Below are positions 1 to 64,000 of a stretch of 64,000 bases of DNA, one piece after another. The position numbers and the translations under genes are program-made. The DNA lies in NCBI GenBank assembly GCA_947495425.1, contig CANLYR010000011.1, positions 1 through 64,000 on the forward strand, given 5' to 3'. The first letter of the stretch is position 1, and each line of letters opens with the position of its first letter. The notes below the pieces were generated by a model. The model was given only the letters and a program-made list of their open reading frames with translations, did not search any database and was not told the origin of the DNA. Origin of the DNA: an uncultured Aquimarina sp. Its GTDB lineage: Bacteria; Bacteroidota; Bacteroidia; Flavobacteriales; Flavobacteriaceae.

Positions 1-92
1 TTTCGGGGTTTTATTATACTTAAATATACAACAAAACCCTCATATTTACAAGAGTTTTCGTGTTTTATGAAGGTGCCAGTTAAGATAAAAAA

Positions 93-127
93 AGCTGAAC
101 AATACCAATATTGTTCAGCTTTTTTTA
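93..127. terminator. bidirectional intrinsic terminator
   Basis: 12-bp perfect stem AGCTGAACAATA/TATTGTTCAGCT with A-run 5' and T-run 3'. Confidence 0.85.
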
Positions 128-144
128 AATTCTTATTTGTTTTG

Positions 145-678
145 TTACAAATAAAACGGAACTTCAACTCGAGTAGTATCCCATCCCATTACCATATGAT
201 ATCCTTTATCTACCTTTTTAAATGCTATAGAAAATGCCTCTAAAGCATCTCCAGACGATACAGGTACCTTTATTCTCGCTACATCTTTTGCTTCGTCGTA
301 TGTATACGCTCCCCAGCTATCTAAGTCAGAATTTATGATTATAGTCCACTCTTTTTCACCAGGAATTGTAAAAAGAGAGTAAGATCCAGCTTTTATAGTT
401 TGATCCCCCATTTTTACGTCCTGAAAGAATTTAATTTCAGTTGCTTCATCAGCACCAGTTCTCCATACTTTGTCTAATTTTACTAGATTTCCAAAGATTT
501 CTCTACTCTTTTTTTGTGGACGACTGTAAACTACTTTTATAGTTGGTTTAGCGTTTCGGTCAGTCTTGGCATATGTAATGTCCGTTGGACTTTTTTGTAA
601 TTCAGCAAATTTTTGAGCATTTGTGGTTGTTAATGCTCCAAGAAACATAATAACAACTAATAAGAGTGTTTTTTTCAT
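145..678 (-). CDS. DUF2911-family secreted protein
   Basis: Signal peptide followed by DUF2911-like sequence (ASPTDIT-like start, KAGSYSLFTIPGEKEWTIIIN). Confidence 0.85.
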   Translation of the reverse strand: MKKTLLLVVIMFLGALTTTNAQKFAELQKSPTDITYAKTDRNAKPTIKVVYSRPQKKSREIFGNLVKLDKVWRTGADEATEIKFFQDVKMGDQTIKAGSYSLFTIPGEKEWTIIINSDLDSWGAYTYDEAKDVARIKVPVSSGDALEAFSIAFKKVDKGYHMVMGWDTTRVEVPFYL

Positions 679-935
679 AATAGTGATTTTAATTTATTTG
701 ATTGTCGTAAAGATAGATGTGAACTAACAAGCTAAATGTTAATCAAGCTATAAATTCTGTTAAATGTTTCTGATGACAGTTTAATACTGTTATGCTTGTT
801 GAATTGAAGTTGATGTTTCATATTTTTATTTTTTTAATTATTTTAGTTTTAATTTGAAGCCTATTTATTGTTTATTGTTTTTATTTTGTAACTATAAAGT
901 GATCTTTGAACTTTCAATTAATTAATAAAAAAGAT

Positions 936-2600
936 ATGTGCGGAATTGTTTGTGCTTTTGATTTAAAACAAGAAACTGAGGTGTTACGGCCACAAGTATT
1001 AGAAATGTCTAAAAAAATTCGTCACAGAGGTCCGGATTGGAGTGGTATATATTCGCACGACAAAGCAATATTATCTCATGAGAGATTAGCTATTGTTGAT
1101 CCAGCTTCGGGAAAACAACCTTTGTTTAGTGAGGATAAAAAAATAGTTTTAGCCGCAAACGGTGAAATATATAATCACAGAGAATTACGTGAGCAGTTTA
1201 AAGAAAAATATAATTTTCAGACAGCATCAGATTGTGAAGTGATTTTGGCATTGTATCAGGAAAAAGGTGTTGATTTTATTGATGATTTGAGTGGAATTTT
1301 TGCTTTTGCATTATATGATGTAGAGCGAGACTTTTATTTAATAGTTAGAGATCATATGGGAATTATACCATTATATATGGGTTGGGACCAAGATGGAACA
1401 TTTTATGTAGCTTCAGAATTAAAAGCATTAGAAAGTGTTTGTACTAAAATTGAACTATTCCCACCCGGTCATTATTTAACTAGCGAAAATGCAGAACTCA
1501 AGAAATGGTATGCCAGAGATTGGTCTGATTACGAAACAGTAAAAGATAATCAAACGAGTATTGATGAAGTTAGAGATGCTCTTGAAGCTGCTGTACACAG
1601 GCAGTTAATGTCTGATGTTCCTTATGGCGTATTATTATCAGGCGGTTTGGATTCTTCAGTGACTTCTGCAATAGCAAAAAAATATGCAGACAAGAGAATA
1701 GAATCAGGCGATACTAAAGAAGCATGGTGGCCACAATTGCATTCTTTTTCTGTGGGGTTAGAGGGTTCTCCGGATCTTGCAGCCGCACAAAAGGTGGCAG
1801 ATCATATCGGTACCGTTCATCATGAAATCAAATTTACAATTCAGGAAGGGCTTGATGCGATTAGAGATGTTATCTACAATCTAGAAACCTATGATATTAC
1901 AACGATCAGAGCTTCTACACCGATGTATCTAATGGCTAGAGTTATAAAATCTATGGGCGTGAAAATGGTGCTCTCTGGAGAAGGAGCTGATGAGATTTTT
2001 GGTGGATATCTTTACTTTCATAAAGCGCCAAGTGCGCAAGAGTTTCATGAAGAAACCGTTCGTAAATTAGATAAATTGCACATGTATGATTGCTTGCGAG
2101 CTAATAAATCACTTGCAGCATGGGGAATAGAGGGGCGTGTACCATTTTTAGATAAAGAGTTTATGGATGTTGCCATGAGGATTAATCCACAAGACAAGAT
2201 GATTAATGGAGAGCGTATGGAAAAATGGGTGATTCGCAAAGCTTTTGAATCCTATTTGCCCGAAAGTGTAGCCTGGAGGCAAAAAGAACAATTCTCTGAT
2301 GGAGTAGGTTATGATTGGATTGACACATTAAAAGAAGTGGTTGATACAGAAGTAACAGATGAACAAATAGAGAATGCTCATTTTAGATTTCCCATACAAA
2401 CCCCGCAAAACAAAGAAGAGTTTTATTATCGTTCAATATTCGAAAGTCATTTCCCAAGTGATGCGGCAGCGCTTAGTGTACCTCAAGAACCTTCAGTAGC
2501 GTGTAGTACTAAAATTGCTTTAGAATGGGATGAAGCTTTTAAAAACATGAATGATCCAAGCGGTAGAGCGGTCTCTAATGTTCATGAAGAAGCATATTAG
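936..2600 (+). CDS. asnB: asparagine synthase B (glutamine-hydrolysing)
   Basis: MCGIVCAF N-terminal Cys nucleophile, RHRGPDWSG, LLSGGLDSS PP-loop; the ORF-track start at 906 is 10 codons upstream of MCGI. Confidence 0.95.
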   Translation: MCGIVCAFDLKQETEVLRPQVLEMSKKIRHRGPDWSGIYSHDKAILSHERLAIVDPASGKQPLFSEDKKIVLAANGEIYNHRELREQFKEKYNFQTASDCEVILALYQEKGVDFIDDLSGIFAFALYDVERDFYLIVRDHMGIIPLYMGWDQDGTFYVASELKALESVCTKIELFPPGHYLTSENAELKKWYARDWSDYETVKDNQTSIDEVRDALEAAVHRQLMSDVPYGVLLSGGLDSSVTSAIAKKYADKRIESGDTKEAWWPQLHSFSVGLEGSPDLAAAQKVADHIGTVHHEIKFTIQEGLDAIRDVIYNLETYDITTIRASTPMYLMARVIKSMGVKMVLSGEGADEIFGGYLYFHKAPSAQEFHEETVRKLDKLHMYDCLRANKSLAAWGIEGRVPFLDKEFMDVAMRINPQDKMINGERMEKWVIRKAFESYLPESVAWRQKEQFSDGVGYDWIDTLKEVVDTEVTDEQIENAHFRFPIQTPQNKEEFYYRSIFESHFPSDAAALSVPQEPSVACSTKIALEWDEAFKNMNDPSGRAVSNVHEEAY

Positions 2601-2648
2601 TCTGTAATTTACTTTTAAAGTATTCATTAGCGCTAAGTGGATAACGAA

Positions 2649-2680
2649 AAACCCTGAACATTCGCTCAGGGTTTCTATTT
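2649..2680. terminator. intrinsic terminator
   Basis: AAACCCTGA/TCAGGGTTT stem between convergent genes. Confidence 0.7.
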
Positions 2681-2713
2681 TAGCTTATCAAAGGAATGCC
2701 ATTAGTCTTGATA

Positions 2714-3859
2714 CTAATTTCCACACTGCCCTAAGTTAGACCATCTTCTGTTACTTTGCAATTCGTAAAGAAATCCTTGGTATGTAACTTGATCTCCAGT
2801 AGAATAACGATTATTTCTGTTATATGCAGCAATGCCTTCACAAATATCTTCAACTACAGTAGTGTCACATTCGAGAAGACGATTCCATCCAGAGAAATCT
2901 CTTTCGAACAAGAACCCTTGGTAGGTCACTCTATCTCCAACATTGTATTGTTGTCTTCTAACCCATTCGTCAACACCTTCACAGGTGTCACCGCCTCCGG
3001 TATCACCAGAATATAATTGATTGGTTCCTGCAATATCACCAGCAGACAATGTACTTCTGAAAGGGATACGGCTACCATCTTTCTCTAGCATTACAGGTTG
3101 ACCATTTTTACTAAATGTAAAACTGCTGTAAATCATGATAGATTGTACGTCAAATCTTCCTGGGTTCGTAGAATTATTATCTATTCTAAATTGACTAATC
3201 GCACCATCCTGTATGTTTTCAGGAAAAATGTTTACAAATTGGTCTCTGTCGCTTCGGTTTTGTTCATGTAAATAGCCTAATGTATGCCCTATTTCGTGAG
3301 TCATAACTCCAACTCCAATTCTAACTCCCATATTGATCGTACCTCGAGAGCCTTGATTTCCTACACCAGCAGAACCACAATTACAATCGCGACCACTATT
3401 ACGAATGGTTACATAAGAACTTTCGTTGGTTCTTTCTTTAAAACGTATATTAGTTTTATTAGTCCATTCATCCATAGACCTAAAAGTAACATCCCGTTGT
3501 CTACTAGATAAGCTGCTGTCCAAAACGTATACAATGGTGTTGTTACTCCATTTTCGTACTCTGGAAGCAAGTCCCAATTTTGCATCAATACCTTGATTTG
3601 GTTCAGCAAATACATTAAATTCGATTTTTTCGTCTGATAATTGGGCTTCATCAAATAGTACATCTCCCCATTGAAAGGTTCCATCTCCTAAATCTTCAAC
3701 TTGTATCAAATCACCTCTAAAGTATTTATCTACAAGTTTTACTGTTTCTCCAGATTCATCAGGAATATCATCTAAGCTTTCATTTGAACAAGAAGCAAAG
3801 AAAATTCCTAAGCTTAAGGTAGTTACTTTTGCAACATTAATTAATCGTTGAGTTTTCAT
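2714..3859 (-). CDS. astacin-family (M12A, flavastacin-like) metalloprotease lipoprotein with two C-terminal carbohydrate-binding-like repeats
   Basis: HEIGHTLGYLHEQNR zinc motif, lipobox-like FASCSNES, two CEG...Y..GD.VTYQGFL.E repeats. Confidence 0.9.
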   Translation of the reverse strand: MKTQRLINVAKVTTLSLGIFFASCSNESLDDIPDESGETVKLVDKYFRGDLIQVEDLGDGTFQWGDVLFDEAQLSDEKIEFNVFAEPNQGIDAKLGLASRVRKWSNNTIVYVLDSSLSSRQRDVTFRSMDEWTNKTNIRFKERTNESSYVTIRNSGRDCNCGSAGVGNQGSRGTINMGVRIGVGVMTHEIGHTLGYLHEQNRSDRDQFVNIFPENIQDGAISQFRIDNNSTNPGRFDVQSIMIYSSFTFSKNGQPVMLEKDGSRIPFRSTLSAGDIAGTNQLYSGDTGGGDTCEGVDEWVRRQQYNVGDRVTYQGFLFERDFSGWNRLLECDTTVVEDICEGIAAYNRNNRYSTGDQVTYQGFLYELQSNRRWSNLGQCGN

Positions 3860-4337
3860 TTTTTTTGAGTTTGTGTTTTATTAATAATAGTTTTGATAAC
3901 TAACTAATCTCTTTAGTTATTACAAATTCATGTGTTAAAAGTATTTTAAAGAATGTTAAGAAATCTTAATGATTGATTATTCGTTAGGCTCCATCTAGTA
4001 AGCGTATCGTTTTATTAAAATTGAATAAAAACAAATTCTAGATGTTTAATGATTTCATCTTTTAAACTTCAATTTTTCAATTCTGAAACCTAAGCTTATC
4101 GCTTGGTTTTGATGATTTTTTGCCATCTCAAATTAAACAGGAGATGGCTATAAATTTTAAAAATTGGTTTCATTCTATTGAATTGTTAGAGATGTCATAA
4201 AATAAATCTAAATCTCATTTAAGGTTGTTTTCATCGTTTTTAAGAGCTTTTTTTGTTTTTCTGGTAGTTTTCTAACTAATTGTTGATAACTCTTTAAATC
4301 ATCCTTGATAAAACCTCTTTATCTTTTTATGTTTTTT

Positions 4338-4345
4338 TATCTTTG
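4338..4345 (+). promoter_or_regulatory. putative -7 element upstream of gyrB
   Basis: TATCTTTG matches Bacteroidota TAnnTTTG. Confidence 0.5.
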
Positions 4346-4373
4346 TTTGTTGTCAAAAAAATAAAATAATTAA

Positions 4374-6326
<1,953 letters not shown>

Positions 6327-6350
6327 GCCATATACATAAATTTATATCTG

Positions 6351-6388
6351 AAATCCGCTATATTTAGGTATAGCGGATTTTTTTTATA
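6351..6388 (+). terminator. intrinsic terminator of gyrB
   Basis: 12-bp stem AAATCCGCTATA/TATAGCGGATTT then T8. Confidence 0.85.
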
Positions 6389-6417
6389 TTGCAGTGCCCA
6401 AATAAAACCCAAATTGA

Positions 6418-7419
6418 ATGAAAAAGTACACGTTGCTAATAGCATTATTTATAGGTTATTTCACATTTTCCCAGACTGATATTGATCAAATCCTCGAGAT
6501 TGGTATCGAAAATGCTCAAAAGTTTAGTGAAGATTATTTTGCACCAGCAGGAGAAGCTTTAGTCAATAATATGTCAAATGGATGGTATACTACTGCAAAA
6601 GTGAAGAAGTTATGGCATTTTGAAGTCGGACTTGTAGGGAATCTGTCTTTTGTAAGAGAAGATAAACAATCTTTTATTCTAAGAACTCAAGAATACTCTA
6701 ACTTATCCTTTAGTGATGGTAGTACAAGTCAGTTTGTGGCTAACGCATTGGGAACAAACCAACAAAATGTATCTGTAATAGTAAATAGTGGACAAGGATC
6801 AGGATTAGAGGTTGTCTTACCCGATGGTATTGGCGACTCAGAAATTAATGCATTGCCTGGAGGATTTATTCAAGGGTCAATGGGGTTAATAAAAAGTACC
6901 GAGATAAAACTGCGATTCTTACCAAGAATTAAAGCCGTGGGTAATGCCGAAATACAATTATACGGCGTTGCGTTTCAGCACGAATTTACAGATTGGGTTT
7001 ATCCATTAAAGCGATGGCCAGTAAAGCTTTCCGGTTTGTTGGGATATACCAATGTAAAAGGGTTTTATGATATAAATACGAATAGCGGAGTGCCAGGTGA
7101 AGACCAAGAATTAGAGTTAAGTTCAAATTCATGGTTACTTACAAGTATTGTTTCTACCAAATTTCCTGTTCTGAATTTTTACGGAGGCTTGGGCTATTAT
7201 TTTGGGTCAACAGATGCAGATCTGCTTGGTGTATACGAGATTCAAAATGGGCCATCTGCTTCAGAGATAGTGACTGATCCAATTAGCGTTAGAAATAAAA
7301 CAAATGGTGTAAAGGCCACTATAGGTGCACAAGTAAAATTTGGAGTTTTTAAAGCTAATCTAGATTATACCTTACAAAATTATAACAATCTATCTTTAGG
7401 GCTTGCTTTTGGCTGGTAA
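6418..7419 (+). CDS. DUF6588-like outer-membrane/periplasmic protein
   Basis: Signal peptide; beta-strand-rich sequence; C-terminal aromatic F-G-W. Confidence 0.6.
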   Translation: MKKYTLLIALFIGYFTFSQTDIDQILEIGIENAQKFSEDYFAPAGEALVNNMSNGWYTTAKVKKLWHFEVGLVGNLSFVREDKQSFILRTQEYSNLSFSDGSTSQFVANALGTNQQNVSVIVNSGQGSGLEVVLPDGIGDSEINALPGGFIQGSMGLIKSTEIKLRFLPRIKAVGNAEIQLYGVAFQHEFTDWVYPLKRWPVKLSGLLGYTNVKGFYDINTNSGVPGEDQELELSSNSWLLTSIVSTKFPVLNFYGGLGYYFGSTDADLLGVYEIQNGPSASEIVTDPISVRNKTNGVKATIGAQVKFGVFKANLDYTLQNYNNLSLGLAFGW

Positions 7420-7527
7420 TTTAGCTTTCTTTTGTTAATTAATTCATTAAAGAATTCGTATTTTCGCGAAGCTGTTGAATTCTTTTTAATAGCATGAATT
7501 ATTATTAATTAAAATACATACAAAATA

Positions 7528-8454
7528 ATGAAAGTTACAGTAGTAGGAGCTGGTGCAGTAGGTGCAAGTTGTGCCGAATATATAGCAATTAAAGATTTTG
7601 CTTCAGAAGTAGTATTGTTAGATATCAAAGAAGGATATGCAGAAGGTAAAGCGATGGATCTTATGCAAACTGCCTCTTTAAACGGTTTCGATACAAAAAT
7701 CACAGGAACTACAGGAGATTATTCTAAAACTGCCGGAAGTGATATTGCTGTAATTACTTCAGGGATTCCTCGTAAACCAGGGATGACACGCGAAGAGTTG
7801 ATAGGTATTAATGCAGGTATTGTAAAAACAGTTTCTTCTAGTTTAATAGAACATTCACCAAATGCGATCATTATCGTTGTGAGTAATCCTATGGATACCA
7901 TGACCTATTTAGTACATAAAACAACTAGCCTTCCTAAAAATAGAATTATTGGTATGGGAGGAGCATTAGACAGTGCACGTTTCAAATACAGATTAGCAGA
8001 AGCGCTAGGAGCTCCGATATCTGATGTAGACGGAATGGTGATCGGTGGTCATAGTGATAAAGGAATGGTGCCTTTAACTAGACTAGCAACCAGAAATAGT
8101 GTACCTGTTTCAGAATTTATTGCTAACGATAGATTAGATCAAGTAGCTGCTGATACCAAAGTAGGAGGCGCCACACTCACTAAGTTGTTAGGAACATCTG
8201 CATGGTATGCACCAGGAGCAGCTGTATCTGGACTCGTTCAGGCAATTGCTTGTGATCAAAAGAAAATCTTCCCATGTTCTGTATTATTAGAAGGAGAGTA
8301 TGGATTAAATGGCCTATGTATCGGTGCACCTGTTGTTTTGGGTAAAGATGGTATCGAAAAGATTGTTGAAATCGAACTTAGCGATGCAGAAAAAGCTAAA
8401 CTTGCAGAAAGTGCTGAAGGCGTTAAAAAAACCAATGGATTACTAGAGTTGTAA
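7528..8454 (+). CDS. mdh: malate dehydrogenase
   Basis: MKVTVVGAGAVGASCAEYIA; VVSNPMDTMTY; GGHSDKGMVPL. Confidence 0.96.
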   Translation: MKVTVVGAGAVGASCAEYIAIKDFASEVVLLDIKEGYAEGKAMDLMQTASLNGFDTKITGTTGDYSKTAGSDIAVITSGIPRKPGMTREELIGINAGIVKTVSSSLIEHSPNAIIIVVSNPMDTMTYLVHKTTSLPKNRIIGMGGALDSARFKYRLAEALGAPISDVDGMVIGGHSDKGMVPLTRLATRNSVPVSEFIANDRLDQVAADTKVGGATLTKLLGTSAWYAPGAAVSGLVQAIACDQKKIFPCSVLLEGEYGLNGLCIGAPVVLGKDGIEKIVEIELSDAEKAKLAESAEGVKKTNGLLEL

Positions 8455-8476
8455 TCCTTAGTTCAATACCAAGTAT

Positions 8477-8506
8477 CATAAGAGCTACTAAATAGTAGCT
8501 CTTATG
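8477..8506. terminator. hairpin downstream of mdh
   Basis: 14-bp perfect stem CATAAGAGCTACTA/TAGTAGCTCTTATG with 2-nt spacer; weak T tract. Confidence 0.5.
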
Positions 8507-8633
8507 GTTTAAAATAGCGTTTATTAGATTTTTATAGTACTCTTTTTCAAGTTATATATAAAGTTTAGAACTGAGCAATAGATATTTGTTTAAAGACGTT
8601 ATAATTGAAATTTATATTTTTTATATTTGCCGG

Positions 8634-9254
8634 ATGATGAAAAAATGGTACTTCGCAATTTTGATTACTGCATTTACAGCGCTTGTTGTGATGCAGCAGC
8701 ATACTGTCGTACCTAATCAGGAAATTGTATTGGAGTTTGTTGATAGAGAGGTTACTTCTCTAAATGCTCAAAAAGCGATTGCAAACGTAAAGAAACAATT
8801 GCAATCCATAGGAGTGAAGTATACCTTGGTATCAAAGGGATCAAAAAACGGAACTCTTAAAATTAAATATTACAGCGATGCAGATGTAACCTTTATAAAA
8901 GAAATACTTTCTACAACACAAAATATAGCGTTAGATCATATTTTTTATGATCAAAGTGAAGGTGACCATCAAAATCCTTTACCCAAAAATTCAAAGGAGT
9001 ATAATCTCGATGTTTATCAAATACAAAAAAGCGTAGATTTTGATAGATATCTTGTAGTTGAGCATGATTTTAAGGTAAAACATATACAAGATAGTTCTGC
9101 TAGTGTTGGCGCATATGGTTTTTCCACTAGTATTGACAAAGATAATCTGGATAAGCTACTACACGTTGCCCATAAAGTATATCATGGCATTGCAATTGCG
9201 ATAGATACTACTTCACAAAACACTCCAGAAGTAAGAGCTGGGCCAGTCTCCTAA
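8634..9254 (+). CDS. hypothetical membrane-anchored protein
   Basis: MMKKWYFAILITAFTALVV; start chosen downstream of the TATATTTG box at 8622-8629. Confidence 0.65.
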   Translation: MMKKWYFAILITAFTALVVMQQHTVVPNQEIVLEFVDREVTSLNAQKAIANVKKQLQSIGVKYTLVSKGSKNGTLKIKYYSDADVTFIKEILSTTQNIALDHIFYDQSEGDHQNPLPKNSKEYNLDVYQIQKSVDFDRYLVVEHDFKVKHIQDSSASVGAYGFSTSIDKDNLDKLLHVAHKVYHGIAIAIDTTSQNTPEVRAGPVS

Positions 9255-9487
9255 ATTTAGGATTCAAATTTTCCATAAAATTCCTAAAAATCAATTCGAT
9301 TTTAAAAGTTAAAAGAAGAGTACTTCAAAATTCTTGAAAACTCAACTCAACTTTTATATATGTAGCTCATATCAGTATATGATAAGGCTCAACTATAACA
9401 TACAAAATAATCATAAATCATTGTCAAATCGTAAGTGAATTTTATAATTCTTCATTTTTAAAAAGGTTTGGCCAAAATAAATAAATA

Positions 9488-12400
9488 ATGCAAAACAAAG
9501 GACTTGTTAGGGTATTCGCACTCTTGTTTGGTTTGGTATGTGTATACCAACTATCATACACGTATCTTGCTTATACAAAAGAAGCAGAAGCAGAAGCTTT
9601 TGCAGCACAAAAATATGCTGAGGACGTAGATAATTACTCTAAATTAAGAGAAACCGCAGAACGTAATTATTTGGATTCTATCGGAAAAGAAGAAATCTTT
9701 GCCGGGATTACCTATAATGACGCTAAGAATAAAGAACTTAATAAAGGTCTTGACCTTAAAGGAGGGATTAATGTTATTCTTCAAATTTCTGTAAAAGACA
9801 TTTTAAAAGGGCTTTCTAATAATTCTAAAGACCCATCTTTTAATCAAGCATTGCTTGCTACAGATGAAATTCAAAAGAATAGCCAGAATACATATATCGA
9901 AGATTTCTTTACTGAGTTTGAAAAAATACCAGATGCAAAACTAGCATCGCCGGATATTTTTGCAAATAAAAACTTAAGTGATGATATCACATACGACATG
10001 ACCAATGATGTGGTTAGACCCGTACTAAGAAGAAAAATTGACGAGTCTGTAACTTCTGCATTCGAGGTACTACGTAAGCGTATCGATAAATTTGGGGTTA
10101 CACAACCTAATATCCAACGTCTGGGAGAGTCAGGTCGTATCTTGGTAGAATTACCAGGAGCAAAAGATGTAGATAGAGTTAAAAGTTTACTACAAAGTAC
10201 TGCACAATTAGAATTTTGGGATGTATACAAGTCAGAAGAAATTTTTCCTTTCTTATTTTCGGCAAATACCTTATTAAAGGAACAGGCAGATGCAGCTAAT
10301 GTAGAAGAAGATAAAGAAGAATCTGAAGTTGAGGCTAAAACTGAAACTGAGGTTAACGAAGAAACTGAGGCAGAAGCCGTAGTCGATTCTACTCAGGTTG
10401 ATACAACAAAAACAGATGCTGATACTGCTATCGAAGATTTATTAGAAGACGCAGAGGATTCTACAGATATACAGGCTCAGGTAAACCCGTTATTTGATCT
10501 TATTGCTGTTCAGGGAGGCCAGGGAGGTCCGGTAATTGTATCTGTTGAGAAAAAGAATGCAGATCAGTTTATGGCATACCTTAATGATCCAAAGGTAAGA
10601 GCGTTATTACCTGTAGAACAGCGATATGCAAAATTTGCATGGGGAAAACCAGAAAAAGATTCTGAGTTTTTAGACCTATATGCGATCAAAGGAAATCGAG
10701 ATAACGAACCAGAATTAAGTGGTGGCGTAATTACTGATGCACGACAAGAATATAACCAGTTAGGTAAAGTAGCGGTTAGTATGCAGATGGATGGTAAGGG
10801 AGCAAAAAAATGGGAAGAAATGACAGGTCGAGCATTTAGTCAAAGAAGTCAGATTGCTGTCGTACTTGATGATGTTGTATATTCTGCGCCTGGTGTTACT
10901 ACAGGAGCTATTAGCGGTGGAAGAAGTGAAATTACCGGAGATTTTTCGATCGAAGAAGGTCAGGATTTAGCCAATGTACTAAGAGCAGGTAAGTTACCGG
11001 CTTCTGCAGATATTATTCAGAGTGAGGTAGTGGGACCTTCTTTGGGACAAGAAGCTATCGATAGTGGTATTATGTCCTTTGCAATTGCATTGGTATTGAT
11101 TCTAATCTGGATGATATTTTATTATGGCAAAGCGGGTGCTTTTGCCGATGTCGCTTTGGTTGTTAATATCTTATTCATATTTGGAGTATTAGCCGGGCTG
11201 AAAGCGGTACTAACACTTCCTGGTATTGCAGGTATTGTACTTACCATTGGTATGTCTGTTGATGCAAACGTATTAATATTTGAAAGAATTAGAGAAGAAC
11301 TTGCCAAAGGGAAATCACAAGCAGATGCTATTAAAGATGGGTTTAGTAATGCATTATCGTCGATCCTCGATGCTAACATTACTACAGGTCTTACAGGGTT
11401 GATCTTATTAGTTATTGGTACAGGACCAATAAAAGGTTTTGCTACTACGTTACTAATTGGTATTTTAACATCGCTGTTCACTGCAATCTTTATCACTCGA
11501 TTGTTTATTGATGGGTATGGTAAGAATGGTAAAGAATTAGCGTTTTCTACTGGTGCTACCAAGAACTTATTTAAAAATGTAAATATAGATTTCTTAAAAA
11601 AGCGCAAGGTAGCTTATGTGATCTCAGGGATTATTATTGCTGCCGGTATTGGTTCACTATTTACACAAGGATTAGACCAAGGTGTAGATTTTGTTGGAGG
11701 TAGAACGTATACCGTGCGATTTGCCAAAGATGTAGTTCCTACAACAGTCGAGAAAGATCTGGTTGCCGTGTTTGAAAGTGCACAGGCAAAAACGCTGGGA
11801 GCAAATAATCAGCTTAAGATTACAACAAAGTATAAAGTAAATGAAACAGGTGAAGGGGTTGATACTGAAATTTCTACCAAACTATTTGAAGCATTAAAGC
11901 CATATCTAACTGAAGGATTAACATACGACGAATTTGCAAACGGAGATGAAGATAAGCAAGTTGGTATTATGTCTTCTATGAAAGTAGGTCCCACTATTGC
12001 AGATGATATTAAGCAAGCTGCTTTTTGGTCTGTATTAGGATCGTTAATCGTGGTATTCTTATATATCTTATTACGATTTAGAAGATGGCAATTTAGTTTG
12101 GGTGCAGTAGCAGCTGTATTCCATGACGTGTTAATTGTATTAGGAGTGTTCTCTATAACATGGAAATTTATGCCATTTAATATGGAGATTGACCAGGCAT
12201 TTATAGCAGCTATACTTACTGTAATTGGTTACTCATTGAATGATACCGTGGTTGTATTTGATAGAATCAGAGAATTCTTCCAAGAGCATACAGGTAGAAA
12301 GTTAGATGATAATGTAAATGGAGCTTTGAACAGTACCTTAAGTCGAACACTAAATACGTCTTTGACCACATTATTGGTACTTATTGCAATATTCATTTTT

Positions 12401-12550
12401 GCAGTACCACTAAGAGGATTTATGTTTTCATTAATCATAGGTGTACTCATCGGTACATATTCCTCTTTATTTATCGCAACACCGATAATGTATGATACCG
12501 TTAGCAAAGTTGGCTTGAAGACTAAAGAAAAAGAAGTAGAAAAAAAGTAA
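9488..12550 (+). CDS. secDF: SecDF fused protein translocase subunit
   Basis: LNKGLDLKGGINVIL, SecD and SecF transmembrane halves (SVDANVLIFERIREEL, YSLNDTVVVFDRIRE). Confidence 0.96.
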   Translation: MQNKGLVRVFALLFGLVCVYQLSYTYLAYTKEAEAEAFAAQKYAEDVDNYSKLRETAERNYLDSIGKEEIFAGITYNDAKNKELNKGLDLKGGINVILQISVKDILKGLSNNSKDPSFNQALLATDEIQKNSQNTYIEDFFTEFEKIPDAKLASPDIFANKNLSDDITYDMTNDVVRPVLRRKIDESVTSAFEVLRKRIDKFGVTQPNIQRLGESGRILVELPGAKDVDRVKSLLQSTAQLEFWDVYKSEEIFPFLFSANTLLKEQADAANVEEDKEESEVEAKTETEVNEETEAEAVVDSTQVDTTKTDADTAIEDLLEDAEDSTDIQAQVNPLFDLIAVQGGQGGPVIVSVEKKNADQFMAYLNDPKVRALLPVEQRYAKFAWGKPEKDSEFLDLYAIKGNRDNEPELSGGVITDARQEYNQLGKVAVSMQMDGKGAKKWEEMTGRAFSQRSQIAVVLDDVVYSAPGVTTGAISGGRSEITGDFSIEEGQDLANVLRAGKLPASADIIQSEVVGPSLGQEAIDSGIMSFAIALVLILIWMIFYYGKAGAFADVALVVNILFIFGVLAGLKAVLTLPGIAGIVLTIGMSVDANVLIFERIREELAKGKSQADAIKDGFSNALSSILDANITTGLTGLILLVIGTGPIKGFATTLLIGILTSLFTAIFITRLFIDGYGKNGKELAFSTGATKNLFKNVNIDFLKKRKVAYVISGIIIAAGIGSLFTQGLDQGVDFVGGRTYTVRFAKDVVPTTVEKDLVAVFESAQAKTLGANNQLKITTKYKVNETGEGVDTEISTKLFEALKPYLTEGLTYDEFANGDEDKQVGIMSSMKVGPTIADDIKQAAFWSVLGSLIVVFLYILLRFRRWQFSLGAVAAVFHDVLIVLGVFSITWKFMPFNMEIDQAFIAAILTVIGYSLNDTVVVFDRIREFFQEHTGRKLDDNVNGALNSTLSRTLNTSLTTLLVLIAIFIFAVPLRGFMFSLIIGVLIGTYSSLFIATPIMYDTVSKVGLKTKEKEVEKK

Positions 12551-12572
12551 ATCGTTTTTCTTCATGATAAAA

Positions 12573-12604
12573 AAATCCGCTGCGAGCCCGCAGCGGATTT
12601 TTTT
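12573..12604. terminator. bidirectional terminator between secDF and DUF1206 gene
   Basis: 12-bp stem AAATCCGCTGCG/CGCAGCGGATTT with A-run and T-run. Confidence 0.9.
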
Positions 12605-12641
12605 TGAAGTACATTAATCTATTAATGCTATCATGATCAAA

Positions 12642-13415
12642 TTAATCATCAAACGATCTGTATTTTGCCATGGCAAACATATAGATTCCATAGCATAAGA
12701 GACCAATCGATACCAGTGCAAATAACCATGGACCTGATGTGCTTTGTTCTAAAAAAGAAAACGCTTCTTTGGTTCCTTTTACAGCCGTAGAGGACGATAA
12801 ATTCATACCGGCTTTAATAAACGAATACGCTATAATTCCAACAACAATCCCTCTTGATATTAATCCGGCATAGCCTATTTTTTTGATCCAACTTACTTTT
12901 TTTGAATTTGACATAGCACTCAGATTAAACTTTTTAAGAAAATCGCCTTTGATTGCTTTAATAAATTGATAAATACTTTTAATACCCAGACCAATGCCGA
13001 TAATAAGTAAAATATATTTTCCCGTTGGACCATCGATTGGCATACCACTACCACCACTTGATTGCTCTTTAAAAATCTCTACAATTGCATAAATACCTAG
13101 TGCCATATATACCGCACCACTTATAAAAAAGCTTATTCTCTTAATAATTCCCTTAGTATCGTTCCCAATACCTTCTGGGTCCTGGAGACTTTGAATACAT
13201 CTCCAAAATGCATAGCAAGCCAATCCTATACCCAGAAGACCTAAAATAATTTTTCCGAAAGCCTGATTTTCTAAAAATTCGATGATTTGTAGTTTTCCGG
13301 CTTTTTGTCCACCAAGGTTAAATGCTGCCATTAGTGCTAAAATACCAGTGAGTGCATACACAACACCCTTTGCAGTATACCCTATGTGCGCCACTGTTTT
13401 TATCTTTTGATCCAT
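12642..13415 (-). CDS. DUF1206 domain membrane protein
   Basis: Repeated GY..KG.VYALTGI.A..A motifs, six predicted TM segments. Confidence 0.85.
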   Translation of the reverse strand: MDQKIKTVAHIGYTAKGVVYALTGILALMAAFNLGGQKAGKLQIIEFLENQAFGKIILGLLGIGLACYAFWRCIQSLQDPEGIGNDTKGIIKRISFFISGAVYMALGIYAIVEIFKEQSSGGSGMPIDGPTGKYILLIIGIGLGIKSIYQFIKAIKGDFLKKFNLSAMSNSKKVSWIKKIGYAGLISRGIVVGIIAYSFIKAGMNLSSSTAVKGTKEAFSFLEQSTSGPWLFALVSIGLLCYGIYMFAMAKYRSFDD

Positions 13416-13534
13416 TTCTTATACTTTTTTATTAATACAATCAAAAGATAAAACGCCTCAATATAATAGTGTGACTGTAATGAAATAATGATTGATTCAT
13501 TTCCATATAGTCAGGCTATTAATGCAGGAAAATT

Positions 13535-13640
13535 TTATGAAGCCAAGGATCGTCTATATTCTGAAGGAGTTTGCCCGACAAAATGATGTTTTGCTGTTAA
13601 ATCCTGAGCTATAAGTTATTATGATGATTTTGTAATATTT
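13535..13640 (-). pseudogene. relic of AraC-type HTH C-terminus
   Basis: ITYSSGFNSKTSFCRA in one frame, GQTPSEYRRSLAS* in the adjacent frame, together resembling the second HTH helix and C-terminus of AraC regulators. Confidence 0.7.
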
Positions 13641-13779
13641 ATATTGATGTTTAGTAAGTCTTTCTATTTCCTTTTCTGGAGTGTTTTTTGATCCTTGTTG
13701 CACATTTATTTTTGTTATAAATACTAAAAGGAACATTGTTTTCAGCACAATTTTAAACATAGGGGGATAATTCGATGTA

Positions 13780-14277
13780 TCATAATTTTGAAAAAGAAAT
13801 AGAATCTCCTGCTTTAAGATTCCATGTGTCGGTGAGTTTTGCATTTACTTCCAATACATATTGTGCAGGACCGTCAGAGGGTAATGAAGCTTCATTGAGC
13901 GGAATAGCATTTTTTTGAATACTTACTATCTTATTGTCAGCATTGATAAAAATAATATCTAAGGCAAATTCTGTGTTTTTCATATAAAAAGAGCGAGGGG
14001 CTTCCTCGGGAAATATAAACAGCATCCCTTGCTTGTCCTGCATGGATTTGCGATACATCAAACCAGTTTGAATTTGATAATCATCATCTGCAATCTCTAT
14101 ATCTAATGTAGTTATCGGGGTAGAAACCGAATCTTTTTGGGTATACAAAGAGAGCTCACCTTCTTTGGTAAACGTTACTTCCTTAACAAGGTTTTGGTTA
14201 TTCTTAGTGTCTGTTTTGCAAGAAAATATACTGAGTATAATGCAAGCTATAATTAGTAGATAGATGTTTTTTTTCAT
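13780..14277 (-). CDS. DUF192 family protein
   Basis: GLMYRKSMQDKQGMLFIFPEEAPRSFYMKNTEFALDIIFI. Confidence 0.93.
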   Translation of the reverse strand: MKKNIYLLIIACIILSIFSCKTDTKNNQNLVKEVTFTKEGELSLYTQKDSVSTPITTLDIEIADDDYQIQTGLMYRKSMQDKQGMLFIFPEEAPRSFYMKNTEFALDIIFINADNKIVSIQKNAIPLNEASLPSDGPAQYVLEVNAKLTDTWNLKAGDSISFSKL

Positions 14278-14367
14278 GGTTTTCTTCTTAGAGAAGCTAA
14301 AAGTAGATAAAAAAGTCGCTCTCCAAAAATTTGAATCACGACTTTTCTTAACTAACCAATCTTTATT

Positions 14368-15723
14368 TTAATCAGCACCCCAATCAATCTTGCGAGAAAT
14401 CATCATAATTGTTCCCAAAATTATAAACAAACCAATACTTCCTACCAATAGCGCATAATTTTCTAATTGAATAATCACAAATATGAATGTGTATAATGCA
14501 CTCAAAGAAGCAGCAATAAATCCCATAAACTTAAAACTTTTGAGTATAGCCTTGGAGTACGTTGAGATTAATAGCACTACGGCAATACCCGCAATAACAT
14601 AAGCATATAAAAAACTCGAATGTTCAGAAACAGAGATGAGTAAGGTATAAAACATAGTTAATGCCAAACCTATCATTAGATATTGAAAAGGATGGATATT
14701 TATTTTGCTTATGGTTTGAATTAAGAAGAAGACTAAAAAAGTGAGTGCAATCACTAAGTAGCCATATTTTGCAGCCCGTTCACTTTTTTGGTATTCATCT
14801 ACCGGAATAAGTAATTTAACTCCAAATGCAGATGAATCTATTTGTGGTAAATCTCCAAAAAACTCTTGCTCAAACTCTCTGTTAATTTGTAGCACTTTCC
14901 AATTTGCCTTAAAACCATTTTCTGTAATTTCTTTGGTTTTTGTATCAGGCAAATAATTCCCATTAAAACTAGGGGATGCCCAATTTGAAATAATGGAGAC
15001 ATTCGTTTCTCTTCCTACGGGAATAAAACGCAGTTGTTCACTACCATTAATACTAAGGGCTATATTGAAGTCAATAGTATTTTCTTTGGGTAATGACGCT
15101 TCTTTCAGAAATTTGGTCTCTAGTGTATTGGTGTACGATTTTTTAGTATATCGCGATCGTAGTGGATAGTTTTCTTTCCCTAATTGTAGTTCTAGATTAC
15201 TTCTAATTCCTTTTAGGTTGGTAGAATTAATAATAACAGTTGCTTTATTCCATAGAATATCTTCATCATCAATGTCTTGCGTTTCAAAACTTGGAGCAAT
15301 AAAAGAACCTTTCATGTTCATATCTGCAGTATAGACTACAGATTCGTAGATACTTCTTCCCAGTGTTTCAGACTCGATAGTAGCATTTATATCTAAGGTA
15401 TTTGGGAAGAAGAATGCATTTTTTATAGTAATGATATTTTCTTCGGTATATGATTTGGTTTTTTCATCCCAACTCTTTTTGAGGGTGTGAGTTTGGTATG
15501 GGATTTTAAGTACGGGGCCGTATAGTAATACTTCATTTCCCCATTTTTGGTTTATTTCTTTTACAACTTCTTCTTGTCTAAAAGCACGCTCTTGTATTAA
15601 GCTTTTAATATAAGATAATGGAATTAGCAATACGAGAATGAGTATACCTACCATTAGCATTCGTACGGTTATAGATGTTTTGAGCCATTGCGTAAAGGAC
15701 TTTTTTTGTTTTTTGGTTTCCAT
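14368..15723 (-). CDS. creD: CreD-family inner membrane protein
   Basis: SITVRMLMVGILILVLLIPLSYIKSLIQER; C-terminal TM block. Confidence 0.92.
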   Translation of the reverse strand: METKKQKKSFTQWLKTSITVRMLMVGILILVLLIPLSYIKSLIQERAFRQEEVVKEINQKWGNEVLLYGPVLKIPYQTHTLKKSWDEKTKSYTEENIITIKNAFFFPNTLDINATIESETLGRSIYESVVYTADMNMKGSFIAPSFETQDIDDEDILWNKATVIINSTNLKGIRSNLELQLGKENYPLRSRYTKKSYTNTLETKFLKEASLPKENTIDFNIALSINGSEQLRFIPVGRETNVSIISNWASPSFNGNYLPDTKTKEITENGFKANWKVLQINREFEQEFFGDLPQIDSSAFGVKLLIPVDEYQKSERAAKYGYLVIALTFLVFFLIQTISKINIHPFQYLMIGLALTMFYTLLISVSEHSSFLYAYVIAGIAVVLLISTYSKAILKSFKFMGFIAASLSALYTFIFVIIQLENYALLVGSIGLFIILGTIMMISRKIDWGAD

Positions 15724-15776
15724 AAGTATAAAAATTTATTGTATTTGTTTTTGTTATAAAAGGCATAGCGATATCT

Positions 15777-16427
15777 TCACTTGTCTTTTTGAAACTGTTG
15801 AATCAATTGATACGTGATGATTAAAAAAATACCAAAGCCAAGCGTAAACCCCCAAGTGTTTATATGTTGAATAGGAAATATGATTCTTTTAGCTACATCA
15901 GACAGAATTCCGACAGGGTCTTGAAGAATGTCCCAGCTGTTCCATCGTAAAACTCTACCCAGATAAATTCCAAATCCACAAAGAAGTAAAACGAGATAAG
16001 TAATGTAATTGGTATTTTGCTTTGATAACTGCTCCTCAAGTAGTTTTTGCATCATTTTTAATGAAGCAAATCCTATAATCATTCCGTTTATAGCAAAAGA
16101 TAGAATTAGTAACACATCAAACCAGACAGATTGTAGTGTACTCAATCTAATGTGTTGTAAATCGGTTAAGATATATGGTGAATTGGGTAGAAATGCTAAC
16201 CAAAATACAAATCCAGACCAGAATATAAATCGATTTGTTTTTTGGATACTCAATGCCATTGTAATTCCGTAGGGAATGCAGGCTAAAAAAAGGTTCCAAA
16301 CGAGGAACAGATAAAATATTTCATCTGTTTTTATGATCCTGATGAGCAGTACTAGTAGACTAAATGCTGTTGAAGCGATAAAGCCTTTAAAAAAAGGAGT
16401 CTGTTTGTATATGATATCCATGTTCAT
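15777..16427 (-). CDS. DUF1361 membrane protein
   Basis: FLPNSPYILTDLQHI; LGRVLRWNSWDIL. Confidence 0.88.
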   Translation of the reverse strand: MNMDIIYKQTPFFKGFIASTAFSLLVLLIRIIKTDEIFYLFLVWNLFLACIPYGITMALSIQKTNRFIFWSGFVFWLAFLPNSPYILTDLQHIRLSTLQSVWFDVLLILSFAINGMIIGFASLKMMQKLLEEQLSKQNTNYITYLVLLLCGFGIYLGRVLRWNSWDILQDPVGILSDVAKRIIFPIQHINTWGFTLGFGIFLIITYQLIQQFQKDK

Positions 16428-16433
16428 GTCTTT

Positions 16434-16742
16434 TTAGATGTACTGGTATTGATTACCTGCGATGATTGAGATATAGCCAAGCGTAATTGGGATATTGAGT
16501 AAAACGAGGAGTATCGTTGTGAGGTTTTCTTTGTAATACTGATGATTAATAATTGAATTAGCTAGCAGACCTATAAGCGTAATTCCGTTTAGGACAGAAG
16601 CAATAAGCACGTAACAAAAGCCAATTTGTAACAAAACATTAGATCCAAAAATCAAAAATAGGAGTAGTAGCATTGTGCCCAATAAAAAGCTTATGGTTGC
16701 TATGCGCAATGCGTTTTTGTTTATAGGTTGTATAGTATTCAT
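16434..16742 (-). CDS. hypothetical small membrane protein
   Basis: Internal Met (codon 41 of the track ORF) overlaps the stop of the upstream gene (ATGA-type), indicating translational coupling; three to four TM segments. Confidence 0.65.
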   Translation of the reverse strand: MNTIQPINKNALRIATISFLLGTMLLLLFLIFGSNVLLQIGFCYVLIASVLNGITLIGLLANSIINHQYYKENLTTILLVLLNIPITLGYISIIAGNQYQYI

Positions 16743-17200
16743 AAGGATGTGATTAAAAATGTATTTTGTATTTTTTGTAAAGGTTGTCCTAATAGTTTCT
16801 TGTAATCCAGCTGATAAAAAGGGTATGCTGATTTTCCTTTTTGAAATGCTTTTTTGAAGCACCTAATCTGATCAGGGTAGAGTAGAGTACCTAAAAAAAT
16901 GACAAGAAATAGATACATACTTTTTTTACCGTTACCCAATAGATAGTATTGCATAGCGATTTCTTCTGAAACCGAAATTCCAGTATTGGTTAACACATGA
17001 AAAGCATCGTGATTTTCGAGTTTAGGTTGCGGGCTGAAATTATATTTGATTAAAAAACATCCCAAATGAAATCCTAAACTATCTCTTGGGTATTGAATAA
17101 GTGTTTTTGATGTAATATCCCAAGGGGTGTTCTTTTTAAACCATTTCTGGTAAGGTTTTTTACTCCACTCATATATCGTTTCTAAAATAAATGCTCTCAT
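16739..17200 (-). CDS. Coq4-like protein
   Basis: ENHDAFHVLTNTGISVSEEIAMQYYLLGNG resembles the HDxxH...E Coq4 motif. Confidence 0.65.
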   Translation of the reverse strand: MRAFILETIYEWSKKPYQKWFKKNTPWDITSKTLIQYPRDSLGFHLGCFLIKYNFSPQPKLENHDAFHVLTNTGISVSEEIAMQYYLLGNGKKSMYLFLVIFLGTLLYPDQIRCFKKAFQKGKSAYPFYQLDYKKLLGQPLQKIQNTFLITSL

Positions 17201-17216
17201 AAATCTCTTTTAAAAG

Positions 17217-17235
17217 TACTTTGAATTTCAAAGTA
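17217..17235. promoter_or_regulatory. palindromic operator candidate
   Basis: TACTTTGAATTTCAAAGTA, perfect palindrome, 16 bp upstream of the start at 17200. Confidence 0.75.
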
Positions 17236-17254
17236 AAATGATAAAAAAATATAG

Positions 17255-17548
17255 TTATTGTTTTAGTAGCTTTTCAATAGCTTCAACATGTTTTTTAAAT
17301 GCCTCACGTCCTTTTTTTGTTGCACTATATCTTGTGTTTGGTTTTCGGCCTATAAATGATTTTTCGACGATAATATATTCCTCTTTTTCCAAAGCTTTAG
17401 TGTGGCTAGCAAGATTGCCATCAGTCGCACCAAGAAGTTCTTTTAGCATTTTAAAATCAGCAAATTCATTAACCACTAATATCGACATGATTCCTAATCG
17501 AATTCGATGATCAAAAGCTTTGTTTATGTTGTGTATTATATTTTTCAT
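17255..17548 (-). CDS. winged-helix transcriptional regulator (MarR/ArsR-like)
   Basis: RLGIMSILVVNEFADFKMLKELLGATDGNLASHTKALEKEEYIIVEKSFIGRKPNTRYSATKKGREAF. Confidence 0.9.
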   Translation of the reverse strand: MKNIIHNINKAFDHRIRLGIMSILVVNEFADFKMLKELLGATDGNLASHTKALEKEEYIIVEKSFIGRKPNTRYSATKKGREAFKKHVEAIEKLLKQ

Positions 17549-17605
17549 TCTTGTTTCCGCCTATGCGAAAATCCTTTTAAATTATTAGCAAGTATCTATG
17601 CCATG

Positions 17606-18211
17606 TTATCGATCGTGATTGAGATAGATCAAGCTTCCATAAATAATATGCATGACTCCAAATCCAAGGACCCAAAACCAAAATCCATAACCAGGATACA
17701 CTGCACAGATCAAACCTAATATTATTTCTGCATATCCCAAATATTTTACATTACCAATAGTATATTTTGATGCATTTACTAATGCGAGTCCATAAAAAAT
17801 AAGCATTAATGATCCTGTAAGGCCATAATGATGACTAGAAATTTTTATGAGAATATAAATACCTCCTGTAATCAATGGTATCAGAAAAGCAGTAAGTAAT
17901 CTTTTAGAAGTACCATTCCATAAGGTTTCCTTATTTTTTTTGGCTTTTCTTGTACTTAGCCAAATAGCGGTAGCAATGCTCAGTACAGCAACAGCAAGTA
18001 GGTCAAACAAAATATAGTTGAATGTTCTACTATCAAGAATTAAATATTCTCTACCACTGATACTTACAAGGTAATAGGCTATGGCGGCTCCTATTAAGGC
18101 ATAGATTCCTGCCATGATTCCTGATAAACCACTTAGAGAGAAAAAGCGTGATGATTTGTTCATCAAGTCTTTGATCTCGGTAATATCTTTTAAATATTCT
18201 TCTGCGCTCAT
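17606..18211 (-). CDS. hypothetical multi-TM membrane protein of the regulator/creD cluster
   Basis: Six TM segments; cotranscribed orientation with the regulator. Confidence 0.7.
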   Translation of the reverse strand: MSAEEYLKDITEIKDLMNKSSRFFSLSGLSGIMAGIYALIGAAIAYYLVSISGREYLILDSRTFNYILFDLLAVAVLSIATAIWLSTRKAKKNKETLWNGTSKRLLTAFLIPLITGGIYILIKISSHHYGLTGSLMLIFYGLALVNASKYTIGNVKYLGYAEIILGLICAVYPGYGFWFWVLGFGVMHIIYGSLIYLNHDR

Positions 18212-18219
18212 TTTTAAAG

Positions 18220-18238
18220 TACTTTGAAATACAAAGTA
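18220..18238. promoter_or_regulatory. palindromic operator candidate
   Basis: TACTTTGAAATACAAAGTA, same arms as 17217-17235. Confidence 0.75.
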
Positions 18239-18306
18239 AAATTAAAATATTGAGATGTGCAAATGATTTTTTATAATTAGTGATTACAAAATCCTATTTT
18301 TGAGCT

Positions 18307-18669
18307 ATGAACCCTGCAGAAGAATATATCTTAAGACAAGCTGAACCTTTTAAAACAATAGTATTGCATGTACAGGTACTTATAGAAAATACTATTCCTT
18401 CAGTAGCATTGAAGTATAAGTACAAAATACCATTTTATTACATAGAGGAAAGGCCTTTTTGTTATCTCAATGTTGTCGCCAAAAAAGGATATGTTGATGT
18501 AGGATTCTGGAATGCAGGACATATCACGGTACACCTAGAACACATGACAACCGCAGGTCGTAAAGTAATGAAATCACTACGATACTTTGATATAGAAGAC
18601 ATCAACGAAACTATTTTAATTGAAGTTTTGCAAAATGCTTACGAAGTAAAAGACAAGAAGTTTTATTAG
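18307..18669 (+). CDS. DUF1801 domain protein
   Basis: YKYKIPFYYIEERPFCYLNVVAKKGYVDVGFWNG-like core. Confidence 0.85.
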   Translation: MNPAEEYILRQAEPFKTIVLHVQVLIENTIPSVALKYKYKIPFYYIEERPFCYLNVVAKKGYVDVGFWNAGHITVHLEHMTTAGRKVMKSLRYFDIEDINETILIEVLQNAYEVKDKKFY

Positions 18670-18672
18670 GTG

Positions 18673-19491
18673 TTATAACGTATTTACAGTCTGCCTAATG
18701 GCAACCAAATTACTTAATAGTTTTTCTAAATATTGAAGATCTAGCATATTAGCGCCGTCACTCTTTGCAGTAGCGGGGTCAAAATGAGTTTCAATAAATA
18801 AGCCATCAACTCCTGTTGCTATTCCTGCACGAGCAATAGTTTCAATCATATCAGGTCTTCCTCCAGTGACTCCACTAGATTGATTAGGTTGTTGTAAAGA
18901 GTGTGTGACATCAAGAACGGTGGTTCCATATTGTTTCATGGTAGGGATTCCTCTAAAATCTACGATCATATCCTGGTACCCAAACATGGTACCTCGATCT
19001 GTGATCATTGCATTATCATTACCGCTATCCTTTACTTTTTTTACGGCATGTTGCATTGCTTCCGGACTCATAAATTGTCCTTTCTTTAGGTTTACCGTTT
19101 TACCCGTTTTTGCTGCGGCAACTACAAGATCTGTTTGGCGTACTAAAAATGCTGGAATCTGTAAAATATCAACATATGCTGCCGCCATTGCTGCATCTTC
19201 ATTTTCATGTATATCAGTTACTGTAGGAACTTCAAAAGTCTCCCCAACTTTGCGTAAAATTTTCAATGCTTTTTCATTGCCAATTCCTGTAAAACTATCA
19301 ATACGACTACGATTTGCCTTTTTAAAAGATCCTTTAAAAACATACGGTATTTTTAAATCTGATGTAATTTCGACTACGCGCTCTGCAATTCGTAATGCCA
19401 TTTCTTCACTTTCTATGGCGCAAGGACCAGCAAGAAGAAAGAAATTATTAGCGTCGAGATGGTTTAAATTTGGTATGTTTTTTAGTTGCAT
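18673..19491 (-). CDS. kdsA: 3-deoxy-8-phosphooctulonate synthase
   Basis: FLLAGPCAIESEEMAL; FKGSFKKANRSRIDSFTGIG; DRGTMFGYQDMIVDFRG. Confidence 0.97.
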   Translation of the reverse strand: MQLKNIPNLNHLDANNFFLLAGPCAIESEEMALRIAERVVEITSDLKIPYVFKGSFKKANRSRIDSFTGIGNEKALKILRKVGETFEVPTVTDIHENEDAAMAAAYVDILQIPAFLVRQTDLVVAAAKTGKTVNLKKGQFMSPEAMQHAVKKVKDSGNDNAMITDRGTMFGYQDMIVDFRGIPTMKQYGTTVLDVTHSLQQPNQSSGVTGGRPDMIETIARAGIATGVDGLFIETHFDPATAKSDGANMLDLQYLEKLLSNLVAIRQTVNTL

Positions 19492-19627
19492 GACAGGCGA
19501 TATTTAAGACAACAAAGATAGAAGTTTTATGATGAGAATTAATGCAAAAGGGGTAAAGAGTTTTCAAACCAATGTTATAGGTTTTTAAATAACAAGCAAA
19601 TTATAGGTAATCTGTCAAAATAACTCG

Positions 19628-19635
19628 TACCTTTG
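19628..19635 (+). promoter_or_regulatory. putative -7 element upstream of typA
   Basis: TACCTTTG. Confidence 0.5.
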
Positions 19636-19657
19636 CAGCCTTAAAAATGAGGCGTTT

Positions 19658-21457
19658 ATGACAGCTATAAAAAACATTGCGATAATTGCACACGTAGATC
19701 ACGGTAAAACTACATTGGTAGATAAAATCATGTACCACTGTCAATTATTTCGTGAAAATGAAAACACAGGTGATTTAATCCTGGATAATAATGATTTAGA
19801 GCGTGAAAGAGGAATTACAATTACGTCAAAAAACGTATCGGTAATTTATAAGGACACCAAAATTAATATTATTGATACTCCTGGTCACGCCGATTTTGGA
19901 GGAGAAGTAGAGCGTGTACTCAATATGGCAGATGGAGTACTACTTCTTGTAGATGCTTTTGAAGGACCTATGCCACAAACACGCTTTGTATTGCAAAAGG
20001 CAATCGATCTTGGATTAAAGCCTTGCGTAGTCATAAATAAAGTAGATAAGGAGAATTGTACCCCTGATGAGGTACATGAAAAAGTATTTGACTTGATGTT
20101 TGAGTTAGGCGCAGAAGAATGGCAGTTAGATTTCCCTACAGTGTATGGTTCTGCAAAGAACAACTGGATGAGTGATGATTGGAAGAATGAAACAGATAAT
20201 ATCGAGCCATTATTAGATATGGTTATCGAACATATTCCTGCTCCAAAAATTGAAGAAGGTACGACGCAAATGTTGATCACTTCTTTAGATTTTTCTTCAT
20301 TTACTGGTCGTATTGCGATTGGTCGTCTTCAACGAGGAACATTAACAGAAGGAATGCAAGTATCTTTGGTAAAACGTGATGGAACAATCAAGAAGTCAAA
20401 AATTAAAGAGCTCCATACGTTTGAAGGATTAGGAAGGATGAAAGTAGAGACGGTTGAAGCTGGTGATATTTGTGCTTTGGTAGGACTTGAAGGCTTTGAG
20501 ATTGGTGATACTGTTGCCGATATTGAAAATCCTGAAGGATTGAAGACAATAGCTATCGATGAGCCTACCATGAGTATGTTATTCACGATTAACGATTCAC
20601 CTTTCTTTGGTAAAGATGGTAAATTTGTAACCTCTAGACATATTAAAGAAAGATTAGCAAAAGAGCTGGAAAAAAACCTTGCACTACGCGTAAATGACAC
20701 AGATAGTGCTGATAAATTTTTAGTATTTGGTAGAGGAGTATTGCACTTATCAGTACTTATAGAAACGATGAGACGTGAGGGCTATGAACTACAAATCGGT
20801 CAGCCACAAGTTATCATAAAAGAGATCGATGGTGTTAAATGTGAACCTATCGAGGAGTTAACTATAGATTTACCTGAAAGCGTTTCAGGGAAAGCGGTAG
20901 AGATGGTGACAATGCGCAAAGGGGAGATGCTTAGTATGGAAGCCAAAGGCGATCGCATGGTTTGTGAATTTATGATTCCATCCAGAGGAATTATAGGGTT
21001 GCGTAATCAGTTGCTTACGGCTACGGCAGGAGAGGCAATCATGGCGCACCGTTTTAAGGAATACCAACCGCTAAAAGGAGATATCCCAGGACGTATCAAC
21101 GGCTCTCTTGTCTCTATGGAGAAAGGATCGGCAATACCTTATTCTATAGATAAACTTCAGGATAGAGGAAAATTCTTTGTAGATCCGGGAGAAGATATTT
21201 ATGAAGGTCAGGTGATCGGAGAGAATTCTCGAGGTGATGATATGACGGTTAATATTACTAAAACTAAGAAATTATCCAATGTACGTTCTTCAGGAGCTGA
21301 TGATAAAGCCAAAATTGTACCAGCCATCAAGTTTTCATTAGAAGAGGCTTTAGAATATATACAAAAGGATGAATATGTTGAGGTTACTCCTAATCATCTA
21401 AGATTAAGAAAAGTATTTCTTACCGAAGTTGAACGTAAGCGAAATAAAATCGTTTAG
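19658..21457 (+). CDS. typA: translational GTPase TypA/BipA
   Basis: NIAIIAHVDHGKTTLVDKI; RERGITITSKN; DTPGHADFGGEVERVL. Confidence 0.98.
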   Translation: MTAIKNIAIIAHVDHGKTTLVDKIMYHCQLFRENENTGDLILDNNDLERERGITITSKNVSVIYKDTKINIIDTPGHADFGGEVERVLNMADGVLLLVDAFEGPMPQTRFVLQKAIDLGLKPCVVINKVDKENCTPDEVHEKVFDLMFELGAEEWQLDFPTVYGSAKNNWMSDDWKNETDNIEPLLDMVIEHIPAPKIEEGTTQMLITSLDFSSFTGRIAIGRLQRGTLTEGMQVSLVKRDGTIKKSKIKELHTFEGLGRMKVETVEAGDICALVGLEGFEIGDTVADIENPEGLKTIAIDEPTMSMLFTINDSPFFGKDGKFVTSRHIKERLAKELEKNLALRVNDTDSADKFLVFGRGVLHLSVLIETMRREGYELQIGQPQVIIKEIDGVKCEPIEELTIDLPESVSGKAVEMVTMRKGEMLSMEAKGDRMVCEFMIPSRGIIGLRNQLLTATAGEAIMAHRFKEYQPLKGDIPGRINGSLVSMEKGSAIPYSIDKLQDRGKFFVDPGEDIYEGQVIGENSRGDDMTVNITKTKKLSNVRSSGADDKAKIVPAIKFSLEEALEYIQKDEYVEVTPNHLRLRKVFLTEVERKRNKIV

Positions 21458-21480
21458 TATTAATTTTGATATTCAAAATA

Positions 21481-21507
21481 AAAACCCCGAGCAATGTTCG
21501 GGGTTTT
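21481..21507 (+). terminator. typA terminator
   Basis: AAAACCCCGA/TCGGGGTTTT stem. Confidence 0.85.
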
Positions 21508-21621
21508 GTATTACATCTGATTTATGTGGATTCTAAATTTTTTAGAATCTTTTATAGAAATGGTTTAAACTAAACTGTTGTAATCTGAAGATAATTTAAA
21601 CTACTTCATTATAAAGAAATG

Positions 21622-21720
21622 CTACTTTCTCATAGCATACTTACTGGCAGCAGGTAAATTTTTTAAAAAAATCTTTAGCGCCTTGAGGTCTAAGATCATA
21701 ATTCCATAAAATAATTTCAT
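21622..21720 (-). CDS. possible 32-aa small protein MKLFYGIMILDLKALKIFLKNLPAASKYAMRK
   Basis: ATG-initiated uninterrupted short ORF in otherwise unassigned DNA; amphipathic, basic C-terminus; below the ORF-track length cutoff. Confidence 0.35.
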   Translation of the reverse strand: MKLFYGIMILDLKALKIFLKNLPAASKYAMRK

Positions 21721-21886
21721 AAGCCTATTTTTTTAAGTGAAACGTATAAATATCCATTATTAACCTTAAGATACGATAAGATTTGGATTTAACCATATCA
21801 TAATCAAAGTTTTATAAAAATATTAAGAGGTGTTGAAATGTTAATGTATTGGACTATGCTTAGAGTTTTGAGTAGTAAAAAAATAA

Positions 21887-22030
21887 TCCCGAGTTGGGGC
21901 TCGGGACTTTGTCGATATTTTGGGGTATGAATTGGGGCTAACTCAAATATCTTGGGGTAATCAATGCACTCAAGGTAATTTCAAATTTGGGGCGAAATAC
22001 CAATAATGATTTCTTTAATTCTATACTACA
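21887..22030 (-). ncRNA. putative small RNA, copy 1 of tandem pair
   Basis: Minus-strand TACATTTG (22029-22036), conserved body, terminator stem TCCCGAG/CTCGGGA then ATTATTTTTTT. Confidence 0.55.
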
Positions 22031-22149
22031 AATGTAAGAAAAAATAGCCTACATGAACTTGTAAAAAGCAACAAATAATCGGTAAAAAGCAATTTATTAA
22101 CGATTAAGTGTATTTTTTTAGAGAATTTTTGAATAGATGTATAAAAAAA

Positions 22150-22287
22150 TCCCGAGAGGGGGCTCGGGACTTTTGTCGATATTTTGGGGATGAATTGGGG
22201 CTAACTCAAATATCTTGGCGTAATGTATTGCGGCTTTTCAATTTTGGTGCAAATTGACATTAATTTTTTCTTTAACTTTATATTACA
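22150..22287 (-). ncRNA. putative small RNA, copy 2 of tandem pair
   Basis: Minus-strand TACATTTG (22286-22293), conserved body, terminator stem then ATTTTTTTAT. Confidence 0.55.
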
Positions 22288-22419
22288 AATGTAAGACGTT
22301 TTCTTGTAAGTAAACTTGTAAAAATCAATAAAAAATCGGTATAATACATTTTTTTATCGATGAAATACATTTTTTTACAAATTTTATTAGTATTAAGTAT
22401 GTCTTCAAATGATAATAAG

Positions 22420-22758
22420 ATGGAAAAAGTGTTACAATGGGAAGATTTTATGAAGGTAGATATGAGGGTAGGTACTATATTGAGTGCAACATTATTTGAA
22501 GAAGCGCGTAATCCTGCATACAAAATAGTGGTAGATTTTGGCGAGTTGGGACAGCGAAAAACGTCAGCGCAGATTACAGAATTATATCAACCAGAACTAC
22601 TTATTGGTAAGCAGGTGATTGCTGTTGTAAATTTTCCTCCAAAACAGATTGCCAACATGATAAGCGAATGTTTAATTATGGGGGCAATAGGAGAAGATAA
22701 AGAAGTAACCATGCTTACTTGTGATCTACCAGTCAAAAATGGGTTGAGGATAGGGTAG
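22420..22758 (+). CDS. csaA: CsaA-like tRNA-binding domain protein
   Basis: WEDFMKVDMRVGTILSATLFEEARNPAYKIVVDFGELGQRKTSAQIT; upstream part of the track ORF lies in the tandem repeat, so the start is moved. Confidence 0.88.
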   Translation: MEKVLQWEDFMKVDMRVGTILSATLFEEARNPAYKIVVDFGELGQRKTSAQITELYQPELLIGKQVIAVVNFPPKQIANMISECLIMGAIGEDKEVTMLTCDLPVKNGLRIG

Positions 22759-22774
22759 GAATAACCATTTTTGA

Positions 22775-23458
22775 TTACCCTTTTCTTTGTACTACTTCAA
22801 ATACCTTACTACCGTCACATTTTAAGGTTTTAGAGGGATATTTAAGAAGTAAGGCATAATCATGTGTAGCCATAAGGATCGTATTGCCGTTTTTATTGAT
22901 ATCCTGTAGGACTTCCATAACTTCTACTGAGGTTTGTGGATCTAAGTTTCCTGTAGGCTCGTCTGCTAATATTAATTCTGGATCGTTCAATAAAGCTCTG
23001 GCAATAGCAATACGCTGTTGCTCACCTCCTGATAGTTGATACGGAAATTTAAAATCTTTGGTTTTCATACCTACTTTATCCAAAACGTTATCAATCTTGT
23101 CGTCCATTGCTATTTCGTCTGTCCATCCAGTAGCTTTAAGCACAAAAAGTAAATTATCTTTTACAGTTCTATCATTAAGTAATTTGAAATCCTGAAATAC
23201 AATCCCAAGTTTTCTACGTAAGAATGGAATTTGATTTTCTTGTAGCGTAGGCAAATCAAAATCAACGATACTTCCTTCTCCTTCTAATAAAGGGAGATCT
23301 CCGTATAGTGTTTTCATAAAACTACTTTTTCCGGTACCGGTTTTACCAATAAGATACACAAAATCTCCTTTGTTGACTTCTACATTGACATCGGAGAGGA
23401 TTAAACTTTCGCGCTGATATATTGATGCATCTTTAAGGTTTAATACCGTATTAGACAT
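22775..23458 (-). CDS. ftsE: FtsE-like cell-division ABC transporter ATP-binding protein
   Basis: LIGKTGTGKSSFMKTLYG Walker A; LSGGEQQRIAIARALLNDPELILADEPTGNLD. Confidence 0.9.
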   Translation of the reverse strand: MSNTVLNLKDASIYQRESLILSDVNVEVNKGDFVYLIGKTGTGKSSFMKTLYGDLPLLEGEGSIVDFDLPTLQENQIPFLRRKLGIVFQDFKLLNDRTVKDNLLFVLKATGWTDEIAMDDKIDNVLDKVGMKTKDFKFPYQLSGGEQQRIAIARALLNDPELILADEPTGNLDPQTSVEVMEVLQDINKNGNTILMATHDYALLLKYPSKTLKCDGSKVFEVVQRKG

Positions 23459-23922
23459 AGGTTTTGATTGTAAATTAGTATTTATGGTAAAAATATAAAG
23501 TTTTCTGTTAAAAAAAATTTAGTGACCACAATAGTTTTTAACCGATATATGGATAACCTGTTTTTTATATAAATATTTTAGTTTTTACAATAGAGCTCCA
23601 TTCAAAAAAATGTGATTCGATGCTTAAAATGTGCATTAAGAATTGTCTAGAGTGAAATTTTAACATTCATAAAGTATTCATAATTCTAAATCTTCGATGT
23701 AATTATCTCAATAATTTTTCGTTATTACAATGAAAGATTAAGCTATCTTTAACACAAAATATATCCACGGGAAACGATATTTACTTTTTAAAATTAAGAA
23801 TTAAGGTCAGAACTATATAAAACTAACGATATCTGATGGTTTTATAACCTAGACTACGTTTATATGTATTTATATTCTCGTTGTTTAGTCTGTTGGGGTC
23901 TTAATAGTTTACAGTTAATACT

Positions 23923-26900
23923 ATGAAATATATCACCTCGGTGCTTTTTGTGATTAACCTGTCAGTCAATGTTTCTGCTCAGCAATCTGCAATCTACACC
24001 AATGAATTAGTGCAGTATAACCAAGCACTTGCATTATACAATAATAAACAATTCTTGGCTGCTCAAAATCTTTTTGATAAGGTAAGGGATATGGTCGATG
24101 ATGAAAATATCGATGCCAATTGTTCGTATTATATCGCCAATTGTGCAGTTTGGTTAAATCAGAAAGATGCAGATCAATTACTAGAGCGTTTTGTAGTACA
24201 ATATCCTACAAGTATTAAACGCAATGCAGCATATCTTGATGCAGCTACCTATTATTTTGATAACGGAAAATATGCCTATGCACGCAAATGGTATGATAAG
24301 GTTGATGCATCTAATTTAAGTCGTAGCGAGAAAGAAAGATTCAACTTCAATAATGGGTATGCGTATTTCAAAATTCAACGATTTAATGAAGCAAAGAAGT
24401 TTCTAAATCAAGTACAAGATTCGCCTGAGTATGGAGCAAAAGCCAAATATTATCTCGGTTTTATAGCTTATGAAGGGGATAATTATCAAGAAGCCGACAA
24501 ACTATTTGACGAGGTTAAAGATTTAGATCAGTACAATAAAAACCTGTCCTATTTCCAGAGTGATATGAATTTTAAAGCAGGTGATTTTGAAGGCGCTATC
24601 AAAGAAGGACTCACACAATTACCAAAATCTAAACCTTCAGAAAAATCAGAATTAAATAAAATTATAGGTGAAAGCTATTTCAATCTTGGAAACTATGAAA
24701 AAGCAATTCCTTATCTCAAAGAATATAAAGGACGTAAAGGAAAATGGAACAATACGGATTATTACTACCTAGGCTATGCGTATTATAAGAAAGGAGAATA
24801 TGCAAATGCAATTTCTGAATTCAATAAAATTGTTGGCGGTCGCAATGCTACAGCACAGAATGCCTACTACCATCTTGCCGAATCATATTTGAAAACCGAT
24901 CAGAAACAACAGGCTCTAAATGCATTTAAGAATGCTTCAGAAATGGATTTTGAAGCCAAGATCAAGGAAGATGCATTGTATAATTATGCAAAGTTAAGTT
25001 ACGAAATTGGGAACTCATACGAGAGTGCCCCAAAGGTTTTACTTCGTTACTTAGATCAATATCCAAATACGGCGTTCGAGGAGGAAATCAAGGAACTATT
25101 GGTAAGCTCTTATATTACATCAAAAAATTATAAAGAAGCAATGGATCTTCTAGAGGGAAGTCGAAATTTTGCTGACAAAGAAGTGTATCAAAAAGTTGCC
25201 TATTATCGAGGGATAGAATTATATAATGAAAATAACTTAGCTGAAGCTATTATATATTTTAATAAGTCTTTAAAAGATCAGGTAAATCCTGATGTTACTG
25301 CCAGAGCGATCTATTGGAAAGCAGAGAGTCATTATTTACTTAACGACTTTGATGAAGCATTAATTGATTTTAAACAATTTCAGGGTAGTACTGGTGCTTC
25401 ATCTACTATAGAATACAGAGAGATTGATTATAATTTGGGATATACATATTTCAAACTAAAGCAATACGCACAAGCAGCTAAGTATTTTGAATCATTTTCT
25501 AAGAAAACCGATATAGACGATGCACGACAAACAGATGCATATCTTAGATTAGGAGACAGTCATTTTATTTCTAGTAAATACTGGCCGGCCATGGAAGCGT
25601 ATAATAAAGCTATTCAAAAAAATGGACCAGATTCTGACTACGCGCATTATCAAAAAGCAATCAGTTATGGTTTTGTAAATAAACATGATCAAAAGATCAA
25701 AGATCTTGAGCGGTTTTTATTAGAATATCCTAACTCTACCTATCGTGATGATGCCATGTTTGCGTTGGGTGATGTGTATGTGTCACAAAATAAGACACAG
25801 CGCGGTATCGATGCATATGACCGTTTGATTGGAGAGTTGCCCAGAAGCTCATATGTTCCCAAAGCATTACTAAAACAAGGACTCGTATTTTATAATAAAG
25901 ATCAGGGTAATAAAGCCTTATCAAAATTCAAAAAAGTAGCAGCAGAATACCCGGGAACAGACGAATCTATACAAGCGGTAAATACAGCTAGGCTGATCTA
26001 CGTAGATTTAGGAAGAACAGATGAATATGCATCTTGGGTAAAAGGACTAAGTTTTATAGATGTAAGTGATGCTGATTTGGATAATACCTCATATGAAGCT
26101 GCTGAGAAGCAATTTATAGAAAATAACGATACTGCCGCAATTAACGGATTTGAGAAATACCTTAGGGACTTCCCTAATGGGGCACATGCCTTAAAAAGTC
26201 ACTTCTATCTGGGACAAGTATACTTCAAAAAAGGAGATAAAGAAGCTGCCATACCACATTATGAATTTGTACTTCAAAAAGATAGAACAGAATTTACAGA
26301 ACAATCCTTAGCCAGATTATCTCAGATCTATCTGGAAAACCGTAATGATGAAAAAGCAATTCCTGTACTCGAACGATTAGAGCGTGATGCAGAGTATCCA
26401 CAAAATATTGTTTTTGCACAATCTAATTTGATGAAATCGTATTATCAATTACGCAATTATCAAAAAACTATTGAGTATGCAGATAAAGCACTGGCTAATC
26501 CCAAAATCCAGAATGATGTAAAAAGTGATGCACAACTATTTACAGCCAGAGCAGCGTTGCAAACAAATGACATGGCTCGTGCTAAAAGCGCGTATGCAGT
26601 AGTACAAAAAATAGCGACAGGAGAATTAGCCGCCGAGGCCTTGTATTACGAAGCATATTTTAAAAATGAAGAAGGAAAGTATAAAATTTCTAATGAAACG
26701 ATACAAAAACTATCCAAAGATTATCCGGGATATAGATTGTATGGTTCTAAAGGGTTGATACTTATGGCAAAAAATTTCTATGGGCTTAAGGATGCATATC
26801 AGGCAACCTATATATTAGAGAGTGTAATTAAAAACTTCTCTGATTTTCCTGATGTCGTTGATGAGGCCCAATCCGAACTCAAAAAGATTAAAGCCGAAGA

Positions 26901-26937
26901 GGCAAAAACAAATTCATCCATCCAAACCGAACAGTAA
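23923..26937 (+). CDS. large secreted tetratricopeptide-repeat protein
   Basis: Signal peptide and many TPR units (A..YY.KGEYANAISEFNKIV, ALGDVYVSQNKTQRGIDAYDRLI). Confidence 0.93.
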   Translation: MKYITSVLFVINLSVNVSAQQSAIYTNELVQYNQALALYNNKQFLAAQNLFDKVRDMVDDENIDANCSYYIANCAVWLNQKDADQLLERFVVQYPTSIKRNAAYLDAATYYFDNGKYAYARKWYDKVDASNLSRSEKERFNFNNGYAYFKIQRFNEAKKFLNQVQDSPEYGAKAKYYLGFIAYEGDNYQEADKLFDEVKDLDQYNKNLSYFQSDMNFKAGDFEGAIKEGLTQLPKSKPSEKSELNKIIGESYFNLGNYEKAIPYLKEYKGRKGKWNNTDYYYLGYAYYKKGEYANAISEFNKIVGGRNATAQNAYYHLAESYLKTDQKQQALNAFKNASEMDFEAKIKEDALYNYAKLSYEIGNSYESAPKVLLRYLDQYPNTAFEEEIKELLVSSYITSKNYKEAMDLLEGSRNFADKEVYQKVAYYRGIELYNENNLAEAIIYFNKSLKDQVNPDVTARAIYWKAESHYLLNDFDEALIDFKQFQGSTGASSTIEYREIDYNLGYTYFKLKQYAQAAKYFESFSKKTDIDDARQTDAYLRLGDSHFISSKYWPAMEAYNKAIQKNGPDSDYAHYQKAISYGFVNKHDQKIKDLERFLLEYPNSTYRDDAMFALGDVYVSQNKTQRGIDAYDRLIGELPRSSYVPKALLKQGLVFYNKDQGNKALSKFKKVAAEYPGTDESIQAVNTARLIYVDLGRTDEYASWVKGLSFIDVSDADLDNTSYEAAEKQFIENNDTAAINGFEKYLRDFPNGAHALKSHFYLGQVYFKKGDKEAAIPHYEFVLQKDRTEFTEQSLARLSQIYLENRNDEKAIPVLERLERDAEYPQNIVFAQSNLMKSYYQLRNYQKTIEYADKALANPKIQNDVKSDAQLFTARAALQTNDMARAKSAYAVVQKIATGELAAEALYYEAYFKNEEGKYKISNETIQKLSKDYPGYRLYGSKGLILMAKNFYGLKDAYQATYILESVIKNFSDFPDVVDEAQSELKKIKAEEAKTNSSIQTEQ

Positions 26938-27007
26938 TATTAAGTCATACCAATTCTTCAATATTAAAATTATATAAGAATTGGTATTAAAAAACGATGT
27001 GTATCTC

Positions 27008-28750
27008 ATGATTAGATATTTTCAGAAAGTACTACCTTTTATTTGTTTCAGCATACTAAGCGTTTGTGCGATAGCGCAAGAAAAAGACAATGAAACGCTC
27101 GAGACAGAGCGCGTAGTCATTGTAAAAGCATACACACCTACAATTAGCGACGCATTTAAGGTGAAATCTACTCCGGTTCTTAATGATTCGGTTGCCCAAA
27201 AGAAAAAGCAAATACAATACACTATTTTTTCGGTCCCTGTAGCGTCTACTTATACACCTGCAAAAGGAAGAGCAACTAATATAGATCGCCCAAAACCCAT
27301 AGATATATATGATAACTATGCGACTTTGGGATTTGGGAACTTTACATCAGTGCTGGCAGAGTTTTATAGTAATTTTCAGATCGACCGCACCGATAATCTA
27401 GGCTTATATTTACATCATAATTCATCTCAAGGTGGTATTGATGAAGTGGTATTAGAGGATAAATTCTATAACTCTGTTTTAGATCTTAACTATACTTCTC
27501 GTAAAAGGGATTATACGTATGGATTAGAAGTGGGTGCAGAGCATCAGTTATACAATTGGTATGGGCTGCCAGAAATACCAACTCTAACGCAAACACAAAT
27601 TGATGCTATCGACCCACAACAAAATTATTATGGGTTTAAACTGGGAGGGAAGCTCCAGTTCGATGAACAGTATTTTAAGAAAGCTACATTGAAGTATCGA
27701 TTTTTTGGTGATGCATTGGGATCTGTAGAACATCACGTAGTTGCAAAACCTACTTTTGAGTTTGAAATGGGAAATTCATTAATCACTACAAATTTTATTG
27801 GGGATTATCTTAGCGGTAGCTTTGATCGGGATCGAGACCCCATTTTACAAACACCTAATAATTATGGTGTTCTTAATCTTGGTGTACACCCTAGTTTGGT
27901 GATCTTAAGAGATAATCTAACAGTAAATCTGGGCGCAGCTTTCTATTATAGTATTGATACAGAAAATGAAGACAATGATATTTTTTTCTATCCCAAAGTC
28001 ACAGCATCCTATAGATTATTAGAAGAATCTGTTATCGCATATGGTGGACTAGAGGGTGACTTACAACAAAACACGTATAGAGACGCCGTACAAAACAATC
28101 CATATGTATCTCCAACTCTTATTGTAGCCCCTACCAATACATCGTATGATGCATATGTTGGTTTAAAAGGTAAAATCTCTGATGTGGTGAGTTATAATTT
28201 TAGAGGAAGCTATGTTTCTGAAGATGAAAAACCTTTGTTTGTTAGTAATGAGAGACCAACACTACAGTTAGAAGGCTATGATTATGGCAATTCTTTCTCC
28301 TATCGTTATGATGATATTAATACTCTTGTTGGCTATGGAGAGTTAAATGTTGAGGTTAATAAGAAGTTTAAATTAGGAGCTTCAGCAGAATATTTTAACT
28401 ATAGCACCGAAGACGAGCAAGAAGCATGGAATTTACCTGAATTGAAAGCTTCAGTCTATTTAGATTATCAGATCAATACACAGTGGTTCTTTGGCGCACA
28501 ATTATTTTATGTGGGTGAGCGAGAAGATATTGATAATACACTAATTTCGGTTCCCGGGATTACCGAAGCTAACGTTACTCTTGATAGCTTTTTTGATGCC
28601 AACGTAAATCTTGGTTATCGCATTAATGACCAACTTTCCTTTTTTGTCAAAGGAAATAACCTGGCAGGAGAGAATTATCAGCGATGGGTCAATTTTCCGG
28701 TGCAGGGGATACAATTTTTAGGGGGGGCTACCTATAAGTTTGATTATTAA
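27008..28750 (+). CDS. outer-membrane beta-barrel, TonB-dependent-receptor-like
   Basis: Signal peptide; alternating beta-strands; C-terminal NLAGENYQRWVNFPVQGIQFLGGATYKFDY. Confidence 0.8.
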   Translation: MIRYFQKVLPFICFSILSVCAIAQEKDNETLETERVVIVKAYTPTISDAFKVKSTPVLNDSVAQKKKQIQYTIFSVPVASTYTPAKGRATNIDRPKPIDIYDNYATLGFGNFTSVLAEFYSNFQIDRTDNLGLYLHHNSSQGGIDEVVLEDKFYNSVLDLNYTSRKRDYTYGLEVGAEHQLYNWYGLPEIPTLTQTQIDAIDPQQNYYGFKLGGKLQFDEQYFKKATLKYRFFGDALGSVEHHVVAKPTFEFEMGNSLITTNFIGDYLSGSFDRDRDPILQTPNNYGVLNLGVHPSLVILRDNLTVNLGAAFYYSIDTENEDNDIFFYPKVTASYRLLEESVIAYGGLEGDLQQNTYRDAVQNNPYVSPTLIVAPTNTSYDAYVGLKGKISDVVSYNFRGSYVSEDEKPLFVSNERPTLQLEGYDYGNSFSYRYDDINTLVGYGELNVEVNKKFKLGASAEYFNYSTEDEQEAWNLPELKASVYLDYQINTQWFFGAQLFYVGEREDIDNTLISVPGITEANVTLDSFFDANVNLGYRINDQLSFFVKGNNLAGENYQRWVNFPVQGIQFLGGATYKFDY

Positions 28751-28793
28751 TCACTAAACTTCTCCTTCAACTGAGATCAAGTAAATCTAAATC

Positions 28794-29156
28794 ATGGAAG
28801 AAGAAATTGAAATAGAAAGTATAGAATTATTCCCAATATTTGTATTGCTATCAATAACGGTAATTATTTGTGTGGCAATGTTCTTGTATTTCAAATACAG
28901 AAACAGCTATGGGTTGCAAGAGTCCAATGACTCCTACTTACAAAAAGTAGCACATCTTTCTCATAGAGAAAAGCAAGTACTAGACGAAATTGTACAGTAC
29001 AAATCTCAAAAAGAAATTGCAAAAATACTTTTTATAGAGGTATCAACTGTAAAATCCCACGCGAATAAGATTTATAAGGTATTTGATGTAAAGAATAGGC
29101 ATGAGCTGCTTAAGGTTTTACCATCGACTAGCAATATAGATGTACAATCAGAATAA
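28794..29156 (+). CDS. membrane-anchored LuxR-type HTH protein
   Basis: N-terminal TM, then LSHREKQVLDEIVQYKSQKEIAKILFIEVSTVKSHANKIYKVFDVKNRHEL. Confidence 0.88.
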   Translation: MEEEIEIESIELFPIFVLLSITVIICVAMFLYFKYRNSYGLQESNDSYLQKVAHLSHREKQVLDEIVQYKSQKEIAKILFIEVSTVKSHANKIYKVFDVKNRHELLKVLPSTSNIDVQSE

Positions 29157-29261
29157 ATTATATAACCCAACCTCTTTCCAACCTTTTTCCAACCTGCAAA
29201 AAAGCATTGCTACATCTACATAAGATAATTTTGGGTCATACTAATTTTTAAAAGAATAATA

Positions 29262-30362
29262 ATGACCAGATTTGTTTTGATTTTAGCTTCTATCTTTTTT
29301 TTAATGCAAGGATGTAAAGATGATAACAGTATTCCTGAAGGTACTCTTCTTTCAAAAATTGATGAAATTATAGAAAAAGAGACTGATTTTAATGGAGTAG
29401 TACACATAGGAACAACAGATGCCGTTTCTTATAGTAAAGGCTTTGGCTTTGCAGATAGAGAGAACCAGATAGCGATTGATCAAAATACAGTTTTTGATAT
29501 AGGCTCGATAACAAAACCATTTACCGCTATGGGAATTATTAAATGCCAGGAACTTGGGCTGCTGGAGTATCAAGATGCGCTGTACAATTTTTTCCCCGAA
29601 GCACCAGAAGATAAAAAAGATATTACTATCGAACAATTACTTACGCATAGTTCTGGGTTGATTGATGCCATAGGTAGTGATTACGACGAGATTTCTAAAG
29701 AGGCATATCTAGAAGAGGTCTTTAAAACACAGTTACTTTTCTCGCCAGGGGAGCGATATACATATTCAAACATAGGCTTCAGTCTTTTGGGAATTATTAT
29801 TGAAACTGTAAGTAATGCATCTTATGAAGAATTCTTAAATGAGCAAATTTTTGATTCATCAGCAATGAAAACTGCCGGATATCTGCTGCCAGATTATAGT
29901 AACGAAGAGGTTGCTAACGGATACGATGATTTAGGCGTATTTGAGGCGCCAATGACTAATCTAGGAAAACCAAACGAACAACCATGGGATATTGATGGCC
30001 CATACTGGCACCTAAAAGGCAATGGCGGGCTATTGATGTCGGCAAATGATATCACCAAATATTATAAATCTATAAAGGCAAATCTGATAAACGAAGTAAA
30101 CAAACAAAAAATGTATACGAAATATATAAGAGAAGATGCCACTAGCGAATTCTATAGAGGTTATGGTTGGGGCATACTTGATAGTAATAGAGGATTAGTA
30201 GCCACACATAATGGGGGGAATGATATCTTTTTCGCTGATTTTGCATATTTAATTGAACAAGATCTATTTATATTTTTGGCATCTAATTCTTACAGGCAAA
30301 GTCAGGATGATCTCTTATACAAGCTACTAAATGTATTATCTATAGAAATTAAGGATAATTAA
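29262..30362 (+). CDS. serine hydrolase, beta-lactamase/class C family lipoprotein
   Basis: FDIGSITKPFTAMGI (SxxK), YSNIGFSLLG (YxN). Confidence 0.92.
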   Translation: MTRFVLILASIFFLMQGCKDDNSIPEGTLLSKIDEIIEKETDFNGVVHIGTTDAVSYSKGFGFADRENQIAIDQNTVFDIGSITKPFTAMGIIKCQELGLLEYQDALYNFFPEAPEDKKDITIEQLLTHSSGLIDAIGSDYDEISKEAYLEEVFKTQLLFSPGERYTYSNIGFSLLGIIIETVSNASYEEFLNEQIFDSSAMKTAGYLLPDYSNEEVANGYDDLGVFEAPMTNLGKPNEQPWDIDGPYWHLKGNGGLLMSANDITKYYKSIKANLINEVNKQKMYTKYIREDATSEFYRGYGWGILDSNRGLVATHNGGNDIFFADFAYLIEQDLFIFLASNSYRQSQDDLLYKLLNVLSIEIKDN

Positions 30363-30424
30363 ACGCTAAGATGAATATCACATATACTAATTCACTATGA
30401 GCTTTAAAGTCCATAGTGGCTCAG

Positions 30425-30540
30425 TTTTGTAACGAGCTCCTGCACCCCTGCGAGAGCTATTTTTATTTTGTAATGAACTCCTGCACCCCTGCGAGAGCTA
30501 TTTTTATTTTTGTAACGAGCTCTCGTCACTGGCAGGAGTT
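30425..30540. repeat. intergenic tandem plus inverted repeat element
   Basis: 41/42-bp direct repeat (TTTTGTAACGAGCTCCTGCACCCCTGCGAGAGCTATTTTTAT twice, third partial), last unit forms inverted arms. Confidence 0.9.
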
Positions 30541-30658
30541 GTACACGTGATTGATATATAGTTTTTTATATGTTTTTTCGAAATTTTGTATTCGAATAGG
30601 TGTTGTGCTCATCATAGATATTAGAAAAGGTATAATTTTTGTTGTATTTTAGGTAAAA

Positions 30659-31480
30659 ATGAAATCTATGAAAAGTATTTTTCTCTTTGCCTTTAGCTTC
30701 TTTACACTACTTACACATGCTCAGGATAACTTCAAGCTGTATTATGAAGAAACTGAGAATGGATTTAAAATCCTGGCTGATAATGATGAGTATAGCCCCG
30801 TATCTGCAAAAATTAACTTCAAACTAGAGAATCTAAAGGCTACAAAAGGCAATACTAAAGTTTTTGTGGTACCGGCAAGAACTAAAAAGTATACGATTAC
30901 AGACCTTAATGTAATAGATCGAAAAAAAAGGATTAAACTAGGGTATGAATCTACGTATAATCATGGTGACCATGCAAAAGAAACATATGATACTAATTTT
31001 GAATACTATTTACCATTTGCTAATGGAGCTACTTTTTGGGTTTCACAGGGATATAATGGTAGCATTTCTCATCAAAATGAAAATGCCTTAGATTTCAAAA
31101 TGCCAGTAGGAACCAAGATTTATGCAGCAAGGGGCGGAGTTGTTGTTGATATAGAAGAAAGTTTCAAAGAAAGCTGTACTACTGCCGAATGTGCTAAATA
31201 CAATAACTTTATAGTGGTGTATCATAGCGACGGTACTTTTGCAGAGTATACGCATATCAAGAAAAATGGAGTTGATGTACAAGTAGGAGATCAAATAAAA
31301 ATTGGACAATTTATTGGTTATAGTGGCGATGTTGGTTGGGCTACAGGACCACATCTGCACTTTATAGTATTCTTGCAAAAGTTAAAGGATAGAATTACGT
31401 TGAAGACAAAGTTTTTGACAAATAAAGGAAAACAAGCTGTTCTGCTTACCGAAAAAGAACAATATACACGAGGGTATTAA
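30659..31480 (+). CDS. M23-family peptidase
   Basis: HQNENALDFKMPVGTKIYAARGGVVV; YSGDVGWATGPHLHFIVF. Confidence 0.92.
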   Translation: MKSMKSIFLFAFSFFTLLTHAQDNFKLYYEETENGFKILADNDEYSPVSAKINFKLENLKATKGNTKVFVVPARTKKYTITDLNVIDRKKRIKLGYESTYNHGDHAKETYDTNFEYYLPFANGATFWVSQGYNGSISHQNENALDFKMPVGTKIYAARGGVVVDIEESFKESCTTAECAKYNNFIVVYHSDGTFAEYTHIKKNGVDVQVGDQIKIGQFIGYSGDVGWATGPHLHFIVFLQKLKDRITLKTKFLTNKGKQAVLLTEKEQYTRGY

Positions 31481-31498
31481 TACAAGAGAATTTTGCTT

Positions 31499-32101
31499 AT
31501 GCTTGATTTTAACTTTTCACAACACTATATCTTAGAAGATGATTTTGTGTTACTTCGCCCATTACATATCGAAGATGTAAATCATCTATTACCTATTGCT
31601 AATGAACCTAATATCTGGGATTATTCCTTTGTAAAAGGAGACGGGCTGCAAAATCTAACACACTACATACAATCTGCTATCAATAATCGAAAAGCCAAAA
31701 GAGAATACCCCTTTATAGTATATGATAAAACCAAAAAGCAATACGCTGGAAGTACAAGATATTGTGAAATAACACCAATCTTATCAGCAATCAGAATAGG
31801 ATATACTTGGTACGGATCAGTTTTTAGAGGAACCGGACTTAATAAACATTGCAAATACCTCATGTTTCAATTTGCTTTTGAGACCATGAAAGCTAAACGA
31901 ATCGGGCTCGGTGCTTATGTCGAGAATACAATAAGCATTGCGGCAATGCAAAGTGTGGGGTGTACACAAGAAGGTATTTTAAAAAGCATTTTTCCTGCAG
32001 TTAATGGTCAGGGAAGAACTGATGGAGTTTTGTTTAGTATCCTTAAAGAAGAATGGGATGCAGAAGAGAAGGGGAAGCTTAAGGCCAAACTGAGACATTA
32101 G
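31499..32101 (+). CDS. GNAT family N-acetyltransferase
   Basis: LLRPLHIEDVNHLL...RGTGLNKHCKYLMFQFAFE...VENTISIAAMQSVGCTQEGIL. Confidence 0.9.
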   Translation: MLDFNFSQHYILEDDFVLLRPLHIEDVNHLLPIANEPNIWDYSFVKGDGLQNLTHYIQSAINNRKAKREYPFIVYDKTKKQYAGSTRYCEITPILSAIRIGYTWYGSVFRGTGLNKHCKYLMFQFAFETMKAKRIGLGAYVENTISIAAMQSVGCTQEGILKSIFPAVNGQGRTDGVLFSILKEEWDAEEKGKLKAKLRH

Positions 32102-32265
32102 TATGCTGTTTGGTAGATTAAAAAAGAGCTTCTCGATAATACAATGATAATCGTGGTATCCAGAATTTAAGTTTCTTTAAAATTAACTATTATTAACATT
32201 AAACATATTGATTTACAGGGTATTGTTTTCTATTTTTAAGAATGTTAATCTTTAAGTCTAATGTT

Positions 32266-35200
32266 ATGAAAAGTAAAAAGGTCTTATTTTTAGTGTTTTT
32301 TTTGGCCATTTTACTACCATCTTATGGTCAGTATGAAATGGTTATCGATGCCTATGTTTTTAATCAAGATACTAAAAAGACCGTTTCACATGCAAATGTT
32401 GGTTTTATAGACAAAGGAGTTGGAACCGTTAGCGATGAAAACGGAAAGTTTTATTTGCGTTATGATGAGGACGAAATTAGTGATGATGATATCATACAGT
32501 TTTCAGGGGTTGGATACGAACCGATCAAATTTACGCACAAACAACTCTTTAAAATTTTAAATACCAATAACAAAATATTTCTAAAACCTTTATCAAATGA
32601 TCATTCAGACCAATTGGGTGCTGCTATCGTAGCCCGTAGATTAGACTCCATAGGATACATAACCTATGATTCAAATATGATGGCATATTGGAGTGATAAC
32701 AATGCCTTGGGTAGTGAAATAGGAGCCTTTATTAAATCAAGAAAAAAGAACGCCCAACTTGAGAACATACGGTTTAATATTATTGAAAATACAGCAGACA
32801 GTCTTGTTGTAAGAGTTAATATTTATAAAAATAATAAGGGCAAGCCAGGAGAGAACATAGTAATGGACAATATCTTGCACACAATTAGTCGAAAAAAAGG
32901 AGAAGAAAGGATTGATTTGTCGGATTATAATATTAGCGTTAATCAAGATTTTATAGCCAGTATTGAATTAGTAAAGGTGTATGGAGAGAATTTCAGATTT
33001 GCAATTACCGGTAGTAGAATAGGACATTCATTTATCAAAAACGGAAGTCAAAATTCCTGGATTTCCAAAGAAGATGCTGGGATAGCATTTAAGATGCATA
33101 TCAAAATTCCTTTACCATCATATACAGTAGATATGTATGAAAAACCGAAGCATATTACGCTATATTGGGATACTTCACTATCAATGAAAGATAAAAATAT
33201 CGATGAAGAGATAGCGTTTTTAGAAGCTTATTTTTTAGAATTGAATACTGCACATGTAGATTTAGTTACGTTCTCTAATAGTACAGCAAAGATAAAATCA
33301 TTTATAATTGATAATGGAGTAGGTAACACACTAATTAATGAGATTAAAAACATCAAGTATAATGGAGCTACTAATTTTTCGACGCTCTTTAACGAAAAAA
33401 ACATACCCAATCAATATCTCGTTTTTACCGATGGATACTATAACTACGGAAAACCTAAATTTGAGTACAATGATATACCGGTTTTTTACATAAGTAGCAA
33501 GATAACAGCAAATCACAAAGAATTACAGCAGTCAGCTTATTTTACCGGTGGGATGTATATAAATCTATTAAAAACCAATCCAAGCGTAGCAATAGATAAT
33601 ATTTTCGATACTACCAAAAATGATTTTGTTTATGATTTTGACACCTCTTCTGAGTTTATAAAAGGAACTGTAGCCTTCAAAGGCAAACCAATACAAGGTT
33701 GCAGGGTTTTGGTAAAAGAAACGATGAAGCATAGTGAGACTAATGCAGATGGTGTTTTTTATATACAAGCTAAAAAGGGAGATGTACTCATGTTTGACCA
33801 TTTTGGTTTTAAAAGTAAAGATGTATTGGTAGAAGACAATAACAAAGATGTCAATATTGAGCTAAAGCCCAAGTATAATATGTTGGGTGAGGTAAGGTTT
33901 GAAGATGCCAAAGAGCATGTTGAACCCGAAGTAAAAATGGGTGGTATCAAAAAAAATAAACGCAAGATTGGGTTTGCCAACTATACCATTGCCAAAAAAG
34001 ATTTTCCTGATGCAGCAATATACCTACCAGATTTGATACGATTTCAGTTTCCTGCAGTTAAGGTAATATCTCCAATAAGAAATCTCGATAATACCGTATA
34101 TTTAGCAAGAAGAGGAAGATCCATCGAAACAAGTACCGATATTTTGTTTGTGGTAAATGGGATTCCTCTAGATAGAGCACCAAATTTTCTGATGGTGGAT
34201 ATGATCGAAAATATAACCTATACGCCAGGTATAGCTGGAGCTTCAAGATATGGTACCTTGGGCAGGAATGGAGTATTCTATATTACCACCAATATGGATC
34301 AAAGCATTTTGGGAAAACGAGAGGAAAAAGAAAACACGTTGTTGATTACTGACAACGAATATAAAGAAGCGAGTATACAATTGATGCAACAAAATAATAG
34401 GCCAAAACATCTAGAGACGTTATGGGCAAGCACCACCTATGAAGAGGCAGTTGATCAATATTATCAATTACGTGAAAACCATATTCACGACACAAAGTTT
34501 TATCTGTATTGCTTTGAGTATTTTAAATATCGAAACATTGATTTTTCTAAAGAAATATTATCAAATCTTGCAGAAATAAGAGATAGTGATTATGGTACGC
34601 TTCGAGCATTAGCCTTCAGGCTAGAAGCGTTAGGAGAGAAAAAAGATGCAATGCTTATTTATAAGCGTATTTTTGAAATAAAACCTGATTATGCACAATC
34701 CTATCTTGATTTGGCCAGAATTTACAAGGATAATAAGCAGTATCAAAAGGCATTCGATATCTACAAAATTATGCTTCAGGATAAAGAAAGGGTTGTAGAT
34801 TTTAAAGAAGTGAAACCGCAGGTTGTATCACAATTACAACACCTTCTTAATCTTAATAGAATAGAGGTGTCATACACCGATGTGCCAAGAGATTTTCTTG
34901 TTGTTAAAAGTGCACCAGTGCGTATTGTTTTTGATTGGAATGATCCCAAAGCAAAGTTTGATCTTCAATTTGTAAATCCTAAAAATAAGTTTTACGAATG
35001 GCACAATCAATTGCATCAAAATAAACAACTTACCCCCAAGGATAAAGGTTATGGAGCACTATCCAAAGAGTTTGTTCTGGATAATTCGTTACAAGGCAAT
35101 TGGATAGTGAATCTCGAGGCGGATCGCAATTTATCAATTTATGACAATGTCTTTTTGAAATATACTATATACAGGAACTATGGTCTATCTAATGAGACCA

Positions 35201-35268
35201 AAGAGGTGAAATTTATAAAATTATACAATCAAAAGGAAAAAGTAACGCTGGATACGTTTTCTATATAA
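32266..35268 (+). CDS. multidomain protein: carboxypeptidase-regulatory-like domains, vWA-like MIDAS region, TonB plug-like segment, TPR
   Basis: ITLYWDTSLSMKDKN (DxSxS); two CarboxypepD_reg-like segments; GASRYGTLGRNGVFYITT plug-like; TPR C-terminus. Confidence 0.7.
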   Translation: MKSKKVLFLVFFLAILLPSYGQYEMVIDAYVFNQDTKKTVSHANVGFIDKGVGTVSDENGKFYLRYDEDEISDDDIIQFSGVGYEPIKFTHKQLFKILNTNNKIFLKPLSNDHSDQLGAAIVARRLDSIGYITYDSNMMAYWSDNNALGSEIGAFIKSRKKNAQLENIRFNIIENTADSLVVRVNIYKNNKGKPGENIVMDNILHTISRKKGEERIDLSDYNISVNQDFIASIELVKVYGENFRFAITGSRIGHSFIKNGSQNSWISKEDAGIAFKMHIKIPLPSYTVDMYEKPKHITLYWDTSLSMKDKNIDEEIAFLEAYFLELNTAHVDLVTFSNSTAKIKSFIIDNGVGNTLINEIKNIKYNGATNFSTLFNEKNIPNQYLVFTDGYYNYGKPKFEYNDIPVFYISSKITANHKELQQSAYFTGGMYINLLKTNPSVAIDNIFDTTKNDFVYDFDTSSEFIKGTVAFKGKPIQGCRVLVKETMKHSETNADGVFYIQAKKGDVLMFDHFGFKSKDVLVEDNNKDVNIELKPKYNMLGEVRFEDAKEHVEPEVKMGGIKKNKRKIGFANYTIAKKDFPDAAIYLPDLIRFQFPAVKVISPIRNLDNTVYLARRGRSIETSTDILFVVNGIPLDRAPNFLMVDMIENITYTPGIAGASRYGTLGRNGVFYITTNMDQSILGKREEKENTLLITDNEYKEASIQLMQQNNRPKHLETLWASTTYEEAVDQYYQLRENHIHDTKFYLYCFEYFKYRNIDFSKEILSNLAEIRDSDYGTLRALAFRLEALGEKKDAMLIYKRIFEIKPDYAQSYLDLARIYKDNKQYQKAFDIYKIMLQDKERVVDFKEVKPQVVSQLQHLLNLNRIEVSYTDVPRDFLVVKSAPVRIVFDWNDPKAKFDLQFVNPKNKFYEWHNQLHQNKQLTPKDKGYGALSKEFVLDNSLQGNWIVNLEADRNLSIYDNVFLKYTIYRNYGLSNETKEVKFIKLYNQKEKVTLDTFSI

Positions 35269-35387
35269 TGACTTCAATATATGAGTACGCCAAGAATCTA
35301 TATTGTATGGCTACAGTGTTAAGAAGCATTTGTTTTAAGACCAATTTTCTTACCTTTCCCTTCACTACAAACAAAAACACGTACGAT

Positions 35388-37178
35388 ATGATTAAAAAAA
35401 TACTTACTGTAGTATGCATTGCTATAGTTTTTACAGGATGTAAGGACGAGAAAACTACCAAAGCACCAATTACAGCAATAGATATTAGCGCCAAATTTGA
35501 TGAAATGCTAGGTAATTATTACGAAGAAGGCTTACAGCTCAATCCTATACAAGCTACCTACGCTGGGGATAATCGTTTTAATGACCAGTTTCCAAATCCA
35601 TTGGCAGATGAAACGGTAAACAAGGTAAAGGCATATTACAACAAATACAAAGAAGAACTAGCCAAATTTGACGATACTACACTTTCTGAAAGTGAAAAAA
35701 TGACCAAAGCTATCCTAAATTGGGAATGTGATATCAACCTCGAAGGTTTTAAGTACAGAAAAGACTATTTTCCAATAGATCAGATGTGGTCTATAAATTT
35801 GTCCGCAGGTCAATTGGCAAGTGGGGCTAGTGCACAGCCTTTCAAAACTGTGAAAGACTATAAGAATTGGCTCAAACGTCTTGAGGGATATTTGGAGTGG
35901 ATGAATTCTGCCAAAGAAAAAATGAAAGAAGGTATGACCCAAGGGTATGTGCTGCCAAAACCTTTAATTGTAAAAGTACTTCCTCAATTAGAAGCGCTAA
36001 CGGTAGAAGATCTGGATCAACATCTTTTTTATACTCCAGCAAAGAGTTTTCCTAAAGATTTTTCTGAAGCAGATAAAAAACAACTGACTGAGGCGTATAG
36101 TACAATGGTATCCGAAAAAATTATCCCTGCCTACAAAAGTTTACATGACTTTATGAGTACCGAATATCTTGAAGCAGGTAGAGCTAGCTCAGGTATTTCT
36201 GATATTCCTAACGGTGAAGCGTTGTATAAGTATCAAATCAAGCTATATACAACAACCAACATGACTGCCGATGAGATTCATAAGCTAGGATTGTCTGAAG
36301 TTGCACGAATATCCTCTGAAATGGAGAAAATAAAAGAACAGGTTGGATATAAAGGTGACCTAAAATCATTCTTTGATCATGTGCGCAATAAGAAAGAACT
36401 GATGCCATTCACAGCGCCACAACAAGTGATCGATAATTTCAACGCGATCCATGATCGTATGAAACCACAGATCGAAAAATTGTTTGATGTAAAACCAAAA
36501 ACACTTTTTGAAGTACGACGTACAGAAGCGTTTCGTGAGAAATCTGCAAGCGCAGAATATAATCCCGGATCATTAGATGGGACTCGTCCGGGGATTTTTT
36601 ATACCCCAATTCCAGAGGTTACAAAATACAATACGTACAGCGATGAGTCTTTATTTTTACATGAGGCTATCCCAGGACATCACTATCAAATTTCGCTAAC
36701 GCGAGAAAGCGAAGTGTTACCAAAATTCAGAAAAACACTTTGGTATAGCGGGTATGGCGAAGGTTGGGCATTATACAGTGAGTCTTTGGGTAAAGAACTA
36801 GGATTATATACCGATCCATACCAGTATTTTGGGATGTTAGGTGCAGAAATGCATCGTGCTGTTCGTTTGGTAGTAGATACAGGATTACATTCTAAAGGGT
36901 GGACAAGAGAGCAAGCGATACAATATTCATTAAATAACGAAGCAGAATCAGAAGCTGGGATCACCTCAGAGATCGAACGTTATATGGCCAATCCCGGTCA
37001 GGCATTATCCTATAAAATTGGTCAGTTGAAGATTATCGAATTGCGAGCAAAAGCAGAAAAAGAGTTAGGAGACACATTCGATATTCGACAATTTCATAAC
37101 CAAGTACTAGAAACCGGATGTGTACCCCTGGCATTACTAGAACATAAGATCAATACCTGGATTGTTACAAGCAAATAG
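35388..37178 (+). CDS. DUF885 family lipoprotein
   Basis: LFLHEAIPGHHYQISLTRE; GWALYSESLGKELG; lipobox FTGCKDEK. Confidence 0.92.
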   Translation: MIKKILTVVCIAIVFTGCKDEKTTKAPITAIDISAKFDEMLGNYYEEGLQLNPIQATYAGDNRFNDQFPNPLADETVNKVKAYYNKYKEELAKFDDTTLSESEKMTKAILNWECDINLEGFKYRKDYFPIDQMWSINLSAGQLASGASAQPFKTVKDYKNWLKRLEGYLEWMNSAKEKMKEGMTQGYVLPKPLIVKVLPQLEALTVEDLDQHLFYTPAKSFPKDFSEADKKQLTEAYSTMVSEKIIPAYKSLHDFMSTEYLEAGRASSGISDIPNGEALYKYQIKLYTTTNMTADEIHKLGLSEVARISSEMEKIKEQVGYKGDLKSFFDHVRNKKELMPFTAPQQVIDNFNAIHDRMKPQIEKLFDVKPKTLFEVRRTEAFREKSASAEYNPGSLDGTRPGIFYTPIPEVTKYNTYSDESLFLHEAIPGHHYQISLTRESEVLPKFRKTLWYSGYGEGWALYSESLGKELGLYTDPYQYFGMLGAEMHRAVRLVVDTGLHSKGWTREQAIQYSLNNEAESEAGITSEIERYMANPGQALSYKIGQLKIIELRAKAEKELGDTFDIRQFHNQVLETGCVPLALLEHKINTWIVTSK

Positions 37179-37370
37179 TATTTATATACTCCCTTAGGCA
37201 TCATTTGGGTTAAAATACTGTAAATATTGTAAAGGGTTTTTTGGAATGAAGTTGTTTTACTCGATAATCCTGCCTCAGGAAGACACAGCGAGATTTGAAT
37301 GCACCGAGGATTGACTCGAAACCTTAATACCTGTTCTTTTGGAACACCTCTTGGGCTTATATACGCATTG

Positions 37371-37403
37371 AAGGTTTGACCTATTAAAGTCAAACCTTTT
37401 TTT
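37371..37403 (+). terminator. intrinsic terminator
   Basis: AAGGTTTGAC/GTCAAACCTT stem followed by T tract. Confidence 0.8.
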
Positions 37404-37586
37404 ATAATCTTGATTGGAAGCACATTTCGATACAAATACTGATTCGTATGAATAATATGAGGCGATATGATATTTTCTAACAAAAAGAATGGCTAGTATA
37501 CAACTTTATTAAGAAAACCTTAACCACCTCAAAAGCCAGATATCCCTATTTTTAGATCCATAAAGACAACTCAACTCAACTATACC

Positions 37587-39221
37587 ATGCAAAAAATTAG
37601 CTTTTTATTTATTAGCACCTTATTTTTTATTTCCTGCCAACAATCTAAATTACCAGTAGATTTGTTAGTCCTAAATGCCAATATATATACAGTAGATGAT
37701 AACAATCCCAAAGCTGAGGCATTTGCAATACAGGATGGTAATTTTATTGCCGTTGGAAGTACCGAAGAGTTACTTCAGAAATATACAGCTACAGATACAC
37801 TGGATGCTAACGGAAAGACCATCCTACCGGGACTAATTGATGCACATTGCCATTTTTATAGATTAGGGCTACAGCAGCAAAAAGTAGATCTTGTAGGGAC
37901 TAAGAGTTATGATGAGGTTCTGGATCGTATTGTCGAATTTCAGAAAGAGAAAAATGTAACTTTTATCACTGGGCGGGGTTGGGATCAAAACGATTGGGAG
38001 ATAAAAGAATTTCCGAACAAAGAAAAACTTGATAGTTTATTTCCTGATACTCCGGTGGCTGTTACCAGGGTAGATGGTCACGCATTACTAGTCAATCAAA
38101 AAGCGTTGGATATGGCTGGTATTAATATATATGTTGATGTCATAGGAGGCGAGATTATTAAAAAAGAAGGCAAGCTCACAGGAGTACTGGTAGATAATGC
38201 GATGGTAATGATTAACAAGATATTACCAGAACCCACTCTTAAGGAGAAAATACAAGCTTTAAAAGATGCAGAGAAGATCAACTTTAGCTATGGATTAACT
38301 ACAGTAGATGATGCAGGATTAAGCCCACAAGTGATCGCTCTGATCGATAGTCTTCAAAAAACAGATCAGCTCAACATTAGAATGTATGCTATGGTCAGTA
38401 ATGTGCCCGAATATGTAGACTATTACTTAGAAAAAGGAGTGCATAAAACAGATAAGCTAAATGTCTCTTCATTCAAAGTATATGCAGATGGTGCATTAGG
38501 ATCCAGGGGAGCCACATTAAAACAACCGTATTCTGATCAGGAAAATCATTATGGAGCCATGGTCATTGGTAACGAAGACTTTAAAAATTTAGCAAGCCGA
38601 TTAGCAGCATCTCCTTTTCAGATGAATACGCATGCGATAGGGGATTCTGCCAATGCTGTAGTGATGAATACTTATTATGAGGTACTTAAGAACAAGTCCG
38701 ACCGCAGATGGCGAGTAGAACATGCTCAGGTAGTAGCACCAGAAGAGTTCAAACTCTTAAATGATAACCTTGTCATGAGTGTTCAGCCCACACATGCTAC
38801 TAGTGATATGTACTGGGCAGACGAAAGATTGGGTGAAGAACGTATCAAAGGAGCCTATGCATATAAAAAATTATTAGAAAAAACAGGTAAACTCGCTTTG
38901 GGGACCGATTATCCGGTAGAGCATGTGAGTCCGTTTTATACATTTTATGCGGCCGTTGCCCGAAAAGACCTCAAGCAGTATCCAGAAGAAGGTTTTCAGA
39001 AAGAAGATGCATTAACACGCGAAGAAACGCTAAAAGGAATGACAATCTGGGCGGCTTACAGTAATTTTGAAGAAATAGAAAAAGGAAGCATTACAGTAGG
39101 TAAATTTGCTGATTTTGTGATTCTAGTGGATAATATCATGGAAGTTGAAGAAGACAAAATTCCTAACATCAAGGTTAAAGCTACTTATATTGCGGGTGAG
39201 CAAGTTTTTGTGATAGATTAG
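37587..39221 (+). CDS. amidohydrolase (YtcJ-like)
   Basis: LPGLIDAHCHFYRLG; YADGALGSRGATL; lipobox FISCQQS. Confidence 0.93.
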   Translation: MQKISFLFISTLFFISCQQSKLPVDLLVLNANIYTVDDNNPKAEAFAIQDGNFIAVGSTEELLQKYTATDTLDANGKTILPGLIDAHCHFYRLGLQQQKVDLVGTKSYDEVLDRIVEFQKEKNVTFITGRGWDQNDWEIKEFPNKEKLDSLFPDTPVAVTRVDGHALLVNQKALDMAGINIYVDVIGGEIIKKEGKLTGVLVDNAMVMINKILPEPTLKEKIQALKDAEKINFSYGLTTVDDAGLSPQVIALIDSLQKTDQLNIRMYAMVSNVPEYVDYYLEKGVHKTDKLNVSSFKVYADGALGSRGATLKQPYSDQENHYGAMVIGNEDFKNLASRLAASPFQMNTHAIGDSANAVVMNTYYEVLKNKSDRRWRVEHAQVVAPEEFKLLNDNLVMSVQPTHATSDMYWADERLGEERIKGAYAYKKLLEKTGKLALGTDYPVEHVSPFYTFYAAVARKDLKQYPEEGFQKEDALTREETLKGMTIWAAYSNFEEIEKGSITVGKFADFVILVDNIMEVEEDKIPNIKVKATYIAGEQVFVID

Positions 39222-39327
39222 CCTGTCTTTTTTGAATTTAGTTATGTATAAGAAGATATATTGGCAAATCAAGATGTTTTTTACTGATTGGTTAACCACA
39301 AACAATAAAATAGTCCTCTACATTAAC

Positions 39328-39360
39328 TTTACGTAGTAATTTATTATATTTGTACGTAAA
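39328..39360. promoter_or_regulatory. TA-module promoter with inverted-repeat operator
   Basis: TTTACGTA (39328-39335) and TACGTAAA (39353-39360) with -7 TATATTTG (39345-39352) between them. Confidence 0.7.
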
Positions 39361-39369
39361 TTTTGCAAC

Positions 39370-39615
39370 ATGGACAAAAAACTAACATTAAGTTTAGATA
39401 AAAGTATAATCGAAAGTGCTAAAAAATATGCTAAATCGAATGATATCAGTTTATCTAAACTTATCGAAGCATATTTGAAAACGCTAACTAAAAGTAGGAA
39501 AAGTAAAACAGATATAACTCCTCTCGTAGAAAGTTTGAGTGGCGTGATATCTTTCGATAAAGATTTTGATATAAAAGATTCTTATACTGATTATCTAATT
39601 GAAAAATATAAATGA
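39370..39615 (+). CDS. antitoxin, RHH-like (DUF6364-type)
   Basis: KLTLSLDKSIIESAKKYAKSNDISLSKLIEAYLK. Confidence 0.88.
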   Translation: MDKKLTLSLDKSIIESAKKYAKSNDISLSKLIEAYLKTLTKSRKSKTDITPLVESLSGVISFDKDFDIKDSYTDYLIEKYK

Positions 39616-40025
39616 GTAGATTATTAATTGACACCAATATTATTATAGACTTATTATCCAAAAGAGATAAATTCTATGACGAGGCAGCTGATCTATTCTC
39701 TCGGGCAGATAAAAAAGAATTAGAATTAACAATTTCATCATTGACATTTGCTAATACGAATTATATTCTTTCTAAAATAAAATCGGAAAAAGAAGCTCGA
39801 AAAATATTACGTAAATTTAAGGTGCTTGTAGAGTTATTAAGTTTGGATGATAAAATAACGGAATTAGCTTTAAGTGATGATAATTTTCGAGATTTCGAAG
39901 ATGGACTGCAATATTATTCAGCAATTGAAAATCAAATTGATGTGATTATTACTCGAAATAAAAAGGACTTTAAAAACTCAAAAATTCCAGTACTTACAGC
40001 AAAAGAATTCTTGGCACGAAAATAA
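39612..40025 (+). CDS. PIN-domain toxin
   Basis: LLIDTNIIIDLLSKRD; DFEDGLQYYSAIENQIDVIITRNKKDF; ATGA overlap with the antitoxin. Confidence 0.92.
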   Translation: MSRLLIDTNIIIDLLSKRDKFYDEAADLFSRADKKELELTISSLTFANTNYILSKIKSEKEARKILRKFKVLVELLSLDDKITELALSDDNFRDFEDGLQYYSAIENQIDVIITRNKKDFKNSKIPVLTAKEFLARK

Positions 40026-40105
40026 TGCCAGTGGTTAACTTGATATACTATTTAGATGTGCTCAATCAAAAGCGCCTATGGTGCCGTAAGTGACTAATGT
40101 ATTGA

Positions 40106-40882
40106 TTATCTCCCTCCATTAGCTCGCAAATCAGCAATACATTGGCTATCAAGCTCAGGTACTTCGTTACCAATACCCATCATGCCGCTACCAAATTCTA
40201 TGGCAGCTTCCATCAAGCATCCGGCTACATTGCAATGGTTATTACCTTCACCTTCTGTATCGGTAGCTTCATGTTCAGATTGTAAAGGGGTACTAATATT
40301 TACTAATCCAAGTAAATGTGCAAATTCATGATTTAGGGTTGCAGTTTCAATTGTACTTAATAAAGGAGCGCCAGGTCGATTACTAAACTTACGCAGTGTT
40401 TCTTCGTAAATCACCACCGAAGTGTTTAAATATGCTGTTCCCAAAGTAACCTGCTCATCGGTGTCCTTTTCATTACTACCATCTGCAAAGTATACATACA
40501 CTGCGATGTCACCTTCTTCATTAAATATAGTTCTGTTATCATTTTCTATAGCTCTAATTTCTTCAATGGAAAAAGGAGCTTCGCCAGAAGAAGCGACGGT
40601 GCGTTGGATAATTGTAATTCCGTCAGGTTTGAATAAGCGTTGTTGCAAAAAGTTTCTCAACCCATTTATAGCAGTTGTAGTAGGCTCAAACCCCTGAATA
40701 GATACAATTTCAATAGATACGCTATTAAAATTTACAGCACTCAAAAGATCGTTTGCAGAAGTGCCCAGAGGTTTTGTATTTGCTTCCTGAGATGCATTAT
40801 TACCGTTATCATCGTCATCACTACACCCTACAAGTATAAATAAAGAGAGCACTAAGTAACTAAAGAGTTTTATAAGGTGCAT
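40106..40882 (-). CDS. lipoprotein with metalloprotease-like motif
   Basis: LVGCSDDDDNG lipobox; NHEFAHLLGLVN. Confidence 0.75.
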   Translation of the reverse strand: MHLIKLFSYLVLSLFILVGCSDDDDNGNNASQEANTKPLGTSANDLLSAVNFNSVSIEIVSIQGFEPTTTAINGLRNFLQQRLFKPDGITIIQRTVASSGEAPFSIEEIRAIENDNRTIFNEEGDIAVYVYFADGSNEKDTDEQVTLGTAYLNTSVVIYEETLRKFSNRPGAPLLSTIETATLNHEFAHLLGLVNISTPLQSEHEATDTEGEGNNHCNVAGCLMEAAIEFGSGMMGIGNEVPELDSQCIADLRANGGR

Positions 40883-41005
40883 ACTATGTAACATAATTTG
40901 TGTATAAACGAATGAACAAGAAGCTAGTTTTTACTTTAACATCATCTTTAAAGTAATCTCTTGGTTTCTCACAAAGATTATACCATCAATACATAAATGT
41001 AAAAT

Positions 41006-41719
41006 TTAATCTGCAATACGCAACCTTGCTAGATAATCATTATTCTCACCTTCAAACAATACTTCTGATAAAAAGCCATTGGCATTAGCAGCATTTTGTA
41101 GGGTATTATAGTCAAGATATAGCCAATCAAACCAATCAGATTCTAGGGCTTTGTACTTTAGTTTATATTGCATTTCGCCATAATATCCGGCAGAAGCATC
41201 TATCCAAAAACCATCATCTTCATCTGTAAAAAGATAGGATATGTCTGATGAGTCGATTAGGATTTGACCTCCTGGTTGTAGGAGTGTTTTCATATGTGTA
41301 AAAAACCGATCGATATAATCTAATTTACCAATAATCCCGGTTCCATTCATTAAAAACAGAAGCGTGTCAAACTTCTGATTAGACAATGTATAAATATCTT
41401 GAACCCGAGCATTAATAATGCCTCTTTTTTTACAAATTTCTACAGCTCCTTGCGAAGTATCTATACCAAATACCTTGAGGTTTTTCTCGTTTTGAAGATA
41501 AAGGGTATGGCTACCGGCACCACAACCTACATCTAGTACGTCACCATAACTTTTGGTTAGCGCCTTTTGTTCTATAGTTGGCATCTCATCATACTTTCTG
41601 AAGAGATACGATACAGGGATACTATCGTCATCAAAGTCTGGAGCCAACACAATGATATCTTTAGAATGGTTCTTATTATAAAAGTCTTTTATAGCTTCTC
41701 CAAAAACATCTTTGTTCAT
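41006..41719 (-). CDS. class I SAM-dependent methyltransferase
   Basis: DVLDVGCGAGSHTLYL; GIDTSQGAVEICKKRGI. Confidence 0.9.
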   Translation of the reverse strand: MNKDVFGEAIKDFYNKNHSKDIIVLAPDFDDDSIPVSYLFRKYDEMPTIEQKALTKSYGDVLDVGCGAGSHTLYLQNEKNLKVFGIDTSQGAVEICKKRGIINARVQDIYTLSNQKFDTLLFLMNGTGIIGKLDYIDRFFTHMKTLLQPGGQILIDSSDISYLFTDEDDGFWIDASAGYYGEMQYKLKYKALESDWFDWLYLDYNTLQNAANANGFLSEVLFEGENNDYLARLRIAD

Positions 41720-41758
41720 AATTGTATTTCGTAAATCGTAAATCGTAATTTTGTGATT

Positions 41759-42253
41759 ATGCAAGAATTTATAGATCAATTACCACAACTCGCCAAAGAT
41801 AAGCATAACGAGAACAAAAAGTTCTTTACGAAGCTTAAAAAGAAGCCACCAAAGAAGCTTGATCAAATCATGCAAGACCTACACGATGCAGAGTTTGCGC
41901 AAACTGATTGTCTGCAATGTGCAAATTGTTGTAAAACTACGGGTCCTTTGTTTACCGACAAAGATGTAGCACGTATTTCAAAGCATGTAAAGATGAAACC
42001 ATATCAGTTTGAACAAGAGTATTTGAGAATAGATGAAGATGGAGATTTGATATTACAACAAACTCCTTGTGTATTTCTTGGTTCAGATAATTATTGTTCG
42101 ATTTATGAAGTACGGCCAAAAGCATGTCGAGAATATCCGCATACCGACCGAAAAAAATTTCAACAGATTTCTAATCTTACCTTGAAGAATGTTGCAATAT
42201 GCCCTGCAGCCTATAATATTGTTGAGAAAATGAAAGCTAAAATGTATTCATAA
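41759..42253 (+). CDS. YkgJ-family cysteine cluster protein
   Basis: CLQCANCCKTTGPLFTDKDVARI; CVFLGSDNYCSIYEVRPKACREYPH. Confidence 0.92.
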   Translation: MQEFIDQLPQLAKDKHNENKKFFTKLKKKPPKKLDQIMQDLHDAEFAQTDCLQCANCCKTTGPLFTDKDVARISKHVKMKPYQFEQEYLRIDEDGDLILQQTPCVFLGSDNYCSIYEVRPKACREYPHTDRKKFQQISNLTLKNVAICPAAYNIVEKMKAKMYS

Positions 42254-42323
42254 TCAAAGTGTTTCTCTGATTTTGTAAATAGAGGTATATTGTCTATGTG
42301 CACTTTATGGGATAAGGTATCTA

Positions 42324-43646
42324 CTATTTATACAACAAGTATTTTTTTCTTTTGGCTTTGTACTGTATAAGACCATCACGCCATGATTTTTTGATTTGTG
42401 TAATGCTGAAGCCTTCTTGTATTTGTTGTTGTAATTTTTTTGTTCCGGCATGCAGTGTAAAAGACTTGGTATTAAAGAATTTCTCTTTATTATTAGTGTT
42501 TTTATAAGCATAAACCAACCACTCCAGGTTAATCGCATTTTGGTAGGGGGTTTCTCTGAGATCTTTACCATAGCATACTTCCCCTTGATGTTTTGGATAT
42601 TTAGCTCCAAAATTAGGTTGTGGTACATAAGCATAATCATATTTTTCAATAGCCAAATCGGGTGAGCCAAAAATCTGAAACTGCGTTTCTGTACCTCGCC
42701 CGGCATTAATAGTTGTTCCTTCAAAAAAACCAAGGCTAGGGTATATGTTTATTGCTTTATCATTTGGTAAATTTGGAGAAGGTCTTATCGGCAAGCTGTA
42801 TGGCGTATTATGTGTGTAATTCTTAACAGGTATAATGGTAATATTACACACCAAATTATCTCCTAACCATCCTTCACCATTTACCATTTTGGCATATTCA
42901 CCAATAGTCATACCATGAACAAGTGGTATGGGGTGCATTCCTAAAAAACTAGTATGTTCTGTTTCTAAAGTAGGACCGTCGATATAATGCGCATTAGGAT
43001 TAGGACGATCTAGTATTAAAAGCGGAATGTTATTTTCTGCACATGCCTGCATCACATAATGTAGCGTAGATATGTAAGTATAAAATCGAACGCCTACATC
43101 CTGAATATCAAAAATGACAATATCTATATCGGATAGTGATGCTACAGATGGTTTTTTATTTTTTCCATGTAATGAAAGTATCGGTAGTCCTGTTTTGATG
43201 TCTTTTTTGTCGGCTACTAATTCTCCTGCATCGGCTTTTCCTCTAAAACCATGTTCTGGAGCTAAAACCTTTTGAATGTTAATACCTCTCGATAATAGTG
43301 AATCAACAAGATGTGTATGTTGATTAAAATTTGGGGATTGTATTTCACCTACATTTTGTATAATAGGGGTAAGGTTTGGATATTTGAAAATTACAGAAGT
43401 CTGATTTCCTACGATAGCTACTTTTTTATCTTTCAGTAGTGGTACGTAAGCTTCAGTTTGGTTGGCCCCTACAATAAGAGGTTGACCAATTTTTGTAGTA
43501 TCCCTTATAACATTTTGATCAGGTATCGTATCTTGTAGACTAACATTAGAAACCTGCGAAGATACTTTTGTTGCACTTCCGCAAGAAATAAGAAGCGTAC
43601 AAAAGAATAAAAATGTATTTTTGAATGCATTTCTAATAAAAACCAT
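42324..43646 (-). CDS. DUF1343/NamZ-like lipoprotein (exo-beta-N-acetylmuramidase family)
   Basis: VAIVGNQTSV; LAPEHGFRGKADAGE; FDIQDVGVRFYTYISTLHY; LDRPNPN. Confidence 0.9.
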   Translation of the reverse strand: MVFIRNAFKNTFLFFCTLLISCGSATKVSSQVSNVSLQDTIPDQNVIRDTTKIGQPLIVGANQTEAYVPLLKDKKVAIVGNQTSVIFKYPNLTPIIQNVGEIQSPNFNQHTHLVDSLLSRGINIQKVLAPEHGFRGKADAGELVADKKDIKTGLPILSLHGKNKKPSVASLSDIDIVIFDIQDVGVRFYTYISTLHYVMQACAENNIPLLILDRPNPNAHYIDGPTLETEHTSFLGMHPIPLVHGMTIGEYAKMVNGEGWLGDNLVCNITIIPVKNYTHNTPYSLPIRPSPNLPNDKAINIYPSLGFFEGTTINAGRGTETQFQIFGSPDLAIEKYDYAYVPQPNFGAKYPKHQGEVCYGKDLRETPYQNAINLEWLVYAYKNTNNKEKFFNTKSFTLHAGTKKLQQQIQEGFSITQIKKSWRDGLIQYKAKRKKYLLYK

Positions 43647-43654
43647 AGTTAAGC

Positions 43655-44896
43655 TTGAATTTCGAGTATTTTATCGCCAAACGCCTTATCAAAGGTAAGG
43701 AACATAAAAGTAGTATATCAACTCCAATAACAAAAATTGCAATTTCTGCAATTGCGTTGGGTATGATTATGATGCTGATTACTATTGCTACTGGTGTAGG
43801 TCTACAACGTAAAATAAGAGAAAAAGTTGCTGCATTCAATGGTCATGTGTTAATTTCTAGTTTTGATAATAATAATAGTCTCGAATCTCTGGTTCCTATT
43901 ATCAAAGATCAAAGCTTTTATCCCAATTTTAATGATGTAGAAGGGGTAAAACACATGCAAGGTGTTGCTACTAAGATGGGTATAATACGTACCGCAACAG
44001 ATTTTGACGGAGTGGTTGTAAAAGGAATAGGAAAAGACTACAATTGGGACTATTTTAAAGAATATCTGGTAGAAGGACGCATCCCGGATGTAGGTGGAAA
44101 ACTAAATGAGGAAATTTTGTTGTCTTCACACATTGCAAATCGTTTAGGACTCAAGGTAGGGGATAAGGCAATCACATATTTTTTAAAGAAAAACTCAACG
44201 TCAAGCTCAAAAACATACATAAGAGCTTTTAAAATTGTCGGGTTATATCGTTCAGGATTTCAGGATTTTGATGAAACATTTCTTTTTGCCGATATACGGC
44301 ATATTATAAAAATGAATAAATGGAAAGACAATGAAATAGGTAACTTTGAAGTTTTTATTGATGATTTTGATAAAATCGATCAAAAAGGGCAAGAAATCTA
44401 TGAGAATATTCCTTCGACTCTAGATAGCCAAACCATTACATTAAAATATGGGACTATTTTTGAATGGTTAAAACTTTTTGATTTAAATATTATAGGAATC
44501 ATTAGTATTATCATTTTGGTAGCCGGTATCAACATGATCACTGCCTTGTTGGTTTTAATATTAGAAAGAACACCTATGATTGGGGTACTAAAAGCACTAG
44601 GCTCTAATGATTGGAGCATTAGAAAAATGTTTTTATACAATGCCGGATATTTGATTTTGATAGGCTTGTTTTGGGGCAATCTAATAGGTATTGGGTTGTT
44701 AGTGATACAACAAAAATATGGAGTTGTAGGTCTTAATCCCGAAACTTATTATGTGAGTACTGCTCCGGTGTATATTAATATTGGATATATTTTGCTACTC
44801 AATGCGGGTACTATGTTATTATGTTTGATTATGCTACTTATTCCTTCTTATATTGTAGCCAAAATATCACCCACAAAATCTATTCGCTTTCAATAG
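43655..44896 (+). CDS. FtsX/LolE-type ABC transporter permease
   Basis: Four TM segments; C-terminal IILVAGINMITALLVLILERTPMIGVLKALGSNDWSIRKMFL. Confidence 0.92.
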   Translation: MNFEYFIAKRLIKGKEHKSSISTPITKIAISAIALGMIMMLITIATGVGLQRKIREKVAAFNGHVLISSFDNNNSLESLVPIIKDQSFYPNFNDVEGVKHMQGVATKMGIIRTATDFDGVVVKGIGKDYNWDYFKEYLVEGRIPDVGGKLNEEILLSSHIANRLGLKVGDKAITYFLKKNSTSSSKTYIRAFKIVGLYRSGFQDFDETFLFADIRHIIKMNKWKDNEIGNFEVFIDDFDKIDQKGQEIYENIPSTLDSQTITLKYGTIFEWLKLFDLNIIGIISIIILVAGINMITALLVLILERTPMIGVLKALGSNDWSIRKMFLYNAGYLILIGLFWGNLIGIGLLVIQQKYGVVGLNPETYYVSTAPVYINIGYILLLNAGTMLLCLIMLLIPSYIVAKISPTKSIRFQ

Positions 44897-44998
44897 TAAA
44901 AGGCAAGTGCTATCTATTTTCTATTATTTTTTGGCTACATAGTCTAGTGTGCTATACACTTATATTTATTTAGGCGCTAAACCCAAATTACAATACAT

Positions 44999-45089
44999 CA
45001 TTCTAAACCTGTCAAAGACCTTCGAAACCGAGTTTCTCAATTGTTACTTTGACAGGCTTGTCTGCCTACAAGACAATATATTTAGAATG
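44999..45089. repeat. nested inverted-repeat element
   Basis: CATTCTAAA.CCTGTCAAAG ... CTTTGACAGG ... TTTAGAATG with inner small hairpins. Confidence 0.85.
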
Positions 45090-45099
45090 AGTACACTTT

Positions 45100-46707
45100 T
45101 TATTTTGGCTTTACATTTTCATCGTATGTTGCAGAGTTTCCACTTCCTCCAGGGGCTCCAAATGCCGCCTCCTGGTCGGGAACATCCCAGTAATCCAAGT
45201 AGTTATAATTAAATGTTGCATTAGTGTTGAGGTTTCCAGTAGCATCAAGTACTACAGCACCTGTCTTTCCTCCTCCCTGGCTAGTAGGTTCTGTAACTCT
45301 CCATCTTCTCGCATCATAGAAGCCTACACCCCGCAATAATAACCCTATTCTTCTTTCTCTTCTTAGTTCTTCTAATGCTCCTGTTTGGTTTAATCCAGTT
45401 CCTGCTACAGCTCCCAATTCGGCATTTTGATGTTGTCTGATATTATCAATGATAGCTAGTCCATCCTCTATCTGTCCGCTATAAATTAAGGCTTCAGCCT
45501 TCATCAATTCATTTTCATCATATGTGGCTCCGTAGTAAATATTTATACGCTCATTTATACGAGACGCATAATCTCCATCATTAAATCCCCATCGTGTTCC
45601 ATATTGTATACCTCTTCCACTTCTGTTCACTTGGGCGTTTCTCAATTCTACGATATTATCTGTACGTCTTTTGTCTCCTGATTTAAAATCCTGTACTAAA
45701 CGTTCACTAAGGAAATGCCATCCGATGAGCAGTCGTATTGGAACATTTGCAGAGAGATTAAAATTAATTCCATCTTGTTTAATGATAAACACAAAATCGC
45801 CTGGTAGCAAACCCTCATTGGTAAGTGATTGAATTTCGCTCCATTCTGTCGCAGTCATTTCATCAACCTTTTTATTTACCAGAATATTTCTTGCTTTTAG
45901 GGTATTAATATTACGGATCCACATTTCTTTTGTTAATAGTTGAGACGATGAATTTCCTCTAAAAGAAGAAGGAGCAAATACAGGAGGTATAATCGTAGAC
46001 ATAAATCCCGAAATATCTCCGTCGATTTGATTAAGCTCTTCTATTGCTGCATCGTAATTTATGGTAGCTTCTTCTATCATTCGCTGTCGAGGAACATAAT
46101 TGGTATTTGTAGTATCTGGTTGTGATGTTATAATCCCATCGGTATACATAGAACCGATTCTAGAGTATGCATATCCTTTCCAAAAGTAGGCCCAGGCCTT
46201 GAATGCTTTTCTTTTAAGGTCTGCATCATCTCTTATGTCGATCTTATCTACCAAACTAAGAATATAATTACCTGTATTATTGGTTTTATACATCGTCATC
46301 CATTCATGTGAGAATGCATTTTCTGTTGTTTGCGTTCTTACATTTCTAGTTCTAAGTGCTTCGGGTTGTGGGCCTTCTTGTGGGGGAGTAACCAAGGTAC
46401 CATCATCTAGGGTGATAGATGTTGGTTGATTGACCCAACGAAATGACCAATTCCCAAAAGGAATATAAATTGCGTCAGCCATGCTTTCATGGTACGCATG
46501 TACAAACCAGGCAAAGTTATAATCAAATATTTGATCTGCGTCAGCATCTATACTGGTTTGATATGCTCCTGTTGCCAAAGAAAGCAGACCAGATTCTGTA
46601 TTTAATACATCAAATCTGGGATTATTTAAATTTTGCACCTCTAATTGATCGTTATCACAACTAGAGATTAAAAATGCTATCGTTATAATTAAAATAAACT
46701 GTTTCAT
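45100..46707 (-). CDS. RagB/SusD family nutrient-binding lipoprotein
   Basis: ISSCDNDQLEVQNLNNPRF; ELRRERRIGLLLRGVGFYDARRW. Confidence 0.93.
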   Translation of the reverse strand: MKQFILIITIAFLISSCDNDQLEVQNLNNPRFDVLNTESGLLSLATGAYQTSIDADADQIFDYNFAWFVHAYHESMADAIYIPFGNWSFRWVNQPTSITLDDGTLVTPPQEGPQPEALRTRNVRTQTTENAFSHEWMTMYKTNNTGNYILSLVDKIDIRDDADLKRKAFKAWAYFWKGYAYSRIGSMYTDGIITSQPDTTNTNYVPRQRMIEEATINYDAAIEELNQIDGDISGFMSTIIPPVFAPSSFRGNSSSQLLTKEMWIRNINTLKARNILVNKKVDEMTATEWSEIQSLTNEGLLPGDFVFIIKQDGINFNLSANVPIRLLIGWHFLSERLVQDFKSGDKRRTDNIVELRNAQVNRSGRGIQYGTRWGFNDGDYASRINERINIYYGATYDENELMKAEALIYSGQIEDGLAIIDNIRQHQNAELGAVAGTGLNQTGALEELRRERRIGLLLRGVGFYDARRWRVTEPTSQGGGKTGAVVLDATGNLNTNATFNYNYLDYWDVPDQEAAFGAPGGSGNSATYDENVKPK

Positions 46708-46807
46708 CTGTTTATTATTTTATGTGTTATTGATAAACCACCATTACTTACTAGTTATGGGTATATTTTTATGTATTCCCAAAAAGTATGGCATAATTTT
46801 AAACTGT

Positions 46808-49800
46808 TTAGAAACCTACATTAATACCAAAAGAAAAGGATCTAAAATTTGGAAATGCAAATTGATCTAATCCTCTTTCCACCGGATTATTAAAGTTAGA
46901 AGCTGCTTCTGGATCTAAGCCTTTGTAATCGGTCCAGGTTAATAAATTATCCCCAGATACGGTAAGCCGTAAACTTGATATGTCTTTAATAAGGTAACCA
47001 AGATCATAAGATAATCTTACATTTCTTAACCTTAGAAAAGATCCATCCTCTACGAATTCTGCATTGGGAGTATTCGTAGCATATAAATTAGCATAATATG
47101 CCGCCCAAGCTCCGGTTTCTCCATTAATAGTTATAGGTACAGAGACATCTTCATGTAACAAATCTCTATATAACCACTGTCGAGTTTGATTGTAAATATC
47201 ATTCCCTTGTATCCAGTCTAATTGAAAAGAAAAATCCAGATGCTCCATAATATTAAATTCTTGTATGAAGGATAATGTGAAATCCGGAGTAGGATCTCCA
47301 ATTAATTCTTGCTCATCGGTAAGTGCTACTTGTTTTGTGTTTCTATTTACTACATAACCATTGGGGCCAATCTCAAAATTATTTACATCACTATCCTGTA
47401 TGTATCGTGTACCATTACTTCTTGTTTGTGTAAGATCGGTTAATGGAGAGAATCCAAAAAAAGCGCCCACAGGAGCACCTTCTCTAAGAATATGGTTATT
47501 ACCCAAAGGAATATCTAAACCATTGGCAATACTTGCGATATCACTCTGAAAAGTACCAAAATTGAATGTTGAATTCCATTTAAAATTACGCTTATTCACT
47601 ACTGATAGATTTAGCCCTGCCTGTATACCATTAGTTTCTATAGATATAGCATTAGTTAAAATAGCTGCAGAACCTTGTGAGGGTTGTATGTCCAACTCTC
47701 TAATAATATCATCTGAGTCTCTAGTATAGTATGTTGCATTGAGTTCGATTCTATTAAACCAATCGTTTTTACCCGGTGTTAATACGATGTCTGTACCAAA
47801 TTCTAATTCTTGAGAAGTTTGTACGTTCAAATCGGGATTTTGTAATACACCCGGAACAGAAATCGCTCGTGTATTTACGATTTGTCCAGAACTTAGAACT
47901 GGAATCCTATCGAATGGCCCTGGTTGTATACCAGCTTCTCCATATGCAGCTCTTAGTTTAAATTGATTAACTACATCACTTTGTATCAATTCATCAAGTC
48001 GCACATATGCATCTCCTCTGGGAAAGACAAAAGCATCAGATCCTTCGCCAAACGCTGATGACCAATCCACACGTACCCCTCCTGAGATACCAAAGTAGTT
48101 TCCAAAATCAAATTTTTGATTGATCAGATACCCAAAAGTTCTGAATGAACTTTCGAAAGCGGTTGCTGATTGTTGCCCGGTTTGATTCATGTTGATCTCT
48201 GTTGTAAACGTAGGTAGATCTGTGCCTGTTACTGTTATTCTGTCAAAATCTTCTCTACGCCAGTCGTAGGCAATTTGTGTGGATGATGTGATAGGGAAAT
48301 TCCAGTTAAAATCTTCCTCAGTATCAAATCGGATAAACGCAGATAATAGCGAGTTTTGTGTTGTTCCTGTCTCTGGTCTCTCTATTAATGATCCTGTGCC
48401 GGGAATGATCGTTTGTGTTAAGAAAAGAGATTGATTTGCGATAAACTCTCTAAATTGATTCTCATAATGGTCAACACCATATTTATAATCAAGTTCTAAA
48501 AATTTAAAAGGTCTGTAATTAATATTTATATTTTGAATGATTCTTGCCAGATCCGAATTGAATATTCTATTTTCAAAACTGTAAAAAGGATTTACTTCGT
48601 TACCTCCTGTTGGATTAGCGACAAAGTTGCCAATAGCATCTCTAGCAGTATTGTCTACATATTGCGGTACATTTAATGCATTACTCAAGGCGCTATTGAC
48701 ATCGTTGGCACCTGTAATACCACCAGTAGTATTATCACTGCCGATTAATGTAGTGTTTGATGAAACAGACAGCTTATCTGTAATGTCTACATTGATATTG
48801 GTCTTAAAATTAGTTCTTTTAAGTCGCCCAAAAATAACAGACTCTTGATTAAGAAGCGAAGCTGAAGTGAAAAATCGTATTTTTTCACTTCCACCAGAAA
48901 CTGACAATCCTGTTTCCAGAGTGGTAGCAGTATTGAAGACTTGATCTAATTGGTCAAAGGTTTCTTCTCTAAAAGGGGTATTTACTTGTGTGTCGGGAGA
49001 AATTCCTCCTATCGGAGTTGGCCACACTCCTGTAGTTGGATTTGGTGTTAATCTGAATCCATCACGGCCTGCCAAAAATCCATCATTTGTGGTCTCAAAA
49101 AAGTGTTGATCTGTTTTTCCAAAATTTCCTTCTAATGCAGAACTAAAACCTACTCTGGATCGAAGATTAACCTTGATTTTTCCTGCTTTACCTTTTTTTG
49201 TAAAAATCTGAATTACACCATTGGCTCCTTGTGCTCCATAAATCGTTCCCGCAGCGGCACCCTGTATAACCTCAATTCTTTCTACATCATTAAGATCCAG
49301 ATCCGCTAGTCTACTGGATTGATTTGTGATAGATCCGTTATCTAGATTATCAGTATTAATCTGCACCCCATCAACCATAATCATCGGTTGAGAACTGGAT
49401 AATGAATTAATACCTCTAAGCAGTATATTTTGTTGCTGCCCAGGTTGTCCAGAAGTAGACTGAATTCGTGCTCCGGGAACTTTACCTATTAGCGCTTGCG
49501 ATATATCTGCAGCTGGAGCAGGAGTTAAGTCATCGGCAGATACGGTTTCGACTGCAATAGCCACTTTTCTTTTGGCTGTGGCAATACCAACACCCGTAAC
49601 TACAACTTCTTCAAGTGCAAGAGTGTCTTCCAGTAACTGTAGATTAATAGTATTGCTGCCTGCTACTACTACGGAGCGGGTTTCAAAACCTACATAACTG
49701 AATACAATAGTACTCCCGACTGTAGCCTCAATACTGTAGTTTCCATCAAAATCTGTTTGTGCTCCTTGGTTTGTGTCTCGAACAACGATATTCACTCCTG

Positions 49801-49915
49801 GTAGAGGAATACCTTGATTGTCTGTGACGGTTCCTGTTATTACTTTTTGTTGACCTGATACCATACTCGAAACAAAAAGCATAAGCATCACTAAATGGTA
49901 CTGCTGTAATCTCAT
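46808..49915 (-). CDS. SusC/RagA family TonB-linked outer membrane protein
   Basis: ITGTVTDNQGIPLPGVNIVVRDTNQGAQTDFDGNYSI; DVERIEVIQGAAAGTIYGAQGANGVI. Confidence 0.96.
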   Translation of the reverse strand: MRLQQYHLVMLMLFVSSMVSGQQKVITGTVTDNQGIPLPGVNIVVRDTNQGAQTDFDGNYSIEATVGSTIVFSYVGFETRSVVVAGSNTINLQLLEDTLALEEVVVTGVGIATAKRKVAIAVETVSADDLTPAPAADISQALIGKVPGARIQSTSGQPGQQQNILLRGINSLSSSQPMIMVDGVQINTDNLDNGSITNQSSRLADLDLNDVERIEVIQGAAAGTIYGAQGANGVIQIFTKKGKAGKIKVNLRSRVGFSSALEGNFGKTDQHFFETTNDGFLAGRDGFRLTPNPTTGVWPTPIGGISPDTQVNTPFREETFDQLDQVFNTATTLETGLSVSGGSEKIRFFTSASLLNQESVIFGRLKRTNFKTNINVDITDKLSVSSNTTLIGSDNTTGGITGANDVNSALSNALNVPQYVDNTARDAIGNFVANPTGGNEVNPFYSFENRIFNSDLARIIQNININYRPFKFLELDYKYGVDHYENQFREFIANQSLFLTQTIIPGTGSLIERPETGTTQNSLLSAFIRFDTEEDFNWNFPITSSTQIAYDWRREDFDRITVTGTDLPTFTTEINMNQTGQQSATAFESSFRTFGYLINQKFDFGNYFGISGGVRVDWSSAFGEGSDAFVFPRGDAYVRLDELIQSDVVNQFKLRAAYGEAGIQPGPFDRIPVLSSGQIVNTRAISVPGVLQNPDLNVQTSQELEFGTDIVLTPGKNDWFNRIELNATYYTRDSDDIIRELDIQPSQGSAAILTNAISIETNGIQAGLNLSVVNKRNFKWNSTFNFGTFQSDIASIANGLDIPLGNNHILREGAPVGAFFGFSPLTDLTQTRSNGTRYIQDSDVNNFEIGPNGYVVNRNTKQVALTDEQELIGDPTPDFTLSFIQEFNIMEHLDFSFQLDWIQGNDIYNQTRQWLYRDLLHEDVSVPITINGETGAWAAYYANLYATNTPNAEFVEDGSFLRLRNVRLSYDLGYLIKDISSLRLTVSGDNLLTWTDYKGLDPEAASNFNNPVERGLDQFAFPNFRSFSFGINVGF

Positions 49916-49966
49916 AAATTAGATAGTTTTTTTTAAACATTAAGCCTTTGTAATGACCAAAAAGAA

Positions 49967-50056
49967 AGGCAAGGTGTGTTTTTAAATGGCTAACTCTAAA
50001 TACATTATTCTCTGATTATTCAAACAAAGTTTATGTGGAAAATAATCACCTTGCCT
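49967..50056. promoter_or_regulatory. 10-bp inverted repeat upstream of susC-like gene
   Basis: AGGCAAGGTG (49967-49976) and CACCTTGCCT (50047-50056). Confidence 0.6.
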
Positions 50057-50173
50057 GTCTCTGACTTTTAATCATTGCCTAGTAAAGAAATTGACTATTG
50101 GCGTATCAGAGGTAACCCATTATCAAGATTTACCTTTTTACCGAAGATTTGTTACTGGCTTACCTTAAAGGAG

Positions 50174-50285
50174 TTATGATCCCAAAGACTTAACATACTC
50201 TGATGGAGTAGTTAAATTATATTTTTTGAATGTTTTTTAAATCCACGAAACCTTCTTCATGTTCTTGTCTTAAAATTTAACGAAA
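50174..50285 (-). pseudogene. possible relic of AraC-like C-terminus
   Basis: LRQEHEEGFVDLKNIQK in one frame and KYNLTTPSEYVKSLGS* in another, joined if one A is removed from an A6 run. Confidence 0.45.
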
Positions 50286-50518
50286 GTGTTAGGTATCATT
50301 AACATTTACTCTTTATGGATTCTAAAGCTTTTCAATGTTGATAAGTAATGCTTTAGAAATCGATTTGTAAAATGAAAAATTAAGGGATTCAGTTAACATA
50401 GAATTTAGGATATTAGCAGGTACAATAAAAAGTCGAATGAAGGATACTGAAATAAATAATGTAGATCGTATCTTTGCCAAGTTGAATGCCTCATCATAGG
50501 GCTATTAAAATCACAAGA

Positions 50519-51880
50519 GTGGAATACGCAAAAAATATACTAGAAACCATTGGTAATACCCCATTGGTAAAGATGAATAGTTTGGTAAAAGATGTAGATG
50601 CTTTAGTATTGGCCAAATATGAAACTTTTAATCCTGGGAACTCTGTCAAGGATCGTATGGCAATAAAGATGGTTGAAGATGCTGAAGCAGATGGAAGACT
50701 GAAACCAGGCGGGACTATTATTGAAGGTACATCTGGCAATACAGGAATGGGTTTAGCGTTGGTTGCTGTTGTGAAAGGGTACAAATTGATCTGTGTGATG
50801 GCAGATAAACAGTCCAAAGAAAAAATGGATATTCTAAGAGCAGTCGGAGCCAAGGTTATGGTATGTCCAACCAATGTAGAGCCAGATGATCCAAGATCTT
50901 ACTATTCGGTTTCAAAAAGGTTAGCAGAAGAAACTCCAAACTCATGGTATGTTAATCAGTATGACAATCCATCAAATGCAATAGCGCATTATGAGAGTAC
51001 AGGCCCAGAAATTTGGGAACAAACAAATGGAAAAATCACTCATTTTATTGTAGGTGTTGGTACAGGAGGAACTATATCCGGTGTTGGGAAATATCTCAAG
51101 GAGAAAAACCCAAATATTAAAGTATGGGGGATAGATACTTATGGTTCTGTATTCAAAAAGTATCATGAGACTGGAATTTTTGATGAAAATGAGATCTACT
51201 CCTATATAACTGAAGGAATTGGCGAAGATATTCTCCCTAAGAACGTTGATTTTTCTGTGATTGATGGTTTTACTAAGGTTACTGATAAAGATGCTGCTAT
51301 TTACACACAACGATTAGCTAAAGAAGAAGGGATGTTTTTGGGTAACAGTGCAGGAGCAGCAATAAAAGGGTTACTTCAATTGAAAGAAAACTTTACCAAA
51401 GACGATGTAGTGGTTATTTTATATCATGATCATGGTAGTCGATATGTAGGTAAAATGTTTAATGATGATTGGATGCGTGAGCGAGGTTTTCTTGAAGAAG
51501 AAGTGTCTACAGCTGTAGATTTAATAAAGGATCATGAAGAGAAGCCCTTAGTTACTGTTAAAACCGAAGAATTAGTATCACATGCTATAGAGCGTATGCG
51601 TAAGTTTCAGATCTCGCAAATACCGGTTGTTGATACCGAAGGGTTTGCAGGTTCTGTAGATGAAAGCGCTTTATTTAAAGCCTTTATGGAAGATAAAAAT
51701 ATGGATAGTACACCAATTAGGGAGGTGATGAAAAATCCTTTTCCTGTTGTCGATTCAAAAACATCGCTTGATGATATAGCAAAACTTATAAAAAATGGAA
51801 CGTCGGCCGTTCTTGTTGATTTAGGAAATGGAAAGCATCATATCATTACTAAGTACGACATTATCAGTCATATAAAATAA
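50519..51880 (+). CDS. cystathionine beta-synthase family PLP enzyme with C-terminal CBS domains
   Basis: ETIGNTPLVKMNSL; NPGNSVKDRMA; EGTSGNTGMGLA; C-terminal CBS pair; start uncertain (GTG 50519 or ATG 50486). Confidence 0.92.
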   Translation: MEYAKNILETIGNTPLVKMNSLVKDVDALVLAKYETFNPGNSVKDRMAIKMVEDAEADGRLKPGGTIIEGTSGNTGMGLALVAVVKGYKLICVMADKQSKEKMDILRAVGAKVMVCPTNVEPDDPRSYYSVSKRLAEETPNSWYVNQYDNPSNAIAHYESTGPEIWEQTNGKITHFIVGVGTGGTISGVGKYLKEKNPNIKVWGIDTYGSVFKKYHETGIFDENEIYSYITEGIGEDILPKNVDFSVIDGFTKVTDKDAAIYTQRLAKEEGMFLGNSAGAAIKGLLQLKENFTKDDVVVILYHDHGSRYVGKMFNDDWMRERGFLEEEVSTAVDLIKDHEEKPLVTVKTEELVSHAIERMRKFQISQIPVVDTEGFAGSVDESALFKAFMEDKNMDSTPIREVMKNPFPVVDSKTSLDDIAKLIKNGTSAVLVDLGNGKHHIITKYDIISHIK

Positions 51881-51903
51881 ATTCTTATATTTAAATATAA
51901 TTT

Positions 51904-51945
51904 CAACCCCTCTACTAGCAATATTAGCTAATATGGGGGTTGTTT
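51904..51945 (+). terminator. intrinsic terminator
   Basis: CAACCCC/GGGGTTG stem followed by TTTTAT. Confidence 0.65.
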
Positions 51946-52020
51946 TATATCTAAATTTGTGTTGTATTAGTATATATGTTTAGAAGCATGAATAGTATAA
52001 GGATAAAAGGGTAAAAGTAT

Positions 52021-53001
52021 ATGTGTAAGTATGAGTTTGATTTTTCTTGTATAGATAAATTAAGAAGTTATTTTAGATCCCAATTGGATCCAGATAGCAC
52101 TTTAGATCGAATTTATTTTCCGCCCGAGATAGGAGAGGGATATTTATTATATTACAAAATATCTCCTGAAGTTTTTCTTTTCGTTAATAATTATAAAGCA
52201 AATACAGATATAGAATATATCAGAAAACCAATTGAAGAAAAAGATATTATTCTTCATTTTAGAAAGTATGCACTAAACCATCAAATAGAAGAACATCAGA
52301 TTGTAAGTAAATACTCTGATAACTATACCCCGGGCAATATGAGATGTATGGATGCCCGACAAGGAGAACAAGTTTTTATAACCAAAGGAGCTGAAGTTAA
52401 GTCTGCAATGATTGTTTTGAAAAGTTCATACACAAAAGATTATTTCATGAAGAGCAGTGACATGGCTGAGAAAATAGATAGTTATATTCGCTATTCTCAT
52501 CAGCATATTAATAAATTTTACCTTTCTTACAAACAATCAATTTTTTTTGATCAGATAGTACAACCCGATATAGCTAAGGTAGAAAACTATCTCTATTATA
52601 TTGCCAGAGGAATACGGTTATTAGAAACGTTCTGGAAAGATGTTTTGAAATGGGAAACCGAGGGCAATCCTTTTAAGATCAATACCGCCCAGGTAGGCAA
52701 TATTTATAAAGTGAGTAATTACCTCAAGCATAATCTTCATGAACCATTTATTGGTGTAGATCAATTGGCTACTATGGCACATATGAGCCGTACAAATTTC
52801 TTTAATATGTTCAAAGAAATTCATAATCAAACTCCACTTGAATTTTTTAATAACAGGAAACTAGAAAGCTCATATAATATGATATTTAGTGAAGGATTGT
52901 CTATTAAAGAAGTTATGGAGGCACTTAACTATTCTAACTCTTCAAAATTTAGAAAGGCTTTTTTTAATAAATTTCAAATCTATCCTAACATAGTACTGTA
53001 A
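52021..53001 (+). CDS. AraC family transcriptional regulator
   Basis: LATMAHMSRTNFFNMFKEIHNQTPLEFFNNRKLESSYNMI...ALNYSNSSKFRKAFFNKFQIYP. Confidence 0.9.
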   Translation: MCKYEFDFSCIDKLRSYFRSQLDPDSTLDRIYFPPEIGEGYLLYYKISPEVFLFVNNYKANTDIEYIRKPIEEKDIILHFRKYALNHQIEEHQIVSKYSDNYTPGNMRCMDARQGEQVFITKGAEVKSAMIVLKSSYTKDYFMKSSDMAEKIDSYIRYSHQHINKFYLSYKQSIFFDQIVQPDIAKVENYLYYIARGIRLLETFWKDVLKWETEGNPFKINTAQVGNIYKVSNYLKHNLHEPFIGVDQLATMAHMSRTNFFNMFKEIHNQTPLEFFNNRKLESSYNMIFSEGLSIKEVMEALNYSNSSKFRKAFFNKFQIYPNIVL

Positions 53002-53007
53002 AATAAA

Positions 53008-53034
53008 GAAGGCTGTCAAAAAATGACAACCTTC
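53008..53034. terminator. hairpin downstream of AraC gene
   Basis: GAAGG-c-TGTCA/TGACA-a-CCTTC. Confidence 0.6.
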
Positions 53035-53520
53035 TATAACCTAACACAAACTCAACTTAGCTTAGGGTTTTGATCTTTATATTGTAAAAAATGAATTATT
53101 TCCCATGTAATTCTATGGCAAAGTAAATAAATGTAAATGTAGCAGGGTTTTCCATTAATACATAATATCTTTCCAATAGTACATTTCCCACAAGTATTAA
53201 CTTGATTTTAAGAATTCTAGAGAGCAACCATAGTGTTACAGGCAGGAAAGTTTACTCAATAATTGAGATTTGAATGCTTCGAGGGTTGCCCAGAAGTTGT
53301 TTACCTCTTCGTTAATAATTATTAGTAGGTCAGCACATCTTACTTTTTCTTTAGCCTATTTAATATTATAATAATAGACCTACAGATTAAAATAATTTTT
53401 AGTATTTTGATCAACTATTATACGAGCTACTATATTTTTATCCTACCCACAATATGTGTAGCACGCCTTATTTATTTTTGATAGGCAAATACTAAAAACA
53501 CATAGCTACATATAGAATAC

Positions 53521-54813
53521 ATGAACGAAGATTTTCTGCATTATCTCTGGAAATATAAAAAGTTTGAATTCTCTAATCTAAAAACAACTCGCCAAGAAGA
53601 GATTGTTGTCCAGAAATTAGGTATTCATAATACTGAAAATTCAGGACCGGATTTTTTTGATGCTCGGATAACTATCGAGGATCAAAAATGGGCCGGAAAT
53701 ATAGAAATACATATCAAATCTAGTGATTGGTATGTTCATAATCATGAAATTGATCCTTCCTATGACAATGTGATTCTGCATGTGGTTTGGGATGATGATA
53801 CAGTGGTTTTTAGAAAGGATAACACGATAATACCAACACTACAACTGAAAGACTATATCGACCACGAAGTGTTGACACAATATCATAAACTTTTTGGTAA
53901 CAGTACCAAAGATTGGATCGTATGTGAGCAACAATTACCTATAGAATCAGACTTTATAATATCTAATTGGCAAGAGCGATTATATTTAGAAAGATTAGAA
54001 GAAAAATCTGTTTTGATAATGCAGTTGCTAAAGGATTCAGCAAATGATTGGGAGCTTGTATTGTTTAAACTTATGGCTAAGAGTTTTGGTCTAAAAGTTA
54101 ACGGAGAAGCTTTTTTAAGTCTGGCAAATTCAATTGATTTTTCGATACTTCAAAAATGTAGTAGCGATCTTGATCATTTAGAGGCTCTTTTTTTTGGGCA
54201 GGCAGGTTTGCTTAAAACTAAAAGTGATATTTCATATGTAAAGAAGCTTCAGGAAGCGTACGATTATTTAAAGCACAAATTTCAGATGGATAACAAAGGC
54301 GTTATTCCATTTCAGTTTTTTAGATTGAGACCTCCTAATTTTCCAACGATACGGTTAGCTCAATTTGCTAAGTTATATTTTAAAAACCCTCAGCTTTTCA
54401 GTAAAATTATACAGACTAATACTATTGAAGATTTTTATGAGTTATTTAAAATTAATACGAGTGTCTTTTGGCAAAACCACTATACCTTCGAGAAAGAATC
54501 TGTATCACGAAAGAAAACCTTAACACCATCTTTTATAGAGTTGATTTTAATTAATACGGTAATTCCTATTAAATTTATCTATGCCAGAAGCCAAGGTAGA
54601 AATCCTGAAGACGAGATTTTTGAATTAATAGCTCAATTACCTTATGAAAAAAACACAATAGTTCACAAGTTTTTGTCACTAAAAATACCTGTTGAAAATG
54701 CGATGCAGTCTCAATCAATGATCCAACTCAAAAACAAATATTGTGATCAAAAAGCATGTTTAAAATGCGCTATCGGTAATTATTTACTAAATCAGGATTA
54801 CAATTTAGGATAA
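53521..54813 (+). CDS. DUF2851 family protein
   Basis: EDFLHYLWKYKKFEFSNL; GPDFFDARI; WAGNIEIHIKSSDWYVHNH. Confidence 0.93.
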   Translation: MNEDFLHYLWKYKKFEFSNLKTTRQEEIVVQKLGIHNTENSGPDFFDARITIEDQKWAGNIEIHIKSSDWYVHNHEIDPSYDNVILHVVWDDDTVVFRKDNTIIPTLQLKDYIDHEVLTQYHKLFGNSTKDWIVCEQQLPIESDFIISNWQERLYLERLEEKSVLIMQLLKDSANDWELVLFKLMAKSFGLKVNGEAFLSLANSIDFSILQKCSSDLDHLEALFFGQAGLLKTKSDISYVKKLQEAYDYLKHKFQMDNKGVIPFQFFRLRPPNFPTIRLAQFAKLYFKNPQLFSKIIQTNTIEDFYELFKINTSVFWQNHYTFEKESVSRKKTLTPSFIELILINTVIPIKFIYARSQGRNPEDEIFELIAQLPYEKNTIVHKFLSLKIPVENAMQSQSMIQLKNKYCDQKACLKCAIGNYLLNQDYNLG

Positions 54814-54830
54814 TATAATTATTTTGCAGC

Positions 54831-55052
54831 ATGCTATTTAATCTAAGACATTTTTTAGAACGAAATGGGTTTTATGTATCCTCTAGACTATCAGATCGAT
54901 TTGGAATACGAACCAAAACAGTACGCCTATTCTTTATTTATTTAACCTTTGCTACAGCTGGTTTGGGGTTTGTAATTTATCTCAATATGGCATTTTGGTT
55001 AAAATTAAAAGATTTGATATATACAAAACGAACTTCAGTATTTGATCTATGA
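54831..55052 (+). CDS. PspC domain protein
   Basis: VSSRLSDRFGIRTKTVRLFFIYLTFATAGLGFVIYLNMAFWLK. Confidence 0.85.
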   Translation: MLFNLRHFLERNGFYVSSRLSDRFGIRTKTVRLFFIYLTFATAGLGFVIYLNMAFWLKLKDLIYTKRTSVFDL

Positions 55053-56065
55053 TGAATATTTATAACTGGAAGAGGCGCAAAGTATATATTGCTTTAATTT
55101 TATTGATTATAGTAATCGCTATCGGAGTATTAGGATATCGTTTCTTTTCAGATTATTCTTGGATAGATGCATTATATATGACAGTCATTACTATGTCTAC
55201 CGTTGGTTTTAGCGAAGTTGAAGCCTTAGATGATAATGCTAAATTATTCACCATCTTTTTGATTGCTACAAGTGTATCTATATTCGCATACTCTGTATCT
55301 GTGATTACAGAATATATTGTAAGCAAAAATGATCCCAAAAGAGTTCAATACCGAAAAACACAAAAAATGATACATAAGCTAGAAAATCATATCATTATTA
55401 TTGGTTATGGTCGTAATGGTAAACAATCAGCAGTTAAATTATTGGCATACGACAAACCCTTTATTATTATCGAAAATGATGAAGCTGTAATAGAAAGGTA
55501 TCAAAATGACCAGTTATTATTTCTTAAAGGAAATGCAACCGAAGATGAAATTTTAGTTCAGGCAGGAATAAAGAATGCATCCTGTCTTATTTGTACTTTA
55601 CCAGAAGATGCGGATAACTTATTTATTGTGCTTTCTGCAAGACAAATCAATAAGAACCTTAAAATAATCAGTAGAGCTTCTCAAGATGCTTCCTATAAAA
55701 AAATACGATTAGCAGGAGCCGATAATGTGATTATGCCAGATAGAATAGGAGGTGACCATATGGCATCATTAGTGGTAGTCCCAGATTTAATCGAATTCTT
55801 AGATAATTTGTCTATAGTAGGTAAGCGATCTATAAATATTGAAGAGGTATCTTTTGAAGATATGTTTGATGATGCCAAAGAGAGAAGCATTCGTCATATT
55901 GATATGAGATCAAGAACAGGCTGCACAATTATAGGATATAAATCACCCGATGGAGAGTATATTGTGAATCCAGAAGCAGATACACCTTTAAAACCAGGTT
56001 CAAAAATTGTTGTATTAGGAAGACCAGAGCAAATTAATCGATTAAATAGAGAGTTTGATATTTGA
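55049..56065 (+). CDS. two-TM potassium channel with TrkA-N/TrkA-C domains
   Basis: VITMSTVGFSEVE filter; HIIIIGYGRNGKQSAVKLL. Confidence 0.93.
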   Translation: MMNIYNWKRRKVYIALILLIIVIAIGVLGYRFFSDYSWIDALYMTVITMSTVGFSEVEALDDNAKLFTIFLIATSVSIFAYSVSVITEYIVSKNDPKRVQYRKTQKMIHKLENHIIIIGYGRNGKQSAVKLLAYDKPFIIIENDEAVIERYQNDQLLFLKGNATEDEILVQAGIKNASCLICTLPEDADNLFIVLSARQINKNLKIISRASQDASYKKIRLAGADNVIMPDRIGGDHMASLVVVPDLIEFLDNLSIVGKRSINIEEVSFEDMFDDAKERSIRHIDMRSRTGCTIIGYKSPDGEYIVNPEADTPLKPGSKIVVLGRPEQINRLNREFDI

Positions 56066-56161
56066 TCTCGATAAACATTTAACGATCTAAAAATTGTACG
56101 CAACCTTTTTTTTTAGCATCTTGCCAACTTCTTATAACTAAAATTAATTAACTCACACATC

Positions 56162-57769
56162 ATGAAGAGAATTCTTCTTTCATTTTTAGCACTTACAACT
56201 CCATTTTTAACATTCGCACAAGAGACTACAGAAAAAGGGTTTGATCAAAAAATTGACGAGGCTTTTAAGCCGGTTTCAGATTTTTTCTCAAATGTAATCT
56301 TCTTTGAAGTTTTTGAAGGAGCACCATTTGTTATTATACTATTAGTATTGAGCGCCTTGTTTTTTACTGTATATTTTGGATTTCCTAATGTACGTTATTT
56401 TGGAAAAGCAATCAATGTGGTAAGAGGGAAGTATGATGGAGTAGAAGGCCATGGTATCGAAGGTAAAGCAGAAGTAAATATAGTAGAAGGGGATATCAGA
56501 GATACGATAAGAGATGAATCCAAAGAAGGAGAAGTATCACACTTTCAGGCCTTGGCTACAGCAGTTTCAGGAACGGTAGGTAATGGAAACATTGCAGGGG
56601 TTGCATTAGCAATAGCTCTAGGAGGACCAGGAGCGACATTTTGGATGATTATTTGTGGATTATTAGGAATGTCTACCAAATTTGTAGAATGTACTCTTGG
56701 AGTTCAATATCGAGATATAGGCGAAGATGGTACTGTATATGGTGGACCCATGTATTATTTAAGCAAAGGACTTAAGGATAGAGGTTTTGTATGGGTTGGC
56801 AAAATAGCAGCTGTGTTTTTTGCTATATTTTGTATCGGAGGATCTTTCGGTGGTGGTAATGCTGCACAATCTAATCAGGCAACTATTGTTTTAAAAGAAA
56901 TGTTTGGTCTTCAAAGTACCGGAGCCGGATTTTGGATAGGTATCACACTTGCAATTCTGGTTGGAATCATTATCATTGGAGGTATCAAACGTATCGCTTC
57001 AGTTACTGAGAAAGTTGTACCTCTTATGGCTGTCATGTACTTAGTAGCCTGTTTATATATCATATTCAGTAATATTTCTTTTGTAGATGATGCTATTGGA
57101 ATGATTATTTCTGAAGCATTTAACCCTCAAGCAATCGGAGTAGGAGGAGTAATAGGAGTACTATTGGTTGGATTTAAAAGAGCAGCATTCTCAAACGAAG
57201 CTGGCGCAGGTTCTGCTTCAATTGCACATTCTGCAGTAAAAACTAAATATTCAGCTAGTGAAGGACTTGTAGCTTTGCTAGAGCCATTTATAGATACCGT
57301 AGTAATTTGTACTATGACTGCACTAGTAATTATTATATTTAATTCTGGTGGAGCTTTTCAATATGGAGGTGATGGTACCGGAGCCGTTTTAATAGACGGA
57401 GTTTCTTATGAAGGTGCAGGGATTACATCTAAAGCTTTTGCACAGTACATTCCTTATTCTGATGTGTTTTTAACTATTGCAGTTGTATTATTTGCTGTTT
57501 CTACAATGATTTCTTGGTCATACTATGGCTTACAATCCTGGAAATTTTTATTCGGTAGAGGTAAAGCTGCAGATTTAACCTATAAATTATTGTTTTTGAC
57601 TTTTGTTGTCATTGGAGCTGCAGCAAGTATGAATTCAATTTGGGCATTCTCTGATGCAATGATTTTTGCCATGGTATTCCCAAATATGATAGGATTATTC
57701 TTCCTATTCCCCGTAGTTAAAAAACAGTTGACAAGATATTTTGATGCTATCAAAGCTTCAAAAATTTAG
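56162..57769 (+). CDS. alanine/glycine:cation symporter family protein
   Basis: GTVGNGNIAGVALAIALGGPGATFWMI; FSNEAGAGSASIAHSAV. Confidence 0.95.
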   Translation: MKRILLSFLALTTPFLTFAQETTEKGFDQKIDEAFKPVSDFFSNVIFFEVFEGAPFVIILLVLSALFFTVYFGFPNVRYFGKAINVVRGKYDGVEGHGIEGKAEVNIVEGDIRDTIRDESKEGEVSHFQALATAVSGTVGNGNIAGVALAIALGGPGATFWMIICGLLGMSTKFVECTLGVQYRDIGEDGTVYGGPMYYLSKGLKDRGFVWVGKIAAVFFAIFCIGGSFGGGNAAQSNQATIVLKEMFGLQSTGAGFWIGITLAILVGIIIIGGIKRIASVTEKVVPLMAVMYLVACLYIIFSNISFVDDAIGMIISEAFNPQAIGVGGVIGVLLVGFKRAAFSNEAGAGSASIAHSAVKTKYSASEGLVALLEPFIDTVVICTMTALVIIIFNSGGAFQYGGDGTGAVLIDGVSYEGAGITSKAFAQYIPYSDVFLTIAVVLFAVSTMISWSYYGLQSWKFLFGRGKAADLTYKLLFLTFVVIGAAASMNSIWAFSDAMIFAMVFPNMIGLFFLFPVVKKQLTRYFDAIKASKI

Positions 57770-57782
57770 AAATTAATTTTCT

Positions 57783-58655
57783 ATGCATACTATAAAATCC
57801 CATTTTGAGATACATTCGCGTTTCCGAAATGGGATTTTTCTTTTATCGATACTTCTTTTCATTTGTGTTTTAATTTACTTTTTTTATCCAAAATCTCAGA
57901 ACTCCCAACAGGATTTTGTAGAATTAACCAAGTTTCAGCATCATGTTGATTCCTTGAAGAAAATTGCGCAAGAAAAAAAGAATGATTTTCGGTTAAAGCC
58001 TTTCAACCCAAATTTTATTTCTGACTACAAAGGCTATCAACTTGGTCTAACTCCAGACCAACTGGATCGTCTTTTTGCATATAGAAATCAGGATAAATGG
58101 ATCAACTCAGCTACAGATTTTAAGAACGTTACTCAGGTTTCTGATTCTCTTCTGGCCGCAATTTCTCCTTTATTCAAATTTCCGAAATGGATAAAAAACA
58201 ATAGAACACATAAAAAACACAAAAAAAATAAACTACCTGCAAGATCATTTGACCAAAAAGAGGATTTAGCTGTTGTATCTGCCAAAATGATACAGGAAAA
58301 AGTCAATATCCCAGATTTTATAGCAGAACGAATAATTAGATATAGAGAAAAGATTGGTGGATTTGTAGGTGATACGCAATTACAAGACATTGCGGGGTTA
58401 TATAATCATCAAAGAAAAAAAATCTTAAGTTTTTTCACAGTCAAAACTCCTAGAAATATTAAGAGGATTAATATAAATGAAGCATCAATTGATCAATTAA
58501 TAGAAGTACCATATTTTGATTTTGAGATGGCATTAGAGGTCAGAGATTTCATAGAAGATAATCAAGGGATTTCTAGTTTTGAGGAATTAGGAAAAATCAA
58601 CGGTTTTTCTTTAGAAAAAATAGATAGAATAGCTTTATATTTGAAATTAAATTAA
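57783..58655 (+). CDS. helix-hairpin-helix (ComEA-like) protein
   Basis: RININEASIDQLIEVPYFDFEMALEVRDFIEDNQGISSFEELGKINGFS. Confidence 0.88.
   Translation: MHTIKSHFEIHSRFRNGIFLLSILLFICVLIYFFYPKSQNSQQDFVELTKFQHHVDSLKKIAQEKKNDFRLKPFNPNFISDYKGYQLGLTPDQLDRLFAYRNQDKWINSATDFKNVTQVSDSLLAAISPLFKFPKWIKNNRTHKKHKKNKLPARSFDQKEDLAVVSAKMIQEKVNIPDFIAERIIRYREKIGGFVGDTQLQDIAGLYNHQRKKILSFFTVKTPRNIKRININEASIDQLIEVPYFDFEMALEVRDFIEDNQGISSFEELGKINGFSLEKIDRIALYLKLN
57794..57839 (+). terminator. symporter terminator embedded in the start of the downstream HHH gene
   Basis: AAAATCCCATTT/AAATGGGATTTT stem followed by TCTTTTAT. Confidence 0.7.
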
Positions 58656-58792
58656 TAATCGGAAAAATTGCTGTGAATTCTGATGGATTTTAAATAATTG
58701 GGTGTAGTCACTATTTGATTATACCTCAACATTGTTGTTTCAATCATCACTACCCACAGTAATATGTTAACTACCAAAGCAAAAGTTATCAT

Positions 58793-59959
58793 ATGAATAA
58801 CATGTATTTTACAGAAGAGCACGAATTGTTTAGGCAAAGTCTTAAAGAGTTTTTAAAAAAAGAAGTAGTTCCGCATATCGAGAATTGGGAAAAAACAGGA
58901 ACAATCGATAGGTTTATTTGGAAGAAATTTGGAGAAATGGGATATTTCGGTATCGCATATCCCGAAAAATATGGAGGTCTAGAATTAGATTTATTTTATA
59001 CCATCATCCTCTTAGAAGAATTACAAAAAATCGATTCAGGTGGTTTTGCAGCTGCGATCTGGGCACACGCCTATTTGGCAATGACCCATATTAATAAAGA
59101 AGGAGACGAAAGAATTAAAGAAAAATATCTTACTACTAGTATTTCAGGAGAAAAAATAGGATGTTTAGCAATTACTGAACCCTTTGGGGGGTCTGATGTG
59201 GCAGGGATGAGAACTACTGCAGTTAAAGAAGGTGATCATTACATCATAAATGGATCTAAAACCTTTATCACGAATGGGGTGTATAGTGATTATCTTGTTA
59301 TCGCAGCAAAGACAAATCCAGAATTAGGAAATAAAGGAATTAGCATTTTCGTAATTGATCGTGATACCCCGGGAGTATCTGCTACAAAACTTGATAAGTT
59401 AGGTTGGAGAGCCTCTGATACAGGCGAAATAGCGTTTACTGATGTAAAAATCCCTTTAGAAAACTTGATGGGTGAAGAGAATAAAGGATTTTCTTATATT
59501 ATGCAGCATTTTGCTCTAGAAAGACTCATTATGGGAGTAAATGCCCATGCAAGAGCAGAGTATGCAGTAGAATATGTAATCAATTATATGTCACAAAGGG
59601 AGGCCTTTGGCCAGACCATAGATAAGTTTCAAGCACTAAGGCATACCGTTGCCGATATGGCTAGCGAAATGGAAATGTGTAAAGAGTTTAATTATTCTAT
59701 TACTAAAAGACTTAATGAAGGTCAATATGTAGTTAAAGAAGCTAGTATGTCTAAGTTGCTGTCTACAAAAATGGCCGATGAAGTAATATACAAAGCCTTA
59801 CAGCTTTTGGGAGGATATGGTTATATGGAAGAATACCCTATGGCCCGATTACTTAGAGATAGTAGGTTAGGTCCTATTGGTGGTGGTACTTCAGAAATAT
59901 TGAGAGAGATCATTGCGAAAATGGTCATTGATAAAAAAGAATATAAGCCTGCAACCTAA
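58793..59959 (+). CDS. acyl-CoA dehydrogenase
   Basis: LAITEPFGGSDVAGMRTTA; REAFGQTIDKFQALRHTVADMA; GGYGYMEEYPMARLLRDSR. Confidence 0.95.
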   Translation: MNNMYFTEEHELFRQSLKEFLKKEVVPHIENWEKTGTIDRFIWKKFGEMGYFGIAYPEKYGGLELDLFYTIILLEELQKIDSGGFAAAIWAHAYLAMTHINKEGDERIKEKYLTTSISGEKIGCLAITEPFGGSDVAGMRTTAVKEGDHYIINGSKTFITNGVYSDYLVIAAKTNPELGNKGISIFVIDRDTPGVSATKLDKLGWRASDTGEIAFTDVKIPLENLMGEENKGFSYIMQHFALERLIMGVNAHARAEYAVEYVINYMSQREAFGQTIDKFQALRHTVADMASEMEMCKEFNYSITKRLNEGQYVVKEASMSKLLSTKMADEVIYKALQLLGGYGYMEEYPMARLLRDSRLGPIGGGTSEILREIIAKMVIDKKEYKPAT

Positions 59960-60043
59960 TATGTGCTTCTCGGATTAGACTCTAAAATTTATTTTTATAT
60001 AATTCATAATTTGAAATAATTTTAACACAAAAATTATATAATT

Positions 60044-61423
60044 ATGAATTCACACAAGATTTTCTGCTTAATTCTTACTGCGGCATTTTTATTAATTGGC
60101 TGTAGTAAAGATGAAGTTGTAGATTCGGTAGATACCGATTCAGAAATTAGTCAAGAAGAAACTTCTTCAAAAGCTCTAAAACAGATTGGATCAGGAGTAA
60201 TGATGCAAGCATTTTATTGGGATGTACCAGCAGGAGGAACCTGATGGAATGTAATAAAAGGTAAAGTAGGGGCATGGAGCAACGCTGGTATAGATGCTAT
60301 TTGGTTACCTCCAGTTAGTAAAGCTCAAAATGGAAAATTCTCCATGGGATACGATCCATTTGATTATTATGATTTTGACCAGTATAACCAAATGGGTAGC
60401 ACAGAAACACGCTTTGGATCGAAGTCAGAGTTGCAATCTTTAATCACTAGCGCCCATAATAATAGACTAAGTGTCATTGCAGATATAGTAATCAACCATA
60501 ATAGCGGTGGTGATCTTGAATCTAATGAGTTTGCAGGAAAAAATACATACACAAAATTCACACCCTTATCAGGTAATTTTAATCGAACAAAGTATGATTT
60601 TCATCCTAATGATCAATATAATTCTGATAGTGGATTTTTTGGTGGTTTTCCTGATTTGAGCCACAATAAACCGTATGTTCAGGATTGGCTATGGAAACGA
60701 TCTAATTCTGTGGCTAAATACTACAAAAATACAATGAAGTTTGATGGATGGAGATTTGATTATGTAAAAGGATTCGAACCTTGGGTTGCAAGAGAGTTTA
60801 ATAGAGCAGTAGGAGGATTTGCAGTAGAAGAGTATTGGGATGGCAACGTAAATACACTCAATTGGTGGGTTAATCAGGCACAAATGTCTGCCTTTGATTT
60901 TGGTTGCTATTATAAAATGAGAGATGCATTTATGGGAAATAACCTGAATGCACTTAATGGTGATATGCTCTGGAAAAGAAACTCTTCGAGGGCAGTTACC
61001 TTTGTAGCAAATCATGATACAGACGAAATTATTAACAATAAACTATTAGCCTATGCTTATATATTAACGCACGAAGGATATCCGGCAATTTTCTATAGAG
61101 ATTATGAAGAATGGCTGAATAAAAGTAAAATGAATAATTTAATTTGGATTCATAATAACCTTGCAGGCGGAAACACCTCTAATTTATGGACAGATAATGA
61201 TGAGTATATTGCTCGAAGAAATGGAGGTAATGGTAAAAATGGTTTGATCGTCTATATCAATAACGCTAATTCAACAAAAGAGAGGTGGATACAAACAAAC
61301 TGGTCTAGTAAAAAAATTAAAGACTTTACAGGTAATTCAAATTGGGAGCCAACTACTCAAGGGGACAAATGGGTGAAGATTCAGGCACCGCCAAAAAGTT
61401 ACTCGGTTTGGTCTTTAAAATAA
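60044..61423 (+). pseudogene. alpha-amylase (GH13) lipoprotein interrupted by one in-frame TGA at 60242-60244
   Basis: [56 protein letters not shown]; both flanking ORFs share the frame; DGWRFDYVKGF, VEEYWD, ANHDTDE retained. Confidence 0.9.
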
Positions 61424-61457
61424 ATCGAAAAAAACTTTGCAGATAATAGTTTTACAT

Positions 61458-61491
61458 TATCTTTGCATCCTAATTTTTAAAGAAAGGAGGT
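61458..61491 (+). promoter_or_regulatory. rpsU promoter and strong Shine-Dalgarno
   Basis: TTG 61437-61439, TATCTTTG 61458-61465; AAAGGAGGT 61483-61491, 6 nt before ATG. Confidence 0.85.
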
Positions 61492-61497
61492 CCAACT

Positions 61498-61692
61498 ATG
61501 TTAATTATACCAATAAAAGACGGAGAAAATATAGATAGAGCGTTAAAACGTTTTAAGCGTAAATTCGATAGAACGGGTACGATGCGTCAGCTACGTAAGC
61601 GTCAGGCATTTACAAAACCTTCTGTAGAGCGAAGAGCTCAGATACAAAAAGCTGAATATATCCAGCATTTAAGAGATCAAGAAGAAATTTAA
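61498..61692 (+). CDS. rpsU: 30S ribosomal protein bS21
   Basis: IPIKDGENIDRALKRFKRKFDRTGTMRQLRKRQAFTKPS. Confidence 0.97.
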   Translation: MLIIPIKDGENIDRALKRFKRKFDRTGTMRQLRKRQAFTKPSVERRAQIQKAEYIQHLRDQEEI

Positions 61693-61760
61693 AAAGTTGA
61701 AACGCAAGTCTGTAATTTTTTCTTAATTGAAAAGACTTCGTTTTTCAGTATAATAAAATA

Positions 61761-61809
61761 CCGTTAGGATTCAGAAAGTTTCATACTTTTGTGTTCTAAC
61801 GGTTTTTTT
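61761..61809 (+). terminator. rpsU terminator whose loop contains the xerC -7 element
   Basis: CCGTTAG/CTAACGG stem then T7; TACTTTTG at 61784-61791 in the loop. Confidence 0.7.
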
Positions 61810-62700
61810 ATGCTAATTTCTGAGTTTATAGATTATTTACTTCTTGAAAAAAAATATGCTACGCTTACAGTTTCAGCTTACAAAACCGATCTACTGTCTT
61901 TTTTAGAATTTTATCAAAAAGAATTTGATAATGATAAGATATTCGAAGCAACTTATCCTCAAATTCGTTCTTGGATCGTTACACTAGTGGATAATGGTAT
62001 TTCTAATCGAAGCATTAATAGAAAGATGTCTTCGTTGAAAGCGTACTATAGATTTTTGCTTAAAATTGAGCAAATTGATAAAAATCCACTAGCCAAACAT
62101 CAAGCATTAAAGGCTCCTAAAAAACTTCAAATCCCTTTTTCTGCAGCTGAAGTCGACACTGTTTTGAACCAATTGGAAAATAGTCAGGATTTTGAAAGTG
62201 TCAGAGATAGATTAATAGTTGAACTTTTTTATGCGACTGGTATTCGTAGGATTGAACTGGTTAATCTCCAGCTTTCTGATTTAGATATGAGTAATCGGCA
62301 AATAAAAGTAGTAGGGAAGAGAAGTAAAGAAAGGTATTTGCCCTTGCTTGTATCCGTTTGTGAAACATTAGCGTTGTATCTAGAGTTGAGGTTAGGTGTT
62401 GTTAAAGAGGATAATGCTTCTTTTTTATTGCTGACCAAAAAAGGAGTTAAAATCTATGAAACACTTGTGTATCGAATCATAAATAGCTATTTTAGTAAGG
62501 CATCTTCAAAGGTAAAAAAGAGTCCACATATTTTAAGGCATTCGTTTGCAACTCATTTACTTAATGAAGGCGCTGATTTAAATGCTGTAAAAGAATTACT
62601 TGGTCATTCCAGTTTAGCAGCTACTCAAGTGTATACCCAACATAGTGTGGCTCAACTAACAAAAGTTTATAAACAATCTCACCCGAGGAATAAAAAGTAA
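61810..62700 (+). CDS. xerC: tyrosine recombinase XerC
   Basis: YATGIRRIELVNLQLSDLD; HILRHSFATHLLNEGADLNAVKELLGHSSLAATQVYTQ. Confidence 0.95.
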   Translation: MLISEFIDYLLLEKKYATLTVSAYKTDLLSFLEFYQKEFDNDKIFEATYPQIRSWIVTLVDNGISNRSINRKMSSLKAYYRFLLKIEQIDKNPLAKHQALKAPKKLQIPFSAAEVDTVLNQLENSQDFESVRDRLIVELFYATGIRRIELVNLQLSDLDMSNRQIKVVGKRSKERYLPLLVSVCETLALYLELRLGVVKEDNASFLLLTKKGVKIYETLVYRIINSYFSKASSKVKKSPHILRHSFATHLLNEGADLNAVKELLGHSSLAATQVYTQHSVAQLTKVYKQSHPRNKK

Positions 62701-62766
62701 AAGACAAGTTGATTTCTTGTCGATCTTTCAGCTCAAAATATTGTTCAACCAATTAAATTAACACTT

Positions 62767-63069
62767 ATGAAAGTGAACTTGCAATCCGTGAATTTTAATG
62801 TAGATCAAAAGTTGGTAGATTTTACTCAAACTAAATTAGATAAGCTTGAGAATCATTTTAATCGTATTATTCATGCAGATGTATTCCTAAAAGTTATGAA
62901 TACAAGTGGTAAAGAAAATAAAATTACAGAAATTTTATTAAGTGTGCCAGGGGATGAATTTATAATTAAAAAAATCAATAAAACTTTTGAAGGAGGTGTG
63001 GATGAGTGTGTTAGTTCACTAGAAAGACAATTAAAAAAACGTAAGGAAAAATTAAATGCACATGTTTGA
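62767..63069 (+). CDS. hpf: ribosome hibernation-promoting factor (short HPF)
   Basis: HPF/RaiA-like sequence, VNFNVDQKLVDFTQTKLDKLENHF. Confidence 0.9.
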   Translation: MKVNLQSVNFNVDQKLVDFTQTKLDKLENHFNRIIHADVFLKVMNTSGKENKITEILLSVPGDEFIIKKINKTFEGGVDECVSSLERQLKKRKEKLNAHV

Positions 63070-63112
63070 TTATTTTTTCCTAAAATAGTTTTGCGTAAAA
63101 AATAAATTATTA

Positions 63113-63120
63113 TACATTTG
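63113..63120 (+). promoter_or_regulatory. tRNA cluster promoter
   Basis: TACATTTG with TTG at 63091-63093 (19-bp spacer). Confidence 0.65.
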
Positions 63121-63121
63121 C

Positions 63122-63148
63122 AGTCCGTTAGAAATAGCGGACTTTTTT
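63122..63148 (+). terminator. intrinsic terminator after hpf, overlapping the tRNA promoter start region
   Basis: AGTCCGTTA-GAAA-TAGCGGACT then T tract (one G-U pair). Confidence 0.75.
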
Positions 63149-63169
63149 ATGTTCTAAACATAGTGAAAA

Positions 63170-63243
63170 GCCGATGTAGCTCAGCTGGCTAGAGCAGCTG
63201 ATTTGTAATCAGCAGGTCGTGGGTTCGAGTCCCTCCATCGGCT
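63170..63243 (+). tRNA. tRNA-Thr(TGT)
   Basis: Cloverleaf by eye; anticodon loop TTTGTAA; acceptor GCCGATG/CATCGGC. Confidence 0.95.
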
Positions 63244-63477
63244 CTTGAAATATTGAAATTTGCAAGGGAGTTTTCTAGTTTGAACTATGTTTAAGCTGTA
63301 CGAAAACTAGGGACGAGAAGTTTATCCTGAGCAATGTCGAAGGGAGTCCCTCCATCGGCTCTTGAAATATTGAAATTTGCAAAGGAGTTTTCTGGCTTGA
63401 AGTATGCTTGAGCTATACGAAAATTAGGGACGAAAAGTTTATCCTGAGCAATGTCGAAGGGATTCCCTCCATCGGCT
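63227..63477 (+). repeat. 117-bp-period tandem repeats carrying the tRNA-Thr 3' end
   Basis: GAGTCCCTCCATCGGCT at 63227 and 63344, GATTCCCTCCATCGGCT at 63461. Confidence 0.93.
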
Positions 63478-63601
63478 TAAAAAAGTTGAAATTTAGTAAA
63501 TTGTAAAGCTTTTTTGGTGAAATTTTGAATTGTGAAAAAAAACACTATTTTTGCACACTCAAATTTCATAAGTTCATATTGAAATTTTGAATATATTAAT
63601 C

Positions 63602-63683
<82 letters not shown>

Positions 63684-63726
63684 CAATTAATTTTAAAAAC
63701 ATAAATCAGAAATTCTGGTTTGTAAT

Positions 63727-63799
63727 GCGGGAGTAGCTCAGTTGGTAGAGCGTCAGCCTTCCAAGCTGAATGTCGCCAGTTCGAACCTGGTCTCCCGCT
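63727..63799 (+). tRNA. tRNA-Gly(TCC)
   Basis: Anticodon loop CTTCCAA; acceptor GCGGGAG/CTCCCGC. Confidence 0.95.
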
Positions 63800-63922
63800 C
63801 TCAACAGAGCTAATTTTGATGACTATACGTTAAAATTGGATTTTTAAAATAGCTATAATGATGAATTAGATTTCTTTCTAAGCAATGAAGGCATTCTGAT
63901 TTATCATTATACTTATTAAAAA

Positions 63923-63994
63923 GCCGGTGTAGCTCAGGGGTAGAGCGTTTCCTTGGTAAGGAAGAGGTCACGAGTTCAAATCTCGTCATTGGCT
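63923..63994 (+). tRNA. tRNA-Thr(GGT)
   Basis: Anticodon loop TTGGTAA; acceptor GCCGGTG/CATTGGC with G-U pairs. Confidence 0.93.
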
Positions 63995-64000
63995 CTTAGT

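Follow-up and report, generated by a model that had tools for sequence, protein, structure and literature searches.

Two tandem units on the minus strand between typA and csaA, in a window of 64,000 nucleotides (the whole stretch of DNA analysed) from an uncultured marine Aquimarina sp., are read here as genes of an intergenic, trans-acting small RNA (sRNA) family of Aquimarina that is multicopy, occupies two loci and is controlled by a regulator, an interpretation that we hold with somewhat more than even confidence. The family probably acts as a regulatory RNA, since its members have in common repeated CCCC signals and one rigid control sequence. To our knowledge, few sRNA families have been described in Bacteroidota outside Bacteroides. 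No account of such RNAs in Aquimarina or flavobacteria was found in the open literature (subscription papers being outside the scope), and the family is apparently undescribed so far; multicopy regulated sRNAs are a known kind, and the present form looks new in Bacteroidota. Because the RNA is conserved, has redundant motifs and a defined operator, and occurs in tandem at two loci, both the action of a C-rich sRNA in Bacteroidota and the regulator that drives it become directly testable.

The tandem pair between typA and csaA

The two units extend over about 22293-22143 and 22036-21880 (Table 1). The tandem duplication that a preliminary description had proposed at this position is confirmed: the copies are offset by 257, 263 and 264 bp, and blastn aligns them at 81% identity over ~160 nt (E 8.8e-36). 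Beyond each -7 box the copies stay similar for a further ~75-100 bp upstream, and the duplication thus takes in the promoter as well. The box, which reads TACATTTG, and the TCCCGAG/CTCGGGA terminator with its U tract are present in each copy where they had been placed. Both predicted RNAs fold better than their dinucleotide shuffles, with z-scores of -3.1 and -3.9. Judged from its sequence, each unit would be a free-standing transcription unit made up of a repeat-array promoter, an RNA and an intrinsic terminator. From the gene order, the units are not a leader or a riboswitch, because directly downstream they meet the 3' end of typA and no sense gene.

Table 1. Predicted features of the two units in the window
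Feature	Position	Strand	Description
Repeat array, upstream unit	22294..22369	-	TTTCATCGAT, TATACCGAT, TTTTTACAAGT, in 20-21 bp steps
-7 box, upstream unit	22286..22293	-	TACATTTG
Predicted sRNA, upstream copy	22143..22280	-	~138 nt; start inferred 5-8 nt past the -7 box
Intrinsic terminator, upstream copy	22150..22169	-	TCCCGAG-CCCCCT-CTCGGGA + U tract, C-rich loop
Repeat array, downstream unit	22037..22112	-	TTAATCGTT, TTTTACCGAT, TTTTTACAAGT
-7 box, downstream unit	22029..22036	-	TACATTTG
Predicted sRNA, downstream copy	21880..22023	-	~144 nt, five C4 runs
Intrinsic terminator, downstream copy	21887..21906	-	TCCCGAG-CCCCAA-CTCGGGA + U tract, C-rich loop

Two further observations concern the rest of the window. 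A 32-residue frame on the minus strand (MKLFYGIMILDLKALKIFLKNLPAASKYAMRK, 21622-21720) lies between the sRNA pair and typA and is kept at equal length in 12 Aquimarina genomes; its variable sites number 11, 8 and 28 at the three codon positions, a distribution that suggests a real small protein. Four clustered tRNA genes occupy 63170-63994 on the plus strand.

RNA body, motifs and terminator

Across the family the predicted RNAs are 110-180 nt long (118-189 nt when counted from the -7 box), and they are rich in C runs. In 50 units there are 179 runs of at least four C vs a single run of at least four G, and the 3.6 C4 runs per unit compare with 2.1 in dinucleotide shuffles. The usual context of a C4 run is RCCCCAAA, a motif that occurs 0-7 times per RNA at irregular spacing; some members of the family conserve 15-19 nt around one such motif (TACCCCAAAATATCGAC).

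When 47 sequences were folded together with RNAalifold, the terminator alone was predicted, with double-sided, compensatory changes in 7 of its 10 pairs, and it is paired in 96% of cells across the homologues. The terminator loop is C-rich in the window's subgroup, whereas some other units lack this trait. Matters are different for the GATATTT/AAATATC hairpin of the preliminary description, which stands in the window's subgroup but not family-wide, being paired in ~70% of cells with its closing G-C broken in 28 of 41; a smaller hairpin, GAGTT/AATTC, is paired in 60%. The internal hairpins are a trait of the window's subgroup and not of the whole family. An Infernal scan with the Rfam 15 covariance models, Flavo-1 and other Bacteroidota motifs included, gave no match at gathering, and a relaxed scan returned chance matches.

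The earlier preference for a small RNA over a peptide is borne out by the wider set, in which promoter, C-rich motifs and covarying terminator are kept in the 50 units while no reading frame is common to them, just as none had been seen to survive in both tandem copies. It is true that copy 2 contains a short frame and that some frame of at least 15 codons can be found in 28 of the 50 units; however, an ATG frame of at least 10 codons is present in just 10, indels of any length separate the motifs, and the changes in the terminator are compensatory, all of which makes a leader peptide or small-protein gene very improbable. The units thus have the properties of an intrinsically terminated intergenic sRNA as far as sequence can tell, namely a putative promoter of their own, a covarying terminator and no conserved frame.

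Distribution in Aquimarina and a second locus

By blastn the unit was matched in 43 of 69 Aquimarina genomes, the weakest matches being short, and once the typA neighbourhoods of the remaining genomes had been read, the count rose to 50 units in 46 congeneric genomes. The units sit between typA and either csaA or ftsE and point to the typA 3' end; csaA is missing from the locus in many genomes that retain the RNA. At least five genomes (G000, G004, G020, G053 and G065) hold two units beside typA, and about 12 congeners, mostly with a more divergent TypA, have none in the typA neighbourhood. Within the window's own genome, blastn gave no convincing extra copies, and matches across the Flavobacteriaceae were generic promoter pieces. 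Duplication in tandem is what a mobile-element end or an inert repeat might also display, but related genomes hold the unit at one syntenic place adjoining typA, dispersed copies are absent from the own genome and the promoter geometry is rigid, which leaves that origin barely credible.

Two models, one of the promoter (R1) and one of the RNA (R2), were scanned over 400 genomes of Flavobacteriaceae. R1 scores reached at most 29 bits outside Aquimarina vs 55-68 inside, and R2 scores at most 46 vs 61-70. Those R2 matches outside the genus that were inspected proved to be ordinary terminators after genes, and the R1 matches were real-looking repeat pairs, but ahead of protein genes and not of sRNAs. 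Given these lower scores and the terminators among the R2 outsiders, the typA-side RNA appears to be restricted to Aquimarina. A pattern scan of named genomes also gave matches in unrelated phyla that were due to chance.

Moreover, a search with the repeat pattern revealed tandem C-rich units at a second place, between an nhaC-type antiporter gene and a membrane-protease-like gene. In 22 genomes that share a close nhaC orthologue, C-rich intergenic DNA is present there without exception, and 15 of them carry at least two units. Most of the nhaC-side units end in an AAGCCTC..GAGGCTT terminator whose loop is often C-rich. They are found in the own genome (contig C50, L232), at further loci (L221, L242) and also in some genomes that have no typA-side unit, e.g. 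G031 and G012. Since the typA pair is joined by the tandem units on contig C50, the own genome probably carries four such RNAs. The typA-side and nhaC-side units give no single clean alignment, and the alignment of the latter is highly variable; the two loci probably represent one family, on the basis of a common architecture and similar DNA repeats.

Promoter and candidate regulator

With the units aligned on the -7 box, three direct repeats precede it (TTTTATCGAT / TTTTACCGAT / TTTTTACAAGT, in steps of 20-21 and 21 bp), and the last begins 26 bp ahead of the TAYATTTG box in 38 of 39 scorable units. In 13 genomes, each RNA copy has one match to a pattern of the last two repeats, and there are hardly any other matches. 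A weak or absent -33 box had been named as the main caveat of the sRNA reading; the box is indeed absent, because the conserved repeat array occupies its position.

It could be argued that the DNA alone matters, the repeats regulating csaA or ftsE and the RNAs being by-products, all the more as similar repeat pairs precede protein genes in other Flavobacteriaceae. Against this, the repeats keep a fixed distance to a -7 box that points away from csaA, many genomes keep the RNA with no csaA at the locus, and the C-rich body and terminator are conserved, so that we see little chance of it.

LytTR-type regulators recognise repeats of 9-11 nt separated by spacers of 11-13 nt; for one of them, YpdB, the repeat is GGCATTTCAT with a period of 21 bp (PMC4847170). 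The present array falls within these ranges, the exact spacer depending on how the repeat unit is cut; it resembles the published operators in its ~10 nt direct repeats at 20-21 bp and in the likeness of GGCATTTCAT to TGYATTTTAT, and differs in having three repeats rather than two (PMC4847170). The own genome has 17 LytTR genes, some preceded by similar repeats. At L322 (contig C2, ~169.3-171 kb) rpsF is divergently oriented to two neighbouring LytTR response-regulator genes that resemble each other, and the DNA separating it from them holds a TTTTAACG/TTTTATCG repeat pair; another LytTR gene is preceded by repeats of this kind as well. In other genera a LytTR gene adjoins 1 of 28 R1 matches (L151). 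From the repeat spacing and the neighbourhood, it is plausible that a LytTR-type regulator controls the sRNA units. A response regulator, most likely of this type, would bind the repeats spaced at 20-21 bp and stand in for the absent -33 box in recruiting RNA polymerase, and the copies would be induced jointly through it.

Outside the genus, TGCATTTYATCGA-N8-TGCWTTTTATCGAT repeat pairs are found ahead of protein genes in other Flavobacteriaceae (L138-L165), several times with genes for an alpha/beta hydrolase and a small cysteine-rich protein next to them; by sequence they are likely a family-wide regulator site.

Mode of action and targets

The CCCC motifs, single-stranded in the body and in the terminator loop, would offer redundant contact sites, most likely as seeds for antisense pairing with a small number of mRNAs, the dosage being multiplied by copies and motifs. 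The proposal that paired copies act on the same targets fits this picture. Pairing with G-rich sites in mRNAs, suggested alongside, may occur but finds no support. Bacteroidota mRNAs mostly start without Shine-Dalgarno pairing. In 900 genes (1.26 Mb, about a quarter of the own genome), G4 runs are rarest directly before start codons, the preceding 25 nt are depleted in GGGG about three- to fourfold, and a G-rich target class at translation starts was looked for and is absent. A UUGGGG ahead of the TPR gene at 23923 was rejected as a target, not being conserved. Ranking of targets by duplex energy in this sample placed the native RNA slightly above shuffles but not above its reverse-complement control. 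As neither a G4 start-site class nor a ranking signal emerged, antisense action on few mRNAs, rather than on a general G-rich class, is ranked first and protein titration second.

Titration would make the family a sponge in the manner of CsrB, its CCCCAAA repeats sequestering a protein that binds RNA, for instance Rho, a cold-shock protein or an RRM protein like RbpB. A motif count that varies from 0 to 7 at irregular spacing, motifs that are kept while internal hairpins are not, and the lack of G-rich start sites would all suit a sponge, and the Bacteroides RRM protein RbpB does bind multicopy sRNAs in single-stranded regions (PMC11697453). However, we know of no C-binding protein here that would be titrated, and the TACCCCAAAATATCGAC stretch is longer than a short protein site needs; we therefore consider a sponge possible but rather unlikely. 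Bolder, and in our view distinctly unlikely, is a dedicated Aquimarina LytTR-type circuit that would chiefly produce a multicopy C4-motif RNA to titrate a C-binding protein, a Bacteroidota counterpart of Csr/Rsm.

Comparison with known systems

Overall, the best reading by analogy, with antisense action preferred, is that the family would work like Listeria LhrC or the streptococcal csRNAs. The csRNAs, from a different phylum, have CiaR sites and Shine-Dalgarno targets. As is proposed for the present units, a single response regulator, CiaR, governs several sRNAs that resemble one another (PMC3091779). LhrC1-5 of Listeria monocytogenes exist in several copies under the response regulator LisR, with redundant C-rich sites, the terminator loop among them, and with UCCC motifs that block Shine-Dalgarno sites (PMC4132741). 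Several copies and redundant C-rich sites, one of them in the terminator loop in the window's subgroup, recur here, and response-regulator control may do so too. Unlike LhrC, the present RNAs have CCCCAAA motifs (up to 7), a rigid triple-repeat promoter whose repeats look LytTR-like, and no known sequence homology. Nor did the quarter or so of the genome that was sampled show a G-rich class of sites ahead of start codons that would match Shine-Dalgarno binding.

CsrB/RsmZ are alike in their variable number of one short motif and, if it applies here, in response-regulator control; their motif is GGA and binds CsrA, whereas the conserved motif here is CCCC, with no known protein. Finally, FopS/GibS of Bacteroides, which are bound by RbpB, are likewise multicopy Bacteroidota sRNAs with a single-stranded 5' part and a terminator (PMC11697453). 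FopS, compared here by description, is ~65-70 nt long with canonical sigma-ABfr promoters and one R1 seed (PMC11697453), whereas the Aquimarina RNAs, at 110-180 nt, combine a repeat array lacking a -33 box with many C4 motifs.
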